From Clostridiaceae bacterium (GTDB taxonomy: Bacteria; Bacillota; Clostridia; Lachnospirales; Lachnospiraceae), in the NCBI GenBank assembly GCA_910574345.1, contig CAJSZV010000012.1, positions 1 through 64,000 on the forward strand: 64,000 bases of DNA, given 5' to 3'. How positions within the stretch are numbered: position 1 is the first letter of the stretch; every line of letters begins with the position of its first letter. This document shows, piece by piece, positions 1 through 64,000 of the stretch. The position numbers and the translations under genes are program-made. Under the pieces are notes generated by a model. It did no database searches. It was not told the origin of the DNA and saw only the letters and a list, made by a program, of their open reading frames with translations.

Positions 1-28
1 TAGTACAGCATTGCTTAAATATCAGTGA

Positions 29-796
29 TTAAATTGCCAATGGTATACCGGCATATGTCCACTTAAATGGATGTGCCGTAAGATTGTATTGTTCAATAAA
101 GCGCAGGATGCTTGTTTCCAGTTCTGCTATTGACAGGTAGCTTTTCCGCTTCAGCAGCTTCCGGTTAATGATGCCAAACCATATCTCAATCTGGTTCATC
201 CAGGAACTATGTTTCGGAGTATAGACAAAGCGGATCCGGTGGGAAGGGTCATGCAGGAAATACGCCCGGCTTTCCATACTTTTAAGGATACCTGTTTTCC
301 CTTTCTTGCCCAGTTCCACGCCAGGGGTACAGGCCTCCGCCACAAAGCGGACAAGGGCTTCCGACTTATGAGTGTTCAGGCCATCGCATATGAATGTCCA
401 TGAGGCTTGCGGGTCTGTTCCTGCCAATGCTTTTACGGCTTCCACAAAATCCTCTTCCGTGCGTGTGGAGTTCAAATACGGCATTTCCACACGGCCCGTT
501 GCAACATCAAAGAACCCGATGAGGCTGGTCGTGCCATGGCGGATATACTCAAACTCCATTTTGGCGCACTGGCCGGGTAATGGGAGTTTGCCAGGATATT
601 TATGTTCCAGCGCCTGTATCCCGGTCATTTCATCCATGGAAACAATGTGTGCACCTTCCCGGCTTTGTTCCCGGGCACTCTGGTAGAGGCCGCAGATTTC
701 GTTTACTTTCCGCGCAAAAGATTCCGGGGCTTCTGTCTTTTCCGAAGAATGAAGCCAGTAACGAATTTTGTGGGGATGTAAATCTACCTCATTTTT
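29..796 (-). CDS. IS630 transposase, DDE catalytic half (orfB, reached by -1 frameshift)
   Basis: This is the catalytic part of an IS630-family transposase. The three acidic residues of the RNase H-like core are recognisable: D in SMDEMTG, D in FICDGLNTHKS and E in WMNQIEIWFG. An isolated ATG at 637 gives a 202-aa protein starting at MDEMTG, but coding sequence continues upstream without a stop to about 796 (NEVDLHPHKIRYWLHSS and onward), in the -1 frame relative to orfA. The natural product is therefore probably an orfA-orfB fusion of about 416 aa made by ribosomal slippage at 793-803. A separate start at 637 would leave out part of the linker and is less likely. Confidence 0.85.
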   Translation of the reverse strand, partial: KNEVDLHPHKIRYWLHSSEKTEAPESFARKVNEICGLYQSAREQSREGAHIVSMDEMTGIQALEHKYPGKLPLPGQCAKMEFEYIRHGTTSLIGFFDVATGRVEMPYLNSTRTEEDFVEAVKALAGTDPQASWTFICDGLNTHKSEALVRFVAEACTPGVELGKKGKTGILKSMESRAYFLHDPSHRIRFVYTPKHSSWMNQIEIWFGIINRKLLKRKSYLSIAELETSILRFIEQYNLTAHPFKWTYAGIPLAI

Positions 797-1278
797 AAAA
801 AACGGCTGACAGATTTCTCAGAAATCTGTGCTGCTATCCCCTGCTTTTTAATTTCTGCCACTAACAGCGGGAGGCTCCACTGGCTTACTTCGTACCCAAA
901 ATCATTTGGGCTGCTGCAGGCAAGGTCGATGATCCGCATGATCTGGTCCGGTGTAAAAACAGCCGGGGCACCGGGGCGCTTTTTATCGGACAGGACTGCC
1001 TGTATCTCATCTCCAAGCTTTTCCGGGGCATCCGTTTCAATCTTCCGCAGGGCCGGGAGCGCCGCTAGGAACCGGCTGCGCCAGGTGGCAACATTATTAT
1101 AATGAAGCCCAACTTGTGATGCAATATTCTGATTGAGTTCCCCCTGTGATGCAAGCAGGACAATGCTGGCTCTTTTGACCAGTCCTGACGGAAGGGAGCG
1201 GCTTTTTGAAAAAGCAGATAATATGTTTTTCATGGTATCAGATAAAACTGGGATAGTATCAATTGTTTTCCTTCGCAT
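784..1278 (-). CDS. IS630 transposase, DNA-binding half (orfA)
   Basis: This is the N-terminal helix-turn-helix half of the transposase, with the family pattern of two HTH units (RASIVLLASQGELNQNIASQ and the later ISEKSVSRFLK). The reading frame ends at a TAG at 784-786, directly after the slippery stretch encoding R-F-L-K. I chose the ATG at 1278 (MRRKTIDT). The frame stays open to an ATG at 1338, but that lies close to the terminal repeat and would add a hydrophobic tail unlike the family. No strong ribosome site precedes either start, which is common for transposases. It would bind the terminal repeats. Confidence 0.8.
   Translation of the reverse strand: MRRKTIDTIPVLSDTMKNILSAFSKSRSLPSGLVKRASIVLLASQGELNQNIASQVGLHYNNVATWRSRFLAALPALRKIETDAPEKLGDEIQAVLSDKKRPGAPAVFTPDQIMRIIDLACSSPNDFGYEVSQWSLPLLVAEIKKQGIAAQISEKSVSRFLKMR
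793..803 (-). promoter_or_regulatory. Candidate programmed -1 frameshift site
   Basis: Read on the minus strand the zero frame is CGT TTT TTA AAA ATG AGG TAG. It contains two overlapping canonical slippery heptamers in the right phase (T TTT TTA and T TTA AAA). Slipping back one base after AAA gives AAT GAG GTA, which enters the open orfB frame and restores the expected family sequence (FLK then NEVDLHPHK). Known IS630 elements often express a fused transposase this way. A sequencing or mutational deletion cannot be excluded from one sequence. Confidence 0.7.
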
Positions 1279-1403
1279 AGTAATCCATCCATTCTTTAGT
1301 GATAGAATTATTATGCACCAACTACAATAAAAAAGCAATATTTATTCATTGTTATTTCAGCAATGCTGTACTAGTCTTGTATTTTCCTTATCTTACAAGT
1401 ATA

Positions 1404-1453
1404 ATAATATGATGCCAGGGTCAAAAGACCTTTTGACCCCTACATCATATTAT
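1404..1453. repeat. 50-bp palindromic intergenic repeat (short form)
   Basis: This imperfect palindrome has outer arms ATAATATGATG / CATCATATTAT and inner arms GGGTCAAAAG / CTTTTGACCC, separated by 2-3 base bulges and a two-base centre. A longer relative lies at 32068-32173 (shared GATACCAGGGTC and TTTTGACCC-CAACATCAT blocks). This suggests a dispersed REP- or MITE-like family rather than a simple terminator. It sits between the IS630 end and the AraC gene and could fold in RNA from either strand. Confidence 0.75.
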
Positions 1454-1524
1454 ATTTATTAATTATGTTCTATCAAAAAATAGTCTTAAATTATAAAAAT
1501 TCGGACAAAAGAAGGAGAGATTTC

Positions 1525-2508
1525 ATGACACCTTATCTTACATCTCCCCTGGGGCAGCCGATGCCGTCAAAAGGTATCTCTTCACCGGCCTATATCACCA
1601 CCAACAACAGCCGGATCAACGTCTCTACTCTGGAGGAAAAAGTCCGGCATATTACTGCGGAATTTCCTTATATGACAGACTTATGCCTCCTTCATACCTG
1701 CCCCGGCGGCATCTTTCCCTGGCATTGGCATAATGAAGTGGAATTTTTCTATATGCGCAGCGGCTCCTTAAACTACCACTTCCCCCACAGCACTTATACC
1801 TTTCACCAAGGCGAGGGCGGCTTCATCAATGCGGGAATCCTTCATATGACCAGCTGTAACAAAGGACAGACCTCCACCCAGGAAGAACACATTTTTCATC
1901 CGTCTTTTCTGGGCGGCCAGGATACCAGCATTCTCATGAGCCGTTATATCCTCCCCATTGTAGAGAATCCCAATCTTGATTTTGTCCCCTTTGATTTCTC
2001 ATGCCCTGTCCGTGAAGAAATCATATGCCTTATGAAATCCTCCTTTGGCTGCTACCAGGAAAAAGCAGAAGGGTATGAGTTTGATATCCGGGAGATGATG
2101 ACAAGGCTGTGGCGTATTTTATTTTCTCTTACAAAGGATCTTCAGACAGATAAAAAGAAGCGGCCGCAAAACGACCGCATCAAGATCATGATGGAATATG
2201 TTGCGTCTCACTATCAGGAAAAGCTGACTCTGGGGCAGCTTGCTGCTTCCGCCTTTATCAGTCCCAGAGAATGCAGCCGCTGCTTTCAGGAAACCCTTGG
2301 TCAGTCTCCCTTTTCCTATATTATGGACTACCGGCTCCACAAAGCCTGCGATTTCCTAAGCCATACTCAGCTTTCCGTGACAGAGACAAGCATTGCCTGC
2401 GGTTTCAACAGCAGCAGCTATTTTAGCCAGGCTTTCCACGACGCCTTTGGCTGCTCCCCCAGAGAGTACCGGAATCAGAACCTTATCTCTGCAAAAGTTT
2501 CCCCTTAG
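1525..2508 (+). CDS. AraC-family transcriptional regulator with cupin sensor domain
   Basis: Predicted cytoplasmic DNA-binding regulator, 327 aa. The N-terminal half has an AraC-type cupin sugar-binding fold (HWHNEVEFFYMRSG, then a second His strand at ILHMTSC). The last about 100 residues hold the double helix-turn-helix of AraC/XylS proteins (KLTLGQLAASAFISPRECSR and the signature around FNSSSYFSQAFHDAFGCSP-REYR). The start is the ATG at 1525, seven bases after AAGGAGAG. An upstream in-frame ATG at 1465 has no ribosome site. It stands alone between the IS630 element and carB, so its target is not indicated. Members usually control sugar-use genes in response to a small ligand. Confidence 0.85.
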   Translation: MTPYLTSPLGQPMPSKGISSPAYITTNNSRINVSTLEEKVRHITAEFPYMTDLCLLHTCPGGIFPWHWHNEVEFFYMRSGSLNYHFPHSTYTFHQGEGGFINAGILHMTSCNKGQTSTQEEHIFHPSFLGGQDTSILMSRYILPIVENPNLDFVPFDFSCPVREEIICLMKSSFGCYQEKAEGYEFDIREMMTRLWRILFSLTKDLQTDKKKRPQNDRIKIMMEYVASHYQEKLTLGQLAASAFISPRECSRCFQETLGQSPFSYIMDYRLHKACDFLSHTQLSVTETSIACGFNSSSYFSQAFHDAFGCSPREYRNQNLISAKVSP

Positions 2509-2525
2509 AGTTTTTACAAAAGTCC

Positions 2526-2553
2526 TTGCACCTTTTGGATTTTTCTATATAAT
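2526..2553 (+). promoter_or_regulatory. Sigma-A type promoter of carB
   Basis: A -35 box TTGCAC (2526-2531) and a perfect -10 TATAAT (2548-2553) are separated by 16 bases. They lie 54 bases upstream of the carB start. The short leader shows no PyrR-type anti-terminator or terminator hairpin, so pyrimidine control by attenuation is not evident here. Confidence 0.7.
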
Positions 2554-2606
2554 AGAATAGAAAAACAACCACACCCCAATACATGGTTATATAAGGAGGA
2601 TAAGAA

Positions 2607-5600
2607 ATGCCGAAAAGAACTGATATTCATAAAGTACTTATCATTGGCTCAGGACCTATCATCATCGGACAAGCCTGTGAATTCGACTATTCAGGAACTC
2701 AGGCCTGCAAGGCCCTCCGCAGACTGGGCTATGAGATCGTCCTGGTGAACTCCAACCCCGCTACGATTATGACTGACCCGGAGACCGCTGACGTTACCTA
2801 CATCGAACCTCTGAATGTGGAACGCTTAGAACAGATCATCGCCAAAGAACGCCCTGACGCCCTTCTCCCCAATCTCGGCGGACAGTCAGGCCTCAATCTC
2901 TGTGCAGAATTATATAAAGAAGGAATCTTAGATAAATATCAGGTAAAAGTTATCGGTGTTCAGGTAGATGCCATTGAACGAGGGGAAGACCGGATTGAGT
3001 TTAAAAAAGCCATGAACGCCTTAGGTATCGAGATGGCACGCAGCGAAGTGGCTTATTCCGTGGAAGAAGCCTTAAACATCGCAGATCAGTTAGGTTACCC
3101 CGTCGTTCTCCGTCCTGCCTACACCATGGGCGGCGCCGGCGGTGGTCTGGTATATAATAAGGAAGAGTTAAAGACCGTCTGCGCCAGAGGCCTTCAGGCA
3201 AGTCTGGTGGGGCAGGTCCTGGTAGAAGAATCCATTCTGGGATGGGAAGAACTGGAGCTGGAGGTTGTCCGTGACTGCGAAGGCAATATGATTACTGTAT
3301 GCTTTATCGAGAACATTGACCCCTTAGGCGTCCACACCGGCGACTCTTTCTGTGCCGCCCCTATGCTGACAATCTCGGAGGAATGCCAGAGACGCCTGCA
3401 GGAACAGGCATACAAGATCGTGGAGTCAGTTCAGGTCATCGGCGGGACCAATGTGCAGTTTGCCCATGACCCGGTATCTGACCGTATCGTAGTCATCGAG
3501 ATCAATCCCCGTACTTCCCGTTCCTCTGCCCTGGCATCCAAAGCCACAGGCTTCCCTATCGCTTTGATATCCGCCATGCTGGCCACAGGTCTTACCTTAA
3601 AGGACATTCCCTGCGGTAAATACGGCACCTTGGATAAATATGTTCCTGACGGCGACTATGTGGTGATCAAGTTTGCCCGCTGGGCATTTGAGAAATTCAA
3701 AGGCGTGGAGGACAAGCTGGGGACTCAGATGCGTGCTGTCGGTGAAGTCATGAGTATCGGAAAGACCTACAAGGAAGCCTTCCAGAAGGCCATCCGCAGC
3801 TTAGAGACAGGACGTTATGGTCTGGGACATGTCAAGGACTTTGATTCCAGGACAAAAGAGCAGCTTTTAAAGATGCTCATCACCCCCTCCAGTGAACGTC
3901 ATTTCATTATGTATGAGGCACTTCGTAAGGGAGCATCCGCAGAGGAAATTTATGATATCACCAAGGTAAAAACCTGGTTCATTGAACAGATGAAGGAGTT
4001 GGTAGAAGAAGAGGAAACTCTTTTGAAATCCAAAGGACAGCTTCCCTCTGACGAACTTCTTACTGCCGCCAAGAAAGACGGGTTCTCTGATAAATATTTA
4101 AGCCAGCTTCTGGATGTTTCAGAGGACGAGATCCGCAACCGCCGCATGGCTATCGGTGTGGAAGAAGCCTGGGAGGGCGTTCATGTAAGCGGCACCAAAG
4201 ACAATGCCTACTATTACTCCACCTACAATGCACCGGACAAAAATCCTGTGAGTACTGACAAGCCCAAGATCATGATTCTGGGCGGCGGCCCCAACCGTAT
4301 CGGCCAGGGCATTGAGTTTGACTACTGCTGCGTTCACGCCTCTCTTGCCCTTAAAAAGCTGGGATTCGAGACCATTATCGTCAACTGCAACCCGGAGACC
4401 GTGTCCACGGACTATGACACCTCCGATAAGCTGTATTTTGAACCTCTGACTCTGGAGGATGTGCTGAGCATCTACAAGAAGGAGAAGCCTGCAGGCGTTA
4501 TCGCCCAGTTCGGCGGCCAGACTCCCTTGAATCTTGCAGCTGATCTTGAGAAAAACGGAGTGAAGATTCTTGGCACCTCGCCGTCAGTCATCGATCTGGC
4601 GGAGGACCGGGATCTGTTCCGCTCCATGATGGAGAAGCTTGAGATTCCCATGCCTGAGTCGGGAATGGCTACTACGGCAGAGGAAGCCATAGAAATCGCA
4701 GGCCGTATCGGCTATCCGGTTATGGTGCGCCCCTCCTACGTGCTTGGCGGACGGGGAATGGAAGTGGTCTATGACGATGAAAGCATGACCGGATATATGA
4801 ATGCAGCCGTAGGTGTGACCCCCGACCGTCCCATCCTTATTGACCGATTCCTAAATCACGCCATGGAATGCGAGGCCGATGCCATAAGCGACGGCACCCA
4901 CGCCTTTGTACCTGCGGTTATGGAACATATTGAACTGGCAGGTGTCCACTCCGGCGACTCCGCCTGCATTATCCCCTCGGCCCACATCTCCCCGGAAAAT
5001 GTGGAGACCATCAAGGAATACACCCGAAAGATCGCGGAAGAAATGCACGTCCGGGGGCTGATGAACATGCAGTATGCCATCGAAAACGGAAGGGTCTATG
5101 TGCTGGAGGCCAACCCCAGAGCATCCCGAACCGTGCCTTTGGTATCCAAGGTCTGCAACATCCGCATGGTGCCTCTGGCCACGGATATCATTACCTCGGA
5201 ACTGACAGGGCGCCCGTCACCGGTTCCTGCCCTGAAAGAACAGGAGATCCCCAACTACGGTGTGAAGGAAGCCGTGTTCCCCTTCAACATGTTCCAGGAG
5301 GTGGATCCTCTTCTGGGACCGGAGATGCGCTCCACAGGAGAGGTCTTAGGACTTTCCCCCTCCTACGGCGAAGCTTTCTACAAAGCCCAGGAAGCTACCC
5401 AGTCCAAACTTCCCTTAGAAGGAACCGTACTGATCTCCGTCAACGCCAAGGACAAACCGGAGATAGTGGAGATCGCCGAAATCTTTGCTGAAAGTGGCTT
5501 TCAGATCATTGCCACAGGAGGCACTTACAGGCTGATCCATGAAGCAGGCATTCCTGCACAGAGAGTCAACAAGCTCTACGAGGGACGCCCCAATATTCTG

Positions 5601-5834
5601 GATATGATTACCAACGGAAAGATTCAGCTGATCATCAACTCTCCTTCCGGCAAGGAAAGCCGTCACGACGACAGCTACTTAAGAAAAGCGGCAATCAAAG
5701 CCAAAGTTCCTTATATGACCACCATGGCCGCCGCCAAGGCCACCGCCAAGGGCATCCGCTATGTGAAGAACCACGGACAGGGCGAGGTGAAATCTTTGCA
5801 GCAGCTCCATAGTGAGATTCATGATAAAACATAA
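2607..5834 (+). CDS. carB: Carbamoyl-phosphate synthase large subunit
   Basis: Makes carbamoyl phosphate from ammonia (delivered by CarA from glutamine), bicarbonate and two ATP, for arginine and pyrimidine synthesis. Length 1075 aa, normal for the family. It has the two-fold repeated architecture. The first ATP-grasp half (about 1-400) begins KVLIIGSGPIIIGQACEFDYSG, an oligomerisation segment follows (about 400-550), and the second ATP-grasp half begins IMILGGGPNRIGQGIEFDYC. The C-terminal MGS-type allosteric domain (about 940-1075) contains ATGGTYRLIHEAGIP. The start has a strong AAGGAGG site. CarA is not adjacent, so the gene is transcribed alone from its own promoter, and the small subunit must be encoded elsewhere. 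Confidence 0.97.
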   Translation: MPKRTDIHKVLIIGSGPIIIGQACEFDYSGTQACKALRRLGYEIVLVNSNPATIMTDPETADVTYIEPLNVERLEQIIAKERPDALLPNLGGQSGLNLCAELYKEGILDKYQVKVIGVQVDAIERGEDRIEFKKAMNALGIEMARSEVAYSVEEALNIADQLGYPVVLRPAYTMGGAGGGLVYNKEELKTVCARGLQASLVGQVLVEESILGWEELELEVVRDCEGNMITVCFIENIDPLGVHTGDSFCAAPMLTISEECQRRLQEQAYKIVESVQVIGGTNVQFAHDPVSDRIVVIEINPRTSRSSALASKATGFPIALISAMLATGLTLKDIPCGKYGTLDKYVPDGDYVVIKFARWAFEKFKGVEDKLGTQMRAVGEVMSIGKTYKEAFQKAIRSLETGRYGLGHVKDFDSRTKEQLLKMLITPSSERHFIMYEALRKGASAEEIYDITKVKTWFIEQMKELVEEEETLLKSKGQLPSDELLTAAKKDGFSDKYLSQLLDVSEDEIRNRRMAIGVEEAWEGVHVSGTKDNAYYYSTYNAPDKNPVSTDKPKIMILGGGPNRIGQGIEFDYCCVHASLALKKLGFETIIVNCNPETVSTDYDTSDKLYFEPLTLEDVLSIYKKEKPAGVIAQFGGQTPLNLAADLEKNGVKILGTSPSVIDLAEDRDLFRSMMEKLEIPMPESGMATTAEEAIEIAGRIGYPVMVRPSYVLGGRGMEVVYDDESMTGYMNAAVGVTPDRPILIDRFLNHAMECEADAISDGTHAFVPAVMEHIELAGVHSGDSACIIPSAHISPENVETIKEYTRKIAEEMHVRGLMNMQYAIENGRVYVLEANPRASRTVPLVSKVCNIRMVPLATDIITSELTGRPSPVPALKEQEIPNYGVKEAVFPFNMFQEVDPLLGPEMRSTGEVLGLSPSYGEAFYKAQEATQSKLPLEGTVLISVNAKDKPEIVEIAEIFAESGFQIIATGGTYRLIHEAGIPAQRVNKLYEGRPNILDMITNGKIQLIINSPSGKESRHDDSYLRKAAIKAKVPYMTTMAAAKATAKGIRYVKNHGQGEVKSLQQLHSEIHDKT

Positions 5835-5848
5835 TTGCAACGAGTAAG

Positions 5849-5894
5849 ATAAGGTACTGCCATGGAAGTTTAAACTTCCATGGCAGTACCTTAT
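5849..5894. terminator. 46-bp perfect palindrome between convergent genes
   Basis: Each arm is 23 bases long (ATAAGGTACTGCCATGGAAG followed by TTT, then the exact complement) and no loop bases separate them. It lies between the carB stop (5834) and the stop of the convergent EamA-like gene (5898). That position fits a bidirectional transcription terminator, although neither side has a clean U-tract. The unusually perfect symmetry would allow a DNA cruciform. Confidence 0.65.
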
Positions 5895-5897
5895 TCA

Positions 5898-6811
5898 TTA
5901 AGCAGACAAGTTCAACAATACAATACTGATTTGAGCTGCCGCCATAGACAATATCATCCTGCGGTTCACCTTCTCTTTGTAAAGCAATGCGCCAATGAGT
6001 GTCGTCAATATCAGTGTACCTGCGGAAATTGTCGGTATAACAACAGATGCTGGCAGCATTTCAAGACTTTTCAGCTTAAAATAATTATTCAGCAGATTAC
6101 CTGCGCCCAGAATACTGCCCCATATAAGTTCCCTGACAGAAAAAGTAAATGTTGAGAAATTTCTTCTATATTTATAAAAAACGCAGCTTATAGAATAGAT
6201 ACCTGCCACAGAAAAAGCAATGGCCAAAAAAATTATATGATAGCCTCCAAGGGCATATTGACTAAAAAATTTGTTGTCTGCCTCCACAATGGCACCGCTT
6301 AACAGCAAAGCCAGCAAAAGCTTTGGTCCATGAATATCCAACATGCCGAAATCGCTTACCATCAATACGAGTGCAAGTATAATCCCGGCTATGCCGATCC
6401 ACTGCATGCCTGATGGACGCTCGCCAAAAAACAAAATAGCAATAAACAAACCGCCAATGAAACCTGTCTGCTTAAAAAATGAAGTGATTCCTGCTCCGTT
6501 GGCGGCAATGCTGTTTTTCGTCTGAAAAAGATTGACCGCAAAAAAACACCAGAAAGGACACCGATTACCACCAATATTACTGCTGTATTGGAAAGACTTT
6601 TCACTGTCGTAAGCGTCCACAAATTCCCCTGCAAAACATATTGAAATATCTCATACTGTGAATGCAGAATCGCGTTTGTTATAGCAAGCGCAGCTGCAAC
6701 AACATAATTGTACAGCGTAATGCTGTCACTGTCATAATGTTCCGCATCAGCAATTTTATATACCAGATAGGTTAAACAAGCCAATATCAAGGATAGTAAC
6801 AAATATATCAT
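5898..6811 (-). pseudogene. EamA/DMT-family transporter, single frameshift
   Basis: The two overlapping frames (5898 to about 6555 and about 6545 to 6811) together make a drug/metabolite-transporter-like membrane protein of about 300 aa with roughly ten hydrophobic segments and two EamA-type halves. The frames meet at a run of seven T on the coding strand (about 6545-6551). One extra T would restore GVLSGVFFAVNLFQTKN. The start ATG at 6811 lies one base after the stop of the upstream permease, so it was the last gene of that operon. It could be a true lesion, a phase-variable homopolymer or a sequencing error. Substrate unknown. Confidence 0.75.
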
Positions 6812-6812
6812 A

Positions 6813-7766
6813 TCACCGCATGCCTTTTTCAAAAGGCTGTCCGGCTGCCTTCGGCTGTTTTTTTGCATTGCGGGTAAATGTCAGGATAAACAAGGTCAGT
6901 ACATATGGCACGATTTTAAAATAGTTGGCGGACAATCCCAAAGCATTCAGAACCGGAATAGCCGAATACGCGGCAGAGATTGTCATCGTAATGCTGAAAA
7001 ACAGCGATACCCAGAATACTCGTATGGGTGTCCACTGGCCAAGCATCATGACTGCCAGCGCCAGAAATCCATATCCATAAACGCTTCCGTTAAAGGTTGT
7101 GGAATTCGGTATGACATACACCAGACCGCCGATCCCACAGAGGGCTCCGGAAATCAGTACACCGATATAGCGTATTTTGATTACGTTGATTCCCACAGAG
7201 TCCGGCGCCTGGGGATATTCGCCGCAGGCACGGAGTCTGAGGCCAAACCGGGTTTTATACAGTAAAAAAACGGACAGTGCCAGAATTGCAAATCCAAGAT
7301 AAGTCGTAATATAGGCTTTTTGGAACAATACATTGCCTATCACCGGAATCCCGGACAACACAGGAATCTTCTGAACCATAAAGGTATTTTTAAATGAGAT
7401 CATGGACTCCCCTAAAATAATACGTGCGGTAAAAATAGCAAATGCCGGTGAGAAATTGTTGATGGCAGCGCCTGAAATGATCTGATTTGCCCTGAGTGTA
7501 ACTGCGGCCACGGAATGTACAACCGAAATCATCATGCCGGCTGCAACCGCTACAAAAATTGCAAGAATCAGCTGCATCTGGCCCACGAAAAGCCCCTCTG
7601 TCAGATTCAAAAAAAGGATACTGCAGAATGAGCCAAAAACCATCATGCCCTCCAGACCGATATTGGTCACACCGCTTTGTACGGAAAATACACCGCCCAG
7701 TGCCACGAGCATGAGCGGAATTGCAAAATTAAGGGTCTGCCTTAAAAGAAAGTAGATAATATCCAT
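6813..7766 (-). CDS. ABC transporter permease, sugar/nucleoside (BPD_transp_2, NupQ-like)
   Basis: Integral membrane subunit of a branched-chain-permease-type ABC importer, 317 aa. It is highly hydrophobic, with eight or more membrane segments and the family core VFSVQSGVTNIGLEGMMVFG near the N terminus plus a GLRLRACGEYPQAPDSVGINV loop that contacts the ATPase. It resembles the second permease of nucleoside or Bmp-type systems (NupQ/YufQ). The ATG at 7766 overlaps the stop of the truncated partner permease (TAATG) and follows GAAGGGAG. The frame is open to 7814 but without a better site. With its partner permease broken and no ATPase or binding protein nearby, it is probably a non-functional remnant of an importer operon although itself intact. 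Confidence 0.85.
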   Translation of the reverse strand: MDIIYFLLRQTLNFAIPLMLVALGGVFSVQSGVTNIGLEGMMVFGSFCSILFLNLTEGLFVGQMQLILAIFVAVAAGMMISVVHSVAAVTLRANQIISGAAINNFSPAFAIFTARIILGESMISFKNTFMVQKIPVLSGIPVIGNVLFQKAYITTYLGFAILALSVFLLYKTRFGLRLRACGEYPQAPDSVGINVIKIRYIGVLISGALCGIGGLVYVIPNSTTFNGSVYGYGFLALAVMMLGQWTPIRVFWVSLFFSITMTISAAYSAIPVLNALGLSANYFKIVPYVLTLFILTFTRNAKKQPKAAGQPFEKGMR

Positions 7767-8170
7767 TAGTTTCTCCCTTCTTTGATTGATCCAAGGTTCT
7801 TTTTCATTTTCCACATTTCAATACCTTTTCTGAACACAAAAGCCAGGGCACTGAAATAGAATATGATCGCGGTCAGCATTGTAACTGTTTCCGTGGGAAA
7901 CCCTTCACTTTGCACCATCGTACTCCCAACCGTCAGCCATGCCATAAACAAAGAAGTAAAGATAACGCCTACCGGATGGTTATTGGCAAGGAGGGCAATA
8001 GGCAGGGCATAGGATGCCTCGGCAATAAAGGATTCCTGCATATTCAGTGTTTTAGTCACAGCGGAAAGATGTAAAATTCCGCCGCCAATACCGGCGATGA
8101 GACCTCCTATAAGCATGACTGTGGCGATATTTTTCTTTTCGGAGACACCTGCGTAACGGCTTGCTTCCAG
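7766..8170 (-). pseudogene. ABC transporter permease, 5'-truncated (NupP-like)
   Basis: This is the C-terminal part of the first permease of a nucleoside/sugar ABC importer. The recognisable stretch starts at about SRYAGVSEKKNIATVM (about 8160) and runs to the TAA at 7766. Family members are about 350 aa, so roughly the first two thirds are missing. The coding match stops abruptly at about 8170, where a plus-strand murQ fragment begins. That abrupt change marks a deletion or rearrangement junction. The ATG at 8116 is an internal Met, not a true start. Confidence 0.75.
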
Positions 8171-8570
8171 ATACGATTGAAATTGTAAAGCTGATTAACG
8201 AAGAAGATAAGAAAGTTGCCGGGGCAGTGGAAAAAGAACTGCCAAACATTGCCAGTACACTAGAGCCGGAAGGTTTAAAGAAGGCGGAAGAATTATCTAC
8301 TGCGGGGCAGGCACATCAGGAAGGATGGGAACCTTAGATGCAGCGGAACTGGCGCCGACTTACAGCGTACCGCCTGAACAGGCCTTTGGCCTTCTGGCCG
8401 AAGGGGAATCCGCCATGTATGTGGCTGTGGAGGGCGCGGAGGATTCCAAAGACCTTGCCGCAGAAGTTCTTGATCAGACAGAAGGCCAGGTAAGAGATGC
8501 CATACAAAGAGATAATCAGGAATTTCTGGAGGAAAGAAAAAATTTGAATCAGATATGGCTTCGATGATAA
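8170..8570 (+). pseudogene. murQ fragment (N-acetylmuramic acid 6-phosphate etherase), truncated and frameshifted
   Basis: Plus-strand translation gives [20 protein letters not shown] from about 8174 and then, in another frame, [20 protein letters not shown] (about 8285-8345) followed by [19 protein letters not shown]. These are typical of the first 120 residues of MurQ, which cleaves the lactyl ether of MurNAc-6-phosphate in cell-wall recycling. One base is missing near 8282 (AAGAAGGCGG), the first residues are gone, and the match ends after about [10 protein letters not shown] (about 8460). The last 30 codons to the stop at 8567 are of unknown origin. Confidence 0.75.
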
Positions 8571-8572
8571 CG

Positions 8573-8601
8573 AACCGGCATCTTCTCGGAAGATACCGGT
8601 T
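8573..8601. terminator. Hairpin downstream of the fucose-isomerase-family gene
   Basis: Arms AACCGGCATCTTC and GAAGATACCGGTT pair with one G-U type mismatch around a three-base loop. It lies 16 bases beyond the stop of the minus-strand gene at 8617. There is no clear U-tract on that strand, so efficiency is uncertain. Confidence 0.5.
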
Positions 8602-8616
8602 CACAGATTTTACAGC

Positions 8617-10092
8617 CTAAAACGGATTCTCCGAAGAATACCTCACGCCCTTAGGCTGGTTATAACCTATATCCTCTGCACCCAGATACTTGAATATTTC
8701 GAACAATGCCTTTCCGAAATGTCCGAAGACCACAGCTCCGTGATGAGGGAAGTTTTTTTCTATGAGTACATGACGATAGAATCTTCCCATCTCCGGGATG
8801 GCGAAGACACCGATGCTTCCGAAGGAGCGGGTTGCCACAGGAAGGACTTCTCCCTGAGCAACATAGGCTCTCAGCTTGCTGTCCGCCGTGCTCTGCAGGC
8901 GGAAGAAGGTAATATCTCCCGGCTGAATATCCCCCTCTAAAGTACCCTGGGTTACTTCCTCCGGAAGTGACCTTGCCATGATCATCTGGTATTTCATGGA
9001 ACAAAAAGACAGTTTCTTGGAGCAGGTATTGCCGCAATGAAAGCCCATGAAAGTGTCTTTATGAGTATAATCAAAGTTCCCCTTAATATCACTCTCATAC
9101 ATATCTGCCGGAACTGTGTTGTTAATATCCAGAAGAGTCACCGCATCCTGGCTCACGCAGATTCCGATAAACTCACTTAAAGCCCCATAGATATCTACCT
9201 CACAGGAAACGGGAATTCCCATGCCCGTCAGACGGCTGTTGACATAACAGGGAACAAAGCCAAACTGGGTCTGGAAGGCAGGCCAGCATTTTCCTGCGAT
9301 TGCCACATATTTGCGGTAACCCTTGTGGTCCTTAACCCAGTCAAGAAGAGTTATCTCATACTGAGCCAGCTTGGGCAGAATCTCCGGTTTTAAGTTGCCC
9401 TTTCCCAGTTCCGCCTCCATGTCCTTTACTACCTCAGGGATTCTGGGATCGCCTTCATGTTTGTTAAATGCTTCAAACAGATCAAGTTCGGAATTTTCTT
9501 CAATCTCCACTCCCAGGTTGTACAGCTGCTTAATGGGAGCGTTGCAGGCAAGGAAGTTAAGAGGCCTGGGTCCAAAGCTGATGATCTTTAAGTCGGAAAG
9601 TCCTATCAGGGCTCTTGCTATGGGAAGAAATTCCTCGATCATATCCGCGCACTCTTCTGCCGTTCCTACAGGATACTCAGGAATATAAGCCTTTACGTTG
9701 CGAAGCTTCAGATTATAGCTGGCATTGAGCATCCCACAGTAAGCGTCTCCTCTTCCCTGGGTTAAACTGTCCCCGCTCTCCTCCGCCGCCGCAATAAACA
9801 TCACCGGGCCGTCAAAGTGCTTAGCTAACAGAGTCTCCGCAATCTCCGGCCCGAAATTTCCAAGATACACCACCAAAGCATTGCAGCCGGCCGCCTTCAC
9901 ATCCTCTAAGGCCTGTACCATATGAATCTCGCTTTCCACAATACATACAGGGCACTCATAAATATTAGCGCCGTCATACTTTCTTTCGTAAGCTTCCGCC
10001 AAAGCCTTTCTTCTGTTCACCGACAGCGATTCCGGGAAACAATCTCTGCTTACTGCCACGATTCCCGCTTTTACAACTGGTAAATTGTTCAT
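8617..10092 (-). CDS. L-fucose/L-arabinose isomerase-family protein
   Basis: Predicted cytoplasmic metal-dependent aldose-ketose isomerase, 491 aa, in the broad FucI/AraA family. The N-terminal substrate-binding fold (KAGIVAVSRDCFPESLS) and the middle domain (ISFGPRPLNFLACNAPI) are followed by VSCEVDIYGALSEFIGICVS and MGFHCGNTCSKKL. These carry the conserved Glu, Asp and His type positions used for Mn binding. It is somewhat shorter than classical FucI (about 590 aa), so fucose itself should not be assumed. A strong GGAGGAAAG site precedes the ATG. It is the last gene of an apparent operon after the FGGY kinase and the DUF4867 protein, which suggests isomerisation of an aldopentose or deoxy-sugar before phosphorylation. 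Confidence 0.85.
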   Translation of the reverse strand: MNNLPVVKAGIVAVSRDCFPESLSVNRRKALAEAYERKYDGANIYECPVCIVESEIHMVQALEDVKAAGCNALVVYLGNFGPEIAETLLAKHFDGPVMFIAAAEESGDSLTQGRGDAYCGMLNASYNLKLRNVKAYIPEYPVGTAEECADMIEEFLPIARALIGLSDLKIISFGPRPLNFLACNAPIKQLYNLGVEIEENSELDLFEAFNKHEGDPRIPEVVKDMEAELGKGNLKPEILPKLAQYEITLLDWVKDHKGYRKYVAIAGKCWPAFQTQFGFVPCYVNSRLTGMGIPVSCEVDIYGALSEFIGICVSQDAVTLLDINNTVPADMYESDIKGNFDYTHKDTFMGFHCGNTCSKKLSFCSMKYQMIMARSLPEEVTQGTLEGDIQPGDITFFRLQSTADSKLRAYVAQGEVLPVATRSFGSIGVFAIPEMGRFYRHVLIEKNFPHHGAVVFGHFGKALFEIFKYLGAEDIGYNQPKGVRYSSENPF

Positions 10093-10121
10093 TTATCTTT
10101 CCTCCATTCTTACAGCTTCTA

Positions 10122-10745
10122 CTATGATTGCAGTTCCAAATTAACCCCTTTTAACCCGATAAACCCATTCTCAGGAAGACCGCCTTCCTTATGCCCTATG
10201 AGCCATTTATTCTTGGCAAAAAGCATCCGGTCCTCGGCAAAGATCACTTCCACCGGCTCCATATCCGTGTTGGTGCCCTTGGGAAGAATCACCACGCAGC
10301 GAAATCCCTCCGGATTCACATGGCAGGGAGCATAGTGCAGGGTAGTGGCATAGACTTCAATCACCGTTCCTGCCGGAATCAGGAAAAGTTCGGCAAGTCC
10401 CGTATCATAGGTTCCGTCTTCTTCGATATCCTGCTGTCTTCCAAGCATCAGTACCAGGTCGGTACAAGCCACATTGATCTCGGAATTTCTGTGATACTCC
10501 ATGGCGTTCATCTTCCGGTTATGGCCGTTGCAGTAGCCGGCCTGAATGGGTATCTGGCCATAAAGGTTTCGTTCCATCTTTCTTACCGCTTCCACCGCCT
10601 CTAGTTCCGGTTCCGACGGGACATACACCACGTCTTTTGGTATGGGCGTACCCTCCATAACTTTTAAAATTCCTTCACAATCATATCCTGTTATCACTTT
10701 GCCGTAAGACCGAAAAGCCGGATCCGTGACTTTTTTAATCTCCAT
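10122..10745 (-). CDS. DUF4867-family cupin-like protein
   Basis: Protein of 207 aa that I recognise as the DUF4867 family. The pattern MEYHRNSEINVACTDLVLML followed by LFLIPAGTVIEVYATTLHY and APCHV looks like a cupin barrel with His/Glu metal ligands, reminiscent of ureidoglycolate lyase or D-lyxose isomerase-type cupins. A role as sugar epimerase, mutarotase-like enzyme or isomerase is inference only. It sits 29 bases before the fucose-isomerase-family gene and 39 bases after the FGGY kinase on the same strand, so it very likely works on the same sugar. No signal peptide. Confidence 0.75.
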   Translation of the reverse strand: MEIKKVTDPAFRSYGKVITGYDCEGILKVMEGTPIPKDVVYVPSEPELEAVEAVRKMERNLYGQIPIQAGYCNGHNRKMNAMEYHRNSEINVACTDLVLMLGRQQDIEEDGTYDTGLAELFLIPAGTVIEVYATTLHYAPCHVNPEGFRCVVILPKGTNTDMEPVEVIFAEDRMLFAKNKWLIGHKEGGLPENGFIGLKGVNLELQS

Positions 10746-10784
10746 ACAACACTCCGTTCTGCTGCCTCTCTGACAGCTTAAAAA

Positions 10785-12308
10785 TTAAAGCCCCGCCAGT
10801 TCCCTGTAATTCTCTTTTAAGGACAAATACAATTTCTTATATAGTTTATGATATCTTCCGTAGAGTTCAGCCTCCTTCTCATCCGGCATGCTTGTCTTCT
10901 CCGGTGAAATCATAGCCTGGCAGGCCGTCTCCACGCTCTCATAGATCCCGCATCCCACTCCCGCCAGAATAGCTGCTCCCAGAGCCGGTCCCTCTGTCTG
11001 CTTTACGGTCTGGACCGGGCACCGGTACAGGTCTGACAGCATCTGACGCCATATGGGACTTTTTCCTCCTCCTCCGCAGGCCATCATGGTGTCCACCTTT
11101 ATTCCCATCTCCCCAAGGATATCATTGCAGTCACAGAGGGAATAGCTTACCCCTTCCATAACCGCCCTGAGAAGATGCGCCTTTGTATGAATGGCTGACA
11201 GGCCGAAGAACACGCCCCGGCAGTCAGGATCCAGATGGGGAGTCCGCTCACCCATAAGATAGGGAAGATAGATCAGTCTGTCGCTTCCTGCCGGAATCCT
11301 TTCCACATCCCTGTTAATGAGATCATAGACATCCACGCCTTCTCTCTCTGCTTTTTCCACATAATCCTGACAGAACTCATCCTTCATCCACTTTAAGGAC
11401 AGCCCCGCGCCCTGAGTTACCCCCATAACATGCCATGCCCCCGGAACCGCGCAGCAGCAGGTATGAACTCTGCCCTTGGGGTCGATGGTCACCTGGCTGC
11501 TGTGGGCAAAGACCACCCCCGATGTTCCTATGGTGGTAAATGCCCTTTTATCCTTCACCACGCCTGTTCCCACTGCGGCTGCCGCATTATCCCCGGCGCC
11601 GCCCACAACGGCGGTCTTCTTTGTAAGTCCCACGAACCGGGCCACATCCGGCAGGAGATATCCTGTAACCTGGCAGGATTCATACACGGTCCCAAGCCAT
11701 TCCACGGGAATATCAAGGTTTGTCAGAACCTCTTTGGACCAGCATCTTTTCGGCACATCCAAAAGCTGCATTCCGCTGGCATCCGATACCTCCGTGGCAA
11801 ACTCTCCGGTCAGTACATAGCGTATGTAATCCTTGGGAAGAAGAATGTGCCTGCATCTTTCATATAGTTCCGGCTCATGTTTCCTCACCCACAGAATCTT
11901 GGCTGCCGTCCAGCCTGTAAGAGGCGGATTGGCAGTAATGCGGATCCATGCCTCTCTGGGCATCACCTTAAGCATATCCTCCACTTCTTCGCCTGTCCTC
12001 TGGTCGCACCAGATGATGGACGGGCGAAGAGGCTCTCCCGCCTCGTCAAGCATCACCAGCCCATGCATCTGGCCGGAAATTCCTATGGATTTTACATCCT
12101 CCGGCCTGACGCCGGAGACTGCCATGACACGGCTTAAGGTCCCCAGCACCGCCTCTTTCCAGTCCTGAGGCCTCTGCTCGGCCCAGCCGTTATGAGGCTG
12201 ATACAGGGGATATTCCTCTGATGCAGATGATATGATTTTCCCCGTATGGTCAAACAACACTGTCTTGGTGGCTGATGTCCCCACATCAATTCCGATTAAA
12301 TAGTTCAA
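10785..12308 (-). CDS. xylB: FGGY carbohydrate kinase, xylulokinase-like
   Basis: ATP-dependent sugar kinase of about 507 aa, the usual XylB length. It has both FGGY actin-like domains. The phosphate-1 loop is YLIGIDVGTSATKTVLFD at the N terminus, the sugar-binding SGQMHGLVMLD follows, then the middle GGAGDNAAAAVG, and the C-terminal adenosine motif is MACGGGGKSPIWRQML. The frame is open to 12491, but the extension resembles no kinase. A TTG at 12308, seven bases after AAAGGAGG, is the likely start. The likely substrate is D-xylulose or a related ketose made by the isomerase two genes downstream. Regulation by the nearby AraC protein is plausible but not shown. Confidence 0.88.
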   Translation of the reverse strand: MNYLIGIDVGTSATKTVLFDHTGKIISSASEEYPLYQPHNGWAEQRPQDWKEAVLGTLSRVMAVSGVRPEDVKSIGISGQMHGLVMLDEAGEPLRPSIIWCDQRTGEEVEDMLKVMPREAWIRITANPPLTGWTAAKILWVRKHEPELYERCRHILLPKDYIRYVLTGEFATEVSDASGMQLLDVPKRCWSKEVLTNLDIPVEWLGTVYESCQVTGYLLPDVARFVGLTKKTAVVGGAGDNAAAAVGTGVVKDKRAFTTIGTSGVVFAHSSQVTIDPKGRVHTCCCAVPGAWHVMGVTQGAGLSLKWMKDEFCQDYVEKAEREGVDVYDLINRDVERIPAGSDRLIYLPYLMGERTPHLDPDCRGVFFGLSAIHTKAHLLRAVMEGVSYSLCDCNDILGEMGIKVDTMMACGGGGKSPIWRQMLSDLYRCPVQTVKQTEGPALGAAILAGVGCGIYESVETACQAMISPEKTSMPDEKEAELYGRYHKLYKKLYLSLKENYRELAGL

Positions 12309-12412
12309 CAACCTTCCTCCTTTGACTCTTTTTTTGTCTCGCACTCCATGACTCTGGTAGCGGCAGTTCAGATAACCCTGAACTGTTACCTCTGGTATCA
12401 TTATAATACACT

Positions 12413-12454
12413 TTAAGAAAAAAAACGTGCTGTTAGTTGCCATTCTAACAGCAC
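12413..12454 (-). terminator. Rho-independent terminator downstream of the transaldolase gene
   Basis: On the minus strand a 10-bp stem (GTGCTGTTAG / CTAACAGCAC) is followed by CG and a run of eight T. It ends transcripts of the AraC-transaldolase pair before the xylB module. A TATAAT at 12400-12405 on the minus strand just beyond it may be the -10 of the xylB operon. No good -35 was found, so activator dependence is possible. The rest of 12309-12614 shows nothing else. Confidence 0.85.
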
Positions 12455-12614
12455 TTTCTTGCACTATGTACCTGTACTTTCTGTTCTGCAAAGCGGCATC
12501 AGCCCTGCCCTTATAACAAAAACCATATATCCCTGGAAGATGCCCCGGCTGCGATCCGCTTGCTTCTTCCTGCCTTGTGATGAATGACCTTCACCCGGCA
12601 ATTTCCCTTACTTT

Positions 12615-13268
12615 CTACTCTCCGAATACCGCCTTATAATCCTCCTGGAATTTCGCGATTCCTGCCGTGGTCAGGGGATGCATGGTCATCTGCTCCAATA
12701 CCTTTAAGGGCACGGTTGCAATGTCCGCCCCCGCTCTCGCACAGTCAAGGACATGGATGGAATTGCGGATACTGGCGGCAATGATCTGTGTCTCAATATC
12801 ATGAACCTGGAAGATCTCCGTAATCTCCCTGATCAGATCAATGCCCGGCATGGAGATATCATCAAGACGTCCCAAAAACGGAGACACATAAGTGGCTCCC
12901 GCCCTGGCCGCAAGAAGGGCCTGGGCCCCATTGAAGATCAGAGTTACGTTAGTCTTGATTCCCTCTGCTGTCAGAACCTTTACTGCCTTTAATCCCTCCA
13001 CGGTCATGGGAATCTTCACTACCATGTTGGGATGGATGGAAGCAATGTCGCGCCCTTCCTCAATCATCTGTTCTGCTGCCACGGAGGTGGCCTTCACCTC
13101 CCCGCTGATGGGCCCGTCCACAATCTCAGTGATCTCCCTGATCACCTCTTTGAAGTCCCGCCCCTCTTTTGCGATCAGGGAAGGGTTGGTTGTCACGCCG
13201 CAGATCACTCCCATATCATTGGCCTTTTTAATATCCTCCACATTGGCTGTATCTACAAAAAATCTCAT
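12615..13268 (-). CDS. fsa: Transaldolase-like / fructose-6-phosphate aldolase
   Basis: Small class I aldolase of the TalC/FSA type, 217 aa. It begins [16 protein letters not shown] and has [13 protein letters not shown], the Schiff-base lysine in NMVVKIPMT (about residue 84), and [20 protein letters not shown], all typical. It moves or releases dihydroxyacetone units from ketose phosphates, linking pentose phosphates to glycolysis. Distinguishing transaldolase from fructose-6-phosphate aldolase needs active-site comparison. Two bases separate it from the upstream AraC gene, so the two are cotranscribed. Its neighbours, a kinase, a fucose-isomerase-type enzyme and a transketolase operon, support pentose metabolism. 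Confidence 0.9.
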
Positions 13269-13270
13269 CT

Positions 13271-14110
13271 TTACGTCTCCTTTTCTCTTTTTTCATTGCG
13301 TTTCCTGTACTCGCTGGGCAGGCATCCGTACCGCTTGACAAATGCCTTGGCGAAAGCCCGGCTGCCCGGAAATCCGTTGTTCACAGCCACCTGGCTTAAA
13401 CTGTGATCCGTATTCATCATTTCCCGCAAGCCGTATTCCGTACGCAGATCCAGAAGGTAGGTCTTGTAGCTTACGTCTGCGTACCGCTTAAACATTCTGG
13501 AAAGATAGGTGGGCGAAAACCCAAACTCATCCGCCACTCCTTCCAGGGTGATATCCTGATCATAATTCTTCTTCATATAGGAGGTAATCTTTGAAAGTCT
13601 GTCCAGATTCCGCTTTTGACGGATATTTCTCTGATCCTCTTCCGCCTTCATAAACCTGGTCACAAGAAGATATAGCAGTTCATAGAACAGGGCCTTTACT
13701 TTCAGTTCATACCCAATCCCTTTTTCCTCATAAGCCTCATGCATCTGGGCGATCAGCCCTGCAAGCCGTTCATTGTCCTCCCGAATGCATTTGGAAAATA
13801 CCGCATAGCCGTCCTCCGCCAGATATCCGCTGAAACAGGTCAGGGGAATCTGAACCACTACGGTGACATTGGGGTCCGGGGCTTTGATGGAATGAATTTC
13901 GTTGGAATTGACGATGACAAAATCCACCGCTTTTAAAGGAATGCCGGTATTATTGATAAAAAATTCCAGTTCCCCCTCAAGGACCAGAAAAATCTCCACG
14001 GACCGATGCCAATGTTTTGTTCTGTGGTAATTCCCTTTGTACCCTTCAAAAATAAACAGTTTAAAGGGAAGATCTTCATTGGGAATAATCAGCTCATGTT
14101 TAAAATCCAC
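13271..14110 (-). CDS. AraC-family transcriptional regulator
   Basis: Regulator of 279 aa with an N-terminal cupin ligand domain ([20 protein letters not shown] and a later [11 protein letters not shown]) and a C-terminal AraC double HTH ([20 protein letters not shown], then [28 protein letters not shown]). The start appears to be a GTG at 14110, preceded by AAGGGGAGATAG. It is transcribed with the transaldolase-like gene and lies between two sugar modules. It probably senses the sugar handled by the xylB/isomerase genes or the PTS operon. Which one is not decided by sequence. Confidence 0.85.
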
Positions 14111-14312
14111 ACCTATCTCCCCTTAAGTTCCAAACCTATCCATGCTTCTTTTATTGTAACAGCCGCCCGCGTGATTTTCAACAGATTTTTCCTGTTCTCC
14201 TCACTGCCTCCGCCACATGCTCTGCCGTAAAGGCAGGAACTGTGCTCCCCGGATAGGATAAAACGATCCCTGTTTTCCCACTTTGTTTTACCTTCTTTCC
14301 AAAACAGCAAAA

Positions 14313-14353
14313 GACGGCAGGTATCTTCTCCAGGCTAATCTAAGATACTGCCG
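14313..14353 (-). terminator. Terminator of the PTS operon
   Basis: On the minus strand GGCAGTATCTT pairs with AAGATACCTGCC (one bulge) around a loop of about 14 bases, followed by GTCTTTTGCTGTTTT. It lies about 35 bases after the IID stop. A 65-codon frame across 14113-14310 has no family resemblance and is not annotated. Confidence 0.65.
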
Positions 14354-14385
14354 CCTCCTGAAACTTTCCTTCCTATGTCTTATAT

Positions 14386-15213
14386 CTACACAATCCCCAG
14401 CAAAGCAAGAACCATGGCCAGGGCCAGAACCATAAGCATGATCACATTAATATTGATCTTCTTCATCTGTGCATACAGGCATCCAAGGGTCAGCCCCAAA
14501 GGCACAAGTCCCTTAAAGATGGAATCTAAGTAAGTCTGTATGGAGATGGGATCCGCATTCTCCACAGGGATGGTCAGGGCACATTTAAATGTAACTGTGG
14601 AAGCCACCATGGCCCCGATCATCACAAGGCCTAAGATACTGGCCGCCTTGGTAAGTATCTGGATGGTTCCTGTCTTCTGCATATCCGACAAAAAGGTGGT
14701 TCCCAGGCTGAACCCTTTATAAGTCAGATAATAGCGGCAGATAAACGCGGGAACATTGAAAATCAGCAAAAAGGAAATGGGAGCCAGGATGGAGCCGCTT
14801 GCCGCAAAGGTGATGGCAATGCTTGCCGCCAAAAGCCTTAGCACGCCCCAGAAGATGGAGTCGCCGATTCCCGACATGGGGCCCATGAGGGATGTCTTTA
14901 CGGCTGCGATGGAACTGGCGTCAAAGGACTCATCCTCAGCCGCCTCCTTCTCCATGGAAGCCACAAGCCCCATGCAGAATGTGGACACATGCTGGGTCAT
15001 ATTAAAATATGTGGTGTGGCGCATCAAAGCCTGGCGGTACCCTTCCGGGTTATCCTTATAATAACGGCGCAGGGCAGGAAGGATACTGTTGATGAACCCC
15101 ACAGCATGCATACGCACCTGGCCGCCGCATCTTCCAGAAGAAAGGAACATGGATCTCCAGAAAATAGAATCTAACATCTTTTTATCTTCTTTTGTCATAG
15201 TCGTCTGTTTCAT
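14386..15213 (-). CDS. PTS mannose/fructose/sorbose family IID component
   Basis: Membrane subunit IID (275 aa) of a mannose-class phosphotransferase system, working with IIC to form the sugar channel. Typical features are FWRSMFLSSGRCGGQVRMHA near the N terminus, MGLVASMEKEAAEDESFD, MGPMSGIGDSIFWGVLR, and hydrophobic segments in the C-terminal half. Its ATG overlaps the IIC stop by four bases (ATGA), showing translational coupling. It is the last gene of the operon. The substrate cannot be deduced from sequence. Confidence 0.93.
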   Translation of the reverse strand: MKQTTMTKEDKKMLDSIFWRSMFLSSGRCGGQVRMHAVGFINSILPALRRYYKDNPEGYRQALMRHTTYFNMTQHVSTFCMGLVASMEKEAAEDESFDASSIAAVKTSLMGPMSGIGDSIFWGVLRLLAASIAITFAASGSILAPISFLLIFNVPAFICRYYLTYKGFSLGTTFLSDMQKTGTIQILTKAASILGLVMIGAMVASTVTFKCALTIPVENADPISIQTYLDSIFKGLVPLGLTLGCLYAQMKKININVIMLMVLALAMVLALLGIV

Positions 15214-16004
15214 GCGAAGAAATCCTCCTCTACATCAATCGGTGCCGTTGTTTCCCTGGTCCGTGAAAGCTTGTTCAGTTCCATATCCCGCATAGCCACT
15301 GCAATAACGATGATAATGGCCAGGGCTGCGATAGCCACCTGAGGAAGCCCCAGGTATACTACCATAATGAATCCCAGGAAGAAATAGATGGCAAGTTCCT
15401 TGTTCCACAGCATCTTCATAAGAATGGATAATCCCACGGCAGGAAGGAATTTGCCCGCGGTGTTAAGCCCTGTAAGCACCACGGCAGGAATGCTGTTGAT
15501 TGCCGCCTCAATGGCTGTTCCGCCGGCCAGAAGACCTACAAACATGCAAAGCGCGACGATGAAAAATCGGAAAAACCACATGATATAATTCAGGGCAATC
15601 AGGCCCTTGTCGTCGCTCTTTTCCGCCAGACGGTCAATAATGGGAGCCGTAAAGTTATAGAGCACATTGTTGATAATCATAAACAGGAACGCCGAGAACA
15701 CGCCTACAGGTACGGAGAGCGCAAGGGCGGCATCCGCAGCGATATTCTGTGTTGTGGCCATTACCACTGCAAAGGTTGCCGCTGCCGCCGGCTCCGCCGA
15801 TATATTCCCGCCGATATTGACGGAACCCATGAAGATGGCTTCTACAGCGGCGCCCACAATAATTCCGGTCTTCATATCGCCTAAAAGCAGACCTGTAACA
15901 AAGCCTACAACAATGGGCCGCTCTGTCATGGACTGAGCGAAAAGCCAGTTGCCGCCATAGCAGATAAAATACGCCAACGAGGCCAAAAAAGCTTGTACTA
16001 CCAT
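15210..16004 (-). CDS. PTS mannose/fructose/sorbose family IIC component
   Basis: Polytopic IIC subunit of about 264 aa with the family N terminus (AFLASLAYFICYGGNWLFAQ) and TERPIVVGFVTGLLLGDMKTGI followed by MGSVNIGGNISAEPAAAATF. It carries about eight hydrophobic segments and forms the sugar channel with IID. Two in-frame ATGs follow AAAGGAGG. The one at 16013 is only two bases away, the one at 16004 is eleven bases away and preferred, but either is possible. It lies between IIB and IID in the operon. Confidence 0.93.
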   Translation of the reverse strand: MVVQAFLASLAYFICYGGNWLFAQSMTERPIVVGFVTGLLLGDMKTGIIVGAAVEAIFMGSVNIGGNISAEPAAAATFAVVMATTQNIAADAALALSVPVGVFSAFLFMIINNVLYNFTAPIIDRLAEKSDDKGLIALNYIMWFFRFFIVALCMFVGLLAGGTAIEAAINSIPAVVLTGLNTAGKFLPAVGLSILMKMLWNKELAIYFFLGFIMVVYLGLPQVAIAALAIIIVIAVAMRDMELNKLSRTRETTAPIDVEEDFFA

Positions 16005-16044
16005 AATATACATATCCTCCTTTGTTTAAAAAATGATGTCCTGC

Positions 16045-16542
16045 TTAATGTCCTTTCAGAATATCCTTCACCGGCTTTTTCACATCGCTGGGAATCACCT
16101 GCTGATATACGGGAATGTCTATGTCCGCCAGTTCCTTTAAGGCTGCCAGTTCCCTGGGATTTACAATAATGGTGCTGGAAAGAACTTTTTTCTCAGCCGT
16201 AGGCGAGGTATCAAAACGCCCCACATTGGCTACATTTACAGACTGAACCATGCCTGGGCACTCTTTTACGATCCGCAGGGCATCGCAGACGCAGTTAGTG
16301 AGCACGAACATGCTTGCATCCACAGCCCGCGGGTCATGAAACAGCGTAATGGCATCATCCACGGATTTAATCAAAAGCTTGATTCCCGTAGGAACAGCCA
16401 TTTTCAGTGAAACATTGGTCACCTCATCCGTGACGGCCTTGTCATTGGCCACGACAATCCGGTTGGTTCCGAACGCTTTGCTCCACACAAGGGCGATTTG
16501 TCCATGAATCAGGCGGTCGTCTATTCTAAGTGATGGTATCAT
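16045..16542 (-). CDS. PTS mannose/fructose/sorbose family IIB component
   Basis: Cytoplasmic phosphocarrier of about 165 aa. The N-terminal motif RIDDRLIHGQIALVW contains the histidine that is phosphorylated by IIA and passes the phosphate to the incoming sugar. The ATG at 16542 follows GGGGG with good spacing. An in-frame ATG at 16557 would overlap the IIA stop and has no site. IIA and IIB are separate genes here rather than the fused IIAB of E. coli ManX. Confidence 0.93.
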   Translation of the reverse strand: MIPSLRIDDRLIHGQIALVWSKAFGTNRIVVANDKAVTDEVTNVSLKMAVPTGIKLLIKSVDDAITLFHDPRAVDASMFVLTNCVCDALRIVKECPGMVQSVNVANVGRFDTSPTAEKKVLSSTIIVNPRELAALKELADIDIPVYQQVIPSDVKKPVKDILKGH

Positions 16543-16547
16543 AAGAT

Positions 16548-16982
16548 CTACCCCCAAAAGTCATTGTCCGATTGATCGGTTTGATTGTCTATTAGTTCCT
16601 TAAGGGAAATCATCTCCGGCTGTGTCTCTTTTATCATAGCCTGAATTTCCTCCGGTGTCTTTACGCCTTCCTCAATCAGCAGTCCCACCAAAAGAGGAAG
16701 ATTTACATTGGTGACTAAAGTTACCGGATACCTGCAGTCCGCAAGTGCGCTCATAACCCGCTGATTCACGCTTCCCGCCTTGATATCCGTGAAAATGTAA
16801 GCCTCATCTCCTTCCCTGATTCCATTCAAAAACTCATGCAGGCTGCCTTCATAGTTTTCCGAAGCATCCCCCACATATGCATCAATAGTTGCAATATCGT
16901 CTGCCGAGTTTAAAAATAACTTTAAGGCAGATTTGAAACCGCTGGCAATTCTGCCGTGGGTTGCGATCAAAACATGTCTCAT
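16548..16982 (-). CDS. PTS mannose/fructose/sorbose family IIA component
   Basis: Cytoplasmic IIA phosphocarrier of about 144 aa. The start MRHVLIATHGRIASGFKSAL places the phosphorylated histidine at about residue 9 (ATHGR), and TDIKAGSVNQ and VTNVNLPLLVGLL follow as in the EIIA-man fold. It receives phosphate from HPr. The ATG at 16982 follows AAAAAGGAGAAGG. The longer frame to 17009 would overlap the preceding gene and lacks a ribosome site. Confidence 0.92.
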   Translation of the reverse strand: MRHVLIATHGRIASGFKSALKLFLNSADDIATIDAYVGDASENYEGSLHEFLNGIREGDEAYIFTDIKAGSVNQRVMSALADCRYPVTLVTNVNLPLLVGLLIEEGVKTPEEIQAMIKETQPEMISLKELIDNQTDQSDNDFWG

Positions 16983-17001
16983 AAGCCTTCTCCTTTTTGT
17001 G

Positions 17002-17637
17002 TCATGCAAGCTTTGCCATAAACGTTTTTAAAGGCGAATCCGGTGCGTACCGGAAATACTGACTTCTGAAATTTTTCCCCCCAAAGGTTTTCGTAAGAAT
17101 ATCTCTGTCCAAATCCTTTAAGATCTGCAGCATCTCCTTGGAAACCTGTCCCTTAACTTTATAAAAAATATCCCGGAACTCCTTCTGGACCGGTCCCCGC
17201 TCCGGCGGATATCCCATTCCGTGTTCACAGGAAAACAGCTCTCTGAACACATATTTCAGATTCAGCTCCGCGCACCAGCCGAATTCTTTGGCAAGGGGAA
17301 GGGAGACGGCGTTTCCGCTGTTAATCTGGGAAAATAAAAAGGCGTCTGAGGAATCCTTTACGTAACCGCAGTATACATTCGGGTAAATATTGGCGGCCAG
17401 GCAGGCTCCCTCTCCCGTTCCGCAGCCGGTTATAACAAAATCCACTGCATGGCTGTTCAGTAAGACAGCACTCAAAAGTCCCGCTTCCACATAACTGATA
17501 TTGTAAGCCGGATCATCCTCACTCATGCCATAGTTAAAAACCTCATGGCCCAAAGGCAGAACCGTGTCCTTTAAAACCTCATAAACCAGCTGGTTCTTGG
17601 AAACCTGGCTGCTTTCGTTGACAAGTGCAATTTTCAT
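17002..17637 (-). CDS. RpiB/LacA/LacB-family sugar-phosphate isomerase
   Basis: Predicted cytosolic isomerase of 211 aa. The active-site segment FVITGCGTGEGACLAANIYP corresponds to the RpiB loop with its catalytic Cys and the glycine-rich phosphate-binding turn. It is longer than classical RpiB (about 150 aa), with a C-terminal extension. Related proteins of this size include the DhuI-type isomerases found with mannose-class PTS genes, so a non-ribose substrate is quite possible. The ATG at 17637 follows GAGGAGG. It lies between the aldolase and the PTS subunits and probably isomerises the sugar phosphate produced on import. Confidence 0.82.
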   Translation of the reverse strand: MKIALVNESSQVSKNQLVYEVLKDTVLPLGHEVFNYGMSEDDPAYNISYVEAGLLSAVLLNSHAVDFVITGCGTGEGACLAANIYPNVYCGYVKDSSDAFLFSQINSGNAVSLPLAKEFGWCAELNLKYVFRELFSCEHGMGYPPERGPVQKEFRDIFYKVKGQVSKEMLQILKDLDRDILTKTFGGKNFRSQYFRYAPDSPLKTFMAKLA

Positions 17638-17703
17638 GGTCTTTTCCTCCTCGTTCTCAAGGCAGCGCCTCCTCATCCAAAGTCCGGCGGCATAACGCCG
17701 GTC

Positions 17704-18588
17704 CTAATCAAGCTCCGGCCCTTCCGGGCGGCTGAAAGTGTAGCGCATGCTGGAACCGATCATGCGCATGTAACGGCGGATAAAATCTTTCATGGCATCC
17801 TCTGTCCTCATGCACAGATCCATATAATTGTAGTCCGGATTCTCCTTAAGGGCAGCCTTAATCTCCTCCACCGCATGGGCCATTACGTCTGTATTCACAT
17901 TGATCTTATTGATGCCGCAGGCCACTGCCCGGCGGATATTCTCCTCCCCTGCCCCGCTTCCTCCATGAAGCACCAAAGGCATGTTAAGGGTCTTTTTGAG
18001 AAGGGCAAGACGCTCAAAATCCAATTTGGGCACCATACCCTTAGGATAACTTCCGTGAGCCGTTCCTATGGCAACAGCTAGACAGTCGCAGTGGGTGCGG
18101 TCGACAAACTCCTTTGCCTGCTCCGGGTTGGTATAGTAATCCGTGTTTGCCTCATCTCCCGCCTCCGCATTGCCCACGTGTCCCAGTTCCGCCTCACAGG
18201 ACTTTCCGCATCCGTGAGCCAGCGCGGCGATCATCTGAGTGCGGCGCACATTCTCCTCGAACTCACAGGCCGACGCATCGATCATCACGCTGGAGAACCC
18301 TGCCTTAAGGGCAGTTACAAAATCCTCATAAGCAGAACCGTGATCCAGGTTAAAGGCTACCGGCACCCCTGCCCTCTCGGCCATGGACTTTACCACCGGG
18401 GGAAGGGCATAGCTGTGGCCGTGTTCCCGCATCTGCCTGGGTGATATGTTCAATATAATCGGAGAACATTCCTCTTCGGCACCCTCAATACAGGCTTTCA
18501 CCTGCTCCATATTCACGCAGTTCACAGCCATAACCGCATAGCCGTTCTCATGGGCGTGAATCAACATTTCCTTCATTGATACAAACAT
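17704..18588 (-). CDS. Class II ketose-bisphosphate aldolase family protein
   Basis: Zinc-dependent aldolase of 294 aa, in the fructose/tagatose-bisphosphate aldolase family. NLDHGSAYEDFVTALKAGFS carries the catalytic Asp and a Zn-binding His. GTAHGSYPKG and LVLHGGSGAGEENIRRAVAC supply the other His ligands and the phosphate/Na loop, and KINVNTDVM follows. It would split a ketose 1-phosphate or 1,6-bisphosphate into dihydroxyacetone phosphate and an aldehyde. No dedicated phosphofructokinase-type gene is nearby, so the substrate may be a monophosphate or be made by a housekeeping kinase. Between the transketolase and isomerase genes in one operon. Confidence 0.88.
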   Translation of the reverse strand: MFVSMKEMLIHAHENGYAVMAVNCVNMEQVKACIEGAEEECSPIILNISPRQMREHGHSYALPPVVKSMAERAGVPVAFNLDHGSAYEDFVTALKAGFSSVMIDASACEFEENVRRTQMIAALAHGCGKSCEAELGHVGNAEAGDEANTDYYTNPEQAKEFVDRTHCDCLAVAIGTAHGSYPKGMVPKLDFERLALLKKTLNMPLVLHGGSGAGEENIRRAVACGINKINVNTDVMAHAVEEIKAALKENPDYNYMDLCMRTEDAMKDFIRRYMRMIGSSMRYTFSRPEGPELD

Positions 18589-18605
18589 ATTGATCTCCTC
18601 TCTTT

Positions 18606-19562
18606 TTAGTGTAACCGGCGCTGTGCCAGACCGCGTCCGGCTTCTGCAATATCTCTGCAGGACATATGAAAAGCGTCAAGAAGCTCTTCCACATGGCCAA
18701 TCTGCCCAAAATGATCCTGCACTCCCATGCGCTTAAGGGGACAGGGAAGATGCTCGCTCAAAACCTCAGCTACAGCGCTTCCAAGGCCGTTATAGATACT
18801 GCCGTTTTCCGCTGTCACCACACATCCTGTTTTGGCGGCGCTTGCCAGAATCAGTTCCGTATCCAAAGGCTTTATGGTATGAATATTGATTACCTCGGCG
18901 TCAATCCCCTCCCCGGATAATTCTTCCGCTGCCTTTAAAGCCTCGGCAACCATGATTCCGCTGGCAATTATGGTTACATCCGTTCCCTCCTTAAGCACAA
19001 CTCCTTTTCCCAGCTTAAAATCCCTGTCTTTCTCGGAAAATATCTTGTATGTATTAGGGCGGAAAAGACGTATATAGACAGGTGTGTCAAGGGCCAGTAT
19101 CTGGGGGAACAAAGCCCTCAGCTGGCAGCTGTCCACAGGTTCGAAGACGGTCATAGTCGGGATCCCCCGCATAATGCCTATATCGTCCATAGACATATGG
19201 GTTCCTCCGTTTAATTCCGTGGTAATCCCAGGGTCCGAGCCGCACATCTTTACGTTGCATCCTGCATAGGCCACGCTCTGATTGACCTGATCGCAGCACC
19301 GCCTGGAAGCGAACACGGCAAAGGTATGGGTAAAAGGAATCTTCCCCATAAGGGACAAGCCTGCAGCCACGCACATCATATTGCTCTCGGCAATCCCCAC
19401 ATCAAAGGTCCTCTCAGGAAACACCTTCTGAAACTTATCCGTGGAGCCGCTGCGCATTAAATCGGCTTCCACAATGACGATTCTCGGATCCTTTGCGCCG
19501 TATTCCACAAGAAGATCCGAATAGACTTCTTTCAGGGCAATGTTTTCTCTCTCCAGTGTCAT
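18606..19562 (-). CDS. Transketolase, C-terminal subunit
   Basis: C-terminal half of a split transketolase, 318 aa, containing the pyrimidine-binding domain (VGIAESNMMCVAAGLSLMGK with the Glu that activates thiamine diphosphate) and the C-terminal domain (MVAEALKAAEELSGEGIDAE, VITAENGSIYNGLGSAVAEVL). It acts with the N-terminal subunit encoded immediately upstream (three bases between genes). The complex moves two-carbon ketol groups between sugar phosphates. Split forms are usual in Firmicutes and archaea. Its presence in a PTS operon suggests that the imported sugar enters the pentose-phosphate reactions or yields a special ketol donor. Confidence 0.93.
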   Translation of the reverse strand: MTLERENIALKEVYSDLLVEYGAKDPRIVIVEADLMRSGSTDKFQKVFPERTFDVGIAESNMMCVAAGLSLMGKIPFTHTFAVFASRRCCDQVNQSVAYAGCNVKMCGSDPGITTELNGGTHMSMDDIGIMRGIPTMTVFEPVDSCQLRALFPQILALDTPVYIRLFRPNTYKIFSEKDRDFKLGKGVVLKEGTDVTIIASGIMVAEALKAAEELSGEGIDAEVINIHTIKPLDTELILASAAKTGCVVTAENGSIYNGLGSAVAEVLSEHLPCPLKRMGVQDHFGQIGHVEELLDAFHMSCRDIAEAGRGLAQRRLH

Positions 19563-19565
19563 CTC

Positions 19566-20396
19566 TCATCCCTCCCCTGCTTCTATCTGCGCCATGGCCT
19601 GGGCGCACATCTCTTCCGTAATATTCATGCTGTGGCTTTCCGCTCTGTTTTCGGCAAACCCTACGCCTTTGCCTTTGGAAGTATTCAAAAGAATCATGGA
19701 TGGTTTTCCCTTCGTCTTTCTGGCCATGTCTATGGCATAATCAATGGCTTTGATGTCATGGCCGTCAATGCTCTGCACATGCCATCCGAATGCCTCCCAC
19801 TTTTTGTCCAAAGGCTCTAAGTCATTGACATCTCCTGTATATCCGTCAATCTGCAGTTTGTTGTAGTCCGTAAATGCAATAAGGTTGTCCAGTCTGCGGC
19901 TTCCCGCCAGCATGGCTGCCTCCCACACCTGGCCCTCCTGGCTTTCCCCGTCCCCGATGATCGTGTAGATAAAGCAGGGCCTTTTATCCAGCTTTGCCCC
20001 CAGGGCCATACCAACCGCCGTGGAAATCCCCTGCCCCAGACTTCCTGTGGACATGTCGATTCCCTTCGTAAGTTTCCTGTCGCAGTGGCTGGGAAGCCTG
20101 CTTCCAAATCGGTTCATGGTCTTTAATTCATCGGGAGATAAGAATCCTTTCAGAACCAGGGCCCCATAGACCACAGGGCCTGCATGGCCTTTTGATAACA
20201 CAAACCGGTCCCGGTCCTCCCAAAGAGGATCCTCCGGGCGCACATTCATGTATTTAAAATACAGAACGCTCATAACTTCACACAGGGACATGGTGCCTCC
20301 TATGTGGCCTTTTCCCACATTGGTTATGCTTCTCAAAGTCATCTTCCGTATCTCCACTGCTTTGCTGTGCAGTTCTTTGTATTCTGATTGTTTCAT
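19566..20396 (-). CDS. Transketolase, N-terminal subunit
   Basis: Thiamine-diphosphate-binding half of a split transketolase, about 276 aa. It shows GKGHIGGTMSLCEVMSVLYF, RDRFVLSKGHAGPVVYGALV, GSLGQGISTAVGMALG and the ThDP/Mg motif from GDGESQEGQVWEAAMLAG to about TDYNKLQIDG. The ATG at 20396 follows GAAGGAGTGAGG; the frame is open a little further, to 20405. It is 15 bases after the iron alcohol dehydrogenase gene and three before the C-terminal subunit. Cytosolic. Confidence 0.93.
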   Translation of the reverse strand: MKQSEYKELHSKAVEIRKMTLRSITNVGKGHIGGTMSLCEVMSVLYFKYMNVRPEDPLWEDRDRFVLSKGHAGPVVYGALVLKGFLSPDELKTMNRFGSRLPSHCDRKLTKGIDMSTGSLGQGISTAVGMALGAKLDKRPCFIYTIIGDGESQEGQVWEAAMLAGSRRLDNLIAFTDYNKLQIDGYTGDVNDLEPLDKKWEAFGWHVQSIDGHDIKAIDYAIDMARKTKGKPSMILLNTSKGKGVGFAENRAESHSMNITEEMCAQAMAQIEAGEG

Positions 20397-20411
20397 GGAC
20401 CTCACTCCTTC

Positions 20412-21536
20412 TCAATAGATCGATTGCAGCAAACACAGCAGGGATTCCTCTGTTATGACCGCCGGTGTAAGGGCAAGCTGAGGATAATAATTCATGGCTT
20501 CTTTTGCAATGCCCTTAAGATCCTTCTCCTCTGCACCTATGTCCCTAAGCCTTGTGGGCATATGAAGGTTTCCAAGGAGCTCCTCCACACCGTCCGCCAG
20601 GCTGTTAACACTCTCATATCCCAGTTCCTTTGCCAACCGCACCATCTTTGCCTCTTCCTTCTGTGTGCTTAATCGGATAAATGCCGGAAGAGAAAGGGCA
20701 CATCCCACACCATGGGCCACATGGTAGTTTGCCGTAAGGGGGTAGCTTAAGGCATGGGGACCGGTGGTCCTTGTCTGACTGAATGCAGCTCCGGCCAAAA
20801 GACTGGCTATGCACATATTCTTCCGTGCCTCCTTATCCTCCCCGGTATAATAGGCGGTCAGGAGATTATCTTTAATAAGCTTTAAAGCCTCCAGAGCACA
20901 GGCATCACAGAAAGGCTGGCTGTTTTTATTCCAGTAAGCCTCTATGGCGTGGCAGAAAGCATCCATCCCCGTGTTGGCAGTCACGGCAGGCGGCATGGTG
21001 TATGTGGCCTCCGGATACAGCACCGCCATGTCCCCATAAAAATCAGGGCGGACCAAAGGGATCTTGGCTCCTGTCTCGGAGCTGGTGTAGACGCCTACAT
21101 TCGTAACCTCGCTGCCTGTTCCCGCCGTAGTGGGAATAAGGATGAGACGCAGCCGCCGGTCCGGAATCTCCTTTCCTCCCTCCAGACACTCCACAAACCT
21201 TTTATCAGAACCTGCCATACAGGCTGCCGCCTTAGCCGTATCAAGACAGCTCCCTCCCCCAAAGCCGATAACCGCAGATGCTCCCGCTGCTTCGATTGCT
21301 GCCTTGCAGGCATCTACCGTATCTGTAGAAGGATTGGGTTCAATATGATGAAAATAGTTTACCCGTGCTGCAGTTATGGACTTTCCCAAAGTCAGGGCCT
21401 GTCCCGATTCATAAAGAAAAGGGTCAGTCACAATCACAGCCGAGTCTCCCCCGATCTCATCCGATAAGTCAAGCTGTCCCTCATCGGCCATGAGAATCTC
21501 CACAGGCATGAAAAAACGAAATTTTATGTTTTTCAT
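20412..21536 (-). CDS. Iron-containing alcohol dehydrogenase
   Basis: NAD(P)-dependent group III dehydrogenase of 374 aa. The nucleotide loop AVIGFGGGSCLDTAKAAA and the segment IPTTAGTGSEVTNVGVY are followed by the metal ligands: D and H in TGMDAFCHAIEAY, H in TTGPHALSYPLTA and H in YHVAHGVGCALSLP. It is the first gene of the PTS-transketolase operon, after AAAGGAAAGAAAG. It may oxidise a sugar alcohol (or its phosphate) before the transketolase step, or reduce an aldehyde such as glycolaldehyde formed by the aldolase. Neither is decided by sequence. Confidence 0.88.
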   Translation of the reverse strand: MKNIKFRFFMPVEILMADEGQLDLSDEIGGDSAVIVTDPFLYESGQALTLGKSITAARVNYFHHIEPNPSTDTVDACKAAIEAAGASAVIGFGGGSCLDTAKAAACMAGSDKRFVECLEGGKEIPDRRLRLILIPTTAGTGSEVTNVGVYTSSETGAKIPLVRPDFYGDMAVLYPEATYTMPPAVTANTGMDAFCHAIEAYWNKNSQPFCDACALEALKLIKDNLLTAYYTGEDKEARKNMCIASLLAGAAFSQTRTTGPHALSYPLTANYHVAHGVGCALSLPAFIRLSTQKEEAKMVRLAKELGYESVNSLADGVEELLGNLHMPTRLRDIGAEEKDLKGIAKEAMNYYPQLALTPAVITEESLLCLLQSIY

Positions 21537-21933
21537 ATTCTTTCTTTCCTTTCGTTATATTTATTTAAAGTTTCGATTTATTTTTGTTTTATGGTATAAT
21601 CTTAACGCTTATCCATATTTTTGTCAATTAGGAAACTTGTTTCTTATATATTTTTGTACAAATTGACCAGGCGCAAACCCTCTTCTTTCGTTTATTTCTT
21701 TTTCTTTCGAAATATGCACATTAATCTTGTATAATATGATTTTTTTCTTTCTATTTTCGGATATTTCTTCTATTTCTTCCGTTATTTTTACTAAATCTTA
21801 TATAATTTTTATGGATTTTCCATTTATTTTCAAGATATATCTTGTCTTTTTGGGAGAAATCATGTACTATTAAATCAAGAAAAGAAATAAAAGAAATATT
21901 TTTACTCCTTTATAGAAAGGTGCGAAAAATAAT
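21537..21933. promoter_or_regulatory. Divergent promoter region with repeated TTTCG operator-like boxes
   Basis: On the minus strand a promoter for the PTS-transketolase operon reads TTGACA (21622-21627), 17 bases, TAAGAT (21599-21604). Repeated TTTCG boxes occur at 21550 and 21571 (21 bases apart, just downstream of the -10), at 21686 and 21705, and at 21755. Related TTTATTTC / GAAATAAAAG words appear near 21880. DeoR-family repressors typically bind such repeats, so the divergent DeoR protein probably represses both directions. Candidate -10 boxes for deoR are the TATAAT motifs at about 21730 and 21800. The whole region is very AT-rich. Confidence 0.65.
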
Positions 21934-22722
21934 ATGAACAGCAGAGAAAAGTATATTTTACAGGTTCTCCAGCAGAGAGGCTCTGTCTCCCTCTCCGAAT
22001 TATCCAATACCCTGGGAGTTTCCCTGGTAACTATCAGAAAAGACGTGTCCGACCTGGAGAGCCAGGATCTGGTCTCAAGACAGCACGGAAAAGTTTCGCT
22101 TCCTTTTCAATACGAAAGCAGCCAGATTCCTTTCGGGCTCAGGGCTGTTGTAAATGAACAGGATAAAAGGATGATCGCCAAGGCCGCAGCCAGGCTTGTC
22201 CAGCCGGGCGATGCCATTGCCCTTGATTCCGGCACCACCACCGCCATGATTGCGGAGGAGATCAAGTCTCTTCCCCCTGTCAGCATTGTGACCAATTCTA
22301 TCCGGGCAGCTATGGCCCTGGAGCAGAGTCAGCACGCCGTATTTTTAGCCGGCGGACAGATGTTAGGGCGCAGCCTGTGCACTGTAGGGCCTGAAGCGGA
22401 AAAGATTTTCTACTCCCTGAGACCAAACAAGGTCTTCGTAGGCACAACGGGAATCTCCGGAGACTTAAGCCTGACTGCCTCCCTCAGCAATGAAGCCGGT
22501 GTAAAGCGGGCCATGATCCAGGTAGCCAGCCGGGTAATTCTGGTCACCTCCCACGAGAGTTTCCGCAGAAACCGCATGTTTATCTTCTGCAATGCCTCTC
22601 AGCTTGACTGCATCATCACCACCCACCCGGAACCGCCGGATTCCATCATGGAACAGATTGCCGCCCACAATATCCATCTGGTCTATGCGGACGACCCGGA
22701 GTCAGTGAAGGGGCTTTCTTAG
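21934..22722 (+). CDS. DeoR/GlpR-family transcriptional regulator
   Basis: Repressor of 262 aa. The N-terminal winged HTH (KYILQVLQQRGSVSLSELSN and VSLVTIRKDVSDLESQDLVS) is followed by a ribose-isomerase-like effector domain (ALDSGTTTAMIAEEIKS, FLAGGQMLGRSLCTVGPEA, FVGTTGIS) that binds a sugar phosphate. The start follows AGAAAGGTG. It is divergent from the nine-gene PTS-transketolase operon and most likely represses it until a phosphorylated intermediate accumulates. The stop codon lies in the loop of the terminator hairpin. Confidence 0.92.
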   Translation: MNSREKYILQVLQQRGSVSLSELSNTLGVSLVTIRKDVSDLESQDLVSRQHGKVSLPFQYESSQIPFGLRAVVNEQDKRMIAKAAARLVQPGDAIALDSGTTTAMIAEEIKSLPPVSIVTNSIRAAMALEQSQHAVFLAGGQMLGRSLCTVGPEAEKIFYSLRPNKVFVGTTGISGDLSLTASLSNEAGVKRAMIQVASRVILVTSHESFRRNRMFIFCNASQLDCIITTHPEPPDSIMEQIAAHNIHLVYADDPESVKGLS

Positions 22723-22731
22723 GAAAGCCCC
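22710..22731 (+). terminator. Terminator hairpin overlapping the deoR stop codon
   Basis: A 9-bp perfect stem (GGGGCTTTC / GAAAGCCCC) encloses a TTAG loop, and the TAG stop codon of the regulator (22720-22722) lies within that loop. The downstream sequence is only moderately T-rich. Confidence 0.6.
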
Positions 22732-22796
22732 TGTCTGTGCTCTGCTTTGAATGGTTCTGAATAAGCGCTTTCTATTTTTAATCATTGATTCATTGA

Positions 22797-23078
22797 CAAT
22801 CTGATATACTGGAATCCATAGACAGAAATATAGCAGCCGGTAATATCACCATATCCGATGCAAGAGTTTTAAGAGGGGTAACCTGGCAGCTATATTACCA
22901 TATTTATCAAAAATATGAAGAAATGGAGGAGGCAGGCGTGAATCAATGAGTAGAAGATGCAATGATCCTGGAAACCGATATTCTTGAAAAAAAGTACAGA
23001 GAAGAATTGGAGAAGATGGAAATCCAGCATGCCAAAGCGGTCAGGGAAAGAGATACTGCTATCAAGGCTAAAGACTAA
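22797..23078 (+). pseudogene. Degenerate small ORF with internal stop, family not recognised
   Basis: One frame reads SDILESIDRNIAAGNITISD, then RVLRGVTWQLYYHIYQKYEE and MEEAGVNQ. A TGA follows (22947-22949), and then, in the same frame, VEDAMILETDILEKKYREEL and a charged helical tail to TAA at 23076-23078. No start codon is present. A single TGA-to-TGG change would join both parts, so this looks like a decayed C-terminal portion of a helical protein. It somewhat resembles tails of transposase/nuclease (Rpn/PD-(D/E)XK) family proteins, but that is a guess. The rest of 22732-23146 shows nothing. Confidence 0.4.
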
Positions 23079-23146
23079 ATTCTTTAATTAATGCGGATTT
23101 CCCCACCCTTCTTCCATAAATCACAGACATCTGTTAAGCTGTCAAT

Positions 23147-25021
23147 TCACTGCTCCAGTGTCTCCCCCCACTCCAGACACCTCTGGGTCCACTCCTGCAC
23201 ACAGGCCTCATACTCCCCTTTCAGCCCCTCATAGATCTCCTGGTCTTCCCACTCCTGCCCTTTCCAGAAGCCCTCCGACTCCTGCCAGCCCTTAAGCAGC
23301 TCCTCCATGGCATTCCAGGCAGCCTCTGCTCTCTCCCTGGCCATGTCCATAGGCTCCGCAGCCAGCTTAAGTTTCCATTCCTCATAAGCCTCATCCTCAG
23401 GAATCTCCCGAAGCCGGTGGCGCTCTGCCTTTGGCACGGCTCTCATCCCTGCGATAAGGGCCTGATCCTCGGCCCTGACCTTGGCCGCCATGGTTCCTCC
23501 CCCGGCTTCCTTCTTTTTCCTCTCTAAGTAATGGTCATAGCCAAAGGGATAGTACATCACCTCACGGCCCTCCAGAATCAGCACCGCGTCTGCCACCTGC
23601 CGGATAAAATACCGGTCGTGAGACACGAACAGAATGGTGCCTGTATAGGCCCGAAAAGCCGACTCAAGGGTCTCCTTGGCATGAATATCCATGTGATTTG
23701 TGGGCTCGTCAAGAATGAGAAAATTAGGACGGCTAAAGAGAAGCTCCGCCAGCACAAGTCTTGCCTTCTCTCCCCCTGACAGGCTTTTCACCGCCTTGGC
23801 CGCCTCCCTGCCGCCAAAAAGATAACTGCCCAGAATCCCTCTGGCCTCCTTCTGTGAAAGAGCCGGAAACAGCTCATGAAAATGCTCAAATACGGTCTTA
23901 TCCGAGGTGATTTCCGCCGAATGCTGGTCAAAATATCCTATAGTGATCCGGTTTCCCAGAGAACATTTTCCCGCAAGGGGCGGTATCAGGCCTGCCACCG
24001 TTTTTAGGAGGGTGGTCTTCCCTGTCCCGTTAGGCCCTAGGATTCCGATCTTCTGCCCCCTCTTAATACGCATGGTAAGTTCCAGCAAAGGCTTATCGTA
24101 TCCCGCCTTTAACTCCTTGGCCTCCATCACCCATTTGCTTCCCATGATTTCAGGATTCATCTCCCCTGTAAAGATATGAGCCTCATCCTCCCTGGGCTTC
24201 GGGATAATCTCCATCCGCTCAATGGTCCTTTTCTTGGACCTGGCAAAAGCTGCTTTAGTAGGCTTGTGCTTAAACCGTTCAATCACCTCATTAAGCCTGC
24301 CTATCTCTTCCTGCTGCCTCTCATAAGCCTTTCTTTGAATCTCAATATTCTTCAGCTTTTCCTGGCGGTAATGGGTGTAATTACCCGGATAGCGGGTCAG
24401 TCGTTTGTCTTCCACCTCATATACCACATCAGCCACCTGATCCATGAAAAACCGGTCGTGGGACACCAGAACCACCGCTCGGTCATACTGCCGCAGATAT
24501 CCCTCCAGCCATTCTACGGTCTCTATGTCCAGATGATTGGTAGGTTCGTCCAGGAGAAGAATGTCCGGCTTCTCAAGAAGAAGACGGATAAGAGCGATCT
24601 TGGTCTGCTCCCCGCCGGAAAACTCCGAAAGCCTCTTCTTTTTGTCCGCCCTGGCCAGTCCAAAGCCTGTAAAAAGCCTGTCATACTCCTTCTCGTATTC
24701 AAAGCGTTCTGCGCTATATAGATCCTCATGAGGGCAGTGCTCCAAAAGCTCCTCCTCCACGGTCTTTGTCACGTCCCCAAAAGCCTGCTGCCCCAGAAGC
24801 CCTATGGTCAGCCGCCTGGAGCTTGAGATCCCCGGTCCCTGTCTCTTATCATCCCGATCCAGTTCCAAGTCTCCTGCGATCACCCTTAAAAGCGTGGTCT
24901 TCCCGGCGCCGTTGATTCCGGTCAGGGCAATCTTTTCCTTACCTTTTATCTGAAAATAAATATGGGACAGCACCGGTATCCCGCCTAAGGATACGGTGCC
25001 GTCCTTGATCTCATACAACAT
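23147..25021 (-). CDS. ABC-F family ATP-binding protein
   Basis: Soluble tandem-ATPase protein of 624 aa without membrane segments, as in the ABC-F translation factors. The first cassette has GINGAGKTTLLRVIAG, the signature LSEFSGGEQTKIALIRLLLE and LLLDEPTNHLDIETVEWLE. A charged linker follows (about 245-300, with KHKPTKAAFARSKKRTIERM). The second cassette has GILGPNGTGKTTLLKTVAG, KSLSGGEKARLVLAELLF and LILDEPTNHMDIHAKE. A C-terminal extension of about 120 residues is rich in Trp and Glu. Such proteins act at the ribosomal E site. Some protect against antibiotics, but nothing here shows resistance activity. A good AAAAGGA site precedes the start. Confidence 0.9.
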   Translation of the reverse strand: MLYEIKDGTVSLGGIPVLSHIYFQIKGKEKIALTGINGAGKTTLLRVIAGDLELDRDDKRQGPGISSSRRLTIGLLGQQAFGDVTKTVEEELLEHCPHEDLYSAERFEYEKEYDRLFTGFGLARADKKKRLSEFSGGEQTKIALIRLLLEKPDILLLDEPTNHLDIETVEWLEGYLRQYDRAVVLVSHDRFFMDQVADVVYEVEDKRLTRYPGNYTHYRQEKLKNIEIQRKAYERQQEEIGRLNEVIERFKHKPTKAAFARSKKRTIERMEIIPKPREDEAHIFTGEMNPEIMGSKWVMEAKELKAGYDKPLLELTMRIKRGQKIGILGPNGTGKTTLLKTVAGLIPPLAGKCSLGNRITIGYFDQHSAEITSDKTVFEHFHELFPALSQKEARGILGSYLFGGREAAKAVKSLSGGEKARLVLAELLFSRPNFLILDEPTNHMDIHAKETLESAFRAYTGTILFVSHDRYFIRQVADAVLILEGREVMYYPFGYDHYLERKKKEAGGGTMAAKVRAEDQALIAGMRAVPKAERHRLREIPEDEAYEEWKLKLAAEPMDMARERAEAAWNAMEELLKGWQESEGFWKGQEWEDQEIYEGLKGEYEACVQEWTQRCLEWGETLEQ

Positions 25022-25077
25022 TCCTTTTACTTCCCCTTGTGCCGGGCGGCGCCTCCCAAAGGAGGATACTGCCCTCT

Positions 25078-25677
25078 CTACTGATATGTTCTCAGGATTC
25101 CTGTCATCTCTGTCTTTGTGTAGGTCTTTAATGTGATCTCTTTCCCATCAATATAGATAGTCGGCACTGACTTGACTTTCAAATCCTCTCTGGAATGTCT
25201 GACTGCCTCCTTCTCCTCTTTCCCGTAGATCCCATCAATCAAAGCCTGCTTAAAATCTTCCCGGTCAAGACCGCTCTCAGCCGCCAGATCCGACAGAAGC
25301 TCCATATCCCCTATGTCCTTCTCGTCAATAAAATAGGCACGGTAAACCTTGTCTCCATACACTTCCCCTTTTCCCTGCTCTTTGGCATAGAAATATCCTT
25401 CAAAGGCCAGTCTGGTATAAGGTCTTGGGCATATATTGGGCGGCAGTTTCATGTCCAGTCCCAGCTCCTTACATGGCTCCACCAGAAGCTGATAATGAGC
25501 CTTTCTCCTCTCGTCATGGCAGGTATCCACCCTGGGTTCGGGTTCCGCCGTGAGTTCCAAGGGCTGCAGGGTAATCTCAGCCTCCATGCCAAGCTCCTCA
25601 AGGGACTGTCTAAGGGCCTCCTTTGCCACCAGGCAGTAGGGACATACAAAGTCTGTCACAAATAAAATGTCCAGCAT
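25078..25677 (-). CDS. DsbA-family (FrnE-like) thioredoxin-fold oxidoreductase
   Basis: Thioredoxin-fold protein of 199 aa. The active-site CPYC is at about residues 13-16 (TDFVCPYCLVAKEALRQSLE), followed by a helical insert and the cis-Pro loop KSVPTIYIDGKEI near the C terminus, as in DsbA/FrnE proteins. No signal peptide, so probably a cytosolic disulfide oxidoreductase or glutathione-transferase-kappa-like enzyme. It lies 56 bases downstream of nothing related and precedes the ABC-F gene on the same strand. The substrate is unknown. Confidence 0.82.
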   Translation of the reverse strand: MLDILFVTDFVCPYCLVAKEALRQSLEELGMEAEITLQPLELTAEPEPRVDTCHDERRKAHYQLLVEPCKELGLDMKLPPNICPRPYTRLAFEGYFYAKEQGKGEVYGDKVYRAYFIDEKDIGDMELLSDLAAESGLDREDFKQALIDGIYGKEEKEAVRHSREDLKVKSVPTIYIDGKEITLKTYTKTEMTGILRTYQ

Positions 25678-25734
25678 AGCGATTCTCCTTCTTACAAATA
25701 TATTGTCTCGTTTTTTATTGTATCAGCCGCAGGG

Positions 25735-25850
25735 ACAAAATGCAAGTCTGTCAAAGCCCGGCGCATAAACTGTAACCTGGGTTCTGGATGGAGTGATCGT
25801 CAGCTCAGCCTCCCCTCCAATTTTCTTTGACAGTCTCGTTAAGATTCGCC
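25735..25850 (-). pseudogene. Possible gene-end remnant between the nuclease and DsbA-like genes
   Basis: On the minus strand the frame RILTRLSKKIGGEAELTITP, continuing SRTQVTVYAPGFDRLAFCPC and a stop, looks protein-like in composition. It has no start and resembles no family I know. It could be the 3' stub of a gene cut by arrival of the restriction system. Weak evidence. Confidence 0.2.
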
Positions 25851-27284
25851 TTATAATTCAAGGAGACGAATATCCATCTTCCGGCCAGACAGATAGTATT
25901 CGTATGCCATGGCCGCCGGAATAAGCCGTACCTTAATGCTTTGTAACCCCAGATTGGACAGCATCTCCATTGATGCTTCACCCCGAATCCCGATTTCTTT
26001 ATTCTCTGTCGGCATAAGGAAGCAGTTCTTTACTTCCGCGAAGCCATGATCCATAATGAACTTCTGATATGCCAGCTGATATAGATACTGCTTTGTTACA
26101 GATTCGATACCCGGCTGACCTTTTGGTGTTATTCCAGGCTCAAGCCGTACAATATAATATTTTGCATCAAAAATAATAAACTGATCCTCTGAAATGGTCA
26201 CCAGATCCGGAATCAGCGTATCCCCTGCCCTTTTCCCGGCCGCGCTCCACAGCGGCTTTTCAATCAGATCAATCAGCTTCCTGTCCCGGTCATATTCTGG
26301 TTTCAAAGGTATGGGCAGATTAAGGATTCCCAGCTGATTATCCAGCTGATTATCCATGATGTCAGCGCAGATGCTTTCCCATACCAGATTAAAACTGTTT
26401 GTCCCGAACAAGGAAAGACAATCCGTATCATACAGACTGCCGCTGTGATCAATATAGGCATATAATGTTTTTAGAATAAGCTGTTTTCTTGTGTTGAACT
26501 GCGTACTCAGTTCGTTTTCAATACGGTAAAGGATATATTCCGCTTCTCCAAACTCGTCCAGTTCCTCGTCTGTCAGATTGATTTCTGTGATTTGAAACAA
26601 GTCCAGAAGGTCTGCATCCTTCATCTCTTTTGACGCTTTCGTCAGGATACACTCATGCAGCCTTTTGAAATAATCAAAATCGTTCCTAACGCGCCTTTTC
26701 GTCCGCAAATCAATATAATAAGGCCGGTTATTGGAAAGCAGGGTAAAAGTTTCATTTATGGTCTTGTCCCACAGAATCTCTCCGAAACCGTTGCTTTCGA
26801 TGATATCCTCCGTATTGCTGTAAACTCCGTTCTCATAATAATCCTGAATCAGGAACAGAAGTACTGCCAGGAGATTAAAGGAACTGCTCTCGCTGCTGTC
26901 ATTGAACATGCGGATAATCTGCTCTTTGGAATTATATCTCTCAAGCACCTTAAGTATCTGACAAAGTTCTTCCCTTGGTTCCTTTGTACTGAGCAGATAC
27001 TTTGGATAACATTTCAGCGCACGTCCGGCCACTACTATGACGCCGACAAACGTAAAAACATACAGGTATTCCTTTTCTCCGGCTTCAACATCCGCAACTT
27101 CTACATCCTGGTCCATAAGGTCAGACATGTCACGCTGGGGATCTGAAGCTTTTACCGCTTTCAGTACCCCGAACTCTTTTAATTTCCGGATAATGGGAAC
27201 AACCTTTTCTTCAGAGCACTTGAACTTATCACACAAGTCTTTTTGTGTATATCTTTTCTGTTCTCTCAAAAACATTGAGATCAT
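25851..27284 (-). CDS. LlaJI/McrC-like restriction endonuclease subunit
   Basis: Predicted nuclease partner of the McrB-like motor, 477 aa. A winged-helix-like N terminus (RYTQKDLCDKFKCSEEKVVP) is followed by the McrC-type segment FVGVIVVAGRALKCYPKYLL and STKEPREELCQILKVLERYN. A C-terminal PD-(D/E)XK nuclease core follows, with LIPDLVTISEDQFIIFDAKY: the Asp, then Asp-Ala-Lys of the active site. I recognise the LlaJI restriction endonuclease family. Its ATG overlaps the McrB-like stop by four bases (ATGA), so the two are translated together. The product is expected to cut DNA when driven by the NTPase subunit. It is the last gene of a four-gene restriction-modification operon. Confidence 0.85.
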   Translation of the reverse strand: MISMFLREQKRYTQKDLCDKFKCSEEKVVPIIRKLKEFGVLKAVKASDPQRDMSDLMDQDVEVADVEAGEKEYLYVFTFVGVIVVAGRALKCYPKYLLSTKEPREELCQILKVLERYNSKEQIIRMFNDSSESSSFNLLAVLLFLIQDYYENGVYSNTEDIIESNGFGEILWDKTINETFTLLSNNRPYYIDLRTKRRVRNDFDYFKRLHECILTKASKEMKDADLLDLFQITEINLTDEELDEFGEAEYILYRIENELSTQFNTRKQLILKTLYAYIDHSGSLYDTDCLSLFGTNSFNLVWESICADIMDNQLDNQLGILNLPIPLKPEYDRDRKLIDLIEKPLWSAAGKRAGDTLIPDLVTISEDQFIIFDAKYYIVRLEPGITPKGQPGIESVTKQYLYQLAYQKFIMDHGFAEVKNCFLMPTENKEIGIRGEASMEMLSNLGLQSIKVRLIPAAMAYEYYLSGRKMDIRLLEL

Positions 27285-29218
27285 AGTTTAAGGCCCCAAA
27301 CCTTTACTCGATTTTGTATATCTGCATGGAATATACCGATACCCTGCTCATCAAAGGCCTCACAGATTTTTGAATACCGTGTCTGTCCCTTTTTGCTTCC
27401 CTCAAAAAGTCTTCCCCGTTTCTGCCTGGCGGCATCATCAAACAGATACATAAGTACCTTGTGTTTAAATACATGACAGAATCTCTCACTGTTAATCTCT
27501 GAACCACCGTCAGACGGAACCACAATATTCCTTGAAATGAAGTACGGACCCAGCTGCTTGTCTTCGTTTATCTTCTCGTCCGCCAGGAACTCATTAATGG
27601 CCATTCTCAGTTCATTCCATTCAATGCGCTGCTTTTCTTTTGAGCCGACAGTCACGTATTTGCCTCTGATATCCTTATCGCTGTCGTCAATGCCCAGATA
27701 GGTAAAGTCCCATCTTCTCTTAAATGCTGTATCCATGGGGAATACGCCCTGGTCAGCACTATTCATCGTTGCCCAGATAAACATATTGTCAGGAATACGG
27801 ATTGTTGAATACGCATCCGGCTCTCCGCCCAATTCCTTTGCCAGATAGTTCTTTATATCCTCTGAAGCCTGAATTGGATATTCGCTTACCTCATCATCAC
27901 CGCGGTCAAGCAGCTGAAACACATCGCCAAAGACCGCTGCCACATTTGCACGGTTGATCTCCTCAATAATCAGAAGATGGGGCTTCGGACTGCCTGTCCG
28001 GGCGTTCTTCAGCGCATTTACATACACGCGCATGAACGGGCCGGGAACATATTCGTAGGCAATATCGCTGCTCTTTTCTTTTCCTGATATCAATCTTACA
28101 TATTTCCTTATGGCCCTGCCATGGTTCCGTTCAACACTATTGTCATTGGCAGCATCGCTGCCGTCCTGTTTTCTGGTCCTGAATGCCTCATCTGTATAAA
28201 GCCCCAGCAGAACCGGAAGTCTTGTAAGGCCTTCATCCTTGAATCTTTCGAACAGCAAATCATATTTTTCCTGAGCAGCCCTGCTGCTGTCAGTCAGCAC
28301 GGAAAGAACATATTGCGTATCCTTGTCCGCCGGAAGCTTCCTCTCCTGCGCCGCCATGACAGGTTTATATGTACCCACAAAATTGGCATATGAATAATCC
28401 GGGTGGAATGTTACCCGCTCATAATCCGTCTCATTATCCTTTCCCAGTAATTGGATACGATCTCCGTTTATGGAAAAACTCTTGCCGGTTCCCGGCGCTC
28501 CGAACAAAATTCTGTTTCTGGAGAACTCGCTCTCCAAACCGGTTTTGAAGCAAACAGGCCTGCTGCACTCCGCCTCATCCGTCTCCCGCTGCCTGGTAAG
28601 GGGCGTATCGATGATATTTCCAAATGGATTATCTAAGGAATCTGCAAATTCAATGCTTTTCTCTTCTGTGCGCAGCACGCCCCTGCGTTCGCCTTCAAAC
28701 ATAGATTCAAGTCCAATTCCCTTTGGCCACGGCTCCGGCATCTTATGAACATTGATGAATCCGGCATAATATCTCCTGTATGTTGTCCTAATAATGGTTA
28801 TGAGAAGATCGTCTATTATTCCCGAAAAGTTTCCATCAGAAGTATACACTCCCTCACTGTCTTTTAGAGGTTCGGGAAATCCATTCCCAAGGGACCATGC
28901 CGGATGCTTATATTTCATATTCTGACGGCTTATTCTGTAGTTGTTTCGTCCCTTTCGCGGGGCAAACTCAATAAACGCCGCCTGTCCAGAGTTCCCCAGC
29001 ACATGGGCGTTAAATGTATAAATGGATCGCTCCTCCCCATTAAGGGGGCTATCCGAAACTTCGGCATAGCTCAAAAAATCCGCAATGCTGTCGTTGCTGA
29101 TCCCGGCGGCTTCCAGATATGTCTGACCGCCTCCGCTTTCCGGCTTGTCAATATCATAGAGCTTTTTGAAATCAGAAGGATTGATCTTTCTGTAAAATAT
29201 TCTGTCAATATATTCCAT
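27281..29218 (-). CDS. McrB-like AAA+ NTPase with N-terminal DNA-binding domain
   Basis: Motor and recognition subunit, 645 aa. The AAA+ module (about 235-600) has Walker A in RNRILFGAPGTGKSFSI, Walker B in HLLIIEEINRANVAAVFGDV and the McrB-type sensor ATMNSADQGVFPMDTAFKRR. The first about 210 residues (from GGGQTYLEAAGIS to APRKGRNNYRISRQNMKYKH) form a separate domain resembling B3/EcoRII-N type DNA-recognition domains of LlaJI-like systems. That assignment is inference. It forms the NTP-driven complex with the nuclease encoded next. The upstream genes are two adenine methyltransferases, so the motor should restrict DNA lacking their methylation rather than methylated DNA as in E. coli McrBC. 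Confidence 0.87.
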   Translation of the reverse strand: MEYIDRIFYRKINPSDFKKLYDIDKPESGGGQTYLEAAGISNDSIADFLSYAEVSDSPLNGEERSIYTFNAHVLGNSGQAAFIEFAPRKGRNNYRISRQNMKYKHPAWSLGNGFPEPLKDSEGVYTSDGNFSGIIDDLLITIIRTTYRRYYAGFINVHKMPEPWPKGIGLESMFEGERRGVLRTEEKSIEFADSLDNPFGNIIDTPLTRQRETDEAECSRPVCFKTGLESEFSRNRILFGAPGTGKSFSINGDRIQLLGKDNETDYERVTFHPDYSYANFVGTYKPVMAAQERKLPADKDTQYVLSVLTDSSRAAQEKYDLLFERFKDEGLTRLPVLLGLYTDEAFRTRKQDGSDAANDNSVERNHGRAIRKYVRLISGKEKSSDIAYEYVPGPFMRVYVNALKNARTGSPKPHLLIIEEINRANVAAVFGDVFQLLDRGDDEVSEYPIQASEDIKNYLAKELGGEPDAYSTIRIPDNMFIWATMNSADQGVFPMDTAFKRRWDFTYLGIDDSDKDIRGKYVTVGSKEKQRIEWNELRMAINEFLADEKINEDKQLGPYFISRNIVVPSDGGSEINSERFCHVFKHKVLMYLFDDAARQKRGRLFEGSKKGQTRYSKICEAFDEQGIGIFHADIQNRVKVWGLKL

Positions 29219-29239
29219 TTCCTTTTATCTTACCTTATC

Positions 29240-30289
29240 TTACCTTTCTACCGAGATTAAATATTCCTTTAATTTAGGCGGTAATTTGCTGTCATTACTT
29301 CGGAAGCGGTTATAATCTATTTCCATCACATCCACATTTCCTATCTTTCTAAAGCATTCTTCCAACTGTTCCAACGAAAACAGGCCGTCCTCGCTGTAGC
29401 TGATTAAAAACCGGTCACAGTGCATATCCGTCATTATCTTCTCGAAGGACTGAAGGCCTCTTGTCTTGGTACACAGCTTGGAGTGCTGATCCCACCAGTC
29501 ACGCAGTCCGCTTTTTCCTGCAGCATCAGGGAAATCGCCTCTTGCAATTGTTTCAAGAATGTGATAATTTGCAGCATACTGCCTTTTCATATAGGGCGGG
29601 TCAATATAACAAAGATCCGCCGTAATTAATCCGGCAAGATTCTCAGCGAATCCATGCATCACCCTGTGCCCTTCACTATTCTCTCTGTAAAGTTCCACCG
29701 GCTCCAGTTTAATAGCATTCTTTGCATTGTTTTTGAAGGAAGATAAAAAATATCCGTACGTGCCGGAAATGTTTGCCACCTCGTTCACCGCCATTATAAG
29801 CGTATGTTTCAAAAGCGATTCTTCTTTCGCAGTAATGCTTTCTGTTTTTATCCAGTCATTTATACATTCCCGTATGGCATCAATTTTTGCAGCATTTTCA
29901 GATGTGAAGTATTTTCTTGAAGGACTGCCATTCAACGGTTTGCCCTCCGGTGAAAATTCTCTGAAAAAGAAACTTTCCTTTGGCTTTAGTGCATTTAAAT
30001 ACTCCAAAATGCTTTTATATGGAGTTTCACTGTCACAGGTCTCACCTTTGATTTTCACCCCGGCAAATGCGGGAAAACCGCCTAATTGGAGATTGGTTAC
30101 CAAATGATGATATGTGTACGTCATTACATCTGAGGCCACAACAGAATAGCCCTGTTTCTTAAGTTCCAAAGCAACAGAACCGGTTCCGGCCATCACATCG
30201 GCAACCGTTCCCCCTTGGCCAATCATTTCATTTATCCTGCTCATAATGTGGGGCAGTAATTTTGTTTTATTACCGATATATCTATACAT
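29240..30289 (-). CDS. D12-class (Dam-like) N6-adenine DNA methyltransferase
   Basis: S-adenosylmethionine-dependent DNA methyltransferase of 349 aa. It starts with the D12-class signature MYRYIGNKTKLLPHIMSRIN. The AdoMet motif is VADVMAGTGSVALELKKQGY and the catalytic motif is LCYIDPPYMKRQYAANYHIL (DPPY), which indicates N6-adenine methylation. Alpha-class order. It is preceded by seven bases and the other methyltransferase and followed by the McrB-like gene. A second adenine methyltransferase in the same operon suggests an asymmetric recognition sequence with one enzyme per strand. Confidence 0.9.
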   Translation of the reverse strand: MYRYIGNKTKLLPHIMSRINEMIGQGGTVADVMAGTGSVALELKKQGYSVVASDVMTYTYHHLVTNLQLGGFPAFAGVKIKGETCDSETPYKSILEYLNALKPKESFFFREFSPEGKPLNGSPSRKYFTSENAAKIDAIRECINDWIKTESITAKEESLLKHTLIMAVNEVANISGTYGYFLSSFKNNAKNAIKLEPVELYRENSEGHRVMHGFAENLAGLITADLCYIDPPYMKRQYAANYHILETIARGDFPDAAGKSGLRDWWDQHSKLCTKTRGLQSFEKIMTDMHCDRFLISYSEDGLFSLEQLEECFRKIGNVDVMEIDYNRFRSNDSKLPPKLKEYLISVER

Positions 30290-30295
30290 GCAGCA

Positions 30296-31912
30296 TCAGG
30301 CCTCCACCTTCATATTGTTGATTGCACTCAAATCAGGAAGCCTGTTAATCTCAGCTGAAATTAAATGTTGTTCCTTCTTATTCAATCCATATTTTTTCAT
30401 TATCAGGTTCTCTAACTGCAGATCAGACTCACGGTCATATGTTCTCATAAGCCGCTTTGACAGCTCTGCTATCTCTTTATCGGTTTCATCCCCCTCATAT
30501 GGTCTTATGGGGAATGTGAAAATAATTTTCTTTGTCAGGTACGGATGAGATTTCCATTCATTTTCCCCATATACTTTGAGGTAATAATAATAAACAATTC
30601 TGGAATTTATAAGTGCTAAATAGTATTCCAATGGAACTTCCTCATTCAGACGCCTCAAGATATATACGGTCTGGCTTGTACATGTTCGGGAATAATCAAC
30701 AGCGCCATAAATCCCCAGCCCTGTTTTTCGTATAAGCAGCTTAGGCGGATTATACAGTTTTGGCGTCTTGTAATTAATTCCCTCTATCCCTGTCTTTATA
30801 TAACACCTTCCTTTTATACTATAACGCTGGATATTTTCTCCAACATATATAGGCACGCTCCCCGCTTCCTTCTTGGACATAATTACGTTTTCTGTTGTTG
30901 ACTCATTAACTGGTATTTCCTGCCCGCAATAGATGCATTCTTTATGGCCGGCCAAAAAATGTTTTTTTGAATATCCCTGAGCCATTCCGCAATAAGGGCA
31001 ATATACCACCTGACCTGATTTTGAAATTTCCACGCCGCGCCCAAAGGTGAATTCCTTTTCCCAGTCTATGGTATTTGAAGCAATCTTTTCAATCAATACC
31101 TCTTCGCTCTCGTGAGTATCAATATCAAAATGATAGGAGAGATTTTTTGAGAACCTTGACTGCCTTACAGTGTGTACTTTTTTCTCATAGAACAGAGACA
31201 ACGTCCCTCTCCCGGCAAGATATGCCTTTCTGTCGTCTGTAGATAGCCTGAAGCATTCTGTCATCGATTCATCATTCGGCATCTCTTTCCTGCAGATGAT
31301 TACGGTAGCAGCCCGATTTACCTCGTCAAAAATCTTTTCGCCAAGTCTTGCAATAACCTTAATCTGCATATTCTCCGTCAGGAATCGTCTGAGATTTTCA
31401 TTTTGTGCATCAAACAAGGAGTCGGGGAGAATAAATGCCATTGTCCCCTGATCACGCAGTATTTTATATGCCAGCTCAATAAAAAGAACGTAGCTGTCAT
31501 ACTGACCAGCTGTTAATGAATATCCGGCCTGAGACAGTTTTTGTCTTTCATAAACCTTTTCAGAACTCCACGGCGGATTTGCAATAATGGCGTCAACCTG
31601 ATGCAGCTTTTTTCTCCAGTAACTGCCTGGATTATTCTTGACATTTTTCGGGAGGATCGCATCGTTGTGAATAATAGTAAACCCTGATCTGGTTCTTCCA
31701 GCGGCTTCTATATCTATATCTATTCCTGCATATTGATGCATATCTCCAAAATATTTTTTTGCGGCCTTTAACAACGAGCATTCACCGCTGGCCGGATCAA
31801 GGATCAATGCACCACTGCCCGGTTCGATATCCGAAAAGCGGTGTAGCAAAGCTGCAACAAAGTCTGCCAGCGTATCCGGCGTGTAAACTACACCATATTT
31901 CTGATTTATCAT
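30296..31912 (-). CDS. N6-adenine DNA methyltransferase (Eco57I/TaqI type) with internal zinc ribbon
   Basis: Methyltransferase of 538 aa, first gene of the restriction operon. Motif I is LILDPASGECSLLKAAKKYF and motif IV is DAIIANPPWSSEKVYERQKL (NPPW, N6-adenine type), with MAFILPDSLFDAQNENLRRF following. The C-terminal half contains a compact zinc-ribbon-like insert with CPYC and CIYC pairs about 25 residues apart (around residues 298-330). Then comes a target-recognition-like region (RRLNEEVPLEYYLALINSRI) as in Eco57I-type enzymes. A TTGGAGGG site precedes the ATG. Upstream at 31913-32060 the region is AT-rich and likely contains the operon promoter, but no convincing boxes were found. Confidence 0.88.
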   Translation of the reverse strand: MINQKYGVVYTPDTLADFVAALLHRFSDIEPGSGALILDPASGECSLLKAAKKYFGDMHQYAGIDIDIEAAGRTRSGFTIIHNDAILPKNVKNNPGSYWRKKLHQVDAIIANPPWSSEKVYERQKLSQAGYSLTAGQYDSYVLFIELAYKILRDQGTMAFILPDSLFDAQNENLRRFLTENMQIKVIARLGEKIFDEVNRAATVIICRKEMPNDESMTECFRLSTDDRKAYLAGRGTLSLFYEKKVHTVRQSRFSKNLSYHFDIDTHESEEVLIEKIASNTIDWEKEFTFGRGVEISKSGQVVYCPYCGMAQGYSKKHFLAGHKECIYCGQEIPVNESTTENVIMSKKEAGSVPIYVGENIQRYSIKGRCYIKTGIEGINYKTPKLYNPPKLLIRKTGLGIYGAVDYSRTCTSQTVYILRRLNEEVPLEYYLALINSRIVYYYYLKVYGENEWKSHPYLTKKIIFTFPIRPYEGDETDKEIAELSKRLMRTYDRESDLQLENLIMKKYGLNKKEQHLISAEINRLPDLSAINNMKVEA

Positions 31913-32067
31913 GGTAACCCTCCAAGTATCATTTAGAACTTATTTCTCCTCAATATACCAGCTCACAGCTCACCTCTTAAACTCCAAACCTATATACTCT
32001 CCGTGAACAAGGGAACAAAACCATTTTATATAATACTATAAAACAGTTCTGTTCTCAATATTTTTAT

Positions 32068-32173
32068 GTTATGATACCAGGGTCTAAAGGTCTAAAATCC
32101 GATGCAGGCTTGCTTGCAAGAGGATTTTTGAACTTGAGACCCGCCAAAATTTTGACCCCAACATCATGTTATA
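32068..32173. repeat. Palindromic intergenic repeat, long form
   Basis: The outer blocks ATGATACCAGGGTC and TTTTGACCCCAACATCAT match the palindrome at 1404-1453. An insert of about 60 bases with its own symmetry lies between them (GGTCT near 32090 with AGACC near 32138, ATCC near 32097 with GGAT near 32132, and CTTGCTTGCAAG in the centre). It appears to be a second, extended member of the same family. It lies between the divergent methyltransferase and aldolase genes. Confidence 0.65.
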
Positions 32174-32194
32174 CAATTTCAATCACCCCCATGC

Positions 32195-32293
32195 ATATCT
32201 GCGCTCCGTTTCCGTCACTGCCAAGGGTGCGTCGCTGGCGCACAGCAGAGCCGAAGTCAAGCCGGTTTGATCCTGGCGCCTTGCTTTCGTGAG
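32195..32293. repeat. Modular intergenic repeat, copy 1
   Basis: It contains GCGCTCCGTTTCCGTC, GTGCGTCGCTGGCGCAC, AAGTCAAGCCGGTTTGA and CCTTGCTTTCGTGAGAATAA. Closely similar modules (ACGCTCCGCTTCGGTC, GTGCCACTGGCAC, AAGTCAAGCCAGCTTGA, CCTTGCCTTCGCGAGAATAA) occur at 51752-51886 in a different order. No coding potential is apparent. The remainder of 31913-32399 contains only the other repeat and AT-rich flanks. Confidence 0.6.
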
Positions 32294-32399
32294 AATAAAC
32301 ATTGCCCTAATATGTCAGCTGTGCTACAATACATGAAGAAAATAACCGTATTCTTTTATCACTAAGATAATTCTTGCAGAAAGAGAGGAATATACGCAC

Positions 32400-33425
32400 A
32401 TGTACAGCTTTACCAACGATTACAGCGAAGGAGCCCATCCCCGGATTCTTAAGGCCATGCTGGAGGCCAACCTTACTCAGAACACAGGCTACAGCTTAGA
32501 CACCCATACCGGCCATGCCATAGAGCTGATAAAAAAAGAGATCTGCTGCCATGAGGCGGATATCCACATTATCGTAGGCGGCACCCAGACTAATCTCATC
32601 GCCATCTCCGCCGCCCTGCGTCCTTTCCAGGCAGTGATCTCTGCATCCACCGGCCATATCAATGTCCATGAGACAGGCGCCATCGAGGCCACGGGACACA
32701 AGGTCTTAGCCATGACTGCCCCCGACGGCAGGCTGACCCCGGCACTTGTTCAGGAGGCCCTTGATTTCCACACGGATGAACATATGGTGCAGCCCAAGAT
32801 GGTCTACATCTCCAACTCCACGGAGATCGGAACCCAGTATACCAAGACAGAACTTGAAGCCCTGTCCCGTTTTTGCCGCCTTCATGATCTCTATCTGTTC
32901 ATGGACGGAGCACGCATGGGAGCTGCTCTTACAAGTCCTGTCAATGACTTAACCCTGGCGGACATTGCCCGCCTGACCGATGTGTTCTACATCGGCGGCA
33001 CCAAGAACGGAGCTCTCTTCGGGGAAGCTCTTGTGATTACACGGGAGGAATTAAAAGCCGATTTCCGGTTTATGATCAAGCAGAGAGGCGCCATGCTGGC
33101 CAAAGGATGGCTTCTGGGAATCCAGTTTGAGGAGCTGTTCCAGAACGACTTATTCTATGACATGGCCCGTCATGCCAATGCCATGGCCTCCGTACTCCGG
33201 GACGCTCTGACAGAATGCGGCTATTCCTTTGCCTACGATTCCATGACCAACCAGCTGTTCCCCATCTTCTCTGATGAGACCATTGAAAAGCTGGCACAGC
33301 ACTTTACCTTTAACATGGACAGACGGATGGATGAGACCCACTCCGCTATCCGCCTGGTGACCTCCTGGGCTACCACCGAGGAGGGAGTCCGGGAATTTGT
33401 GGAGTTTATCCGCGGACTCAGATAG
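32400..33425 (+). CDS. Threonine aldolase-family PLP enzyme
   Basis: PLP-dependent beta-eliminating lyase/aldolase of 341 aa, resembling low-specificity L-threonine aldolase (threonine or allo-threonine to glycine plus acetaldehyde). It begins MYSFTNDYSEGAHPRILKAM, has IIVGGTQTNLIAISAAL, the ring-stacking Asp in LYLFMDGARMGAALTSP and the Schiff-base lysine in YIGGTKNGALFGEALVI. Cytosolic. Ribosome site AGAGAGG ten bases before the ATG. It stands alone and ends at a strong bidirectional terminator. Other beta-hydroxy amino acids could be substrates. Confidence 0.9.
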   Translation: MYSFTNDYSEGAHPRILKAMLEANLTQNTGYSLDTHTGHAIELIKKEICCHEADIHIIVGGTQTNLIAISAALRPFQAVISASTGHINVHETGAIEATGHKVLAMTAPDGRLTPALVQEALDFHTDEHMVQPKMVYISNSTEIGTQYTKTELEALSRFCRLHDLYLFMDGARMGAALTSPVNDLTLADIARLTDVFYIGGTKNGALFGEALVITREELKADFRFMIKQRGAMLAKGWLLGIQFEELFQNDLFYDMARHANAMASVLRDALTECGYSFAYDSMTNQLFPIFSDETIEKLAQHFTFNMDRRMDETHSAIRLVTSWATTEEGVREFVEFIRGLR

Positions 33426-33444
33426 GGGCCTGTGGAGATAACAA

Positions 33445-33483
33445 AAAGGAGTTATGGGCTTATCCGTCCATAGCTCCTTTTTG
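33445..33483. terminator. Bidirectional terminator between convergent genes
   Basis: AAAAAGGAGTTATGG and CCATAGCTCCTTTTT form a near-perfect stem (one mismatch) around a ten-base loop. Flanking A and T tracts suit termination of both the plus-strand aldolase gene and the minus-strand nucleoside salvage genes. Confidence 0.85.
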
Positions 33484-33494
33484 AAATACTAAAA

Positions 33495-33686
33495 TCATTC
33501 TTTTATTCTGTCGATACCCGACAGGCTGACTCCCAGGCTGTTAAGCAATGCTTTTAACAGAAGATATTGTTCCTTTAGTTTTCCATAGGTCCTTACCGCA
33601 TTCTCTTCTTTTGCTAAAATCATATATTCCTGGATGTTCTTAAACTCATCTAAGGCATTTTTCACGATCTCTGCAGCATCATCCAC
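33495..33686 (-). CDS. Small 63-aa helical protein, unknown function
   Basis: Short acidic, helical protein (DDAAEIVKNALDEFKNIQEY at the N terminus, SLGVSLSGIDRIKE at the end) without membrane segment or Cys. The start is a GTG at 33686 after GAGGTAA. It begins six bases after the uridine kinase stop on the same strand and ends at a terminator, so it is the last gene of the nucleoside-salvage transcript. The location supports it being a real gene. I recognise no family. Confidence 0.55.
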   Translation of the reverse strand: MDDAAEIVKNALDEFKNIQEYMILAKEENAVRTYGKLKEQYLLLKALLNSLGVSLSGIDRIKE

Positions 33687-33691
33687 TTACC

Positions 33692-34318
33692 TCATTTCTT
33701 ATGGTCTGCACCCCTTATAATCTTCTCAATATTATTCTTCACCAGCTCAAAGGCCACCGGATTCTTCCCGCTGTTGATCACGATATCCGCCATAGCCCTG
33801 GTGGGCTCCACATACAGATAGTGCATAGGCTTCACAGTGGTAAGATACTGCTCCGCCACGCCCTCAAGATCTCTTCCCCGCTCCTTCACATCCCGAATCG
33901 CTCTTCTAAGGATCCTCTCATCCGCGTCGGCCTCCACATAGACCTTGATATCCATGAGGCTTCTCAGCCTCTCATCCGCCAGCACCAGGATTCCCTCCAG
34001 AAGAATCACCTTTCTGGGTTCCACCACAACTACCCGGTCTGACCGGTTATGGCGGGAAAAATCATAGACCGGGCACTCTATGGACCTTCCCTCCTTTAAG
34101 TCCTCAAGCTGGCGAAGCAAAAGTTCCGTCTCAAATGCATCCGGGTGATCGTAGTTTACCTTTTTGCGCTCCTCAAAGGGAATGTTATCCTGAACACGGT
34201 AATAATTATCATAATACAGCACTGCCACATCATCCTGAAAAGCTTCCCTGAGACGGTTGGTAAATGTAGATTTGCCGGAACCGGTTCCCCCGGCAATCCC
34301 GATAATCACGGTATCCAT
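33692..34318 (-). CDS. udk: Uridine kinase
   Basis: Phosphorylates uridine and cytidine with ATP or GTP in pyrimidine salvage, 208 aa. P-loop IGIAGGTGSGKSTFTNRLRE at the N terminus, VAVLYYDNYYR, the nucleoside-binding YDHPDAFETELL and YDFSRHNRSDR, and the lid region RAIRDVKERGRDLEGVAEQY are typical. The ATG at 34318 follows GGGGAGAGAAAGG. The frame stays open to 34357 without a better start. It lies about 100 bases downstream of the purine nucleoside phosphorylase gene on the same strand. Confidence 0.95.
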   Translation of the reverse strand: MDTVIIGIAGGTGSGKSTFTNRLREAFQDDVAVLYYDNYYRVQDNIPFEERKKVNYDHPDAFETELLLRQLEDLKEGRSIECPVYDFSRHNRSDRVVVVEPRKVILLEGILVLADERLRSLMDIKVYVEADADERILRRAIRDVKERGRDLEGVAEQYLTTVKPMHYLYVEPTRAMADIVINSGKNPVAFELVKNNIEKIIRGADHKK

Positions 34319-34421
34319 CCTTTCTCTCCCCTTTTCTTCCGTATTCTTACAGACCATGCATGGTCAAGCCGATACTTCGTGTCGTGTCTTGCAGAAATTC
34401 CGGTGAACCCGGCACCTGGTT

Positions 34422-35258
34422 TTATTCCAGAGATTTTCCCATGGCCCCAATACATTCTGTCACCAGCTTCTTGAACATAGGCGCTGCCTTGTCCGCCGCC
34501 TCCTGAACTTCCTCATGGCTTAAAGGCTGATCAGTCATGCCGCAGGCAAGATTGGAGATACAGGAGATCCCGCAGATCTTCATCCCCATATGGTTGGCCG
34601 CCACCGCCTCACAGGCCGTGCTCATGCCCACTGCATCCGCCCCCAGCAGCCTGCACATACGCACCTCCGCCGGAGATTCGTAGGCCGGGCCTGTCAGCTG
34701 GATGTACACGCCCTTCTGGAGGGGAATATCTAACTTCTTGGCCGTCTTCTTAATAAGGCTCCTCAGCTCCTTATCGTAGATGTCGCTCATATCCGGGAAA
34801 CGGGTCCCCAGCTTATCCATGTTAGGCCCTATGAGAGGGGAAGGCACAAAGGAACTGATCTGGTCCTTTATGAGCATCAGATCTCCTGCATGGAATTTTT
34901 CATTGATGCCGCCTGCCGCATTGGTGAGAAAGAGCACTTCTGCTCCCATCTTTTTCATAAGGCGGATAGGGAGAACCACATCCTCCATGTGGTACCCCTC
35001 ATAATAGTGGACCCGCCCCTGCATGGCCACCACGGGAACCTCTTTCACATATCCGAAGATAAATCTCCCCTTATGGCCCGGAACCGTGGATACGGGAAAG
35101 CCCTCAATATCCTTATAATCCAAGGCTGCCTCCACCTTGATTTCCTTGGCGTAGTCTCCCAGGCCCGACCCCAGCACCAGGGCTATCTTGGGCTTGAAGT
35201 CGATTTTCTTCTTTACGCTCTTGTAACATTTCGTCAGCTTCTCATATGCTTTGTTCAT
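34422..35258 (-). CDS. punA: Purine-nucleoside phosphorylase (trimeric type)
   Basis: Phosphorolysis of inosine/guanosine (deoxy forms too) to base and (deoxy)ribose 1-phosphate, 278 aa. The phosphate loop KIALVLGSGLGDYAKEIKVE, MQGRVHYYEGYHMEDVVLPI, FLTNAAGGINEKFHAGDLML and QLTGPAYESPAEVRMCRLLG and GMSTACEAVAANHMGMKICG mark the PNP type II (trimeric) family. I chose the ATG at 35258 (MNKAYEKL). An ATG nine bases earlier sits too close to AAAGGA. Forms a salvage cluster with uridine kinase. Confidence 0.94.
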   Translation of the reverse strand: MNKAYEKLTKCYKSVKKKIDFKPKIALVLGSGLGDYAKEIKVEAALDYKDIEGFPVSTVPGHKGRFIFGYVKEVPVVAMQGRVHYYEGYHMEDVVLPIRLMKKMGAEVLFLTNAAGGINEKFHAGDLMLIKDQISSFVPSPLIGPNMDKLGTRFPDMSDIYDKELRSLIKKTAKKLDIPLQKGVYIQLTGPAYESPAEVRMCRLLGADAVGMSTACEAVAANHMGMKICGISCISNLACGMTDQPLSHEEVQEAADKAAPMFKKLVTECIGAMGKSLE

Positions 35259-35445
35259 GGTTTTTATCATTCCTTTCTGTGCACGTTTCACAGCACAAAC
35301 AAATATGGGGGAAATGCTTCTCTTTCACCCTTTCCTCCGTTTCATGGTCTTTACACACAAATTCAACGTGTCTTTATTTTATCATATTGATATTAATTTT
35401 TCCACCGACTTTTCAGGTCTTTAATACAGAAAACACATCCACGAC

Positions 35446-35476
35446 AAAAAACCGCCATCCCTCATGGGACAGCGGC
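35446..35476 (-). terminator. Rho-independent terminator of the heavy-metal-associated protein gene
   Basis: On the minus strand CCGCTGTCCC and GGGATGGCGG pair along all ten positions (two G-U) around an ATGA loop, followed directly by TTTTTT. It lies 24 bases after the gene stop at 35500. Confidence 0.9.
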
Positions 35477-35499
35477 TTCTCCTCATCCGTTCTCTCTCC

Positions 35500-35718
35500 T
35501 CATATCAAAACCTCACAGTCTGCATCCACCTTCTTACATGCTGCGGCCGCTTCCTTCACGATCTCGTCAAACCGGTCATCGTCAGCCTCGATCACCAGCC
35601 TTTGGGTCATAAAGCTGACTGTAGCCTCCTTCACTCCCGGAATCTTGTTGATGGCGGCCTCCATCTTGGCGGCGCAGTTGGCGCAGTCTAAATTCTCCAT
35701 CTTAAATTTCTTTTTCAT
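35500..35718 (-). CDS. Heavy-metal-associated (HMA) domain protein, CopZ-like
   Basis: Soluble 72-aa ferredoxin-like metal carrier. FKMENLDCANCAAKMEAAIN contains the metal-binding CxxC (CANC), and KIPGVKEATVSFMTQRLVIE follows, as in Cu or Zn/Cd HMA domains. The ATG at 35718 follows CAGGAGG. An upstream frame to 35760 would overlap the promoter. No P-type ATPase or metal repressor gene is adjacent, so this is a monocistronic orphan with its own operator-containing promoter and its own terminator. Metal specificity is not clear. Confidence 0.88.
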   Translation of the reverse strand: MKKKFKMENLDCANCAAKMEAAINKIPGVKEATVSFMTQRLVIEADDDRFDEIVKEAAAACKKVDADCEVLI

Positions 35719-35755
35719 AACCAATATCCTCCTGCAGTTTTCTAAAGCCATATCT

Positions 35756-35783
35756 ATCATATGAATAATTGTTCATATGTCAA
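35756..35783 (-). promoter_or_regulatory. Promoter with ArsR/SmtB-like operator in the spacer
   Basis: On the minus strand a -35 TTGACA (35778-35783) and a -10 TATGAT (35756-35761) are separated by 16 bases. A dyad with arms CATATGAA and TTCATATG (35758-35779, 20 of 22 symmetric positions) fills the spacer. Such TGAA-N6-TTCA dyads are typical operators of ArsR/SmtB-type metal sensors, which fits the metal-carrier gene downstream. No such repressor is encoded in this window. Confidence 0.75.
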
Positions 35784-35864
35784 ATTATACACCTTTTTCA
35801 GAAAAATGCAAGCAGTTTGTTCATACTTATGCCTCAATTAGTGCGGCGCACATAAACCTTTGGT

Positions 35865-35911
35865 CCTGTACAGGTGTAGACAGCCGCAGCTTTTTCCCTA
35901 AACGGCTGCTT
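35865..35911 (-). terminator. Hairpin downstream of ftsH
   Basis: GTAGAC and GTCTAC enclose AGCCG and CGGCT within 40 bases immediately after the ftsH stop. It forms a plausible long hairpin but lacks a U-tract, so its role as terminator is uncertain. Confidence 0.4.
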
Positions 35912-35915
35912 CCGT

Positions 35916-37808
35916 CTACAGACGATTATCCGGATCCGAATTCTGCTGATCCTCCAGCTTAATAGGCGATTGCAAAATCTCCATAAATTCTTCTCCCGTT
36001 ATAGTCTCCTTTTCGAGAAGATAGGCCGCAATCTCGTGGAGCTTTCCCTGATTCTCTTTTAAAAGCTCCGTAGCCCTGTCATAGGCCTTCTTAACCAGGC
36101 CTACTACCTCTTCATCGATGATCCTGGCTGTCTCGGGAGAGCAGGCCAGAGAGGTATCTCCTCCAAGATACTGATTGTTCACAGTCTCCAAAGCCACCAT
36201 ACCGAACTGTTCACTCATACCGTACCGGGCGATCATGGCCCTGGCTAACTTGGTGGCCTGCTCGATGTCATTGGCGGCTCCGGTGGTGATGGAACCGAAG
36301 ATCAGTTCCTCTGCCGCACGGCCTCCGGTGTAGGTGGCAATCTTGTTAAAGGCCTCCTCCTTGCTCATAAGATATCTCTCGTCCTTGTCCACCTGCATAG
36401 TATAGCCAAGAGCGCCGGAGGTTCTGGGGATAATGGTAATCTTGTGGACCGGGGCGGAGTTGCTTTGACAGGCAGCTACCAGGGCGTGTCCCACTTCGTG
36501 GTAAGCCACGATCTTCCGCTCCCTCATCGTGACGCCGGAATCCTTTCTCTGATATCCGGCGATAACCACCTCCACACTTTCCTCCAGATCCTGCTGCCCC
36601 ACCAGATTCCTGCCCATGCGGACTGCCCTCAGGGCTCCCTCATTGATAATATTGGCCAGCTGTGCTCCGCTTGCCCCCGATGTGGCCCTGGCGATCTCCT
36701 TATAGTCCACGCTCTCATCCATCTTCACATTCTTTCCATGGACACGCAGGATGGCTTCCCTGCCCTTCATATCCGGCAGTTCCACCGGAATCCGTCTGTC
36801 GAACCGGCCTGGGCGCAGAAGGGCCGGATCCAGAGATTCCGGACGGTTGGTTGCCGCCAGAATCACGACGCCCTTGCGGCCGTCAAAACCGTCCATCTCG
36901 GCCAAAAGCTGGTTTAAGGTCTGTTCTCTCTCGTCATTTCCGGAGAAACCGCCTCCATCCCTCTTCTTTCCGATGGTATCAATCTCGTCTATAAATACGA
37001 TACAGGGTGCTTTCTCATTGGCCTGTTTGAACAGATCCCGCACCTTTGCCGCACCCATGCCCACGAACATCTCCACAAACTCCGAGCCGGAGATGGAGAA
37101 GAAGGGAACCTTCGCCTCCCCCGCCACTGCCTTGGCCAGAAGGGTCTTGCCCGTTCCGGGAGGGCCCACCAGAAGTGCTCCCTTGGGAAGGGTGGCACCG
37201 ATGTCCGCATATTTCTGAGGATTGTGGAGAAAGTCCACGATCTCCTTTAAAGCATCCTTGGCCTCCTCCTGTCCCGCCACATCCGTAAAGGTCTTGCCGG
37301 TCTCCGACTCTGCATAGATCTTGGCGTTGGACTTGCCGAAGGTCATGGCATTGCCTCCCATGCGCTTCTGCATCTGCCGTGACAGAAACTGTCCCACCAC
37401 TACAAAGAGGATAATGGGAATCACCCAGGTTATAAGGATAGAGACAAAGGGGGACGCCGGCTCTACGATCTCTTCCGAGAACATGATTCCCTTCTCGTAC
37501 AGACGCTCTGCAAGGTTCTCGTCAGGCCATAGACCGGTCTTATACCACTTTACCTCGTCCTCTCCCAGAATATTCTTCTCTCCGGTAGCGGCAGTAAAGG
37601 TGAGCTGCTGCCCATTCCTCCCCACACTGGTGACCTTCCCCTCCTCAACCATATCCAAAAAGGTACTGTAAGGAACCTCCATCACCTTTCTCTGCTGCAT
37701 ACTCGGCATGAGGAACAGATTCACCATCATCATAACCAGCATGACTATGGCATAATAAAATATAAACGGCTTCCGGTTATTGCCCGGCTTATCTTCTTTT
37801 ATCCCCAT
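35916..37808 (-). CDS. ftsH: ATP-dependent zinc metalloprotease FtsH
   Basis: Membrane-anchored hexameric AAA+ protease that extracts and degrades membrane and unstable cytosolic proteins, 630 aa. It has two N-terminal membrane segments (about 13-33 and 125-145) around an extracytoplasmic domain. Walker A is LLVGPPGTGKTLLAKAVAGE, Walker B IVFIDEIDTIGKK, the second region of homology TNRPESLDPALLRPGRFDRR, and the zinc site IVAYHEVGHALVAACQ (HExxH), all normal. The ATG at 37808 follows AAAGGAGAATATTT and lies inside the end of the upstream flavodoxin gene, a 20-base overlap implying coupling. Lengths match the family. It is not next to tilS/hpt as in many Firmicutes. Confidence 0.96.
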   Translation of the reverse strand: MGIKEDKPGNNRKPFIFYYAIVMLVMMMVNLFLMPSMQQRKVMEVPYSTFLDMVEEGKVTSVGRNGQQLTFTAATGEKNILGEDEVKWYKTGLWPDENLAERLYEKGIMFSEEIVEPASPFVSILITWVIPIILFVVVGQFLSRQMQKRMGGNAMTFGKSNAKIYAESETGKTFTDVAGQEEAKDALKEIVDFLHNPQKYADIGATLPKGALLVGPPGTGKTLLAKAVAGEAKVPFFSISGSEFVEMFVGMGAAKVRDLFKQANEKAPCIVFIDEIDTIGKKRDGGGFSGNDEREQTLNQLLAEMDGFDGRKGVVILAATNRPESLDPALLRPGRFDRRIPVELPDMKGREAILRVHGKNVKMDESVDYKEIARATSGASGAQLANIINEGALRAVRMGRNLVGQQDLEESVEVVIAGYQRKDSGVTMRERKIVAYHEVGHALVAACQSNSAPVHKITIIPRTSGALGYTMQVDKDERYLMSKEEAFNKIATYTGGRAAEELIFGSITTGAANDIEQATKLARAMIARYGMSEQFGMVALETVNNQYLGGDTSLACSPETARIIDEEVVGLVKKAYDRATELLKENQGKLHEIAAYLLEKETITGEEFMEILQSPIKLEDQQNSDPDNRL

Positions 37809-38322
37809 AAATATTCTCCTTTTTCTCAGATACTATTTCTTCTGCAAATGCTCTCGCATTCTTTAAATCGTTCTCATCCGGATGAAGCATGGCTTCCTCA
37901 TATGCCTGTATCATCTTCCGAATCCACGGGCTGTCCTCCTTCTTCTGCATAAACCGGTACTTCTTAAGGACTTCAAAAGACAGCTTCCCTGAGCACATAA
38001 AAGAACCCAGATACCGGTTATCCTCCGGAATCAGCGCTTCCACCCGCCTGGATACCTGACTGCAATATTCCCTATCCTCTCCCATACCACAGGTTCCGAA
38101 GATGGCCACCTGCTTTCCGTGAAGATTGTCTAAAAACTCCATAATATCGCCGCTGCAGATCCCCCTATTATTCCAGAAGCCCACAAAGTACGTATCGGCC
38201 TCACCTTTATATTCCTCTACTCTCTGTATATCCTTGGATTTTCCCGGAAGCGCCTCAAAGATCTCCATTGCAATCTTTTCCGTATTGCCGGTTCTGCTGC
38301 TGTATACTACCAAGTATCTCAT
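37789..38322 (-). CDS. Flavodoxin-family protein
   Basis: FMN-binding electron-transfer-like protein of 177 aa. The N-terminal phosphate loop MRYLVVYSSRTGNTEKIAME is diagnostic, with GFWNNRGICSGDIMEFLDNL and AIFGTCGMG as the later FMN loops. A C-terminal helical extension of about 60 residues (SPWIRKMIQAYEEAMLHPDE) is not in short-chain flavodoxins. Redox partner unknown. It resembles flavodoxin-like proteins of gut Clostridia such as BilS, but without the bilirubin reductase neighbours. Overlaps ftsH by 20 bases. Confidence 0.85.
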   Translation of the reverse strand: MRYLVVYSSRTGNTEKIAMEIFEALPGKSKDIQRVEEYKGEADTYFVGFWNNRGICSGDIMEFLDNLHGKQVAIFGTCGMGEDREYCSQVSRRVEALIPEDNRYLGSFMCSGKLSFEVLKKYRFMQKKEDSPWIRKMIQAYEEAMLHPDENDLKNARAFAEEIVSEKKENIYGDKRR

Positions 38323-38484
38323 TCATATAAACTCCTTTCTTACCATAAAAGATATACCAAAATCCCTTGATTTTCAAGACATATCCCGAAACATTTATAT
38401 AATTTACAGTCTTTTTATACTTCTTGTCATATGATAAGAATTCTGCATCAGGCTGCTTTGGCCGTATATTCCCTATAATAAGAA

Positions 38485-38521
38485 AGGCCGGGATTCTCCG
38501 ATTTCACAGATATCCCAGGCC
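38485..38521 (-). terminator. Terminator of the amino-acid ABC transporter operon
   Basis: On the minus strand GGCCTGGGAT and ATTCCCGGCC-type arms (one mismatch or bulge) enclose a loop of about 15 bases and are followed by TTTCTTAT. It lies about 25 bases after the ATPase gene stop. Confidence 0.7.
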
Positions 38522-38543
38522 CTGTATCTATATGAGCAAAACT

Positions 38544-39293
38544 CTACAGCACTTTACTCAAAAAGTTTTTCAGTCTTTCATTCCTTGGATGTGCAAAGAA
38601 TTCTTCCGGAGCATTTTCCTCCAGAAAATATCCGTCATCCATAAACATTACCCGGTTGGCCACTTCCCTGGCAAATCCCATCTCATGGGTCACCACTACC
38701 ATGGTCATTCGCTCCCTGGCCAGATCACGCATAACATTCAGCACTTCTCCTACCATCTCCGGATCAAGGGCTGAGGTAGGCTCATCAAAAAGCATAACAT
38801 CAGGTTTCATGCACAGTGCCCTGACAATAGCGATTCTCTGCTTCTGACCGCCGGAAAGCTGGCTTGGATACGCACCTGCCCGGTCAGCCAGACCCACTCT
38901 CTCCAAAAGCCTCATGGCTTCTTCTTCCGCTTCCTTCTGAGGGCGGCCCTGAAGCTTCATGGGAGCGATGATCAGATTTTTCATAATGGTCATGTGGGGA
39001 AAAAGGTTAAACTGCTGAAACACCATCCCCATCTTCTGGCGGTGTTTGTCAATATCTGTCTTGGGGGCCGTAATATCAACTCCCTCAAACAAAATATTTC
39101 CGCCTGTGGGTTCCTCAAGACGGTTTAAGCAGCGCAGAAATGTACTTTTCCCTGAGCCTGACGGGCCGATAACACAGACCACATCCCCTTTTCGGATATC
39201 CACATTAATATCCTTTAATACCTCCAGATCCCCAAAACGTTTTCCCAGATGCTTAACCTGAATCAGGGCGTCTGTTCTGTAATCAGTGGTCAC
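38544..39293 (-). CDS. glnQ: Polar amino-acid ABC transporter ATP-binding protein
   Basis: Cytoplasmic ATPase of 249 aa driving amino-acid uptake. Walker A is [21 protein letters not shown]-loop [14 protein letters not shown] signature [20 protein letters not shown], Walker [20 protein letters not shown] and switch His in [15 protein letters not shown], all as in GlnQ/HisP. It overlaps the permease stop by 11 bases. Order on the transcript is binding protein, permease, ATPase. Exact amino acid unknown. Confidence 0.94.
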
Positions 39294-39975
39294 TGTTCCT
39301 CAGCCTCCTTTCCAGTTTCTGAACAAAATGAGTAAAGATCATTACCATGACCAGATAGATGGCACCGGCTGCCAAAAGAGGCATATAGGCGTTGTATGTA
39401 CGGCTTCTGATAATATCAGCGCCTTTTGTCAGTTCCTGAATCGCGATATATCCTGCTACAGATGTCTCTTTCAAAAGCACAATAAATTCATTGCCCAAAG
39501 CCGGAAGTACATTTTTGAAGGCCTGAGGCGTCACAATGTAGAACATGGTCTGCCTGTAATTAAACCCAAGGCTGCGTCCTGCCTCAAACTGCCCGTTGTC
39601 TATGGACATAATTCCGCTTCGAAAAATCTCCGCCACATAAGCCCCTGAGTTAATGCCGAATGCCAGTACGGACACCAGAACCTTGTCAATCCTCATGGAA
39701 CCGAAGACCACGAAATAGATAATCATAAGCTGAATCAATACCGGGGTTCCCCGAATAACCGTAAGATATACTCTGCACAACATATCTAAAAACCATAATT
39801 TGCGGGTTTTCTCATAGGTGGAACGAATAAGCGCCACAAGAAAACCCAGGACAATTCCCAAAAGTACAGCAAAAAATGTAATCTTTATGGTATTGCCCAG
39901 ACCGTTTACCATGTATTTCCACCGGTCATCCTCTATAAAATTCTGGTAAAAATCCGCTCTGAATTTATCACTCAT
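39283..39975 (-). CDS. Polar amino-acid ABC transporter permease
   Basis: Integral membrane subunit of 230 aa in the His/Glu/Gln/Arg permease family. [20 protein letters not shown] is the entry helix, [20 protein letters not shown] is diagnostic, and the cytoplasmic EAA loop is [34 protein letters not shown]. About five membrane helices. It lies 32 bases downstream of the binding protein gene and works as a homodimer or with an unlinked partner. Confidence 0.94.
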
Positions 39976-40007
39976 GTCCCCTGTCCCTTATCCTTCTTAT
40001 CCTGGTT

Positions 40008-40844
40008 TTACTCTGCGGAAATGTACTTGTCAATAATTGCCTGAAGCTCTCCGGAATCCTTTAATTCCGCCAAAGCGCCGTTAATCTGCTCCAGCAATTC
40101 TGTATTGCCTTTCTTCACTGCAATGGCATATTCTTCCACGGTCAGGGCCTCGTCAAGAATCTTAATCCCCTCATTTTGGGAAACAAACACCTTGGCCGGT
40201 TCAATATCAATGACAACCGCGTCAATTTTCCCCTGCAGCATAGCCTGAACCGCCTCAAAGCCTTTGTTGTAGCGCTCAATGGTGGAACCCTCTTCCTCAT
40301 AATCCGTAGCGTAGATATCTCCCGTGGTTCCAAGCTGAACGCCGATATATTTGCCTGACAGATCGTCGGGACCGGCAATATCACTGTCTTCCTTTACGAT
40401 AATTACCTGAGATGCCGTGGTATACGGGTCTGAGAAATCCACATTCTTTAACCTGTCCTCATCCACAGTCATGCCTGCTGCGCCGAAATCTGCTTTTCCT
40501 GACTGAATCTCCGGGATTATGGAATCAAATGCAATATCTTCCACCTCAAGAGTCTTGCCTAACTTCTCTGCAATAGCCTCTGCGATCTCCACATCAATTC
40601 CCACGATCTCACCGCCGTCATGATACTCATAAGGCGGAAACTCTGCGTTGGTAGCCATAACCAGCACTCCGTCCTCATCCCCTGCTGCCTCTGTCTCTGT
40701 TTCCGTCTCTTCCTTTTTCTCCTCTGCCTGAGCAGTCGTTGCTGCCTGAGCTGCTGTCGTGGTATCTGCTGCTGAAGAACCGCACGCGGTCAGGGAACCA
40801 GCCATAACAGCAGCCATAACAAGTGCAAGTACCTGTTTTTTCAT
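40008..40844 (-). CDS. Amino-acid ABC transporter substrate-binding lipoprotein
   Basis: Extracellular lipoprotein of 278 aa that captures an amino acid for the permease. The start MKKQVLALVMAAVMAGSLTA and the lipobox LTAC-G give lipid anchoring at Cys, followed by an Ala/Thr/Glu-rich linker. The mature fold has ATNAEFPPYEYHDGGEIVGI, GAAGMTVDEDRLKNVDFSDP and KYIGVQLGTTGDIYA, typical of the SBP family 3. The ATG at 40844 follows GAGGAGGAG. The frame is open to 40919 but without a ribosome site. Confidence 0.94.
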   Translation of the reverse strand: MKKQVLALVMAAVMAGSLTACGSSAADTTTAAQAATTAQAEEKKEETETETEAAGDEDGVLVMATNAEFPPYEYHDGGEIVGIDVEIAEAIAEKLGKTLEVEDIAFDSIIPEIQSGKADFGAAGMTVDEDRLKNVDFSDPYTTASQVIIVKEDSDIAGPDDLSGKYIGVQLGTTGDIYATDYEEEGSTIERYNKGFEAVQAMLQGKIDAVVIDIEPAKVFVSQNEGIKILDEALTVEEYAIAVKKGNTELLEQINGALAELKDSGELQAIIDKYISAE

Positions 40845-40965
40845 AATTATAATCTCCTCCTCATATATATGCACTGCAATGCATAAAATACACATTGCTA
40901 GTAATACATTATATAGCATTTTCCGAATTAATCAAGTACAAATTTTTTCATGCCAGATTCTGTGA

Positions 40966-40994
40966 TTGATTCCCCCGCAAACCTGGGGTATACT
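40966..40994 (+). promoter_or_regulatory. Promoter of the TIGR02206-type membrane protein gene
   Basis: TTGATT (40966-40971) and TATACT (40989-40994) are spaced by 17 bases. The spacer holds CCCC and GGGG blocks that could pair. It lies about 80 bases upstream of the ATG. Confidence 0.55.
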
Positions 40995-41074
40995 ATTTAC
41001 TGAAGCTGCCGGCGGCGCACACCCAGGCTTTCGCGCTGCCAAATTCTCAAGACGCGGGAAAGGAGAACCCTGAT

Positions 41075-41851
41075 ATGGTATGGACTTTCATACAAAAAAC
41101 CGCATGGCCCATGACGCCGCCTGCTCCATGGTCCTTCTTTCATATCGTTTTTTCCCTTTTCGGTCTTGTGTCCGTCGTCTTTTTTACCCGCCTTCTCATC
41201 CGTCCGCCTTTATCTGACAAAAAGATATCCATGGTATTATGGCGCTGCGGACTGATCCTGGCTGTCAGCGAAGTATATAAACAGCTGTTTCTATATAAAA
41301 TTGTGAATAACTGCCGGTATGACTGGTGGTACTTTCCCTTTCAGCTCTGCAGCACCCCTATGTATCTGTGCCTGATCTTTCCTCTTCTTCCTTCGGGAAA
41401 AGTCAGGAGAACGGCTGCCGTCTATCTTCAGTCTTTCGGATTTCTGGGAGGAATCATGGCTCTTATAGAGCCCTCCGGCCTGATGCATCCCTACTGGACC
41501 CTGACCCTCCATGGATTTGTATGGCATCTTCTGTTGATTTTTATTGCATGTTTCTGCACAGCCTCAGGGCTGGCAGAGGAAGAAGACCGAAGCTTTTTAT
41601 ATACCCTGCCTCTGTTTTATATCTTCTGCCTCATAGCCATGACAATCAATATCGTTACCAGAGGCACAGCAGACATGTTTTATATCTCTCCCTATTATCC
41701 CATAACCCAGATCGTGTTCCACGAGATCTCCCTTTCACTCGGTATCTGGCCGGGAATCGCCGTTTATCTGCTGGCAATCTGCACAGGAGCTTTTCTCTGC
41801 CGAAAGATGACTGCCGCTGTCTTTAACATGTATAACAAAAGGTCCGGCTAG
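41075..41851 (+). CDS. TIGR02206/YwaF-family membrane protein
   Basis: Integral membrane protein of 258 aa with about seven hydrophobic segments. The conserved WWYFPFQLCSTPMYLCLIFP and ALIEPSGLMHPYWTLTLHGF-VWH match the YwaF/TIGR02206 family, whose function is unknown. The start is the ATG at 41075, with AAAGGAG at a suitable distance. It is followed by a G-rich tract and a bidirectional hairpin. It has no operon partner. Confidence 0.75.
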   Translation: MVWTFIQKTAWPMTPPAPWSFFHIVFSLFGLVSVVFFTRLLIRPPLSDKKISMVLWRCGLILAVSEVYKQLFLYKIVNNCRYDWWYFPFQLCSTPMYLCLIFPLLPSGKVRRTAAVYLQSFGFLGGIMALIEPSGLMHPYWTLTLHGFVWHLLLIFIACFCTASGLAEEEDRSFLYTLPLFYIFCLIAMTINIVTRGTADMFYISPYYPITQIVFHEISLSLGIWPGIAVYLLAICTGAFLCRKMTAAVFNMYNKRSG

Positions 41852-41893
41852 GGGGGCGGGGGGGGCCATAGGACGCAGTTTTCTGCGAAAATA

Positions 41894-41931
41894 AACAGCC
41901 ATAACTGCCGGCAGCTATGGCTGTTTCTGTC
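41894..41931. terminator. Bidirectional hairpin between convergent genes
   Basis: AACAGCCATAACTGCC and GGCAGCTATGGCTGTT pair along 16 bases with one mismatch and no loop bases beyond the centre. Followed by T-rich sequence on the plus strand. It separates the YwaF-type gene from the polysaccharide deacetylase gene. Confidence 0.75.
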
Positions 41932-41952
41932 TTTGAATTGTCTGCAATATTC

Positions 41953-42945
41953 TTACGGGCGAAATGCCGAATAAAGCCGGCCGTTCTGAAGACCGCCTCT
42001 GTACTGTGCCATTTCACTGACTGTCACCAGCTGATATCCTCTTTCCACCAGGGCCGGAATAATCTGAACCGCCGCCTCTCCTGTCTGTGCGTACAGTTCA
42101 TGCATCAGCACAACATCCCCGTCTTTTACAGAACCAAGGACTTTATCTATAGTACTCTGGGTATTCTTTGTCTTCCAGTCCAGTGTGTCTATACTCCACA
42201 TAATCATGGGAGCATTGACATTCTCAAGAACTGTGGCATTCTTATTGCCCCCTGGCAGACGCACCGTGGCCGGGGCCACACCGCTGGCTGCCTGAATTGC
42301 CTCGCTTCCCCTATTAATCTGATACTGAATCTGTTCCGCATTCAGTTTGTTAAGGTATTTGTGTTCATATGTATGATTCCCGATCTCGTGCCCCTCCGCC
42401 GCCATACGCTGCATCTCATCCCGGTAGCTGGCACAGCGGTTTCCCACCACATAGAAAGTGGCCTTTCCTCCATACTGGGCCATACAGTCCATAATCTGGT
42501 TTCCCACCGGTGCAAAAGGACCATCGTCAAAGGTCAAAGCTACCATAGGACGGTTCGGATCAATGACTCTCCCCGCCGTCTCCTGGACCGGTGCTTCACT
42601 GCTTTGATTCTCCTGAGGCGCCGGATTGTCCTGAACCTCCTGGTTCTCCTGGGGGAGCGCACTGTCCTGATTTTCCTGAGACTGATCTTTCAGAATTCCG
42701 GTTCCCGTTTCCTCCTGTATCTGCGGTTTTGTCTCTTCCTTCACTCCCGGCTGTTCCATTACCGTGCCGTTTTCATCCACCCACTGAGCTACTCCAGGTC
42801 CCTGCTCCATGTTGATCCATGTATTTCTCGGTGCTTCTTCCTCCGCCAGTACGGTCCTGACAGGTGACAGCATCATCACTGCCGCAGCACAGGCCATGAC
42901 CCACATCTTCTTTTTCATCCTTCTTGTTTTCCTGTTACTGTTCAT
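41953..42945 (-). CDS. Secreted or anchored polysaccharide deacetylase
   Basis: Family 4 carbohydrate esterase of about 330 aa. A signal peptide is visible (KKKMWVMACAAAVMMLSPVR, then TVLAEEEA), followed by a low-complexity Gln/Glu/Pro linker with repeated QENQ (about 80-140). The NodB domain follows, with VALTFDDGPFAPVGN (catalytic Asp), EIGNHTYEHKYL (metal His), VRLPGGN, MWSIDTLDWK and VVLMHELYAQT. It probably deacetylates peptidoglycan GlcNAc or MurNAc outside the cell. The start is uncertain between 42945 (MNSNRKTRR) and 42918 (MKKK). Confidence 0.88.
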   Translation of the reverse strand: MNSNRKTRRMKKKMWVMACAAAVMMLSPVRTVLAEEEAPRNTWINMEQGPGVAQWVDENGTVMEQPGVKEETKPQIQEETGTGILKDQSQENQDSALPQENQEVQDNPAPQENQSSEAPVQETAGRVIDPNRPMVALTFDDGPFAPVGNQIMDCMAQYGGKATFYVVGNRCASYRDEMQRMAAEGHEIGNHTYEHKYLNKLNAEQIQYQINRGSEAIQAASGVAPATVRLPGGNKNATVLENVNAPMIMWSIDTLDWKTKNTQSTIDKVLGSVKDGDVVLMHELYAQTGEAAVQIIPALVERGYQLVTVSEMAQYRGGLQNGRLYSAFRP

Positions 42946-43192
42946 CTGCGTTCCCAGCAGCCGGCAAAAATCCATAAAAATCGCCTATGGCAATGGGATT
43001 TTTCCTCGCCGGCCCAAGTTATCGTACGGTCAGCGCAGCAAGTGCCCAGACCTGCCTCAACAGCAACATTTTCCTCCCTTTTCTTAAAATACTTGACCAC
43101 CGGCCGCCCGTTTTGCGGTGCGGACACTGATCTTCTCTTAGACTACGGCAATTTCAGGAAAAAAGCAAGAGATTTAAGTTAAGTTTAAGAAC

Positions 43193-43912
43193 TTATTTCA
43201 TATTCATCAGCGCCTGCAGAACCCCTTTCACACTCTTTTCTTCCACCTGCAGCGTCAGTTCCGGCTCATGGATATGTTCCAGGTAGTGGGCATCGGAATT
43301 GCTGATGATCCGGCATGATTCCAGATAGGGATTGGCCTTTTTCAGCGGATGAAGCTTCTTTAAATCCTTCACTTCCGCCGCAGTAAACTTGCTGTCCGGC
43401 GGAATGAATCCCAAGTTGGCGATAAGGCTGTTGGCTGTCTTGTCCACATGGGCCGGAAACATAATGCCGCCATATCCTCTCACCAGTTCCCAAAGCCCCT
43501 CAAAGGAAATGTCCGCCGCATTGATGAGAAGATTGGGCACTGTGCCGCACACCTGATCATCCGTATTATAGATCTGCTGTCTGCCGAAGATCTCTTCTTT
43601 ATTAGGAAAGGGAAACAGTCTGTCATAGACATAAGCGTCAAACTCCATAGCCGCCTTCAATTCCTCAAAGAGACACACCGCATGGACTTCCTCCGAGGTG
43701 TTGATCTCCATTCCCGGAATGGCCAGAATTCCGTATTCCTCAGCCGCCGCCAGCACCGCCGGGCAGTTTTTACAGGAATTATGATCTGTCACCGCTATCA
43801 CATCCAGCCCTTTGATGGCTGCCATCCCCGCAATATTGGCAGGTGTCATATCATCGTCTCCGCATGGGGAGAGACAAGAATGAATATGAAGATCATAATA
43901 CAGTTCAGCCAT
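43193..43912 (-). CDS. PHP-domain phosphoesterase
   Basis: Metal-dependent phosphoesterase-like protein of 239 aa. The N terminus YYDLHIHSCLSPCGDDDMTP gives the HxH motif, VIAVTDHNSCKN and GILAIPGMEINTSEEVHAVC add further ligands, MFPAHVDKTANS and RIISNSDAHYLEHIH complete the PHP site. Substrate unknown. It is the last gene of the minus-strand arm of the hydrogenase locus, overlapping the DRTGG protein gene by eight bases. Such PHP proteins are often found with [FeFe]-hydrogenase regulatory genes in Clostridia. Confidence 0.87.
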   Translation of the reverse strand: MAELYYDLHIHSCLSPCGDDDMTPANIAGMAAIKGLDVIAVTDHNSCKNCPAVLAAAEEYGILAIPGMEINTSEEVHAVCLFEELKAAMEFDAYVYDRLFPFPNKEEIFGRQQIYNTDDQVCGTVPNLLINAADISFEGLWELVRGYGGIMFPAHVDKTANSLIANLGFIPPDSKFTAAEVKDLKKLHPLKKANPYLESCRIISNSDAHYLEHIHEPELTLQVEEKSVKGVLQALMNMK

Positions 43913-44240
43913 GAATCAGTTCATGAACCCGCAAAGCCGCCTCAAAAACAGGCTCTTCTGTGGCCAGAAGGGTCACTCCCTGCTGTCTGGCTCTGGCCAG
44001 GCACATCTCATCCGCCTGGGCCCCCTCCGCCAGAATCACGCAGGATACGTCCGCTAAGGTAGCCACTGCAATGGTATTCACATTGCCCATCACCGTCACC
44101 CATGCACTGTCCGACGGCGCTCTTCCCATAGCGACACTTAACAGGTCGCAGCAGAAGATTCCCGTCACCTGACGGGAAAGGTCATCCCCTTCTGCCACCA
44201 CTTTAAATAGTTCTTTTCCTATCAGTTCTTCTACTGTCAT
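43905..44240 (-). CDS. DRTGG-domain protein (second copy)
   Basis: Small cytosolic protein of about 111 aa made of a single DRTGG-like domain (VEELIGKELFKVVAEGDDLS, VTGIFCCDLLSVAMGRA, WVTVMGNVNTIAVATLADVS, CVILAEGAQADEMCLARARQ). The domain is otherwise seen attached to CBS or phosphotransacetylase proteins and is thought to bind a ligand. The ATG at 44240 follows the sensory hydrogenase stop. A homologue (46122-46469) is the first gene of the same operon. Confidence 0.8.
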   Translation of the reverse strand: MTVEELIGKELFKVVAEGDDLSRQVTGIFCCDLLSVAMGRAPSDSAWVTVMGNVNTIAVATLADVSCVILAEGAQADEMCLARARQQGVTLLATEEPVFEAALRVHELIHG

Positions 44241-44242
44241 AG

Positions 44243-45661
44243 TCAATTCTCATCCTCCGCTGTCACGTTCTCATCCTTTACCTTGCTGTCCAGAATCGCC
44301 ATCTCTTCCGAGATCATCTGTATATATTCCTTCAGCGCGCTCATGCGGCCCTTATCCCGGTTCTCGCTTTCCCTCTCCGCCAGATCGTCTGCCAGGATAG
44401 CTACCTCCTGGGACAGCTTGTGAAGATTATCTCTGAGATAGTACACACAGTCTCTCTCACTGGCATCTCCCCGGACGATATCCTCAGCCAGAGCCTTACA
44501 GGTAGGAGCTCCGCAGGAACCGCAGTCCAGTCCCGGCAGCTTCTTGCACAGGCGTTCCACCCGCTCCAGCCTTGAGAAGCTTTCCATCATATTCTCACCT
44601 AACCGGAACACCGGCTCAAACTGCACCCCTGTAGTCCACGGCACATAGCTTTCCGTCCCCTCCTCCATATGACTTCTGGCCACAGGCATGTATTTGCGGA
44701 GACGTTTTAGTTTGACCTCCGCCACATAAGGGTTCTCCACGGTCAGGACGCCGCCTACGCAGCCTCCGTTGCAGGCATTCAGTTCCACAAACTGAAGATT
44801 GTCAAATTTTTCGTCCTCCAGATCTTCCAGCACCCGGATCACATTCTCAATCCCGTCTGCCGCCAGATAATTCTCGGAGAATAACCCGCTGGCCTCCCCG
44901 CCGCTTCGTCCCCAGCTGATTCCGATCTTGCCGGAAGTACTCAGTTCTTCCGGATCCGTCCCCACAGCCTTCATGTGGGACAGAAGCTGAGGATACACAT
45001 CCTTGATGGCAAGGACATGGTCTACCTGGCTTTTCTCCGTGCCCAGAGGAGATTTCACATAGGTTACCTTGGATGGGCAGGGGGAGATGAAGAAGATCCC
45101 GATCTTCTCTCTGGGCAGTCCCGTCTCCTTAAGAGCCTTCTCCACAGCCAGCCCGGCAGCCACCTCGATGGGCGGATTGAGAGGCAGCATATGGGGGATC
45201 AGATTGGGGAACCTTACCCTAATCAGCCTCACCACCGAGGAACAGGCCGTACTGATAATGGGCACCTGGTCCTGGTGCTCGGAGATATACCGCCTGGTGG
45301 CCTCCGACACGATCTCCGCTGCCGCGCTGACCTCAAACACATCGTCAAATCCCATGAGCTTTAGTGCATTGAGAACAATATTCACATCATCCAGGTTATT
45401 AAACTGACTGTACAGAGACGGCGCCGGCAGAGCCACCGCGTACTCGTACTGCCGGATGGTCTCCACCTTATCATAGGTAGCGATCTTGGCATGATGAGGA
45501 CAGATGCGGATACACTCCCCGCAGTCAATACAGAACTTGGCATTAATCTGCGCCTTCCCGTCCCGGACTCGGATAGCCTGAGTGGGACAGCGCTTAATGC
45601 AGTTAATGCACCCCTTGCATAAAGACGGATCCAACCGTACAGAATGATAAAATTTATCCAT
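44243..45661 (-). CDS. Sensory-type [FeFe] hydrogenase homologue
   Basis: Iron-sulfur protein of 472 aa. It starts with a two-cluster ferredoxin domain (SLCKGCINCIKRCPTQAI and FCIDCGECIRICPHHAK). The [FeFe]-hydrogenase core follows with altered H-cluster motifs: STACSSVVRLIRVRFPN in place of TSCSPGW, FISPCPSKVTYVKSP in place of MPCTAKK, and ELNACNGGCVGGVLTVENP in place of the CPGGC-GGGQP loop. A C-terminal 4Fe-4S module follows (LDCGSCGAPTCKALAEDIV) and an acidic helix. No PAS domain. Such divergent homologues are thought to sense H2 or redox state. The surrounding HATPase, DRTGG and PHP genes support signalling rather than catalysis. Confidence 0.85.
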   Translation of the reverse strand: MDKFYHSVRLDPSLCKGCINCIKRCPTQAIRVRDGKAQINAKFCIDCGECIRICPHHAKIATYDKVETIRQYEYAVALPAPSLYSQFNNLDDVNIVLNALKLMGFDDVFEVSAAAEIVSEATRRYISEHQDQVPIISTACSSVVRLIRVRFPNLIPHMLPLNPPIEVAAGLAVEKALKETGLPREKIGIFFISPCPSKVTYVKSPLGTEKSQVDHVLAIKDVYPQLLSHMKAVGTDPEELSTSGKIGISWGRSGGEASGLFSENYLAADGIENVIRVLEDLEDEKFDNLQFVELNACNGGCVGGVLTVENPYVAEVKLKRLRKYMPVARSHMEEGTESYVPWTTGVQFEPVFRLGENMMESFSRLERVERLCKKLPGLDCGSCGAPTCKALAEDIVRGDASERDCVYYLRDNLHKLSQEVAILADDLAERESENRDKGRMSALKEYIQMISEEMAILDSKVKDENVTAEDEN

Positions 45662-45699
45662 CTTTCACTTCCTTCTCTTTTTTACGGCTTTATGGTTCT

Positions 45700-46122
45700 T
45701 TACAGCTTCACGATCATGGTAATGGTAGTCCCCACCCCCAGAGTCGTCTCGATATTCATTTCGTCCGTGTATTTCTTCATATTAGGAAGCCCCATGCCGG
45801 CTCCGAAACCAAGGGAGCGCACCTCGTCCGGCGCCGTGGACCAGCCGGCCTGCATGGCCCGGTCGATATCCGGAATCCCCGGCCCCTTGTCCGCCAGTAT
45901 CATCTTGATCTCCGTGGGAGAGATCTCCACCGTGATCTTCCCGCCCTCTGCATGGATCACCATGTTGATCTCCCCCTCATACATGGCGATGGCTACCTTG
46001 CGGATAGCCGCCGGCGAGACTCCCACCTGCTTTAGCTTGCTCTTTACATCGCTGCTGGCTTCCCCTGCCCTGGTAAAATCATCGGGTGATATTTCATAAG
46101 TCAGAGCAATCACATCTGCCAT
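45700..46122 (-). CDS. HATPase-domain anti-sigma-factor-like protein
   Basis: ATP-binding protein of 140 aa with a lone GHKL/HATPase domain. It shows the N box VSPAAIRKVAIAMYEGEINM, G1 ILADKGPGIPDIDRAMQAGW and GFGAGMGLPNMKKYTDEMNI. It resembles RsbW/SpoIIAB-type serine kinases. It likely phosphorylates or binds a partner in a signalling path with the sensory hydrogenase encoded next. The start overlaps the DRTGG stop (TAATG). Confidence 0.85.
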   Translation of the reverse strand: MADVIALTYEISPDDFTRAGEASSDVKSKLKQVGVSPAAIRKVAIAMYEGEINMVIHAEGGKITVEISPTEIKMILADKGPGIPDIDRAMQAGWSTAPDEVRSLGFGAGMGLPNMKKYTDEMNIETTLGVGTTITMIVKL

Positions 46123-46469
46123 TATATCGCACCTCCATGAAGTCCTGCCGCATACAGCATACCGCAGGAAGAAAACATCCTGTGGCCTGTCTCGAGAACC
46201 ACCAGCTCCCTCTCCTTTGCCATCTCAAGTATGGTCTCGTCAGGCTTCTTCCCCCTGACAAAGATAATGCAGACAATGTCCAACATCTCGGCAGTCCTTA
46301 TTACCTGAGGATTGCACAGACCCGTAAGGAGAACGGAATGGTCCTTTGAAAATGCCAGTACATCGCTCATCATATCAGAGCCGCAGGCACTTCTCACCTC
46401 CCGGTCCAGATGCTCCTCTCCCACCAGAACTCTTGCGCCCAGCACATTCATAACATCTTTTACTGTCAT
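46122..46469 (-). CDS. DRTGG-domain protein (first copy)
   Basis: Small protein of 115 aa (MTVKDVMNVLGARVLVGEEH at the start, LAFSKDHSVLLTGLCNPQVI and VCIIFVRGKKPDETILEMAK in the middle). Same fold class as the protein at 43905-44240 but distinct in sequence. It is the first gene of the minus-strand arm, divergent from hydC. AGGAGGG precedes the ATG. Ligand unknown. Confidence 0.8.
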   Translation of the reverse strand: MTVKDVMNVLGARVLVGEEHLDREVRSACGSDMMSDVLAFSKDHSVLLTGLCNPQVIRTAEMLDIVCIIFVRGKKPDETILEMAKERELVVLETGHRMFSSCGMLYAAGLHGGAI

Positions 46470-46645
46470 AAAACCCCTCCTGATTTTATTAAACTTTCAG
46501 CATCTTTCTACCTTTAAGAATACCATTGGCAGAGCAGATGTTCAACACATTTCCGGTTTTTCTCTCCGATTTTTTCTGGCATTTTTTGCATAATGATGCC
46601 TTTTTTTGGATACTTGTCTGTTTTTATGATATTCATGTGGATTTT

Positions 46646-46674
46646 TTGTCATTAACATGTTAAAATATTATGTG
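46646..46674 (+). promoter_or_regulatory. Candidate hydC promoter with a palindromic operator
   Basis: TTGTCA (46646-46651), 17 bases, TATGTG (46669-46674). The spacer contains the 12-base perfect palindrome TTAACATGTTAA (46652-46663). This may bind a redox or hydrogenase regulator. It only partly resembles the Rex consensus TTGTTAA-N4-TTAACAA. Confidence 0.45.
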
Positions 46675-46715
46675 GATTGCACGAATATCAACTTACTGTT
46701 AAGGAGGATATTAAC

Positions 46716-47210
46716 ATGGCTTGTAAAAAAGAACATGTTCCTTTCAGCGGCACACCCCAGCAGGAAGCTGCATTAAAAAAGGTAATCGCCGAACTGAAGG
46801 ACACCAAGGGCGCTCTCATGCCGATCATGCAGCAGGCCCAGGAGATTTATGGTTATCTCCCCATCGAAGTCCAGACCATGATTTCCGATGAAACCGGGAT
46901 TCCGCTGGAGAAGATTTACGGAGTATCTACCTTCTATTCCCAGTTTGCTCTTCAGCCCAAGGGCAAGTATCAGATTTCCGTATGCCTCGGAACTGCCTGC
47001 TATGTAAAGGGCTCCGGCGCTATCTTTAGTAAGCTGGAAGAGCTTTTAGGAATCACCAACGGCGAATGTACCCCAGACGGACGCTTTTCTCTTGATTCCT
47101 GCCGGTGTGTAGGCGCATGCGGCCTGGCTCCGGTTATGATGATTAACGATGAAGTATACGGCAGACTGACTCCGGATGATATTCCAGGTATTTTGGCCAA
47201 ATATCAGTAA
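46716..47210 (+). CDS. hydC: Bifurcating [FeFe] hydrogenase subunit HydC (NuoE-like)
   Basis: Thioredoxin-like [2Fe-2S] subunit of 164 aa, homologous to NuoE. The helical N-terminal half (LMPIMQQAQEIYGYLPIEVQ) is followed by SVCLGTACYVKGS and FSLDSCRCVGACGLAPVMMI, providing the four Cys ligands. It passes electrons between the flavin subunit HydB and HydA in the electron-bifurcating hydrogenase that oxidises NADH and ferredoxin together to make H2. The start follows TTAAGGAGG. First gene of the plus-strand arm. Confidence 0.93.
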   Translation: MACKKEHVPFSGTPQQEAALKKVIAELKDTKGALMPIMQQAQEIYGYLPIEVQTMISDETGIPLEKIYGVSTFYSQFALQPKGKYQISVCLGTACYVKGSGAIFSKLEELLGITNGECTPDGRFSLDSCRCVGACGLAPVMMINDEVYGRLTPDDIPGILAKYQ

Positions 47211-47212
47211 CT

Positions 47213-47770
47213 ATGATGCCTGAAATTTCCTTGAATGTATTAGATGTAGCGGAGAATTCTACCAGAGCCGGCGCATCTTTGGTGACCATAACCATTGATG
47301 CCGACTTTACCTCTGACCGGCTTTCCATCGTCATAGATGACAATGGCTGCGGCATGACTCCCCAGCAGGTTGAACAGGTTACAGACCCCTTCTTTACCAG
47401 CCGCACCACCAGGAAGGTAGGCCTGGGGGTTCCCTTTTTTAAACTGGCGGCGGAAAGTACAGGCGGAAGCTTTACCATTCGCTCCGAACCTGGCGTGGGC
47501 ACCACCGTAACTGCGGTTTTTGTCCTGTCTCATATTGACCGGATGCCCTTAGGCGATATCAACACTACCATACATACTCTGGTGATCTATCACCCCGATA
47601 CGGATTTTGTCTACCGCTACCGCTATAACGACCGGTCTTTTACTTTAGATACACGGGAATTTCGACAGGTCCTGGGCGATATCCCCTTTGCTTCGCCGGA
47701 GATATCCGCCTACATTATGGACTATCTAAGCGAGAATAAACTAGAAACTGACGGCGGTGCACAGTATTAA
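47213..47770 (+). CDS. HATPase-domain protein of the hydrogenase operon
   Basis: ATP-binding protein of 185 aa with a sensor-kinase-type ATPase domain (EISLNVLDVAENSTRAGASL, IVIDDNGCGMTPQQVEQVTD, TRKVGLGVPFFKLAAESTGG). There is no dimerisation/His-phosphotransfer part or membrane segment. The C-terminal 60 residues form an extra domain. It is embedded between hydC and hydB, starting three bases after the hydC stop without its own clear ribosome site. Similar genes are conserved in clostridial hyd operons. Function unknown, perhaps maturation or regulation. Confidence 0.82.
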   Translation: MMPEISLNVLDVAENSTRAGASLVTITIDADFTSDRLSIVIDDNGCGMTPQQVEQVTDPFFTSRTTRKVGLGVPFFKLAAESTGGSFTIRSEPGVGTTVTAVFVLSHIDRMPLGDINTTIHTLVIYHPDTDFVYRYRYNDRSFTLDTREFRQVLGDIPFASPEISAYIMDYLSENKLETDGGAQY

Positions 47771-47794
47771 CCGCCAGATTGGAGGATCAATCAT

Positions 47795-48172
47795 ATGAAG
47801 ACTCTTGAAGAATTAAAAGCCATCCGCGAGAGAATGCAGAGCCAGGTAAGCATGCGTGCGGAAGACCACAATCATACCCGTGTTGTGGTGGGCATGGCTA
47901 CCTGCGGCATTGCCAGCGGCGCAAGGCCCGTTCTTACCAAGTTATCCGGTTTGGTTCAGGAGAGAAATCTCACAGACAAGATTTCCGTTACCCAGACCGG
48001 CTGCATCGGCTTGTGCCAGTACGAGCCCATCGTGGAAGTCATGGAGCCCGGCAAACCAAAGGTTACCTATATTAAGATGACCCCTGACAAAGCCGAGGAA
48101 GTGTTGGAACGCCATCTCATCGGCGGTCATGTTGTGGAAGAATATACGCTCAGTGCAGCAGACATCAAATAA
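47795..48172 (+). CDS. Small [2Fe-2S]-ferredoxin-like protein of the hydrogenase operon
   Basis: Thioredoxin-fold ferredoxin-like protein of 125 aa, related to the N-terminal domain of NuoF-type subunits. Visible Cys positions are one in VVVGMATCGIASGARPVLTK and two in VTQTGCIGLCQYEPIVEVME. The second Cys of the usual CxxxxC pair is replaced, so only three of four ligands are present. It either binds a cluster with another residue or is structural. It precedes hydB by 12 bases. AGGAGG precedes the stop-start region of the next gene. Confidence 0.82.
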   Translation: MKTLEELKAIRERMQSQVSMRAEDHNHTRVVVGMATCGIASGARPVLTKLSGLVQERNLTDKISVTQTGCIGLCQYEPIVEVMEPGKPKVTYIKMTPDKAEEVLERHLIGGHVVEEYTLSAADIK

Positions 48173-48184
48173 GGAGGAACCCAG

Positions 48185-49975
48185 ATGTATCGTTCACATG
48201 TATTAGTTTGCGGCGGAACAGGATGTACTTCCTCCGGAAGCCAGCAGATTATGGAAACCCTGAAGGCTGAGATCGAGAAGCAGGGTCTGACCGAGGAGGT
48301 ATCCGTAGTTCAGACCGGATGCCACGGCCTTTGCGCATTAGGCCCCATTATGATCATTTACCCGGATGCCACCTTCTATTCCATGGTGAAGGTGGAGGAC
48401 ATTCCCGAGATCGTAGCAGAACATTTGTTAAAAGGAAGAGTTGTCACCAGGCTTCTGTACAATGAGACAGTGACTCCCGCCGGCAATGTAAAGGCACTTA
48501 TCGACACGGACTTTTATAAGAAGCAGCACCGTATCGCCCTGAGAAACTGCGGTATCATCAACCCGGAGGTAATCGAAGAGTACATAGGCACCGGCGGCTA
48601 TGAGGCTCTTGGCAAGGTCCTTACGGAAATGACTCCGGACGATGTGATTCAGTGTCTTCTGGATTCGGGGCTGCGGGGAAGAGGCGGCGGCGGATTCCCC
48701 ACAGGCTTAAAGTGGAAGTTAGCCAAGCAGAATGATGCAGATCAGAAGTATGTATGCTGCAACGCCGATGAAGGCGATCCGGGTGCATTTATGGATCGTT
48801 CCGTTCTGGAAGGCGACCCCCATGCGGTTCTGGAGGCCATGGCCATCGCAGGCTATGCCATCGGCGCTTCCCAGGGTTACATCTATGTCCGCGCCGAGTA
48901 TCCCATCGCCGTACAGCGTTTGAAGATTGCCATTGAGCAGGCCAGAGAGATGGAGCTTTTGGGCAACAATATCTTCGGCTCCGATTTCTCCTTTGACATT
49001 GACTTAAGACTGGGCGCCGGCGCTTTCGTGTGCGGCGAGGAGACAGCCCTTATGACCTCCATCGAAGGCAACCGGGGCGAGCCCAGACCCAGACCGCCGT
49101 TCCCGGCTCAGAAAGGTCTTTTCGGCAAACCAACTATCTTAAATAACGTAGAAACCTATGCCAACATTCCTCAGATCATTCTCCACGGCCCAGAGTGGTT
49201 CGCCTCCATGGGTACGGAGAAGTCCAAAGGCACCAAGGTATTTGCCCTTGGCGGCAAGATTCACAACACCGGCCTTGTAGAGATCCCCATGGGTACCACC
49301 CTTCGGGAGGTCATCGAGGAGATCGGCGGAGGCATTCCGGGAGGCAAGAAGTTTAAGGCTGCCCAGACCGGCGGGCCATCGGGCGGATGTATCCCGGCAG
49401 AGCATTTTGATATTCCTATCGACTATGACAACCTGATTGCCATCGGCTCCATGATGGGCTCCGGCGGCCTCATTGTTATGGACGAAGACGACTGTATGGT
49501 GGATATCGCCAAATTCTTCCTGGAGTTCACTGTGGAAGAGTCCTGCGGCAAATGTACTCCCTGCCGTGTAGGTACCAAGCGTATGCTTGAGATCCTGACT
49601 AAGATTACCAAGGGCCAGGCCACTATGGAAGACTTGGATAAGCTGGAGGAGCTGTGCTACTACATCAAGGAGAATTCCCTCTGCGGCTTAGGCCAGACCG
49701 CTCCCAACCCGGTTCTCTCCACACTGCGCTACTTCCGCGATGAATACGAGGCTCACATCAAGGAGAAGAGATGTCCTGCAGGCGTATGTAAGGCCCTTCT
49801 GTCCTACCGTATTGACCCAGACAAGTGCCGCGGATGTACCCTGTGCGCACGCAACTGTCCCAATAATGCCATCTCCGGAACCGTCCGCAATCCTCATGTC
49901 ATTGACCAGGATAAATGTATTAAGTGCGGCGCCTGTATGGAGAAATGTAAATTCGGTGCAATCTACAAAAAGTAA
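48185..49975 (+). CDS. hydB: Bifurcating [FeFe] hydrogenase subunit HydB (NuoF-like)
   Basis: Flavin subunit of 596 aa that oxidises NADH and bifurcates or confurcates electrons. Domain order is thioredoxin-like [2Fe-2S] (VCGGTGCTSSGS, VQTGCHGLCALGP), FMN/NAD domain (GLRGRGGGGFPTGLKWKLAK, CCNADEGDPGAFMDR), SLBB region, [4Fe-4S] (EESCGKCTPCRVGTKRMLEI) and a C-terminal two-cluster ferredoxin (CRGCTLCARNCPNNAIS, KCIKCGACMEKCKFGAI). Full length for HydB. Cytosolic heterotrimer with HydA and HydC. Ribosome site AAGGAGGAAC. Confidence 0.96.
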   Translation: MYRSHVLVCGGTGCTSSGSQQIMETLKAEIEKQGLTEEVSVVQTGCHGLCALGPIMIIYPDATFYSMVKVEDIPEIVAEHLLKGRVVTRLLYNETVTPAGNVKALIDTDFYKKQHRIALRNCGIINPEVIEEYIGTGGYEALGKVLTEMTPDDVIQCLLDSGLRGRGGGGFPTGLKWKLAKQNDADQKYVCCNADEGDPGAFMDRSVLEGDPHAVLEAMAIAGYAIGASQGYIYVRAEYPIAVQRLKIAIEQAREMELLGNNIFGSDFSFDIDLRLGAGAFVCGEETALMTSIEGNRGEPRPRPPFPAQKGLFGKPTILNNVETYANIPQIILHGPEWFASMGTEKSKGTKVFALGGKIHNTGLVEIPMGTTLREVIEEIGGGIPGGKKFKAAQTGGPSGGCIPAEHFDIPIDYDNLIAIGSMMGSGGLIVMDEDDCMVDIAKFFLEFTVEESCGKCTPCRVGTKRMLEILTKITKGQATMEDLDKLEELCYYIKENSLCGLGQTAPNPVLSTLRYFRDEYEAHIKEKRCPAGVCKALLSYRIDPDKCRGCTLCARNCPNNAISGTVRNPHVIDQDKCIKCGACMEKCKFGAIYKK

Positions 49976-49990
49976 TGGAGGAGAATCGGA

Positions 49991-51739
49991 ATGGAGAATA
50001 TCACAATTAAAATTAACGGCTTAGAAGTAAGCGCTCCCAAGGGTTCCACCATCCTGGAAGCAGCCCGGCTGGCTCATATCGAGATTCCTACCCTCTGCTT
50101 CTTAAAGGAGATCAACGAGATCGGCGCCTGCCGTATCTGTGTGGTTGAAGTAAAAGGCGCAAGAAGCCTGGTGGCATCCTGCGTTTACCCCATTAACGAC
50201 GGCATGGAAGTATGGACCAACACCCCCAAGGTTTTGGAATCCCGCAAAAAGACCCTGCAGCTTCTTCTGTCCAACCATGAGAGAAAATGCCTCTCCTGCG
50301 TGAGAAGCGGCAACTGCGAGCTGCAGCAGCTTGCAAAGGAGCTGGGCGTGGAGGACGAAGCCTACTACGATGGCGAGAAGACCCCATCCTGCATCGATGA
50401 CAGTGCAGCCCACATGTTCCGGGATAACTCCAAGTGTATCCTGTGCCGCCGCTGTGTGGCCGTGTGCGAGAAGACCCAAGGTATCGGCGTCATCGGCGCC
50501 AACATGAGAGGGTTTGCCACCTTTATCGGATCTGCCTTTGACATGGGCCTTGGTGAGACCAGCTGTGTATCCTGCGGCCAGTGTATTGCCGTATGCCCCA
50601 CAGGCGCTCTTCAGGAGAAATCCCAGATTGATGATGTGCTGGCGGCCATTGCCGACCCGGCAAAGCATGTGATCGTTCAGACCGCTCCTGCTGTCCGCGC
50701 AGGACTGGGAGAGGAATTCGGCTATCCCATCGGCACCAATGTGGAGGGCAAGATGGCAGCTGCCCTTAGAAGAATCGGCTTTGACAAAGTATTTGACACC
50801 AATTTCAGCGCCGACCTTACCATTATGGAGGAGGCTAACGAGTTTATCGAGAGAGTTCAGCACGGCGGAGTGCTGCCTATGATCACCTCCTGTTCTCCGG
50901 GATGGATCAAGTACTGCGAGCACTATTTCCCGGATATGACAGAGAACCTTTCCAGCTGCAAGTCTCCTCAGCAGATGTTCGGCGCCATCGCCAAGTCCTA
51001 CTATGCCGAGAAGAGCGGCATCAAAGCCGAGGATATCGTGTCCGTATCCATCATGCCCTGTACTGCCAAAAAGTTCGAGATCGGAAGACCGGACCAGGCA
51101 GCTAACGGAGTTCCCGATGTGGACTACTCCTTAACTACCAGGGAACTGGCCCGTATGATTAAGAAAGTGGGCATTAAGTTTGCCACCCTGCCTGACGAGG
51201 AATTTGACGCTCCCTTAGGTCTTGGCACCGGTGCCGCCGTGATCTTCGGAACCACCGGCGGCGTTATGGAGGCTGCCCTGCGTACTGCAGTGGAGACTCT
51301 CACCGGCGAAGAGCTTAAGAGCCTTGACTTTACCGATGTCCGGGGCATGGAAGGCATCAAGGAAGCCACCTACAACGTGGCAGGCATGGATGTGAAGGTT
51401 GCCGTGGCATCGGGCCTTGGCAATGCCAGAAAGCTTCTGAACAAGGTGAAAGCCGGCGAGGCAGACTACCACTTTATCGAGATCATGGGATGCCCCGGCG
51501 GTTGTATCAACGGCGGCGGCCAGCCCCAGCAGCCTGGATATGTGCGCAACACCGTGGATATCAGGGCCCTGAGGGCCAAAGTGCTCTATGATTCCGACAA
51601 GGGCAATCCTATCCGCAAGTCCCACGAGAATCCGGCTATTAAGGAACTTTATGCCACCTACCTTGGCAAACCGGGAAGCGAGAAGGCTCACCACCTGCTT
51701 CATACTACCTATGTAAAGAGAAGTGTGAATGGGAATTAA
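49991..51739 (+). CDS. hydA: NADH-dependent [FeFe] hydrogenase HydA (group A, bifurcating)
   Basis: Catalytic subunit of 582 aa that forms H2. N-terminal [2Fe-2S] (IPTLCFLKEINEIGACRICV), His-ligated [4Fe-4S] (SNHERKCLSCVRSGNCELQQ), two ferredoxin clusters (CILCRRCVAVCEKTQGIG, CVSCGQCIAVCPTGALQ). All three H-cluster signatures are intact: MITSCSPGWIKYCEHYFP, SIMPCTAKKFEIGRPDQ and IEIMGCPGGCINGGGQPQQP. Start after ATGGAGGAGAATCGG. Last gene of the operon, followed by a repeat and a long terminator. The intact motifs contrast with the altered ones in the sensory homologue of the divergent arm. Confidence 0.97.
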   Translation: MENITIKINGLEVSAPKGSTILEAARLAHIEIPTLCFLKEINEIGACRICVVEVKGARSLVASCVYPINDGMEVWTNTPKVLESRKKTLQLLLSNHERKCLSCVRSGNCELQQLAKELGVEDEAYYDGEKTPSCIDDSAAHMFRDNSKCILCRRCVAVCEKTQGIGVIGANMRGFATFIGSAFDMGLGETSCVSCGQCIAVCPTGALQEKSQIDDVLAAIADPAKHVIVQTAPAVRAGLGEEFGYPIGTNVEGKMAAALRRIGFDKVFDTNFSADLTIMEEANEFIERVQHGGVLPMITSCSPGWIKYCEHYFPDMTENLSSCKSPQQMFGAIAKSYYAEKSGIKAEDIVSVSIMPCTAKKFEIGRPDQAANGVPDVDYSLTTRELARMIKKVGIKFATLPDEEFDAPLGLGTGAAVIFGTTGGVMEAALRTAVETLTGEELKSLDFTDVRGMEGIKEATYNVAGMDVKVAVASGLGNARKLLNKVKAGEADYHFIEIMGCPGGCINGGGQPQQPGYVRNTVDIRALRAKVLYDSDKGNPIRKSHENPAIKELYATYLGKPGSEKAHHLLHTTYVKRSVNGN

Positions 51740-51751
51740 GAAGTCACACCC

Positions 51752-51886
51752 CGCTACAAGCAACAGGGGACCCCGCGGGCAGTCGCCAAAGTCAAGCCAG
51801 CTTGACCTTGGGTCTACGCTCCGCTTCGGTCCGTCCTTGACAAGTGCCACTGGCACTTAGGACCCTTGCCTTCGCGAGAATAATCA
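51752..51886. repeat. Modular intergenic repeat, copy 2
   Basis: Contains AAGTCAAGCCAGCTTGA, ACGCTCCGCTTCGGTC, GTGCCACTGGCAC and CCTTGCCTTCGCGAGAATAA, matching the modules at 32195-32293 in a different arrangement. It lies between hydA and its terminator. Rich in small inverted repeats (AAGTGCCACTGGCACTT). Non-coding. Confidence 0.65.
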
Positions 51887-51895
51887 GATGCATTT

Positions 51896-51946
51896 AAAAA
51901 GCCGGCGGACAATGACAGGAAACCTGTCATTGTCCGCCGGCTTTTT
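51896..51946. terminator. Strong bidirectional terminator after hydA and vanZ
   Basis: AAAAA, a 19-base perfect stem (arms GCCGGCGGACAATGACAGG and its complement) with an AAA loop, and then TTTTT. It ends the hyd operon on the plus strand and the VanZ gene on the minus strand. The VanZ stop (51945-51947) lies in the T tract. Confidence 0.95.
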
Positions 51947-52364
51947 ATCTCGATAATCCTGATGTCTTTTTGACTGCCAAATTCCCCATCAGTGTCCCGA
52001 TCATACACCCCAAACCATTATGAATGATATCGTCAAACTCAAACAGTCCCCGGCACAGCACCAGCTGAAAAAATTCAATCACCATTGACACCGCCAGCCC
52101 AAATATGAGCCCCTGATACCACCGAAGGCGCCTGCCCCATACCGTCGCCAACAATATTCCTGCCGGAAATAAAAGAGCAATATTCAAAAGATTCTCAAGA
52201 AGCAGCCCGCCCCGGGTGACAGAACCGGTCCTTCCCTCCGGCTTTAAGATCTCCTTCCAGGACCAGAACAGTTCCAGCTGAAAGCGGCGTCTGCCGGGCT
52301 TTCTCGTCAGCACCGTGGTCCCAAAGACAAGAATCAGATAGATCAGCAGCAAAAATCCGACCAC
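51945..52364 (-). CDS. VanZ-family membrane protein
   Basis: Hydrophobic protein with the VanZ pattern LENLLNIALLFPAGILLATV, SMVIEFFQLVLCRGLFEFDD-IIHNGLGCMIG (three of the four helices). From the GTG at 52364 it has 139 aa. The same frame continues upstream through another membrane-helix-like stretch (AIAVLLGLAVVLGICLLKTH) to a stop at about 52512, without ATG, GTG or TTG. The true start may therefore be a non-standard codon (for example the CTG at 52505), or the 5' end is damaged. Function of the family is poorly known; it is linked to glycopeptide tolerance or cell-envelope roles. Confidence 0.75.
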   Translation of the reverse strand: MVGFLLLIYLILVFGTTVLTRKPGRRRFQLELFWSWKEILKPEGRTGSVTRGGLLLENLLNIALLFPAGILLATVWGRRLRWYQGLIFGLAVSMVIEFFQLVLCRGLFEFDDIIHNGLGCMIGTLMGNLAVKKTSGLSR

Positions 52365-52526
52365 TGCCTGTGACAGTCTTATCTTATGAGTTTTTAAAAG
52401 ACAAATTCCAAGAACAACAGCCAGTCCCAGAAGAACTGCAATGGCTGCAGTCTCCCGTTCTGTCCACCGGGGATTGTATGTCTCAATAATTTCAAATATA
52501 TCCAGTACAAATCACCGCCATTTCTC

Positions 52527-53762
52527 TTAATCCCGCCTGAATAAATCTCTGGTGTAAACTTTCTCTGCCACATCTTCCAGACAGTCATCATACCTGTTGG
52601 CTATAATTGCCTGACTCTTTTTCTTAAACTCATCCAGGTCATTCACCACTGCACTGCCAAAGAAGGTACTTCCGTCCTCAAGAGTCGGCTCGTAGATGAT
52701 AACCGTCGCACCCTTGGCCTTAATACGCTTCATAACCCCCTGGATACTGCTCTGCCGGAAATTATCACTGTTGCTCTTCATAGTCAAACGGTATACGCCA
52801 ACTACCACTTCCTTCTCTTTTCCCGCATCGTAGGAACTGTTGGCCTCATAACCTCCGGCCATCTCCAGCACACGGTCAGCGATAAAGTCCTTGCGGGTCC
52901 TGTTGCTCTCCACAATGGCCTCAATCAAATTCTCCGGCACATCCTGATAGTTGGCCAAAAGCTGTTTCGTATCCTTAGGCAGACAATATCCCCCGTATCC
53001 GAAGCTGGGATTGTTATAGTGGCTGCCTATACGCGGGTCAAGACAGACGCCGTTTATAATATCCTGGGTATTGAGACCCTTAATCTCAGCGTAGGTATCC
53101 AATTCGTTGAAATAGGACACTCGCAGCGCCAGGTATGTATTGGCAAACAGCTTCACCGCCTCAGCCTCCGTAAATCCCATGAACAATGTATCAATATTCT
53201 CCTTAACAGCTCCCTCCTTAAGAAGATCAGCAAATGTCCTTGCCGCTTCATTCAGCTTGTCTGAACCGTCTGTGGAGACGATAATACGGGACGGATAAAG
53301 ATTGTCATAGAGAGCCTTGCTCTCCCTCAAAAACTCCGGACTGAAGATAATATTCTCGCTGCCCAGTCTCCTGCGGACGCCTTCCGTGTATCCTACGGGA
53401 ATGGTAGATTTGATAACCATAATAGCTTTGGGGTTCACTTTCATCACCAGACGGATCACCGCTTCCACGGCTGACGTATCAAAATAGTTCTTCTTGCTGT
53501 CATAATTAGTGGGAGCCGCTATTACAACAAATTCCGCATCCCTGTAAGCCGCCTCTCCATCCAGGGTAGCTGTCAGATCCAACTCCTTCTCTGCAAGATA
53601 TTGTTCAATATATTCGTCCTGAATCGGGGATTTTCTTTGATTAATGAAATCTACTTTCTCCGGAATCACATCCACGGCAGTCACATGATTGTGCTGCGCC
53701 AGCAAAGTTGCTATGGAAAGTCCCACATATCCGGTTCCCGCTACTGCTATCTTCTTATTCAT
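52527..53762 (-). CDS. ugd: UDP-glucose 6-dehydrogenase
   Basis: Two-step NAD-dependent oxidation of UDP-glucose to UDP-glucuronate for surface polysaccharides, 411 aa. Rossmann loop [57 protein letters not shown] and [20 protein letters not shown] are present. The catalytic region is [20 protein letters not shown], containing the catalytic Cys. Cytosolic. It is preceded by a putative epimerase gene (53826) on the same strand, so the two probably form a nucleotide-sugar operon. Confidence 0.94.
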
Positions 53763-53825
53763 CTTCTCTTCTCCTCGTATCGCTTACTGACAAGCGTTTT
53801 CCCTCCGCCTGCCTCTATTTTTATT

Positions 53826-54917
53826 CTACACCTGATAGAATATTTTATACCACTGAGCAAAACTTCTAAGTCCATCCCGCAGGCTGGTGCCTGGTTTAAA
53901 GGCAAAATCCTGTTCCAAAGCACTGGTATCCGCATAGGTCACAGGCACGTCTCCCGGCTGCATGGGAACCAGTTCCTTGTGAGCCTCAAAATCATAATCC
54001 TCCGGCAGCACTCCGGCCCGTATTAATTCCTGCTGCAGAATATCCACAAAGTCCAGGAGATTTTCCGGGCTGCTGTTGCCGATATTATAAACCGCATAAG
54101 GCGGAAGAGGAAGGCCGTCTTCACCGTTTCGTCTCTCCGGCGCCCCCTGCATGACCCGCTTCACTCCCTCTACAATATCATCCACATAAGTGAAATCCCG
54201 CCTGCAGTTACCATAGTTAAAGATCTTAATGGTATCACCTTTCAGCAGCTTATCCGTAAATCCGAAATAGGCCATATCAGGACGGCCGGCAGGCCCATAT
54301 ACCGTAAAAAACCGCAGCCCCGTAGAGGGAATATTATACAGTTTACTGTATGCGTGGGCCATCAGTTCATTACTCTTCTTCGTCGCCGCATAGAGAGAGA
54401 CCGGATTATCCACCTTATCATCTGTAGAATAAGGCACTTTTTTATTGGAACCATAGACCGACGAGGAGGACGCATATACCAGATGCTCCACGCCTGTATT
54501 GCCCCCATCATAGGAATGACGGCAGGCCTCCAGAATATTGTAAAAGCCTATGAGATTGGACTCTATATACACATCGGGATTGGTGATGGAATAACGCACT
54601 CCCGCCTGGGCGGCCAGATTCACTACAACAGACGGTTCATACTCTTTGAAAATGGACTCCACCCCACACCGGTCCGCAATGGATCCTTTGATAAATATCC
54701 ACTGAGAATCCGGATGGCTGTCAGCAAGTTCTTCGATCTTTCGTAACCGATATTCCTTGATTGACACATCATAGTAGTCGTTCATATTGTCAATGCCCAC
54801 AATGCGGACGGGAGATACGGCCCGCAGAAGTCCCTGGACAAGATTGCTGCCGATGAATCCGGCGGCTCCCGTTATCAGGATTGTTTTATTTGTCAATGAT
54901 ATATTTTGAGGTTTCAT
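53826..54917 (-). CDS. NAD-dependent epimerase, UDP-glucuronate 4-epimerase-like
   Basis: Short-chain dehydrogenase/epimerase of 363 aa. ILITGAAGFIGSNLVQGLLR (NAD loop), VVNLAAQAGVRYSITNPDVY, ASSSSVYGSNKKVPYS, the catalytic YAATKKSNELMAHAYSKLYN, and RFFTVYGPAGRPDMAYFGFT are typical of UDP-glucuronate or UDP-glucose 4-epimerases. With the adjacent UDP-glucose dehydrogenase it likely makes UDP-galacturonate. Cytosolic. Strong similarity of family but substrate is inferred from its neighbour. Confidence 0.88.
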   Translation of the reverse strand: MKPQNISLTNKTILITGAAGFIGSNLVQGLLRAVSPVRIVGIDNMNDYYDVSIKEYRLRKIEELADSHPDSQWIFIKGSIADRCGVESIFKEYEPSVVVNLAAQAGVRYSITNPDVYIESNLIGFYNILEACRHSYDGGNTGVEHLVYASSSSVYGSNKKVPYSTDDKVDNPVSLYAATKKSNELMAHAYSKLYNIPSTGLRFFTVYGPAGRPDMAYFGFTDKLLKGDTIKIFNYGNCRRDFTYVDDIVEGVKRVMQGAPERRNGEDGLPLPPYAVYNIGNSSPENLLDFVDILQQELIRAGVLPEDYDFEAHKELVPMQPGDVPVTYADTSALEQDFAFKPGTSLRDGLRSFAQWYKIFYQV

Positions 54918-55102
54918 TATGGTTCTCCTGCTGATATTTTTTATCTTTTAACTGAAAAAGTCTATTCATTTATACAAATTAAGTGTGCGGCCTGCAAAAG
55001 GAGCACACTCTTCCCACTATGTCTATCATTTTAGCATAGGGATGTGGGATTGGCAAGTTTGAGATATAGACTCAGATGCCCCATAAACACGTTTATTCTT
55101 TA

Positions 55103-55588
55103 CTAATCAACAATTAACAAAACAATTGATAACAAAAACAAACACAAAAAAAGCACAATAGAAACAACATAGCATAAACTTATATTAAAAAGTCTCCCAT
55201 ATTTATATTCCCCAACCCCATTTCTTTGATATCTGTCTGGAAGCATGTCTATTATCTTTTTGTATGTATCGGAAATAGCCTTAAAACGTACTATATTTCC
55301 CAAATTAAAGTAAAGAAAAAACAAGGAAAATACCAAACCAGATAACCTGAAAATAGATTTAGGAAAATCCGGCAAATCTAACTGCAGATAATTCATAAGG
55401 TTCGGAGTGAGAATGATAATAAGTATGGAATAAAAGAATCTAAACATTTGTGAATACATCATTTGATCTCTATGACTCCATTCGGCAAAATACAGATTAA
55501 GCAGTGAAATTGCAGAATCATAATCAGATGATAAAATATTAGTATTTTGTGTATCATTATTCTTCTCTTCTTTCTTCATCCCATTCAT
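55103..55588 (-). CDS. Small membrane protein, unknown function
   Basis: Protein of 161 aa in an AT-rich segment. A hydrophilic N terminus is followed by LLNLYFAEWSHRDQMMYSQM, two membrane segments (FFYSILIIILTPNLM and IFRLSGLVFSLFFLYFNLGN), a cytosolic loop (AISDTYKKIIDMLPDRYQRN) and a third segment at the C terminus. The layout resembles SLATT-type or similar small effector membrane proteins, but I do not recognise the family with certainty. AGGAGAG lies eleven bases before the ATG, and the start overlaps the end of a gene fragment upstream (ATGA). Confidence 0.6.
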   Translation of the reverse strand: MNGMKKEEKNNDTQNTNILSSDYDSAISLLNLYFAEWSHRDQMMYSQMFRFFYSILIIILTPNLMNYLQLDLPDFPKSIFRLSGLVFSLFFLYFNLGNIVRFKAISDTYKKIIDMLPDRYQRNGVGEYKYGRLFNISLCYVVSIVLFLCLFLLSIVLLIVD

Positions 55589-55609
55589 GCTGCATTCATC
55601 TCTCCTCGT

Positions 55610-55817
55610 TTATTGTATATTAAATTTTTATTTTTAGGACAAGCAGAACTTCCCAAACCGGCACGGCCTGCTGATACAGGTGAGTTTATTTGTTTTTCCT
55701 ATGTCTCATTGATCAGCTCAATCAACATAGTCTTATCTACATACTCAGAATTGTTGACCTCAGCAAATCCGCTCCTGCCCGGATTGATATACACACCCAT
55801 AAAATCCTTATTTGCAT
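55610..55817 (-). pseudogene. N-terminal fragment of an AAA-ATPase-like / PD-(D/E)XK family gene
   Basis: Starts MDANKDFMGVYINPGRSGFA and EVNNSEYVDKTMLIELINET, the typical opening of PF09820-type (DUF1703-associated) proteins. Then comes a TAG (55699-55701). In a shifted frame TCISRPCRFGKFCL corresponds to the CVSRPRRFGKS Walker A, here with the Ser changed. The rest of the gene is missing. The start overlaps the end of the SEC-C gene by ten bases. Confidence 0.7.
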
Positions 55818-57124
55818 CCATATTGGTCCATACTGTTCTTTACCTCCAGATACTTCTCCATATCCCCATGCCGCTCAAGCAACTCAGCCAGTTCTCCCAG
55901 CCAACGCCGGCATCGATAATGAATGGAATACTTTCTGTCATATTCATCAAGATCACTGACATTTTCTGCTTCCATCTTCCCGCTCCATCTAACAAATGCA
56001 TTCCAAAGATAGATTCTCTGCCTGTTATTCATTACCTCTTCTGACTCCCGATCCCATATCCAGCCTGGCCGGTGCTTTAATGCCAAATAGACCATCTGAT
56101 CAATCTCAATACTTTCCTTGTCAAAGTAGTCCTCCAGACAGATCTTTCCCTCTTCCCGCTTGATGCCTGTCTTCGGATACTCGCTCAGCCATTTCTGCCG
56201 CTCTTCCTCAGTTTCTGCCTGCTGCTCTTTTTTCTCTTCTTTAGGTTTGTTCAGACAACACTGCTTATACTTCTTCCCGCTGCCGCAGGGACATGGGTCA
56301 TTCCTTCCTATTTTCACTTTCACCGCAGGTTTTTTTTTCATCTGCTTGCCAAGCTGCTTTATCATCTTATCCAGTTCTTCTTTCCCTGGCTTTGCCGCCT
56401 GCCTTTTATCCTGCTCAAACATCGCCCAGCCCTTTAAATAGTCCGAAGCTATCAGAGAAGAATCGCAGAAACTCTCTTCATCAGAATAGCTGAACATGAT
56501 ATCCACACAGCTGTCATAATTGCCAAAAACCGTATCATCTGCCAAATCCTCATCAAAAAGGTACTCCATATCCTTCATCATATCAGCAAAATGACATCTG
56601 CATATCATGCCCGCCAGCTCCGCACAAAAGTAGCCTCCCTGATCCTGCCTATAGATAAGTTCCTTAAGAAACTTTTTCCATTCCTCTTCCTCCAGAATCC
56701 GGTCCAAGTATAACTGCCCCAGCACGCTTAACATCCCGCTTCTGACATATTCGTCAATCTCACGATCACGAATGCTTGCTTTCAGCAATTTCAGATTCCC
56801 GTTATAAGTAAGATACAGAATAGTATTCAGCCCGCTTGTCATCCCATCGCCGATGAGATAGTCCAAAGTATCCGACGGCAGGCTGACCAGCTTAATCATT
56901 CTCTCAAAGGCCTCTTTATCCCGAAACTCAGCCAGCAGATATAAGCCATAAAAATGAAGCTGATAATCCTTATCCAGATTCTCTTTCTCACAAATCGCTT
57001 TATCTATGGCTTCATACAGATAGGGCTTAACCTCCTCAGGATTCGCCTCCACTTCCTTAAACGCTTCCCCAGGGAATCTGGCTGTCCTGTAAGTAATCTT
57101 CTGAATTGCCTCCTGTAAATTCAT
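55808..57124 (-). CDS. SEC-C motif (DUF1186-like) protein
   Basis: Cytosolic helical protein of about 438 aa. The N-terminal 230 residues resemble DUF1186-type repeats (GEAFKEVEANPEEVKPYLYE, HFYGLYLLAEFRDKEAFERM, SGMLSVLGQLYLDRILEEEE). A lysine-rich linker leads to a zinc-binding SEC-C motif VKIGRNDPCPCGSGKKYKQC-C (about 290). A C-terminal acidic region of 130 residues follows. The start is the ATG at 57124, after AAGAGAGG. SEC-C motifs occur in SecA and in many accessory proteins. Flanked by fragments of AAA-ATPase-like genes. Function unknown. Confidence 0.8.
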   Translation of the reverse strand: MNLQEAIQKITYRTARFPGEAFKEVEANPEEVKPYLYEAIDKAICEKENLDKDYQLHFYGLYLLAEFRDKEAFERMIKLVSLPSDTLDYLIGDGMTSGLNTILYLTYNGNLKLLKASIRDREIDEYVRSGMLSVLGQLYLDRILEEEEWKKFLKELIYRQDQGGYFCAELAGMICRCHFADMMKDMEYLFDEDLADDTVFGNYDSCVDIMFSYSDEESFCDSSLIASDYLKGWAMFEQDKRQAAKPGKEELDKMIKQLGKQMKKKPAVKVKIGRNDPCPCGSGKKYKQCCLNKPKEEKKEQQAETEEERQKWLSEYPKTGIKREEGKICLEDYFDKESIEIDQMVYLALKHRPGWIWDRESEEVMNNRQRIYLWNAFVRWSGKMEAENVSDLDEYDRKYSIHYRCRRWLGELAELLERHGDMEKYLEVKNSMDQYGCK

Positions 57125-57165
57125 TCTTTCATCCTCTCTTTCGTACAAACCGCAATTTTACCGGG

Positions 57166-57300
57166 TCATTTTTTATACTCAACAATCATACAGGTATGCC
57201 TCTTCTCCCCGGCTTTCGCATCTTTGTCATAGGTAATGCCCACGAGCAAAATCGAACATCCAAAACCTTCCAATACGAACGGATATTTCTGGATTCAGAC
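57166..57300 (-). pseudogene. C-terminal fragment of an AAA-ATPase-like / PD-(D/E)XK family gene
   Basis: Minus-strand frame FVLEGFGCSILLVGITYDKD followed by AKAGEKRHTCMIVEYKK and a stop at 57166-57168. The ILLVGI-YD...HTC-IEE-type ending is characteristic of the C terminus of PF09820/PF08011 proteins. No start or upstream part is present. It lies upstream of the SEC-C gene. Confidence 0.65.
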
Positions 57301-57725
57301 TAAGACAATATATATTTAATACTATTAATATAGAAAATACAAATGTACAATTTAGTAGTTGGTATAGTTGTAAATTAAATTCGTGTAGTTAAAATGGATC
57401 AAATTTTAGTAATTGCTTTATAAATGAGGTGCACTTTAATCATAATGCTTCTATAGGATCAAATTTTTTGAGAGCCGAATCTAAAAACTGTAAAATATTG
57501 GCGGTGAAATGTTGTTATCTTCTTTCGAATTCGCAGAATTCGAAAATATATATTTTAGACGGGCTAATTTCTCCATGGACTATTCCGAATTTAATCATAT
57601 TAAAATAAACCATGTAATATTACCATTTACTCAACTACCCTTTATTTTCGGCGGTTTAGATTATTTATTTCCTGAACATAAGCAACAGGCAAATCCACAC
57701 CTTGCGATTCCTAATTCTCAATTCA
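57300..57725 (+). pseudogene. Pentapeptide-repeat protein, degenerate
   Basis: Plus-strand frames show FNTINIENTNVQFSSWYSCK, then a stop, then NGSNFSNCFINEVHFNHNAS and IGSNFLRAESKNCKI. In a shifted frame SFEFAEFENIYFRRANFSMD and YSEFNHIKINHVILPFTQLP-FIFGGLDYLF follow. This is the A(N/D)LxN-type periodicity of pentapeptide repeats followed by the tail typical of one subgroup. There are at least one internal stop and one frameshift. Very AT-rich compared with the neighbours, suggesting horizontal origin. Confidence 0.6.
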
Positions 57726-57729
57726 CGCT

Positions 57730-58971
57730 TCAATTTCCATCATTATCAATTCCATCCTGCAAAAGCCAATCCAATACATGGATTACTTTTATACCATCAT
57801 AATTACCTAGTGTAAACCGATCCATAGTAAGGACGATCTTCTCATAATTGTCCCGGATACTTTGTAAAGGTCTCATCTCCCGATCAAAGGTCTCCTGTGC
57901 TGTCATATCCGCAGTCACCTGATAATACGTCAGAATTCCTCGTCTCTGTGCAATAAAATCCACCTCTGTCTGACCGTTTTTTCCAATCGACACCTTATAC
58001 CCTCTCCTGAGAAGTTCAAAAAATACAATGTTCTCAACGGAAAATCCCAAATCGTACTGTTTCCTTGGCAAAATATGATTACGCAGCCCCAAATCTACCA
58101 TATACATCTTTTTATTAACTTTCAGCAACTGTTTCCCCACGATATCAAACCTCTCCGCCGGATAAAAAATAAAGGATTCCGTCAAAGCTTCTACATAGTC
58201 GCTGACTGTATTTGGAGAAACCTTTCGTCCGGAAGAAATCAGATAATCCGTCACATTCCTCACAGACACAGGACTTCCTATGACACTGGCAAGGTACCTT
58301 GCTATTATCTTGAGCAGCACAATATCTGTGATTTTTCGTTTTCCCGAATCCCTCTCCTTCCGACTCTGTCTATCTTCAATATCTTTTACAATAACTGTGT
58401 TATAAATCCCTTCCAGATAAATATCCACCTTCTCATCCGTCCGTTCCATGGCTGCCACATAGGGCAGGCCGCCGCTTCTCATATATTCTGCAAATGCCTG
58501 CTCCGCGGGCATTCCGGTAATCTGCGTATATTCTCTCAATGACAGCGGAAGCATGGAAATCTCCACATATCTTCCGGTAAGCAGTGTGGCCAAATCGCCC
58601 GAAAGCATGCAGGCATTGGAACCAGTAATATAGATATCTGTATTCTCTTTCACATAAACGCTATCCACAGCCTTTTCAAAAGATCTTACTTTCTGAATCT
58701 CATCCAGAAAAATATAAGTCATACGATCCGGGCATAAACACGTTTTGATATGCTGGTACAGCACTTTATAATCCAGTAAATGCTCATATTCCAATTCTTC
58801 AAAATTGATATAAATGATCTGTTCTTGGGATACTCCATTTTGCAGAAGATAACTCTGATACTGCTTCAACAGTGTAGATTTCCCACAACGGCGAATTCCG
58901 GTTACCACTTTAATTACATGCTCATCTTTCCATGAAAGCAGCTGCCGCAGATATTCTTTACGTTCAACCAT
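57730..58971 (-). CDS. AAA_14/DUF4143 ATPase
   Basis: ATP-binding protein of 413 aa. The AAA module has HVIKVVTGIRRCGKSTLLKQ (Walker A), RMTYIFLDEIQKVRSFEKAV (Walker B) and DIYITGSNACMLSGDLATLL (sensor 1). The C-terminal DUF4143 region includes KMYMVDLGLRNHILPRKQYD and KVSIGKNGQTEVDFIAQRRG, a PD-(D/E)XK-like nuclease remnant. Common in Clostridia and Bacteroides as solitary genes, function unknown, sometimes suggested as toxin-antitoxin or defence-related. It is isolated among gene remnants. Confidence 0.85.
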   Translation of the reverse strand: MVERKEYLRQLLSWKDEHVIKVVTGIRRCGKSTLLKQYQSYLLQNGVSQEQIIYINFEELEYEHLLDYKVLYQHIKTCLCPDRMTYIFLDEIQKVRSFEKAVDSVYVKENTDIYITGSNACMLSGDLATLLTGRYVEISMLPLSLREYTQITGMPAEQAFAEYMRSGGLPYVAAMERTDEKVDIYLEGIYNTVIVKDIEDRQSRKERDSGKRKITDIVLLKIIARYLASVIGSPVSVRNVTDYLISSGRKVSPNTVSDYVEALTESFIFYPAERFDIVGKQLLKVNKKMYMVDLGLRNHILPRKQYDLGFSVENIVFFELLRRGYKVSIGKNGQTEVDFIAQRRGILTYYQVTADMTAQETFDREMRPLQSIRDNYEKIVLTMDRFTLGNYDGIKVIHVLDWLLQDGIDNDGN

Positions 58972-59189
58972 TCTTGTGCTTCTCCTTTTTTCTTATTATG
59001 GCATATTTTATTTAAAATTTCAATATTTATTCCCATTTTGGAATCTATTTTATCAATCTTCGCAATAGGCATCTATTATGGAAAGATAAATTGGCTAGGA
59101 AAATGGTTGAATTGTTATCTCTAGTGATGTACATGGTAAATAACCCGTCCTGGTTTAAAAATATGCCGCCCATTTTGGGTGGCAATGAA

Positions 59190-60025
59190 TTTAACGATCT
59201 TTTGTTTTTTGGCAGCTGTCCGGCAGTTCCGCTGACCAGGGCATCAGCTTTTCAAGTTCATTCTCCGACAAATTTCCACGGGAATAGTTCATGAGCCAAG
59301 TCAGCAGGTAGGAGAAGCACTCAGACAACGTCAGGCTATTCGAAATAAACATCTACCAGAGGCTTCCCGGATATTCGTACAGATAGATTGGCGCTCCCCC
59401 CGTCCCCTCCGGGGCTGTAGCACACCCACATATTACTCTTTGCCGTGCTCCGGCATTGTGAACGGGCTTTCATCACACTGGAGGTGGCGACTCCTAAGAA
59501 GCTCCTGCTTCATCCTGTCATGCACCAGATCCAAATAATACTCATGAATCCATCCCGCCATGTCCTAGTGGGGGATGCTGACATCATTCCTCAGAAATTT
59601 TTCTGACAGCCGCTTTAAGGGATCCGCATTGACATACTTGGCATTAAATATGGCCGTCGCCAGCTCCGATGTCAGGATGCTGTGGCCAGTCTCGCAGGCC
59701 TTTGCGCACGCAGGATTCTTCCCGTATCATGGTCCCCGGCATATACCCAGATATGGTGTTCATGAACCTCAAAACGGCTGGGAACATATTTCAGTTTCTT
59801 GTATACCTCATCCGCAAGGGCATAAAAACCACGGTGGAACTGCATGGCCAGTACCTCCTGGGAACATTCATGTATGACAAGCACGGTTCCTATGTCCTTC
59901 AGGTTTAAGGCACGTTTCCCTTTGATCCGGGGCTTCCTCTTTACAAGCCCCTCCTCCGGCAGGCCCTCCTCAGCCAGTCATTCCGCTTTGTTGAGTACGC
60001 ACATATTTCCCAAGTCCAGGAAAAG
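59190..60025 (-). pseudogene. IS66-family transposase remnant, catalytic core deleted
   Basis: Minus-strand translation in several frames gives IKGKRALNLKDIGTVLVIHE, DEVYKKLKYVPSRFEVHEHH-IWVYAGD, AIFNAKYVNADPLKRLSEKF, HLQCDESPFTMPEHGKE and SPGGDG. It then jumps to LSECFSYLLTWLMNYSRGNL and ENELEKLMPWSAELPDSCQK. The first parts are the N-terminal and middle regions of an IS66 TnpC and the last part is its C terminus. The segment between (containing most of the DDE domain) is missing. Frameshifts and stops abound. Not mobile. The flanks to 58972 show nothing else. Confidence 0.75.
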
Positions 60026-60027
60026 AA

Positions 60028-60062
60028 CTGAGGCACTGAGATCCGACATCCCAGTGCCTCAG
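60028..60062 (-). terminator. Terminator of the ABC-2 permease operon
   Basis: CTGAGGCACTG and CAGTGCCTCAG (11-bp perfect stem) enclose about 13 bases. On the minus strand the stem is followed by TTCTTTTCC. It lies about 65 bases after the last permease gene. Confidence 0.75.
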
Positions 60063-60128
60063 CCTTATTTAATGATTCAAAACAGCGCCTGCCTTCTCTC
60101 CTTCCTGCAATCCAGGCTCCTTTCTTGC

Positions 60129-61229
60129 TCAGAACGCCCTCAGATAATAAGAAGGCAGAAATAACTTTTCAATCCATCCCAGCGCCGGAATAAACTGTCT
60201 GATATCAAAAAACACCGGAGTAAATACCATGCTCCCCACCAGGAGAACGGGAATCAGGCATCCCATCAGCCACGGATCCCTGCAGATCGTCTTTACCCCA
60301 TAGGAGAAGATACAGACTGCCATAACGTAAATCACCATAACCAGAACCTCTCTCCCCATTTCCTCCAGACTCCCCCCTGTCTTTAAAGCCGCAAGGCAGG
60401 AGAAAGCAGCCAGCAGCACCGGCGCTGCGAGAACTGCCATGGAGCACAAGCGCCGCCGCCCATAGGAAAGAGGCAGAAACAGCCCTTTGTCTTCATCCCT
60501 TCCCACCATAACTGCACTGTAAAGCCCCGCCAGAAACAAATATACCGCTACGATTCCCCTCACCGGAAATAACCGGGATGCGTCTTCATTTTCCCCTATC
60601 TGTCCCTTTCTTCCTCTGTAGCCATACTCGAACCGAAACGTAGTGCCATTGCCCATCCATTTGTCATACAAGCTTCCGGCCTGTTCCTTAAGCTGCGCCT
60701 TTGCTCTGTCTTTTGTCTCTCCGGATATCAGGATGATCTCCTGCACCGCCTCCGCTTTCAGCACATAATCCACGAACAGTTCCCGGTCGTACAATTCCAT
60801 CATGGCCGCGAACACTACCTCCGTAGACAGGGCATCCAGCACCGTGGAGGGGGCGGCATAAACCCGGATGCTGCGCCTGTAATTTTTTTCATTCAGTTTT
60901 TCTCTCAGATTTTCTGGAAAAACATAACCGCATTCCGCCCGCCTGGCAGCCACCTCCTCCTTCACCTGTTCCTCGCTTTCGCATTCGTAAAAACAAAACA
61001 GGGCTCTGGCTGAATTTTTCTCCTCATCAGTCAGGCTGTCCACCAGCTCTCTCTCCAACCCTTCCTCCGTCTCCCCATACACTGCGATTCTTACTTCCTG
61101 GCCTTCGTCTTTCTCCACGCCTCTTACCCAGAAGGTGAGTACCGGAAGTATGAGAAGAATCCCGAAAAAAGCGGGCTTTTTCAGATATCTTTTACATGAA
61201 AGGATAAACCAGATACCAACCTGCCTCAT
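60129..61229 (-). CDS. ABC-2 type membrane permease (second)
   Basis: Membrane protein of about 366 aa. A first helix (AFFGILLILPVLTFWVRGVE) is followed by a large extracytoplasmic domain (about 35-210) and five to six helices (AVYLFLAGLYSAVMVGRDED, LVMVIYVMAVCIFSYGVKTI, GCLIPVLLVGSMVFTPVFFD). The layout is that of ABC-2 exporter permeases. The ATG at 61229, after GGAGG, overlaps the stop of the upstream permease by four bases (ATGA). An ATPase partner is not seen in the window. Confidence 0.78.
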   Translation of the reverse strand: MRQVGIWFILSCKRYLKKPAFFGILLILPVLTFWVRGVEKDEGQEVRIAVYGETEEGLERELVDSLTDEEKNSARALFCFYECESEEQVKEEVAARRAECGYVFPENLREKLNEKNYRRSIRVYAAPSTVLDALSTEVVFAAMMELYDRELFVDYVLKAEAVQEIILISGETKDRAKAQLKEQAGSLYDKWMGNGTTFRFEYGYRGRKGQIGENEDASRLFPVRGIVAVYLFLAGLYSAVMVGRDEDKGLFLPLSYGRRRLCSMAVLAAPVLLAAFSCLAALKTGGSLEEMGREVLVMVIYVMAVCIFSYGVKTICRDPWLMGCLIPVLLVGSMVFTPVFFDIRQFIPALGWIEKLFLPSYYLRAF

Positions 61230-62413
61230 GATCTTATCACCTCCGCCAGCATTGCCAGAAGCCAGGCGCCTCCTATAAGAGCCCCGCACTCCAATACAGT
61301 CTCCCATTCCCAGGTCATAGTTACAGCCATCTTTATAGTGTCCATCAAAATGGCGGAAGGCAGCCATGCTGCCATGTTCTGTACAGAAGCCGGAAGAAAC
61401 ACCAGAGGCAGAAATCCTCCTGCCAGAAAATGCTGTGCCGTGATAACGAAAAACAGAAGCATGATCCCGCCCAAAAGACTGCCTGCCAATTCATACACAA
61501 GAACCACCACCGCCGCCGCCCCGATGCAGGATAAAAGCCATGCTGCCGCCAAAAACCGGCTTCCCTCTGCCAGCCCGGTCCATACAGCTGCTGTAAGCAC
61601 CGGCAGAGTCGCTGCCGATAAAAGCATTCCCACAGCCAGCACTTTCACCGCTGCCTGATATCCTTTTCCAATACCGAAGAGTTTCAGCTTCCGGCGCATC
61701 ACATGTTTCGCCGGCAGAAGATAACCGGACACTGGTATAGCTCCAAGGAACAAAAACAGCACATAGACACTGATCATATAAAACTCTGAGGTACTTACAT
61801 CCCCCGTAGCCTGAACGCTCTGATGGCGAAAATACCCTGCCCGGCCAAGGCTGTAATCCATATATTTCTTGTTCAGATCCGCCTCCAATTGTCTGACAGC
61901 CTCATGCAGTCCCATGGTCTGGTACAGTTCATTGCCTGCATAGATTCCTGCCTGGCTGGCAGAGAGAGTCAGCGCCCCGGCATCAGCCAGTTCTTGAAAA
62001 AGCTTCCCCTCTGCGCCTGCATCCTCAGACAGCCACACCTTTACCGGTATGTTGGTGCCGTTCATAATCCCTTCCACGAACCCTTCCGGCACATCCAGCA
62101 CTGCATACAGATTCCCTCTGTCCAGCTCCCGAAGACATGTTTCCCGGTCCATGTATTGAAAATCACAGACACTTTCCACACTCTCTAAAGAACTGATCAT
62201 CTGCACTGCCTGTCTGGCCAGAACATCCTTTTGGGGCACAGACACCCCCACCGGCACTCTTCCCACAACCTGATCTCCATACAGCATCCGGCTGGACAGA
62301 AGGGCAATCACGCCTGCCATAACAAACAGCATGATTGCCCCTGCATAGAGATGTGGGAGGCGTTTACATGCCCTTTTTAATTCCAGTTTTAGAAAAATAA
62401 GATGCACCCACAT
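61226..62413 (-). CDS. ABC-2 type membrane permease (first)
   Basis: Membrane protein of 395 aa with the same architecture as the neighbour: N-terminal helix (YAGAIMLFVMAGVIALLSSR), extracytoplasmic domain with YAVLDVPEGFVEGIMNGTNI (typical of YhgE/ABC-2 domains), and a C-terminal block of five to six helices (EFYMISVYVLFLFLGAIPVS onward). It probably pairs with the next permease as a heterodimer to export a peptide, lipid or antibiotic. Substrate unknown. 33 bases downstream of the partial exported-protein gene. Confidence 0.8.
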   Translation of the reverse strand: MWVHLIFLKLELKRACKRLPHLYAGAIMLFVMAGVIALLSSRMLYGDQVVGRVPVGVSVPQKDVLARQAVQMISSLESVESVCDFQYMDRETCLRELDRGNLYAVLDVPEGFVEGIMNGTNIPVKVWLSEDAGAEGKLFQELADAGALTLSASQAGIYAGNELYQTMGLHEAVRQLEADLNKKYMDYSLGRAGYFRHQSVQATGDVSTSEFYMISVYVLFLFLGAIPVSGYLLPAKHVMRRKLKLFGIGKGYQAAVKVLAVGMLLSAATLPVLTAAVWTGLAEGSRFLAAAWLLSCIGAAAVVVLVYELAGSLLGGIMLLFFVITAQHFLAGGFLPLVFLPASVQNMAAWLPSAILMDTIKMAVTMTWEWETVLECGALIGGAWLLAMLAEVIRS

Positions 62414-62446
62414 ATATATTCTCTTCTCTGTCTGATTCTCTTATCA

Positions 62447-64000
62447 TTACATGGACAGCTGACTCATGAGCTGCATAGCGCCCATATAAAATTCCATGAA
62501 AAGGCTCTGCCACTGATTCTCATCTGCCGCCAGAACATCAAATGGTTCTCCTTCCAGAGCTGTCACTGTTTCCTGCAGAGGACCATACCCATATTCTCCG
62601 CTCAGATTCATACTCACAGCCGCATCCATTACGGTAATCTTCAGATCGTCGATGTTCATGTGGAAGGAAGTTCCCTTTTCCAGCTGATCCACCGCTCCGC
62701 TCATGGAGATATCCATGAATAAGGAATTGTCTCCTGTAACTGCCAGGCCTACATGGTAATCTCCTCCATCGGACTGATATGTACTGGTAAATGTTACCCC
62801 TGCGTCAATCTTTTCACTGCCGTCCAAAGCCAGCTTGAAGTCCGCATCATTGGTCAGCTGCTTTCCGTCATAGGTGCCTTTTTTCACCATAGACAGAATC
62901 AGATGTTCTCCGTCGGCTTCCATATCAATATCCGCCGTCATATTCTGAGTCAGATAAGAACCTCCCTGAAGCTGAAAATCAAATCCGATCTGCAGAGTAT
63001 TCGTAGCTCCGTTCTCCTCCACATTCAGAACCGTAGTTCCCTTTGCAGATGCCAGACGGCCTTTTTTATCTACATGAACAGTCATATTTACGTCTGTCAG
63101 GCTCTTGTCAAGGAACTCAATCATCTGATCCACGGTTTCCGTCAAATCCTCCATACTGTCCAGATACATATCGTTGACAGACACACCGGCGCTTCCTCCG
63201 CCCATAATCTCCGTCAATTTCACGCTCTGTTCCAGCTGTTTCAGATACTGATCCTTGAGTTCTTCGTCATTTAAGAAGAAATCCGTGGTGGTCCGCAAAA
63301 ATTCCATCATAGATTCCTTGCTTACCAGAACGTCATACCCATCGCATGTTACCTCCTGGCCATCTATGGTAAAGGTCCCTTTTTCCCCTTTTTCCACAAC
63401 CAGAGCTTCTTTGAATTTCTCCTGAGCCTGGGTTCCTTCTTTGTAGCGGGTCCAGAGGGCATCCGCATCAAAAGCCGCCATGCCTCCTGCTTCCACCTGC
63501 TCCTTTGTCTCTTCGATATAGTCAAACAGACCTTCCACGTCTATTTCCGAAGATTCCAGCACCGGCCCCAGAATCGGTGACTCCTTAATTCTCTGTTCCA
63601 GGCCCTCTCCCAGATTCATGGTAAAAACTTTGGATGACAATTCCGGAATCGCCATCATCAAAGTCTCATCCCCATAGTACAGATCCAGGTTAGCCAGATC
63701 CATATCTTTATAGATCACGCCGAAATTGGCAAAACTTCTCTTATTCGTCTTATCATCTTTTCCCACAACACGGATTCCGCTTCCTGCAAACTCTTTCACC
63801 GAAGGTTCTGAGCAGTCATCCAAAATCACGGTTACAGAACTTTCCAGATCAGCTGTCTTTGCATTCTCCGCAAACTGGGAGATGCCGAACAGCTCCTCCA
63901 TAGGCTTCACCTGATCATCGGTATAAATGTTCTCCAATGCGGTGATCACCACCTCTCTGGGATCTTTCTGAGACATCCGGGTGAAAGCAAATGCACCCAC
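62447..64000 (-). CDS. Large, probably exported protein, unknown family (5' end beyond the window)
   Basis: At least 517 codons, open to the right edge, so the true start and any signal peptide lie outside. The sequence is acidic with alternating beta-like segments (LTDVNMTVHVDKKGRLASAK, TLQIGFDFQLQGGSYLTQNM, KIDAGVTFTSTYQSDGGDYH), as in DUF6583-like or lipoprotein families of Clostridia that lie next to ABC-2 permeases. I do not recognise it firmly. It is likely the upstream member of an operon with the two permeases. Confidence 0.6.
   Translation of the reverse strand: MGAFAFTRMSQKDPREVVITALENIYTDDQVKPMEELFGISQFAENAKTADLESSVTVILDDCSEPSVKEFAGSGIRVVGKDDKTNKRSFANFGVIYKDMDLANLDLYYGDETLMMAIPELSSKVFTMNLGEGLEQRIKESPILGPVLESSEIDVEGLFDYIEETKEQVEAGGMAAFDADALWTRYKEGTQAQEKFKEALVVEKGEKGTFTIDGQEVTCDGYDVLVSKESMMEFLRTTTDFFLNDEELKDQYLKQLEQSVKLTEIMGGGSAGVSVNDMYLDSMEDLTETVDQMIEFLDKSLTDVNMTVHVDKKGRLASAKGTTVLNVEENGATNTLQIGFDFQLQGGSYLTQNMTADIDMEADGEHLILSMVKKGTYDGKQLTNDADFKLALDGSEKIDAGVTFTSTYQSDGGDYHVGLAVTGDNSLFMDISMSGAVDQLEKGTSFHMNIDDLKITVMDAAVSMNLSGEYGYGPLQETVTALEGEPFDVLAADENQWQSLFMEFYMGAMQLMSQLSM

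Follow-up and report, generated by a model that had tools for sequence, protein, structure and literature searches.

Two adenine methylases and a predicted B3 domain as a co-inherited, putative specificity module on a LlaJI-type restriction chassis in a Lachnospiraceae genome

The four-gene locus analysed here is a real, intact Type II restriction system, found in a 64,000-nucleotide stretch of a Lachnospiraceae genome (the window). As judged from sequence comparison, its two methyltransferases (M1 and M2) and the N-terminal domain of its McrB-like subunit R1 form a co-inherited module recombined onto a LlaJI-type chassis. The explanation favoured as a whole, at a probability of about 80%, is a McrBC-like Type II restriction-modification system in which the methylase pair and a B3-type reader constitute a recombined specificity module. 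This modularity is the new point. The pairing of an Eco57I-type with a D12-class enzyme is by itself a variant, since systems of this kind are already in print and adenine methylases have precedents with this chassis; the initial annotation, partly supported overall, was right to call the set a variant combination.

Gene content and organization

Four intact genes, all on the minus strand, fill positions 25851-31912, a span that coincides exactly with the outer gene ends (Table 1). Transcription runs from M1 (Eco57I/TaqI-type) through M2 (D12) and R1 (McrB-like) to R2 (LlaJI-type), with successive spacings of 6 bp, 21 bp and a 4-bp overlap. The initial annotation had this gene content and the reverse order for the methylases: in transcription, the Eco57I-type gene precedes the D12 gene. 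Catalytic motifs were found in all four proteins. Since R2 is the sole LlaJI gene found in its own 5.6-Mb genome (PF09563/RE_LlaJI search) and full-length relatives exist, a four-gene operon of this kind lies far beyond chance. No match to R2 came from 25 further genomes of the genus, of which several are incomplete. Five more D12 methylase genes or gene pieces occur elsewhere in the window's genome (contigs 6, 18, 26, 27 and 77).

Table 1. Features of the restriction locus, in window coordinates
Feature	Position	Strand	Basis
M1, Eco57I/TaqI-type N6-adenine DNA methyltransferase, 538 aa	30296..31912	-	Pfam, motifs
M2, D12-class N6-adenine DNA methyltransferase, 349 aa	29240..30289	-	PF02086 3.3e-29
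R1 N-domain, residues 1-203, probable B3-type DNA-recognition (target-reading) domain	28610..29218	-	predicted fold
Module junction in R1, residues about 203-222, module similarity passing into chassis similarity	28552..28610	-	
R1 motor, McrB-like AAA+ NTPase domain, NxxD signature	27281..28554	-	AAA_5 1.7e-8
R2, LlaJI-type (McrC-like) PD-(D/E)xK endonuclease subunit, 477 aa	25851..27284	-	PF09563 1.1e-47
Segment missing from two congeners, flanking genes adjoining there	25693..32399	.	G006 (L128), G005 (L131)

M1 matches PF02384 (1.1e-19), PF07669 (6.3e-18) and PF12950 (2.8e-17) and carries the motif NPPW at residue 112. A zinc-ribbon-like insert (CxxC...CxxC, residues 305-329, CxxC pairs at 305 and 326) precedes its TaqI_C specificity domain, and the four cysteines are invariant in all five aligned sequences, the window included. 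M2 has the motif DPPY at residue 230 and no match among PDB sequences. Its similarity is to FokI/LlaI-type D12 enzymes, in their N-terminal half: it is 29.5% identical to that half of a 675-aa methylase whose gene adjoins one for a FokI-type nuclease, and 31.5% identical to an annotated LlaI methylase. Methylases of the FokI/LlaI type have asymmetric targets, and the likeness of M2 to them fits, rather than proves, an asymmetric target here. Pfam families and motifs thus agree with the annotated presence of two unlike N6-adenine methyltransferases beside McrB/LlaJI-type genes.

R1 (645 aa, 29218-27281 on the minus strand) has AAA_5 as its sole Pfam match up to E 0.1. Its motor matches a PDB McrB chain (E 1.8e-12) and contains Walker A GAPGTGKS at 240, IIEEINRAN at 417 and MNSAD at 485, the last being the NxxD form of the McrB signature. 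R1 and R2 match consecutively numbered Type II restriction models of PADLOC (PDLC03448 at 8.6e-171 and PDLC03447 at 9.6e-166). R2 carries the motif PD-x12-DAK at 359-375 and has no match among PDB sequences.

The N-domain of R1 is predicted to have a B3 fold. Its structural model resembles B3 DNA-recognition domains, that of Helicobacter pylori LlaJI.R1 among them, and B3 rows stand at the top of the structure list, which alone leaves room for other folds. By this model, R1 probably has the site-specific N-domain that marks the LlaJI kind (B3 in H. pylori LlaJI.R1). Foldseek alone returned no match for the N-domain under E 0.001, and a PDB sequence search with the N-domain profile (A4) none up to E 5. 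A model built from R1 N-domains alone (A5, 5 sequences) was set aside because of its pLDDT of 42.5.

Separate histories of module and chassis

The mosaic comparison covered 101 loci with 1374 ORFs, the window not counted. On the chassis side, 28 loci (L011 and L013-L039) have BLAST segments 60-86% identical to the window in the motor and 63-84% in R2, and none of them matches M1, M2 or the N-domain. Apart from L012, the closest motor/R2 relatives carry cytosine-C5 methylases and unrelated R1 N-domains. On the module side, the viral contigs L099-L101 are 56-59% identical to the window in M1, 67-74% in M2 and 63-76% in R1 residues 1-203, whereas identity in the chassis is only 30-37% (motor) and 21-26% (R2). 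L012 matches the window throughout, at 67-84%. The same methylase pair in the same order is found in L012, L099 and L101; L100 is without M1, its contig ending at M2.

The change from one kind of similarity to the other is sharp. In BLAST comparisons, module matches stop at R1 residue 200-203 and chassis matches begin at about 212-226; at the DNA level, the starting points of the matches to five chassis relatives fall within a 42-nt interval (window 28552-28510). This bears on an alternative in which separate losses and divergence from one ancestral system, with no recombination, left module and chassis shared as observed. Every row finds some place in the trees, and chassis relatives are numerous and diverged, which would suit such a history. 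It is nevertheless very improbable: between the window and L039, a locus with two C5 genes, identity in motor and R2 stands at 84% without any BLAST similarity in N-domains or methylases, and the window and L099 share 76% identity in the N-domain and 30% in the motor across a sharp junction, which speaks against plain divergence. Recombination of a module onto the chassis is the preferred reading.

Close relatives of the module were sought more widely. The N-domain profile (A4) matched only the window's own genome among 398 genomes of the phylum, as did the M1 profile (A7) among 391 genomes of the class at E 1e-60. A search with the M1 alignment gave three viral loci: two already in the set, and the distant L114 (24%), where the module is not present.

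Two side observations concern these relatives. A convergent gene for a protein of about 400 aa directly follows R2 in L099 (10154-11380), L101 (9949-11172) and L100 (4071-5255); the L099 and L101 proteins, the two that were scanned, end in a CGNR zinc finger, and the gene is possibly a regulator or accessory gene. R1 of the window is about 22 C-terminal residues shorter than that of L012 (window 27281-27360), and immediately before R2 the DNA match is interrupted for about 74 bp. Because this tail is poorly conserved, R1 function may not suffer.

Methylases associated with the LlaJI chassis

R2 relatives were collected by a pattern-based scan with one genome per species, and the best 80 of 97 were kept. 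Among these 80 loci the neighbouring methylases are as follows: C5+C5 in 30; one C5 in 17, a label that may hide a missed second gene; a C5 with an N4/N6 enzyme in 6; a single D12-type in 2; a fused C5-Eco57I-like protein in 2 (L063 and L066, labelled fused C5-N6 with Pfam support from L063 only); three to four C5 genes or pieces in 2; N6+N6 in 1; and none found in 20, including loci cut at contig ends. The LlaJI chassis is therefore mostly paired with C5 enzymes where a methylase is seen. The initial annotation had proposed a search for the same four-gene order, and this gave one match: L012 is the only locus with the same four genes among the best 80 of 97 relatives. For labelling, L044 was counted as C5 despite a distant Eco57I-like gene (26% identity, 475 aa) about 3.4 kb downstream, and motif-only methylase matches in L026 and L065 were disregarded. 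L007-L009 stand outside the counts, L007 and L008 apparently duplicating the contigs of L045 and L065, and L102-L104, L112-L113 and L119-L125 are contigs counted already.

Several surveyed loci have features of their own. Beside LlaJI genes, L063 (35-2461) and L066 (3550-5976) encode 808-aa proteins. That of L063 joins a C5 methylase and an Eco57I-like domain in one fusion (Pfam), and that of L066 is apparently alike; they are possibly two strand-specific enzymes in one chain. A single adenine-type methylase accompanies the chassis in L073 (5405-6256, D12 by Pfam) and L087 (5176-6036, DPPY motif only), where a palindromic target is expected. Six loci from Methanobrevibacter and Methanosphaera (L078, L084, L085, L088, L089 and L090) have R1/R2 relatives with no methylase labelled nearby, which might reflect missed methylases or a different type of system. 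Identical R2 proteins and equal methylase lengths in L037, L038 and L057 (Bacillus, Lysinibacillus and Robertmurraya) point to recent transfer.

The R2 tree places the window with L012, L039 and L011 (98/80, 100/99) and the R2 of L099 with that of pNP40 LlaJI (100/98). The tree is midpoint-rooted with long branches (L095, L101 and others), and its use is restricted to the close neighbourhood of the window and the L099/pNP40 pairing. The N6+N6 label requires 4 changes on it versus a mean of 4.9 when shuffled, which is little different. Because of the long branches and this near-shuffled label, the argument rests on the mosaic, not on the tree.

A distant form of the module beside HNH nucleases

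In more distant form, the module occurs on three alphaproteobacterial plasmids and seven viral contigs, together with a convergent HNH nuclease gene. Paracoccus and Roseobacter plasmids (L091 and L096) carry M1- and M2-like genes in the same order, at about 35% and 48-49% identity; next comes, in convergent orientation, a gene whose 372-377-aa product has an HNH domain at its C-terminus (Pfam, in L091). Plasmid L097 has the same arrangement with M1 and M2 in pieces. Among 108 plasmid records with a D12 relative, six were examined as D12 matches: the three best carry the module, and the other three (29-35% identity) are without it. The viral contigs L105-L111, found through the D12 alignment, show the same HNH arrangement; in three of them the contig ends within M1.

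The N-terminal region of the HNH proteins, about 200 residues, aligns with the R1 N-domain. In BLASTP the N-terminus of the L091 protein is 23% identical to it (E 2e-7), and hhalign of the R1 N-domain group against the HNH N-terminus group gives a colinear match (probability 97%, E 1.2e-10). A profile from five R1 N-domains matches 14 of the 101 loci, namely four of its own rows and the ten HNH loci, the weakest of which (L096 and L097) score E 7e-4; up to E 10 no further ORF is matched in the 101 loci. M2 relatives are present in all 14 of these N-domain loci and M1, or part of it, in 13, the exception being the truncated L100. A reverse search with the HNH protein returned the same three plasmids as near-full-length matches, the same seven viral contigs, and no phage match covering 80%. 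Against the PDB, the HNH protein matched solely through its HNH end. The methylase pair and N-domain are thus associated with HNH nucleases, with some selection remaining in the sample (loci were partly found using the very parts being associated), and a shared function would be in keeping with this.

In L108, L109 and L111 the HNH-type system lies beside apparent terminase/portal genes, as read by eye; in these three, whole restriction systems seem to be carried within structural regions of phages.

The recurrence of the pair also bears on whether both methylases serve the same system. M1 and M2 could instead have two independent targets, one enzyme guarding against R1/R2 and the other being an orphan or left over from a lost nuclease. 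The single D12-type enzymes of L073 (Pfam) and L087 (motif only) show that some systems can do with one methylase. Recurrence of the pair, in unchanged order, in L012, L099 and L101 and, more distantly, in the HNH loci, with a related N-domain each time, makes two independent targets unlikely; M1 and M2 would rather both be cognate to R1/R2.

Comparison with known systems

The locus belongs to the McrBC-related Type II systems (LlaJI/LlaI/BsuMI kind): a McrB-like AAA+ gene is paired with a LlaJI-type PD-(D/E)xK gene, and two methylase genes lie inside the operon. The pNP40 LlaJI operon (L117) has the same order, M-M-R1-R2, with a McrB-like R1 and a LlaJI-family R2. The LlaJI target is GACGC/GCGTC. 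Unlike the window, where both methylases belong to N6-adenine families, LlaJI proper has two cytosine (C5) methylase genes, a difference already stated in the initial annotation and borne out by the operon comparison. BLAST segments are 36% identical in the R1 motor and 22% in R2, with no N-domain match. As in the window, there is a methylase pair, which in LlaJI serves an asymmetric site (LlaJI description, excerpts of PMC1459862). A "type II R-like" McrBC branch with a methylase pair is likewise in print (excerpts of PMC2614495).

LlaI shares a D12-class methylase, a McrB-like protein and a LlaJI-family nuclease with the window. In a lactococcal plasmid locus read as LlaI-like (L116), genes for a 337-aa AAA protein and a LlaJI-family nuclease lie next to a D12 gene that is broken. 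LlaI of the pTR2030 kind has a double D12 methylase, and the methylases of BsuMI are C5 enzymes. The window differs from LlaI in having one Eco57I-type and one D12 gene encoding two proteins, a full R1 with N-domain, and two restriction genes, whereas the restriction cassette of LlaI comprises three ORFs and its McrB-like protein is small, at 337 aa (PMC1459862, in part). BsuMI of Bacillus subtilis, the one of 14 control genomes with an RE_LlaJI match, is also a McrB-related Type II system (PMC2614495, in part); unlike the window it has a three-ORF restriction cassette and a 343-aa McrB-like protein (PMC1459862, in part).

Two plasmids extend the adenine-methylase precedents. The Escherichia coli plasmid pTE_T100_3 (L095) has two N6-adenine methylases with AAA and LlaJI genes, as in the window; unlike there, both are D12 enzymes convergent with the restriction genes, there is no Eco57I-type enzyme, and the N-domain profile finds no match. 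A Lactobacillus amylovorus plasmid encodes a 620-aa D12 protein with a McrB-like match nearby. The HNH-type systems (L091, L096, L097 and L105-L111) share with the window a related methylase pair and a homologous N-domain, and differ in having one HNH protein, encoded on the opposite strand, as their nuclease and in showing no match to the McrB-like motor. Among the open-access papers searched, none was found on an Eco57I-type and D12 pair with LlaJI genes, or on B3-HNH restriction enzymes.

A Type IV (modification-dependent) McrBC system with two methylase genes beside it by chance is another conceivable identity, and a highly implausible one. The R1 motor does resemble Escherichia coli McrB, and McrB GTPases are often associated with DNA methyltransferases, those of the NxxD form included (excerpts of PMC11090510). 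Type IV McrBC enzymes read a modified base through an N-terminal domain (DUF3578, EVE, YTH or SRA); for R1, the Pfam search up to E 0.1 gave AAA_5 alone, and the B3 rows heading the structure list leave room for such a domain. Type IV McrBC systems have no cognate methyltransferase, however, and this operon has two methylase genes; R2 is LlaJI-type; the N-domain model resembles B3 domains, LlaJI.R1 included; HNH nucleases next to related methylases carry a related N-domain; and an enzyme cutting m6A at the module's own target would attack the host.

Probable insertion site

The operon looks inserted at this site, and the system is probably mobile. In two congeners (L128 and L131) the DsbA-like gene (window 25078-25677) adjoins the gene at 32400, the flank matches being separated by about 160 bp and 260 bp, respectively, versus 6.7 kb in the window. 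In L129, L130 and L132 the window's ABC-F gene adjoins the counterpart of the 32400 gene. Within the stretch fetched, the left flank had no match in L127, at 85% the closest, or in L133-L137, together 6 of the 11 congener loci retrieved. A comparison of the two sides of the four-gene block found no direct repeat of 9 or more bases. When upstream regions were compared by k-mers in search of a common target-like repeat, mostly A/T-rich words came up; LlaJI-like autoregulation via target sites is neither shown nor excluded for this operon.

Proposed mechanism and significance

In the proposed mechanism, M1 and M2 would mark a single target sequence wherever it occurs in the host DNA; this target is most likely asymmetric, each methylase acting on one strand. 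The B3-like domain of R1, its fold predicted, may read the same target when unmethylated. By analogy with McrBC, the AAA+ ring of R1 would use NTP, probably GTP, to move DNA and would drive the PD-(D/E)xK nuclease R2 to cut it. The same module would serve different McrB/LlaJI chassis, and its distant version HNH nucleases.

It seems likely that this three-part cassette (Eco57I-type, D12 and B3) is passed as a whole between at least three cutting machines that are unrelated or diverged long ago, namely two McrB/LlaJI motor complexes and a motor-less HNH nuclease. If so, Type II systems would evolve by swapping a whole recognition-and-protection kit onto another cutter, and recombination at the R1 boundary (residues about 203-222) would be a route to new McrB-like targets with matching methylases. 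One could then directly compare natural enzymes that share a target, or have related ones, and differ in being NTP-driven or NTP-free. If the targets are the same or closely related in the three settings, these are matched systems differing mainly in their cutting machine, which would let one ask what a McrBC-type motor adds over a simple nuclease. The main interest lies in a portable specificity module, common to motor-driven and motor-less nucleases at varying divergence.
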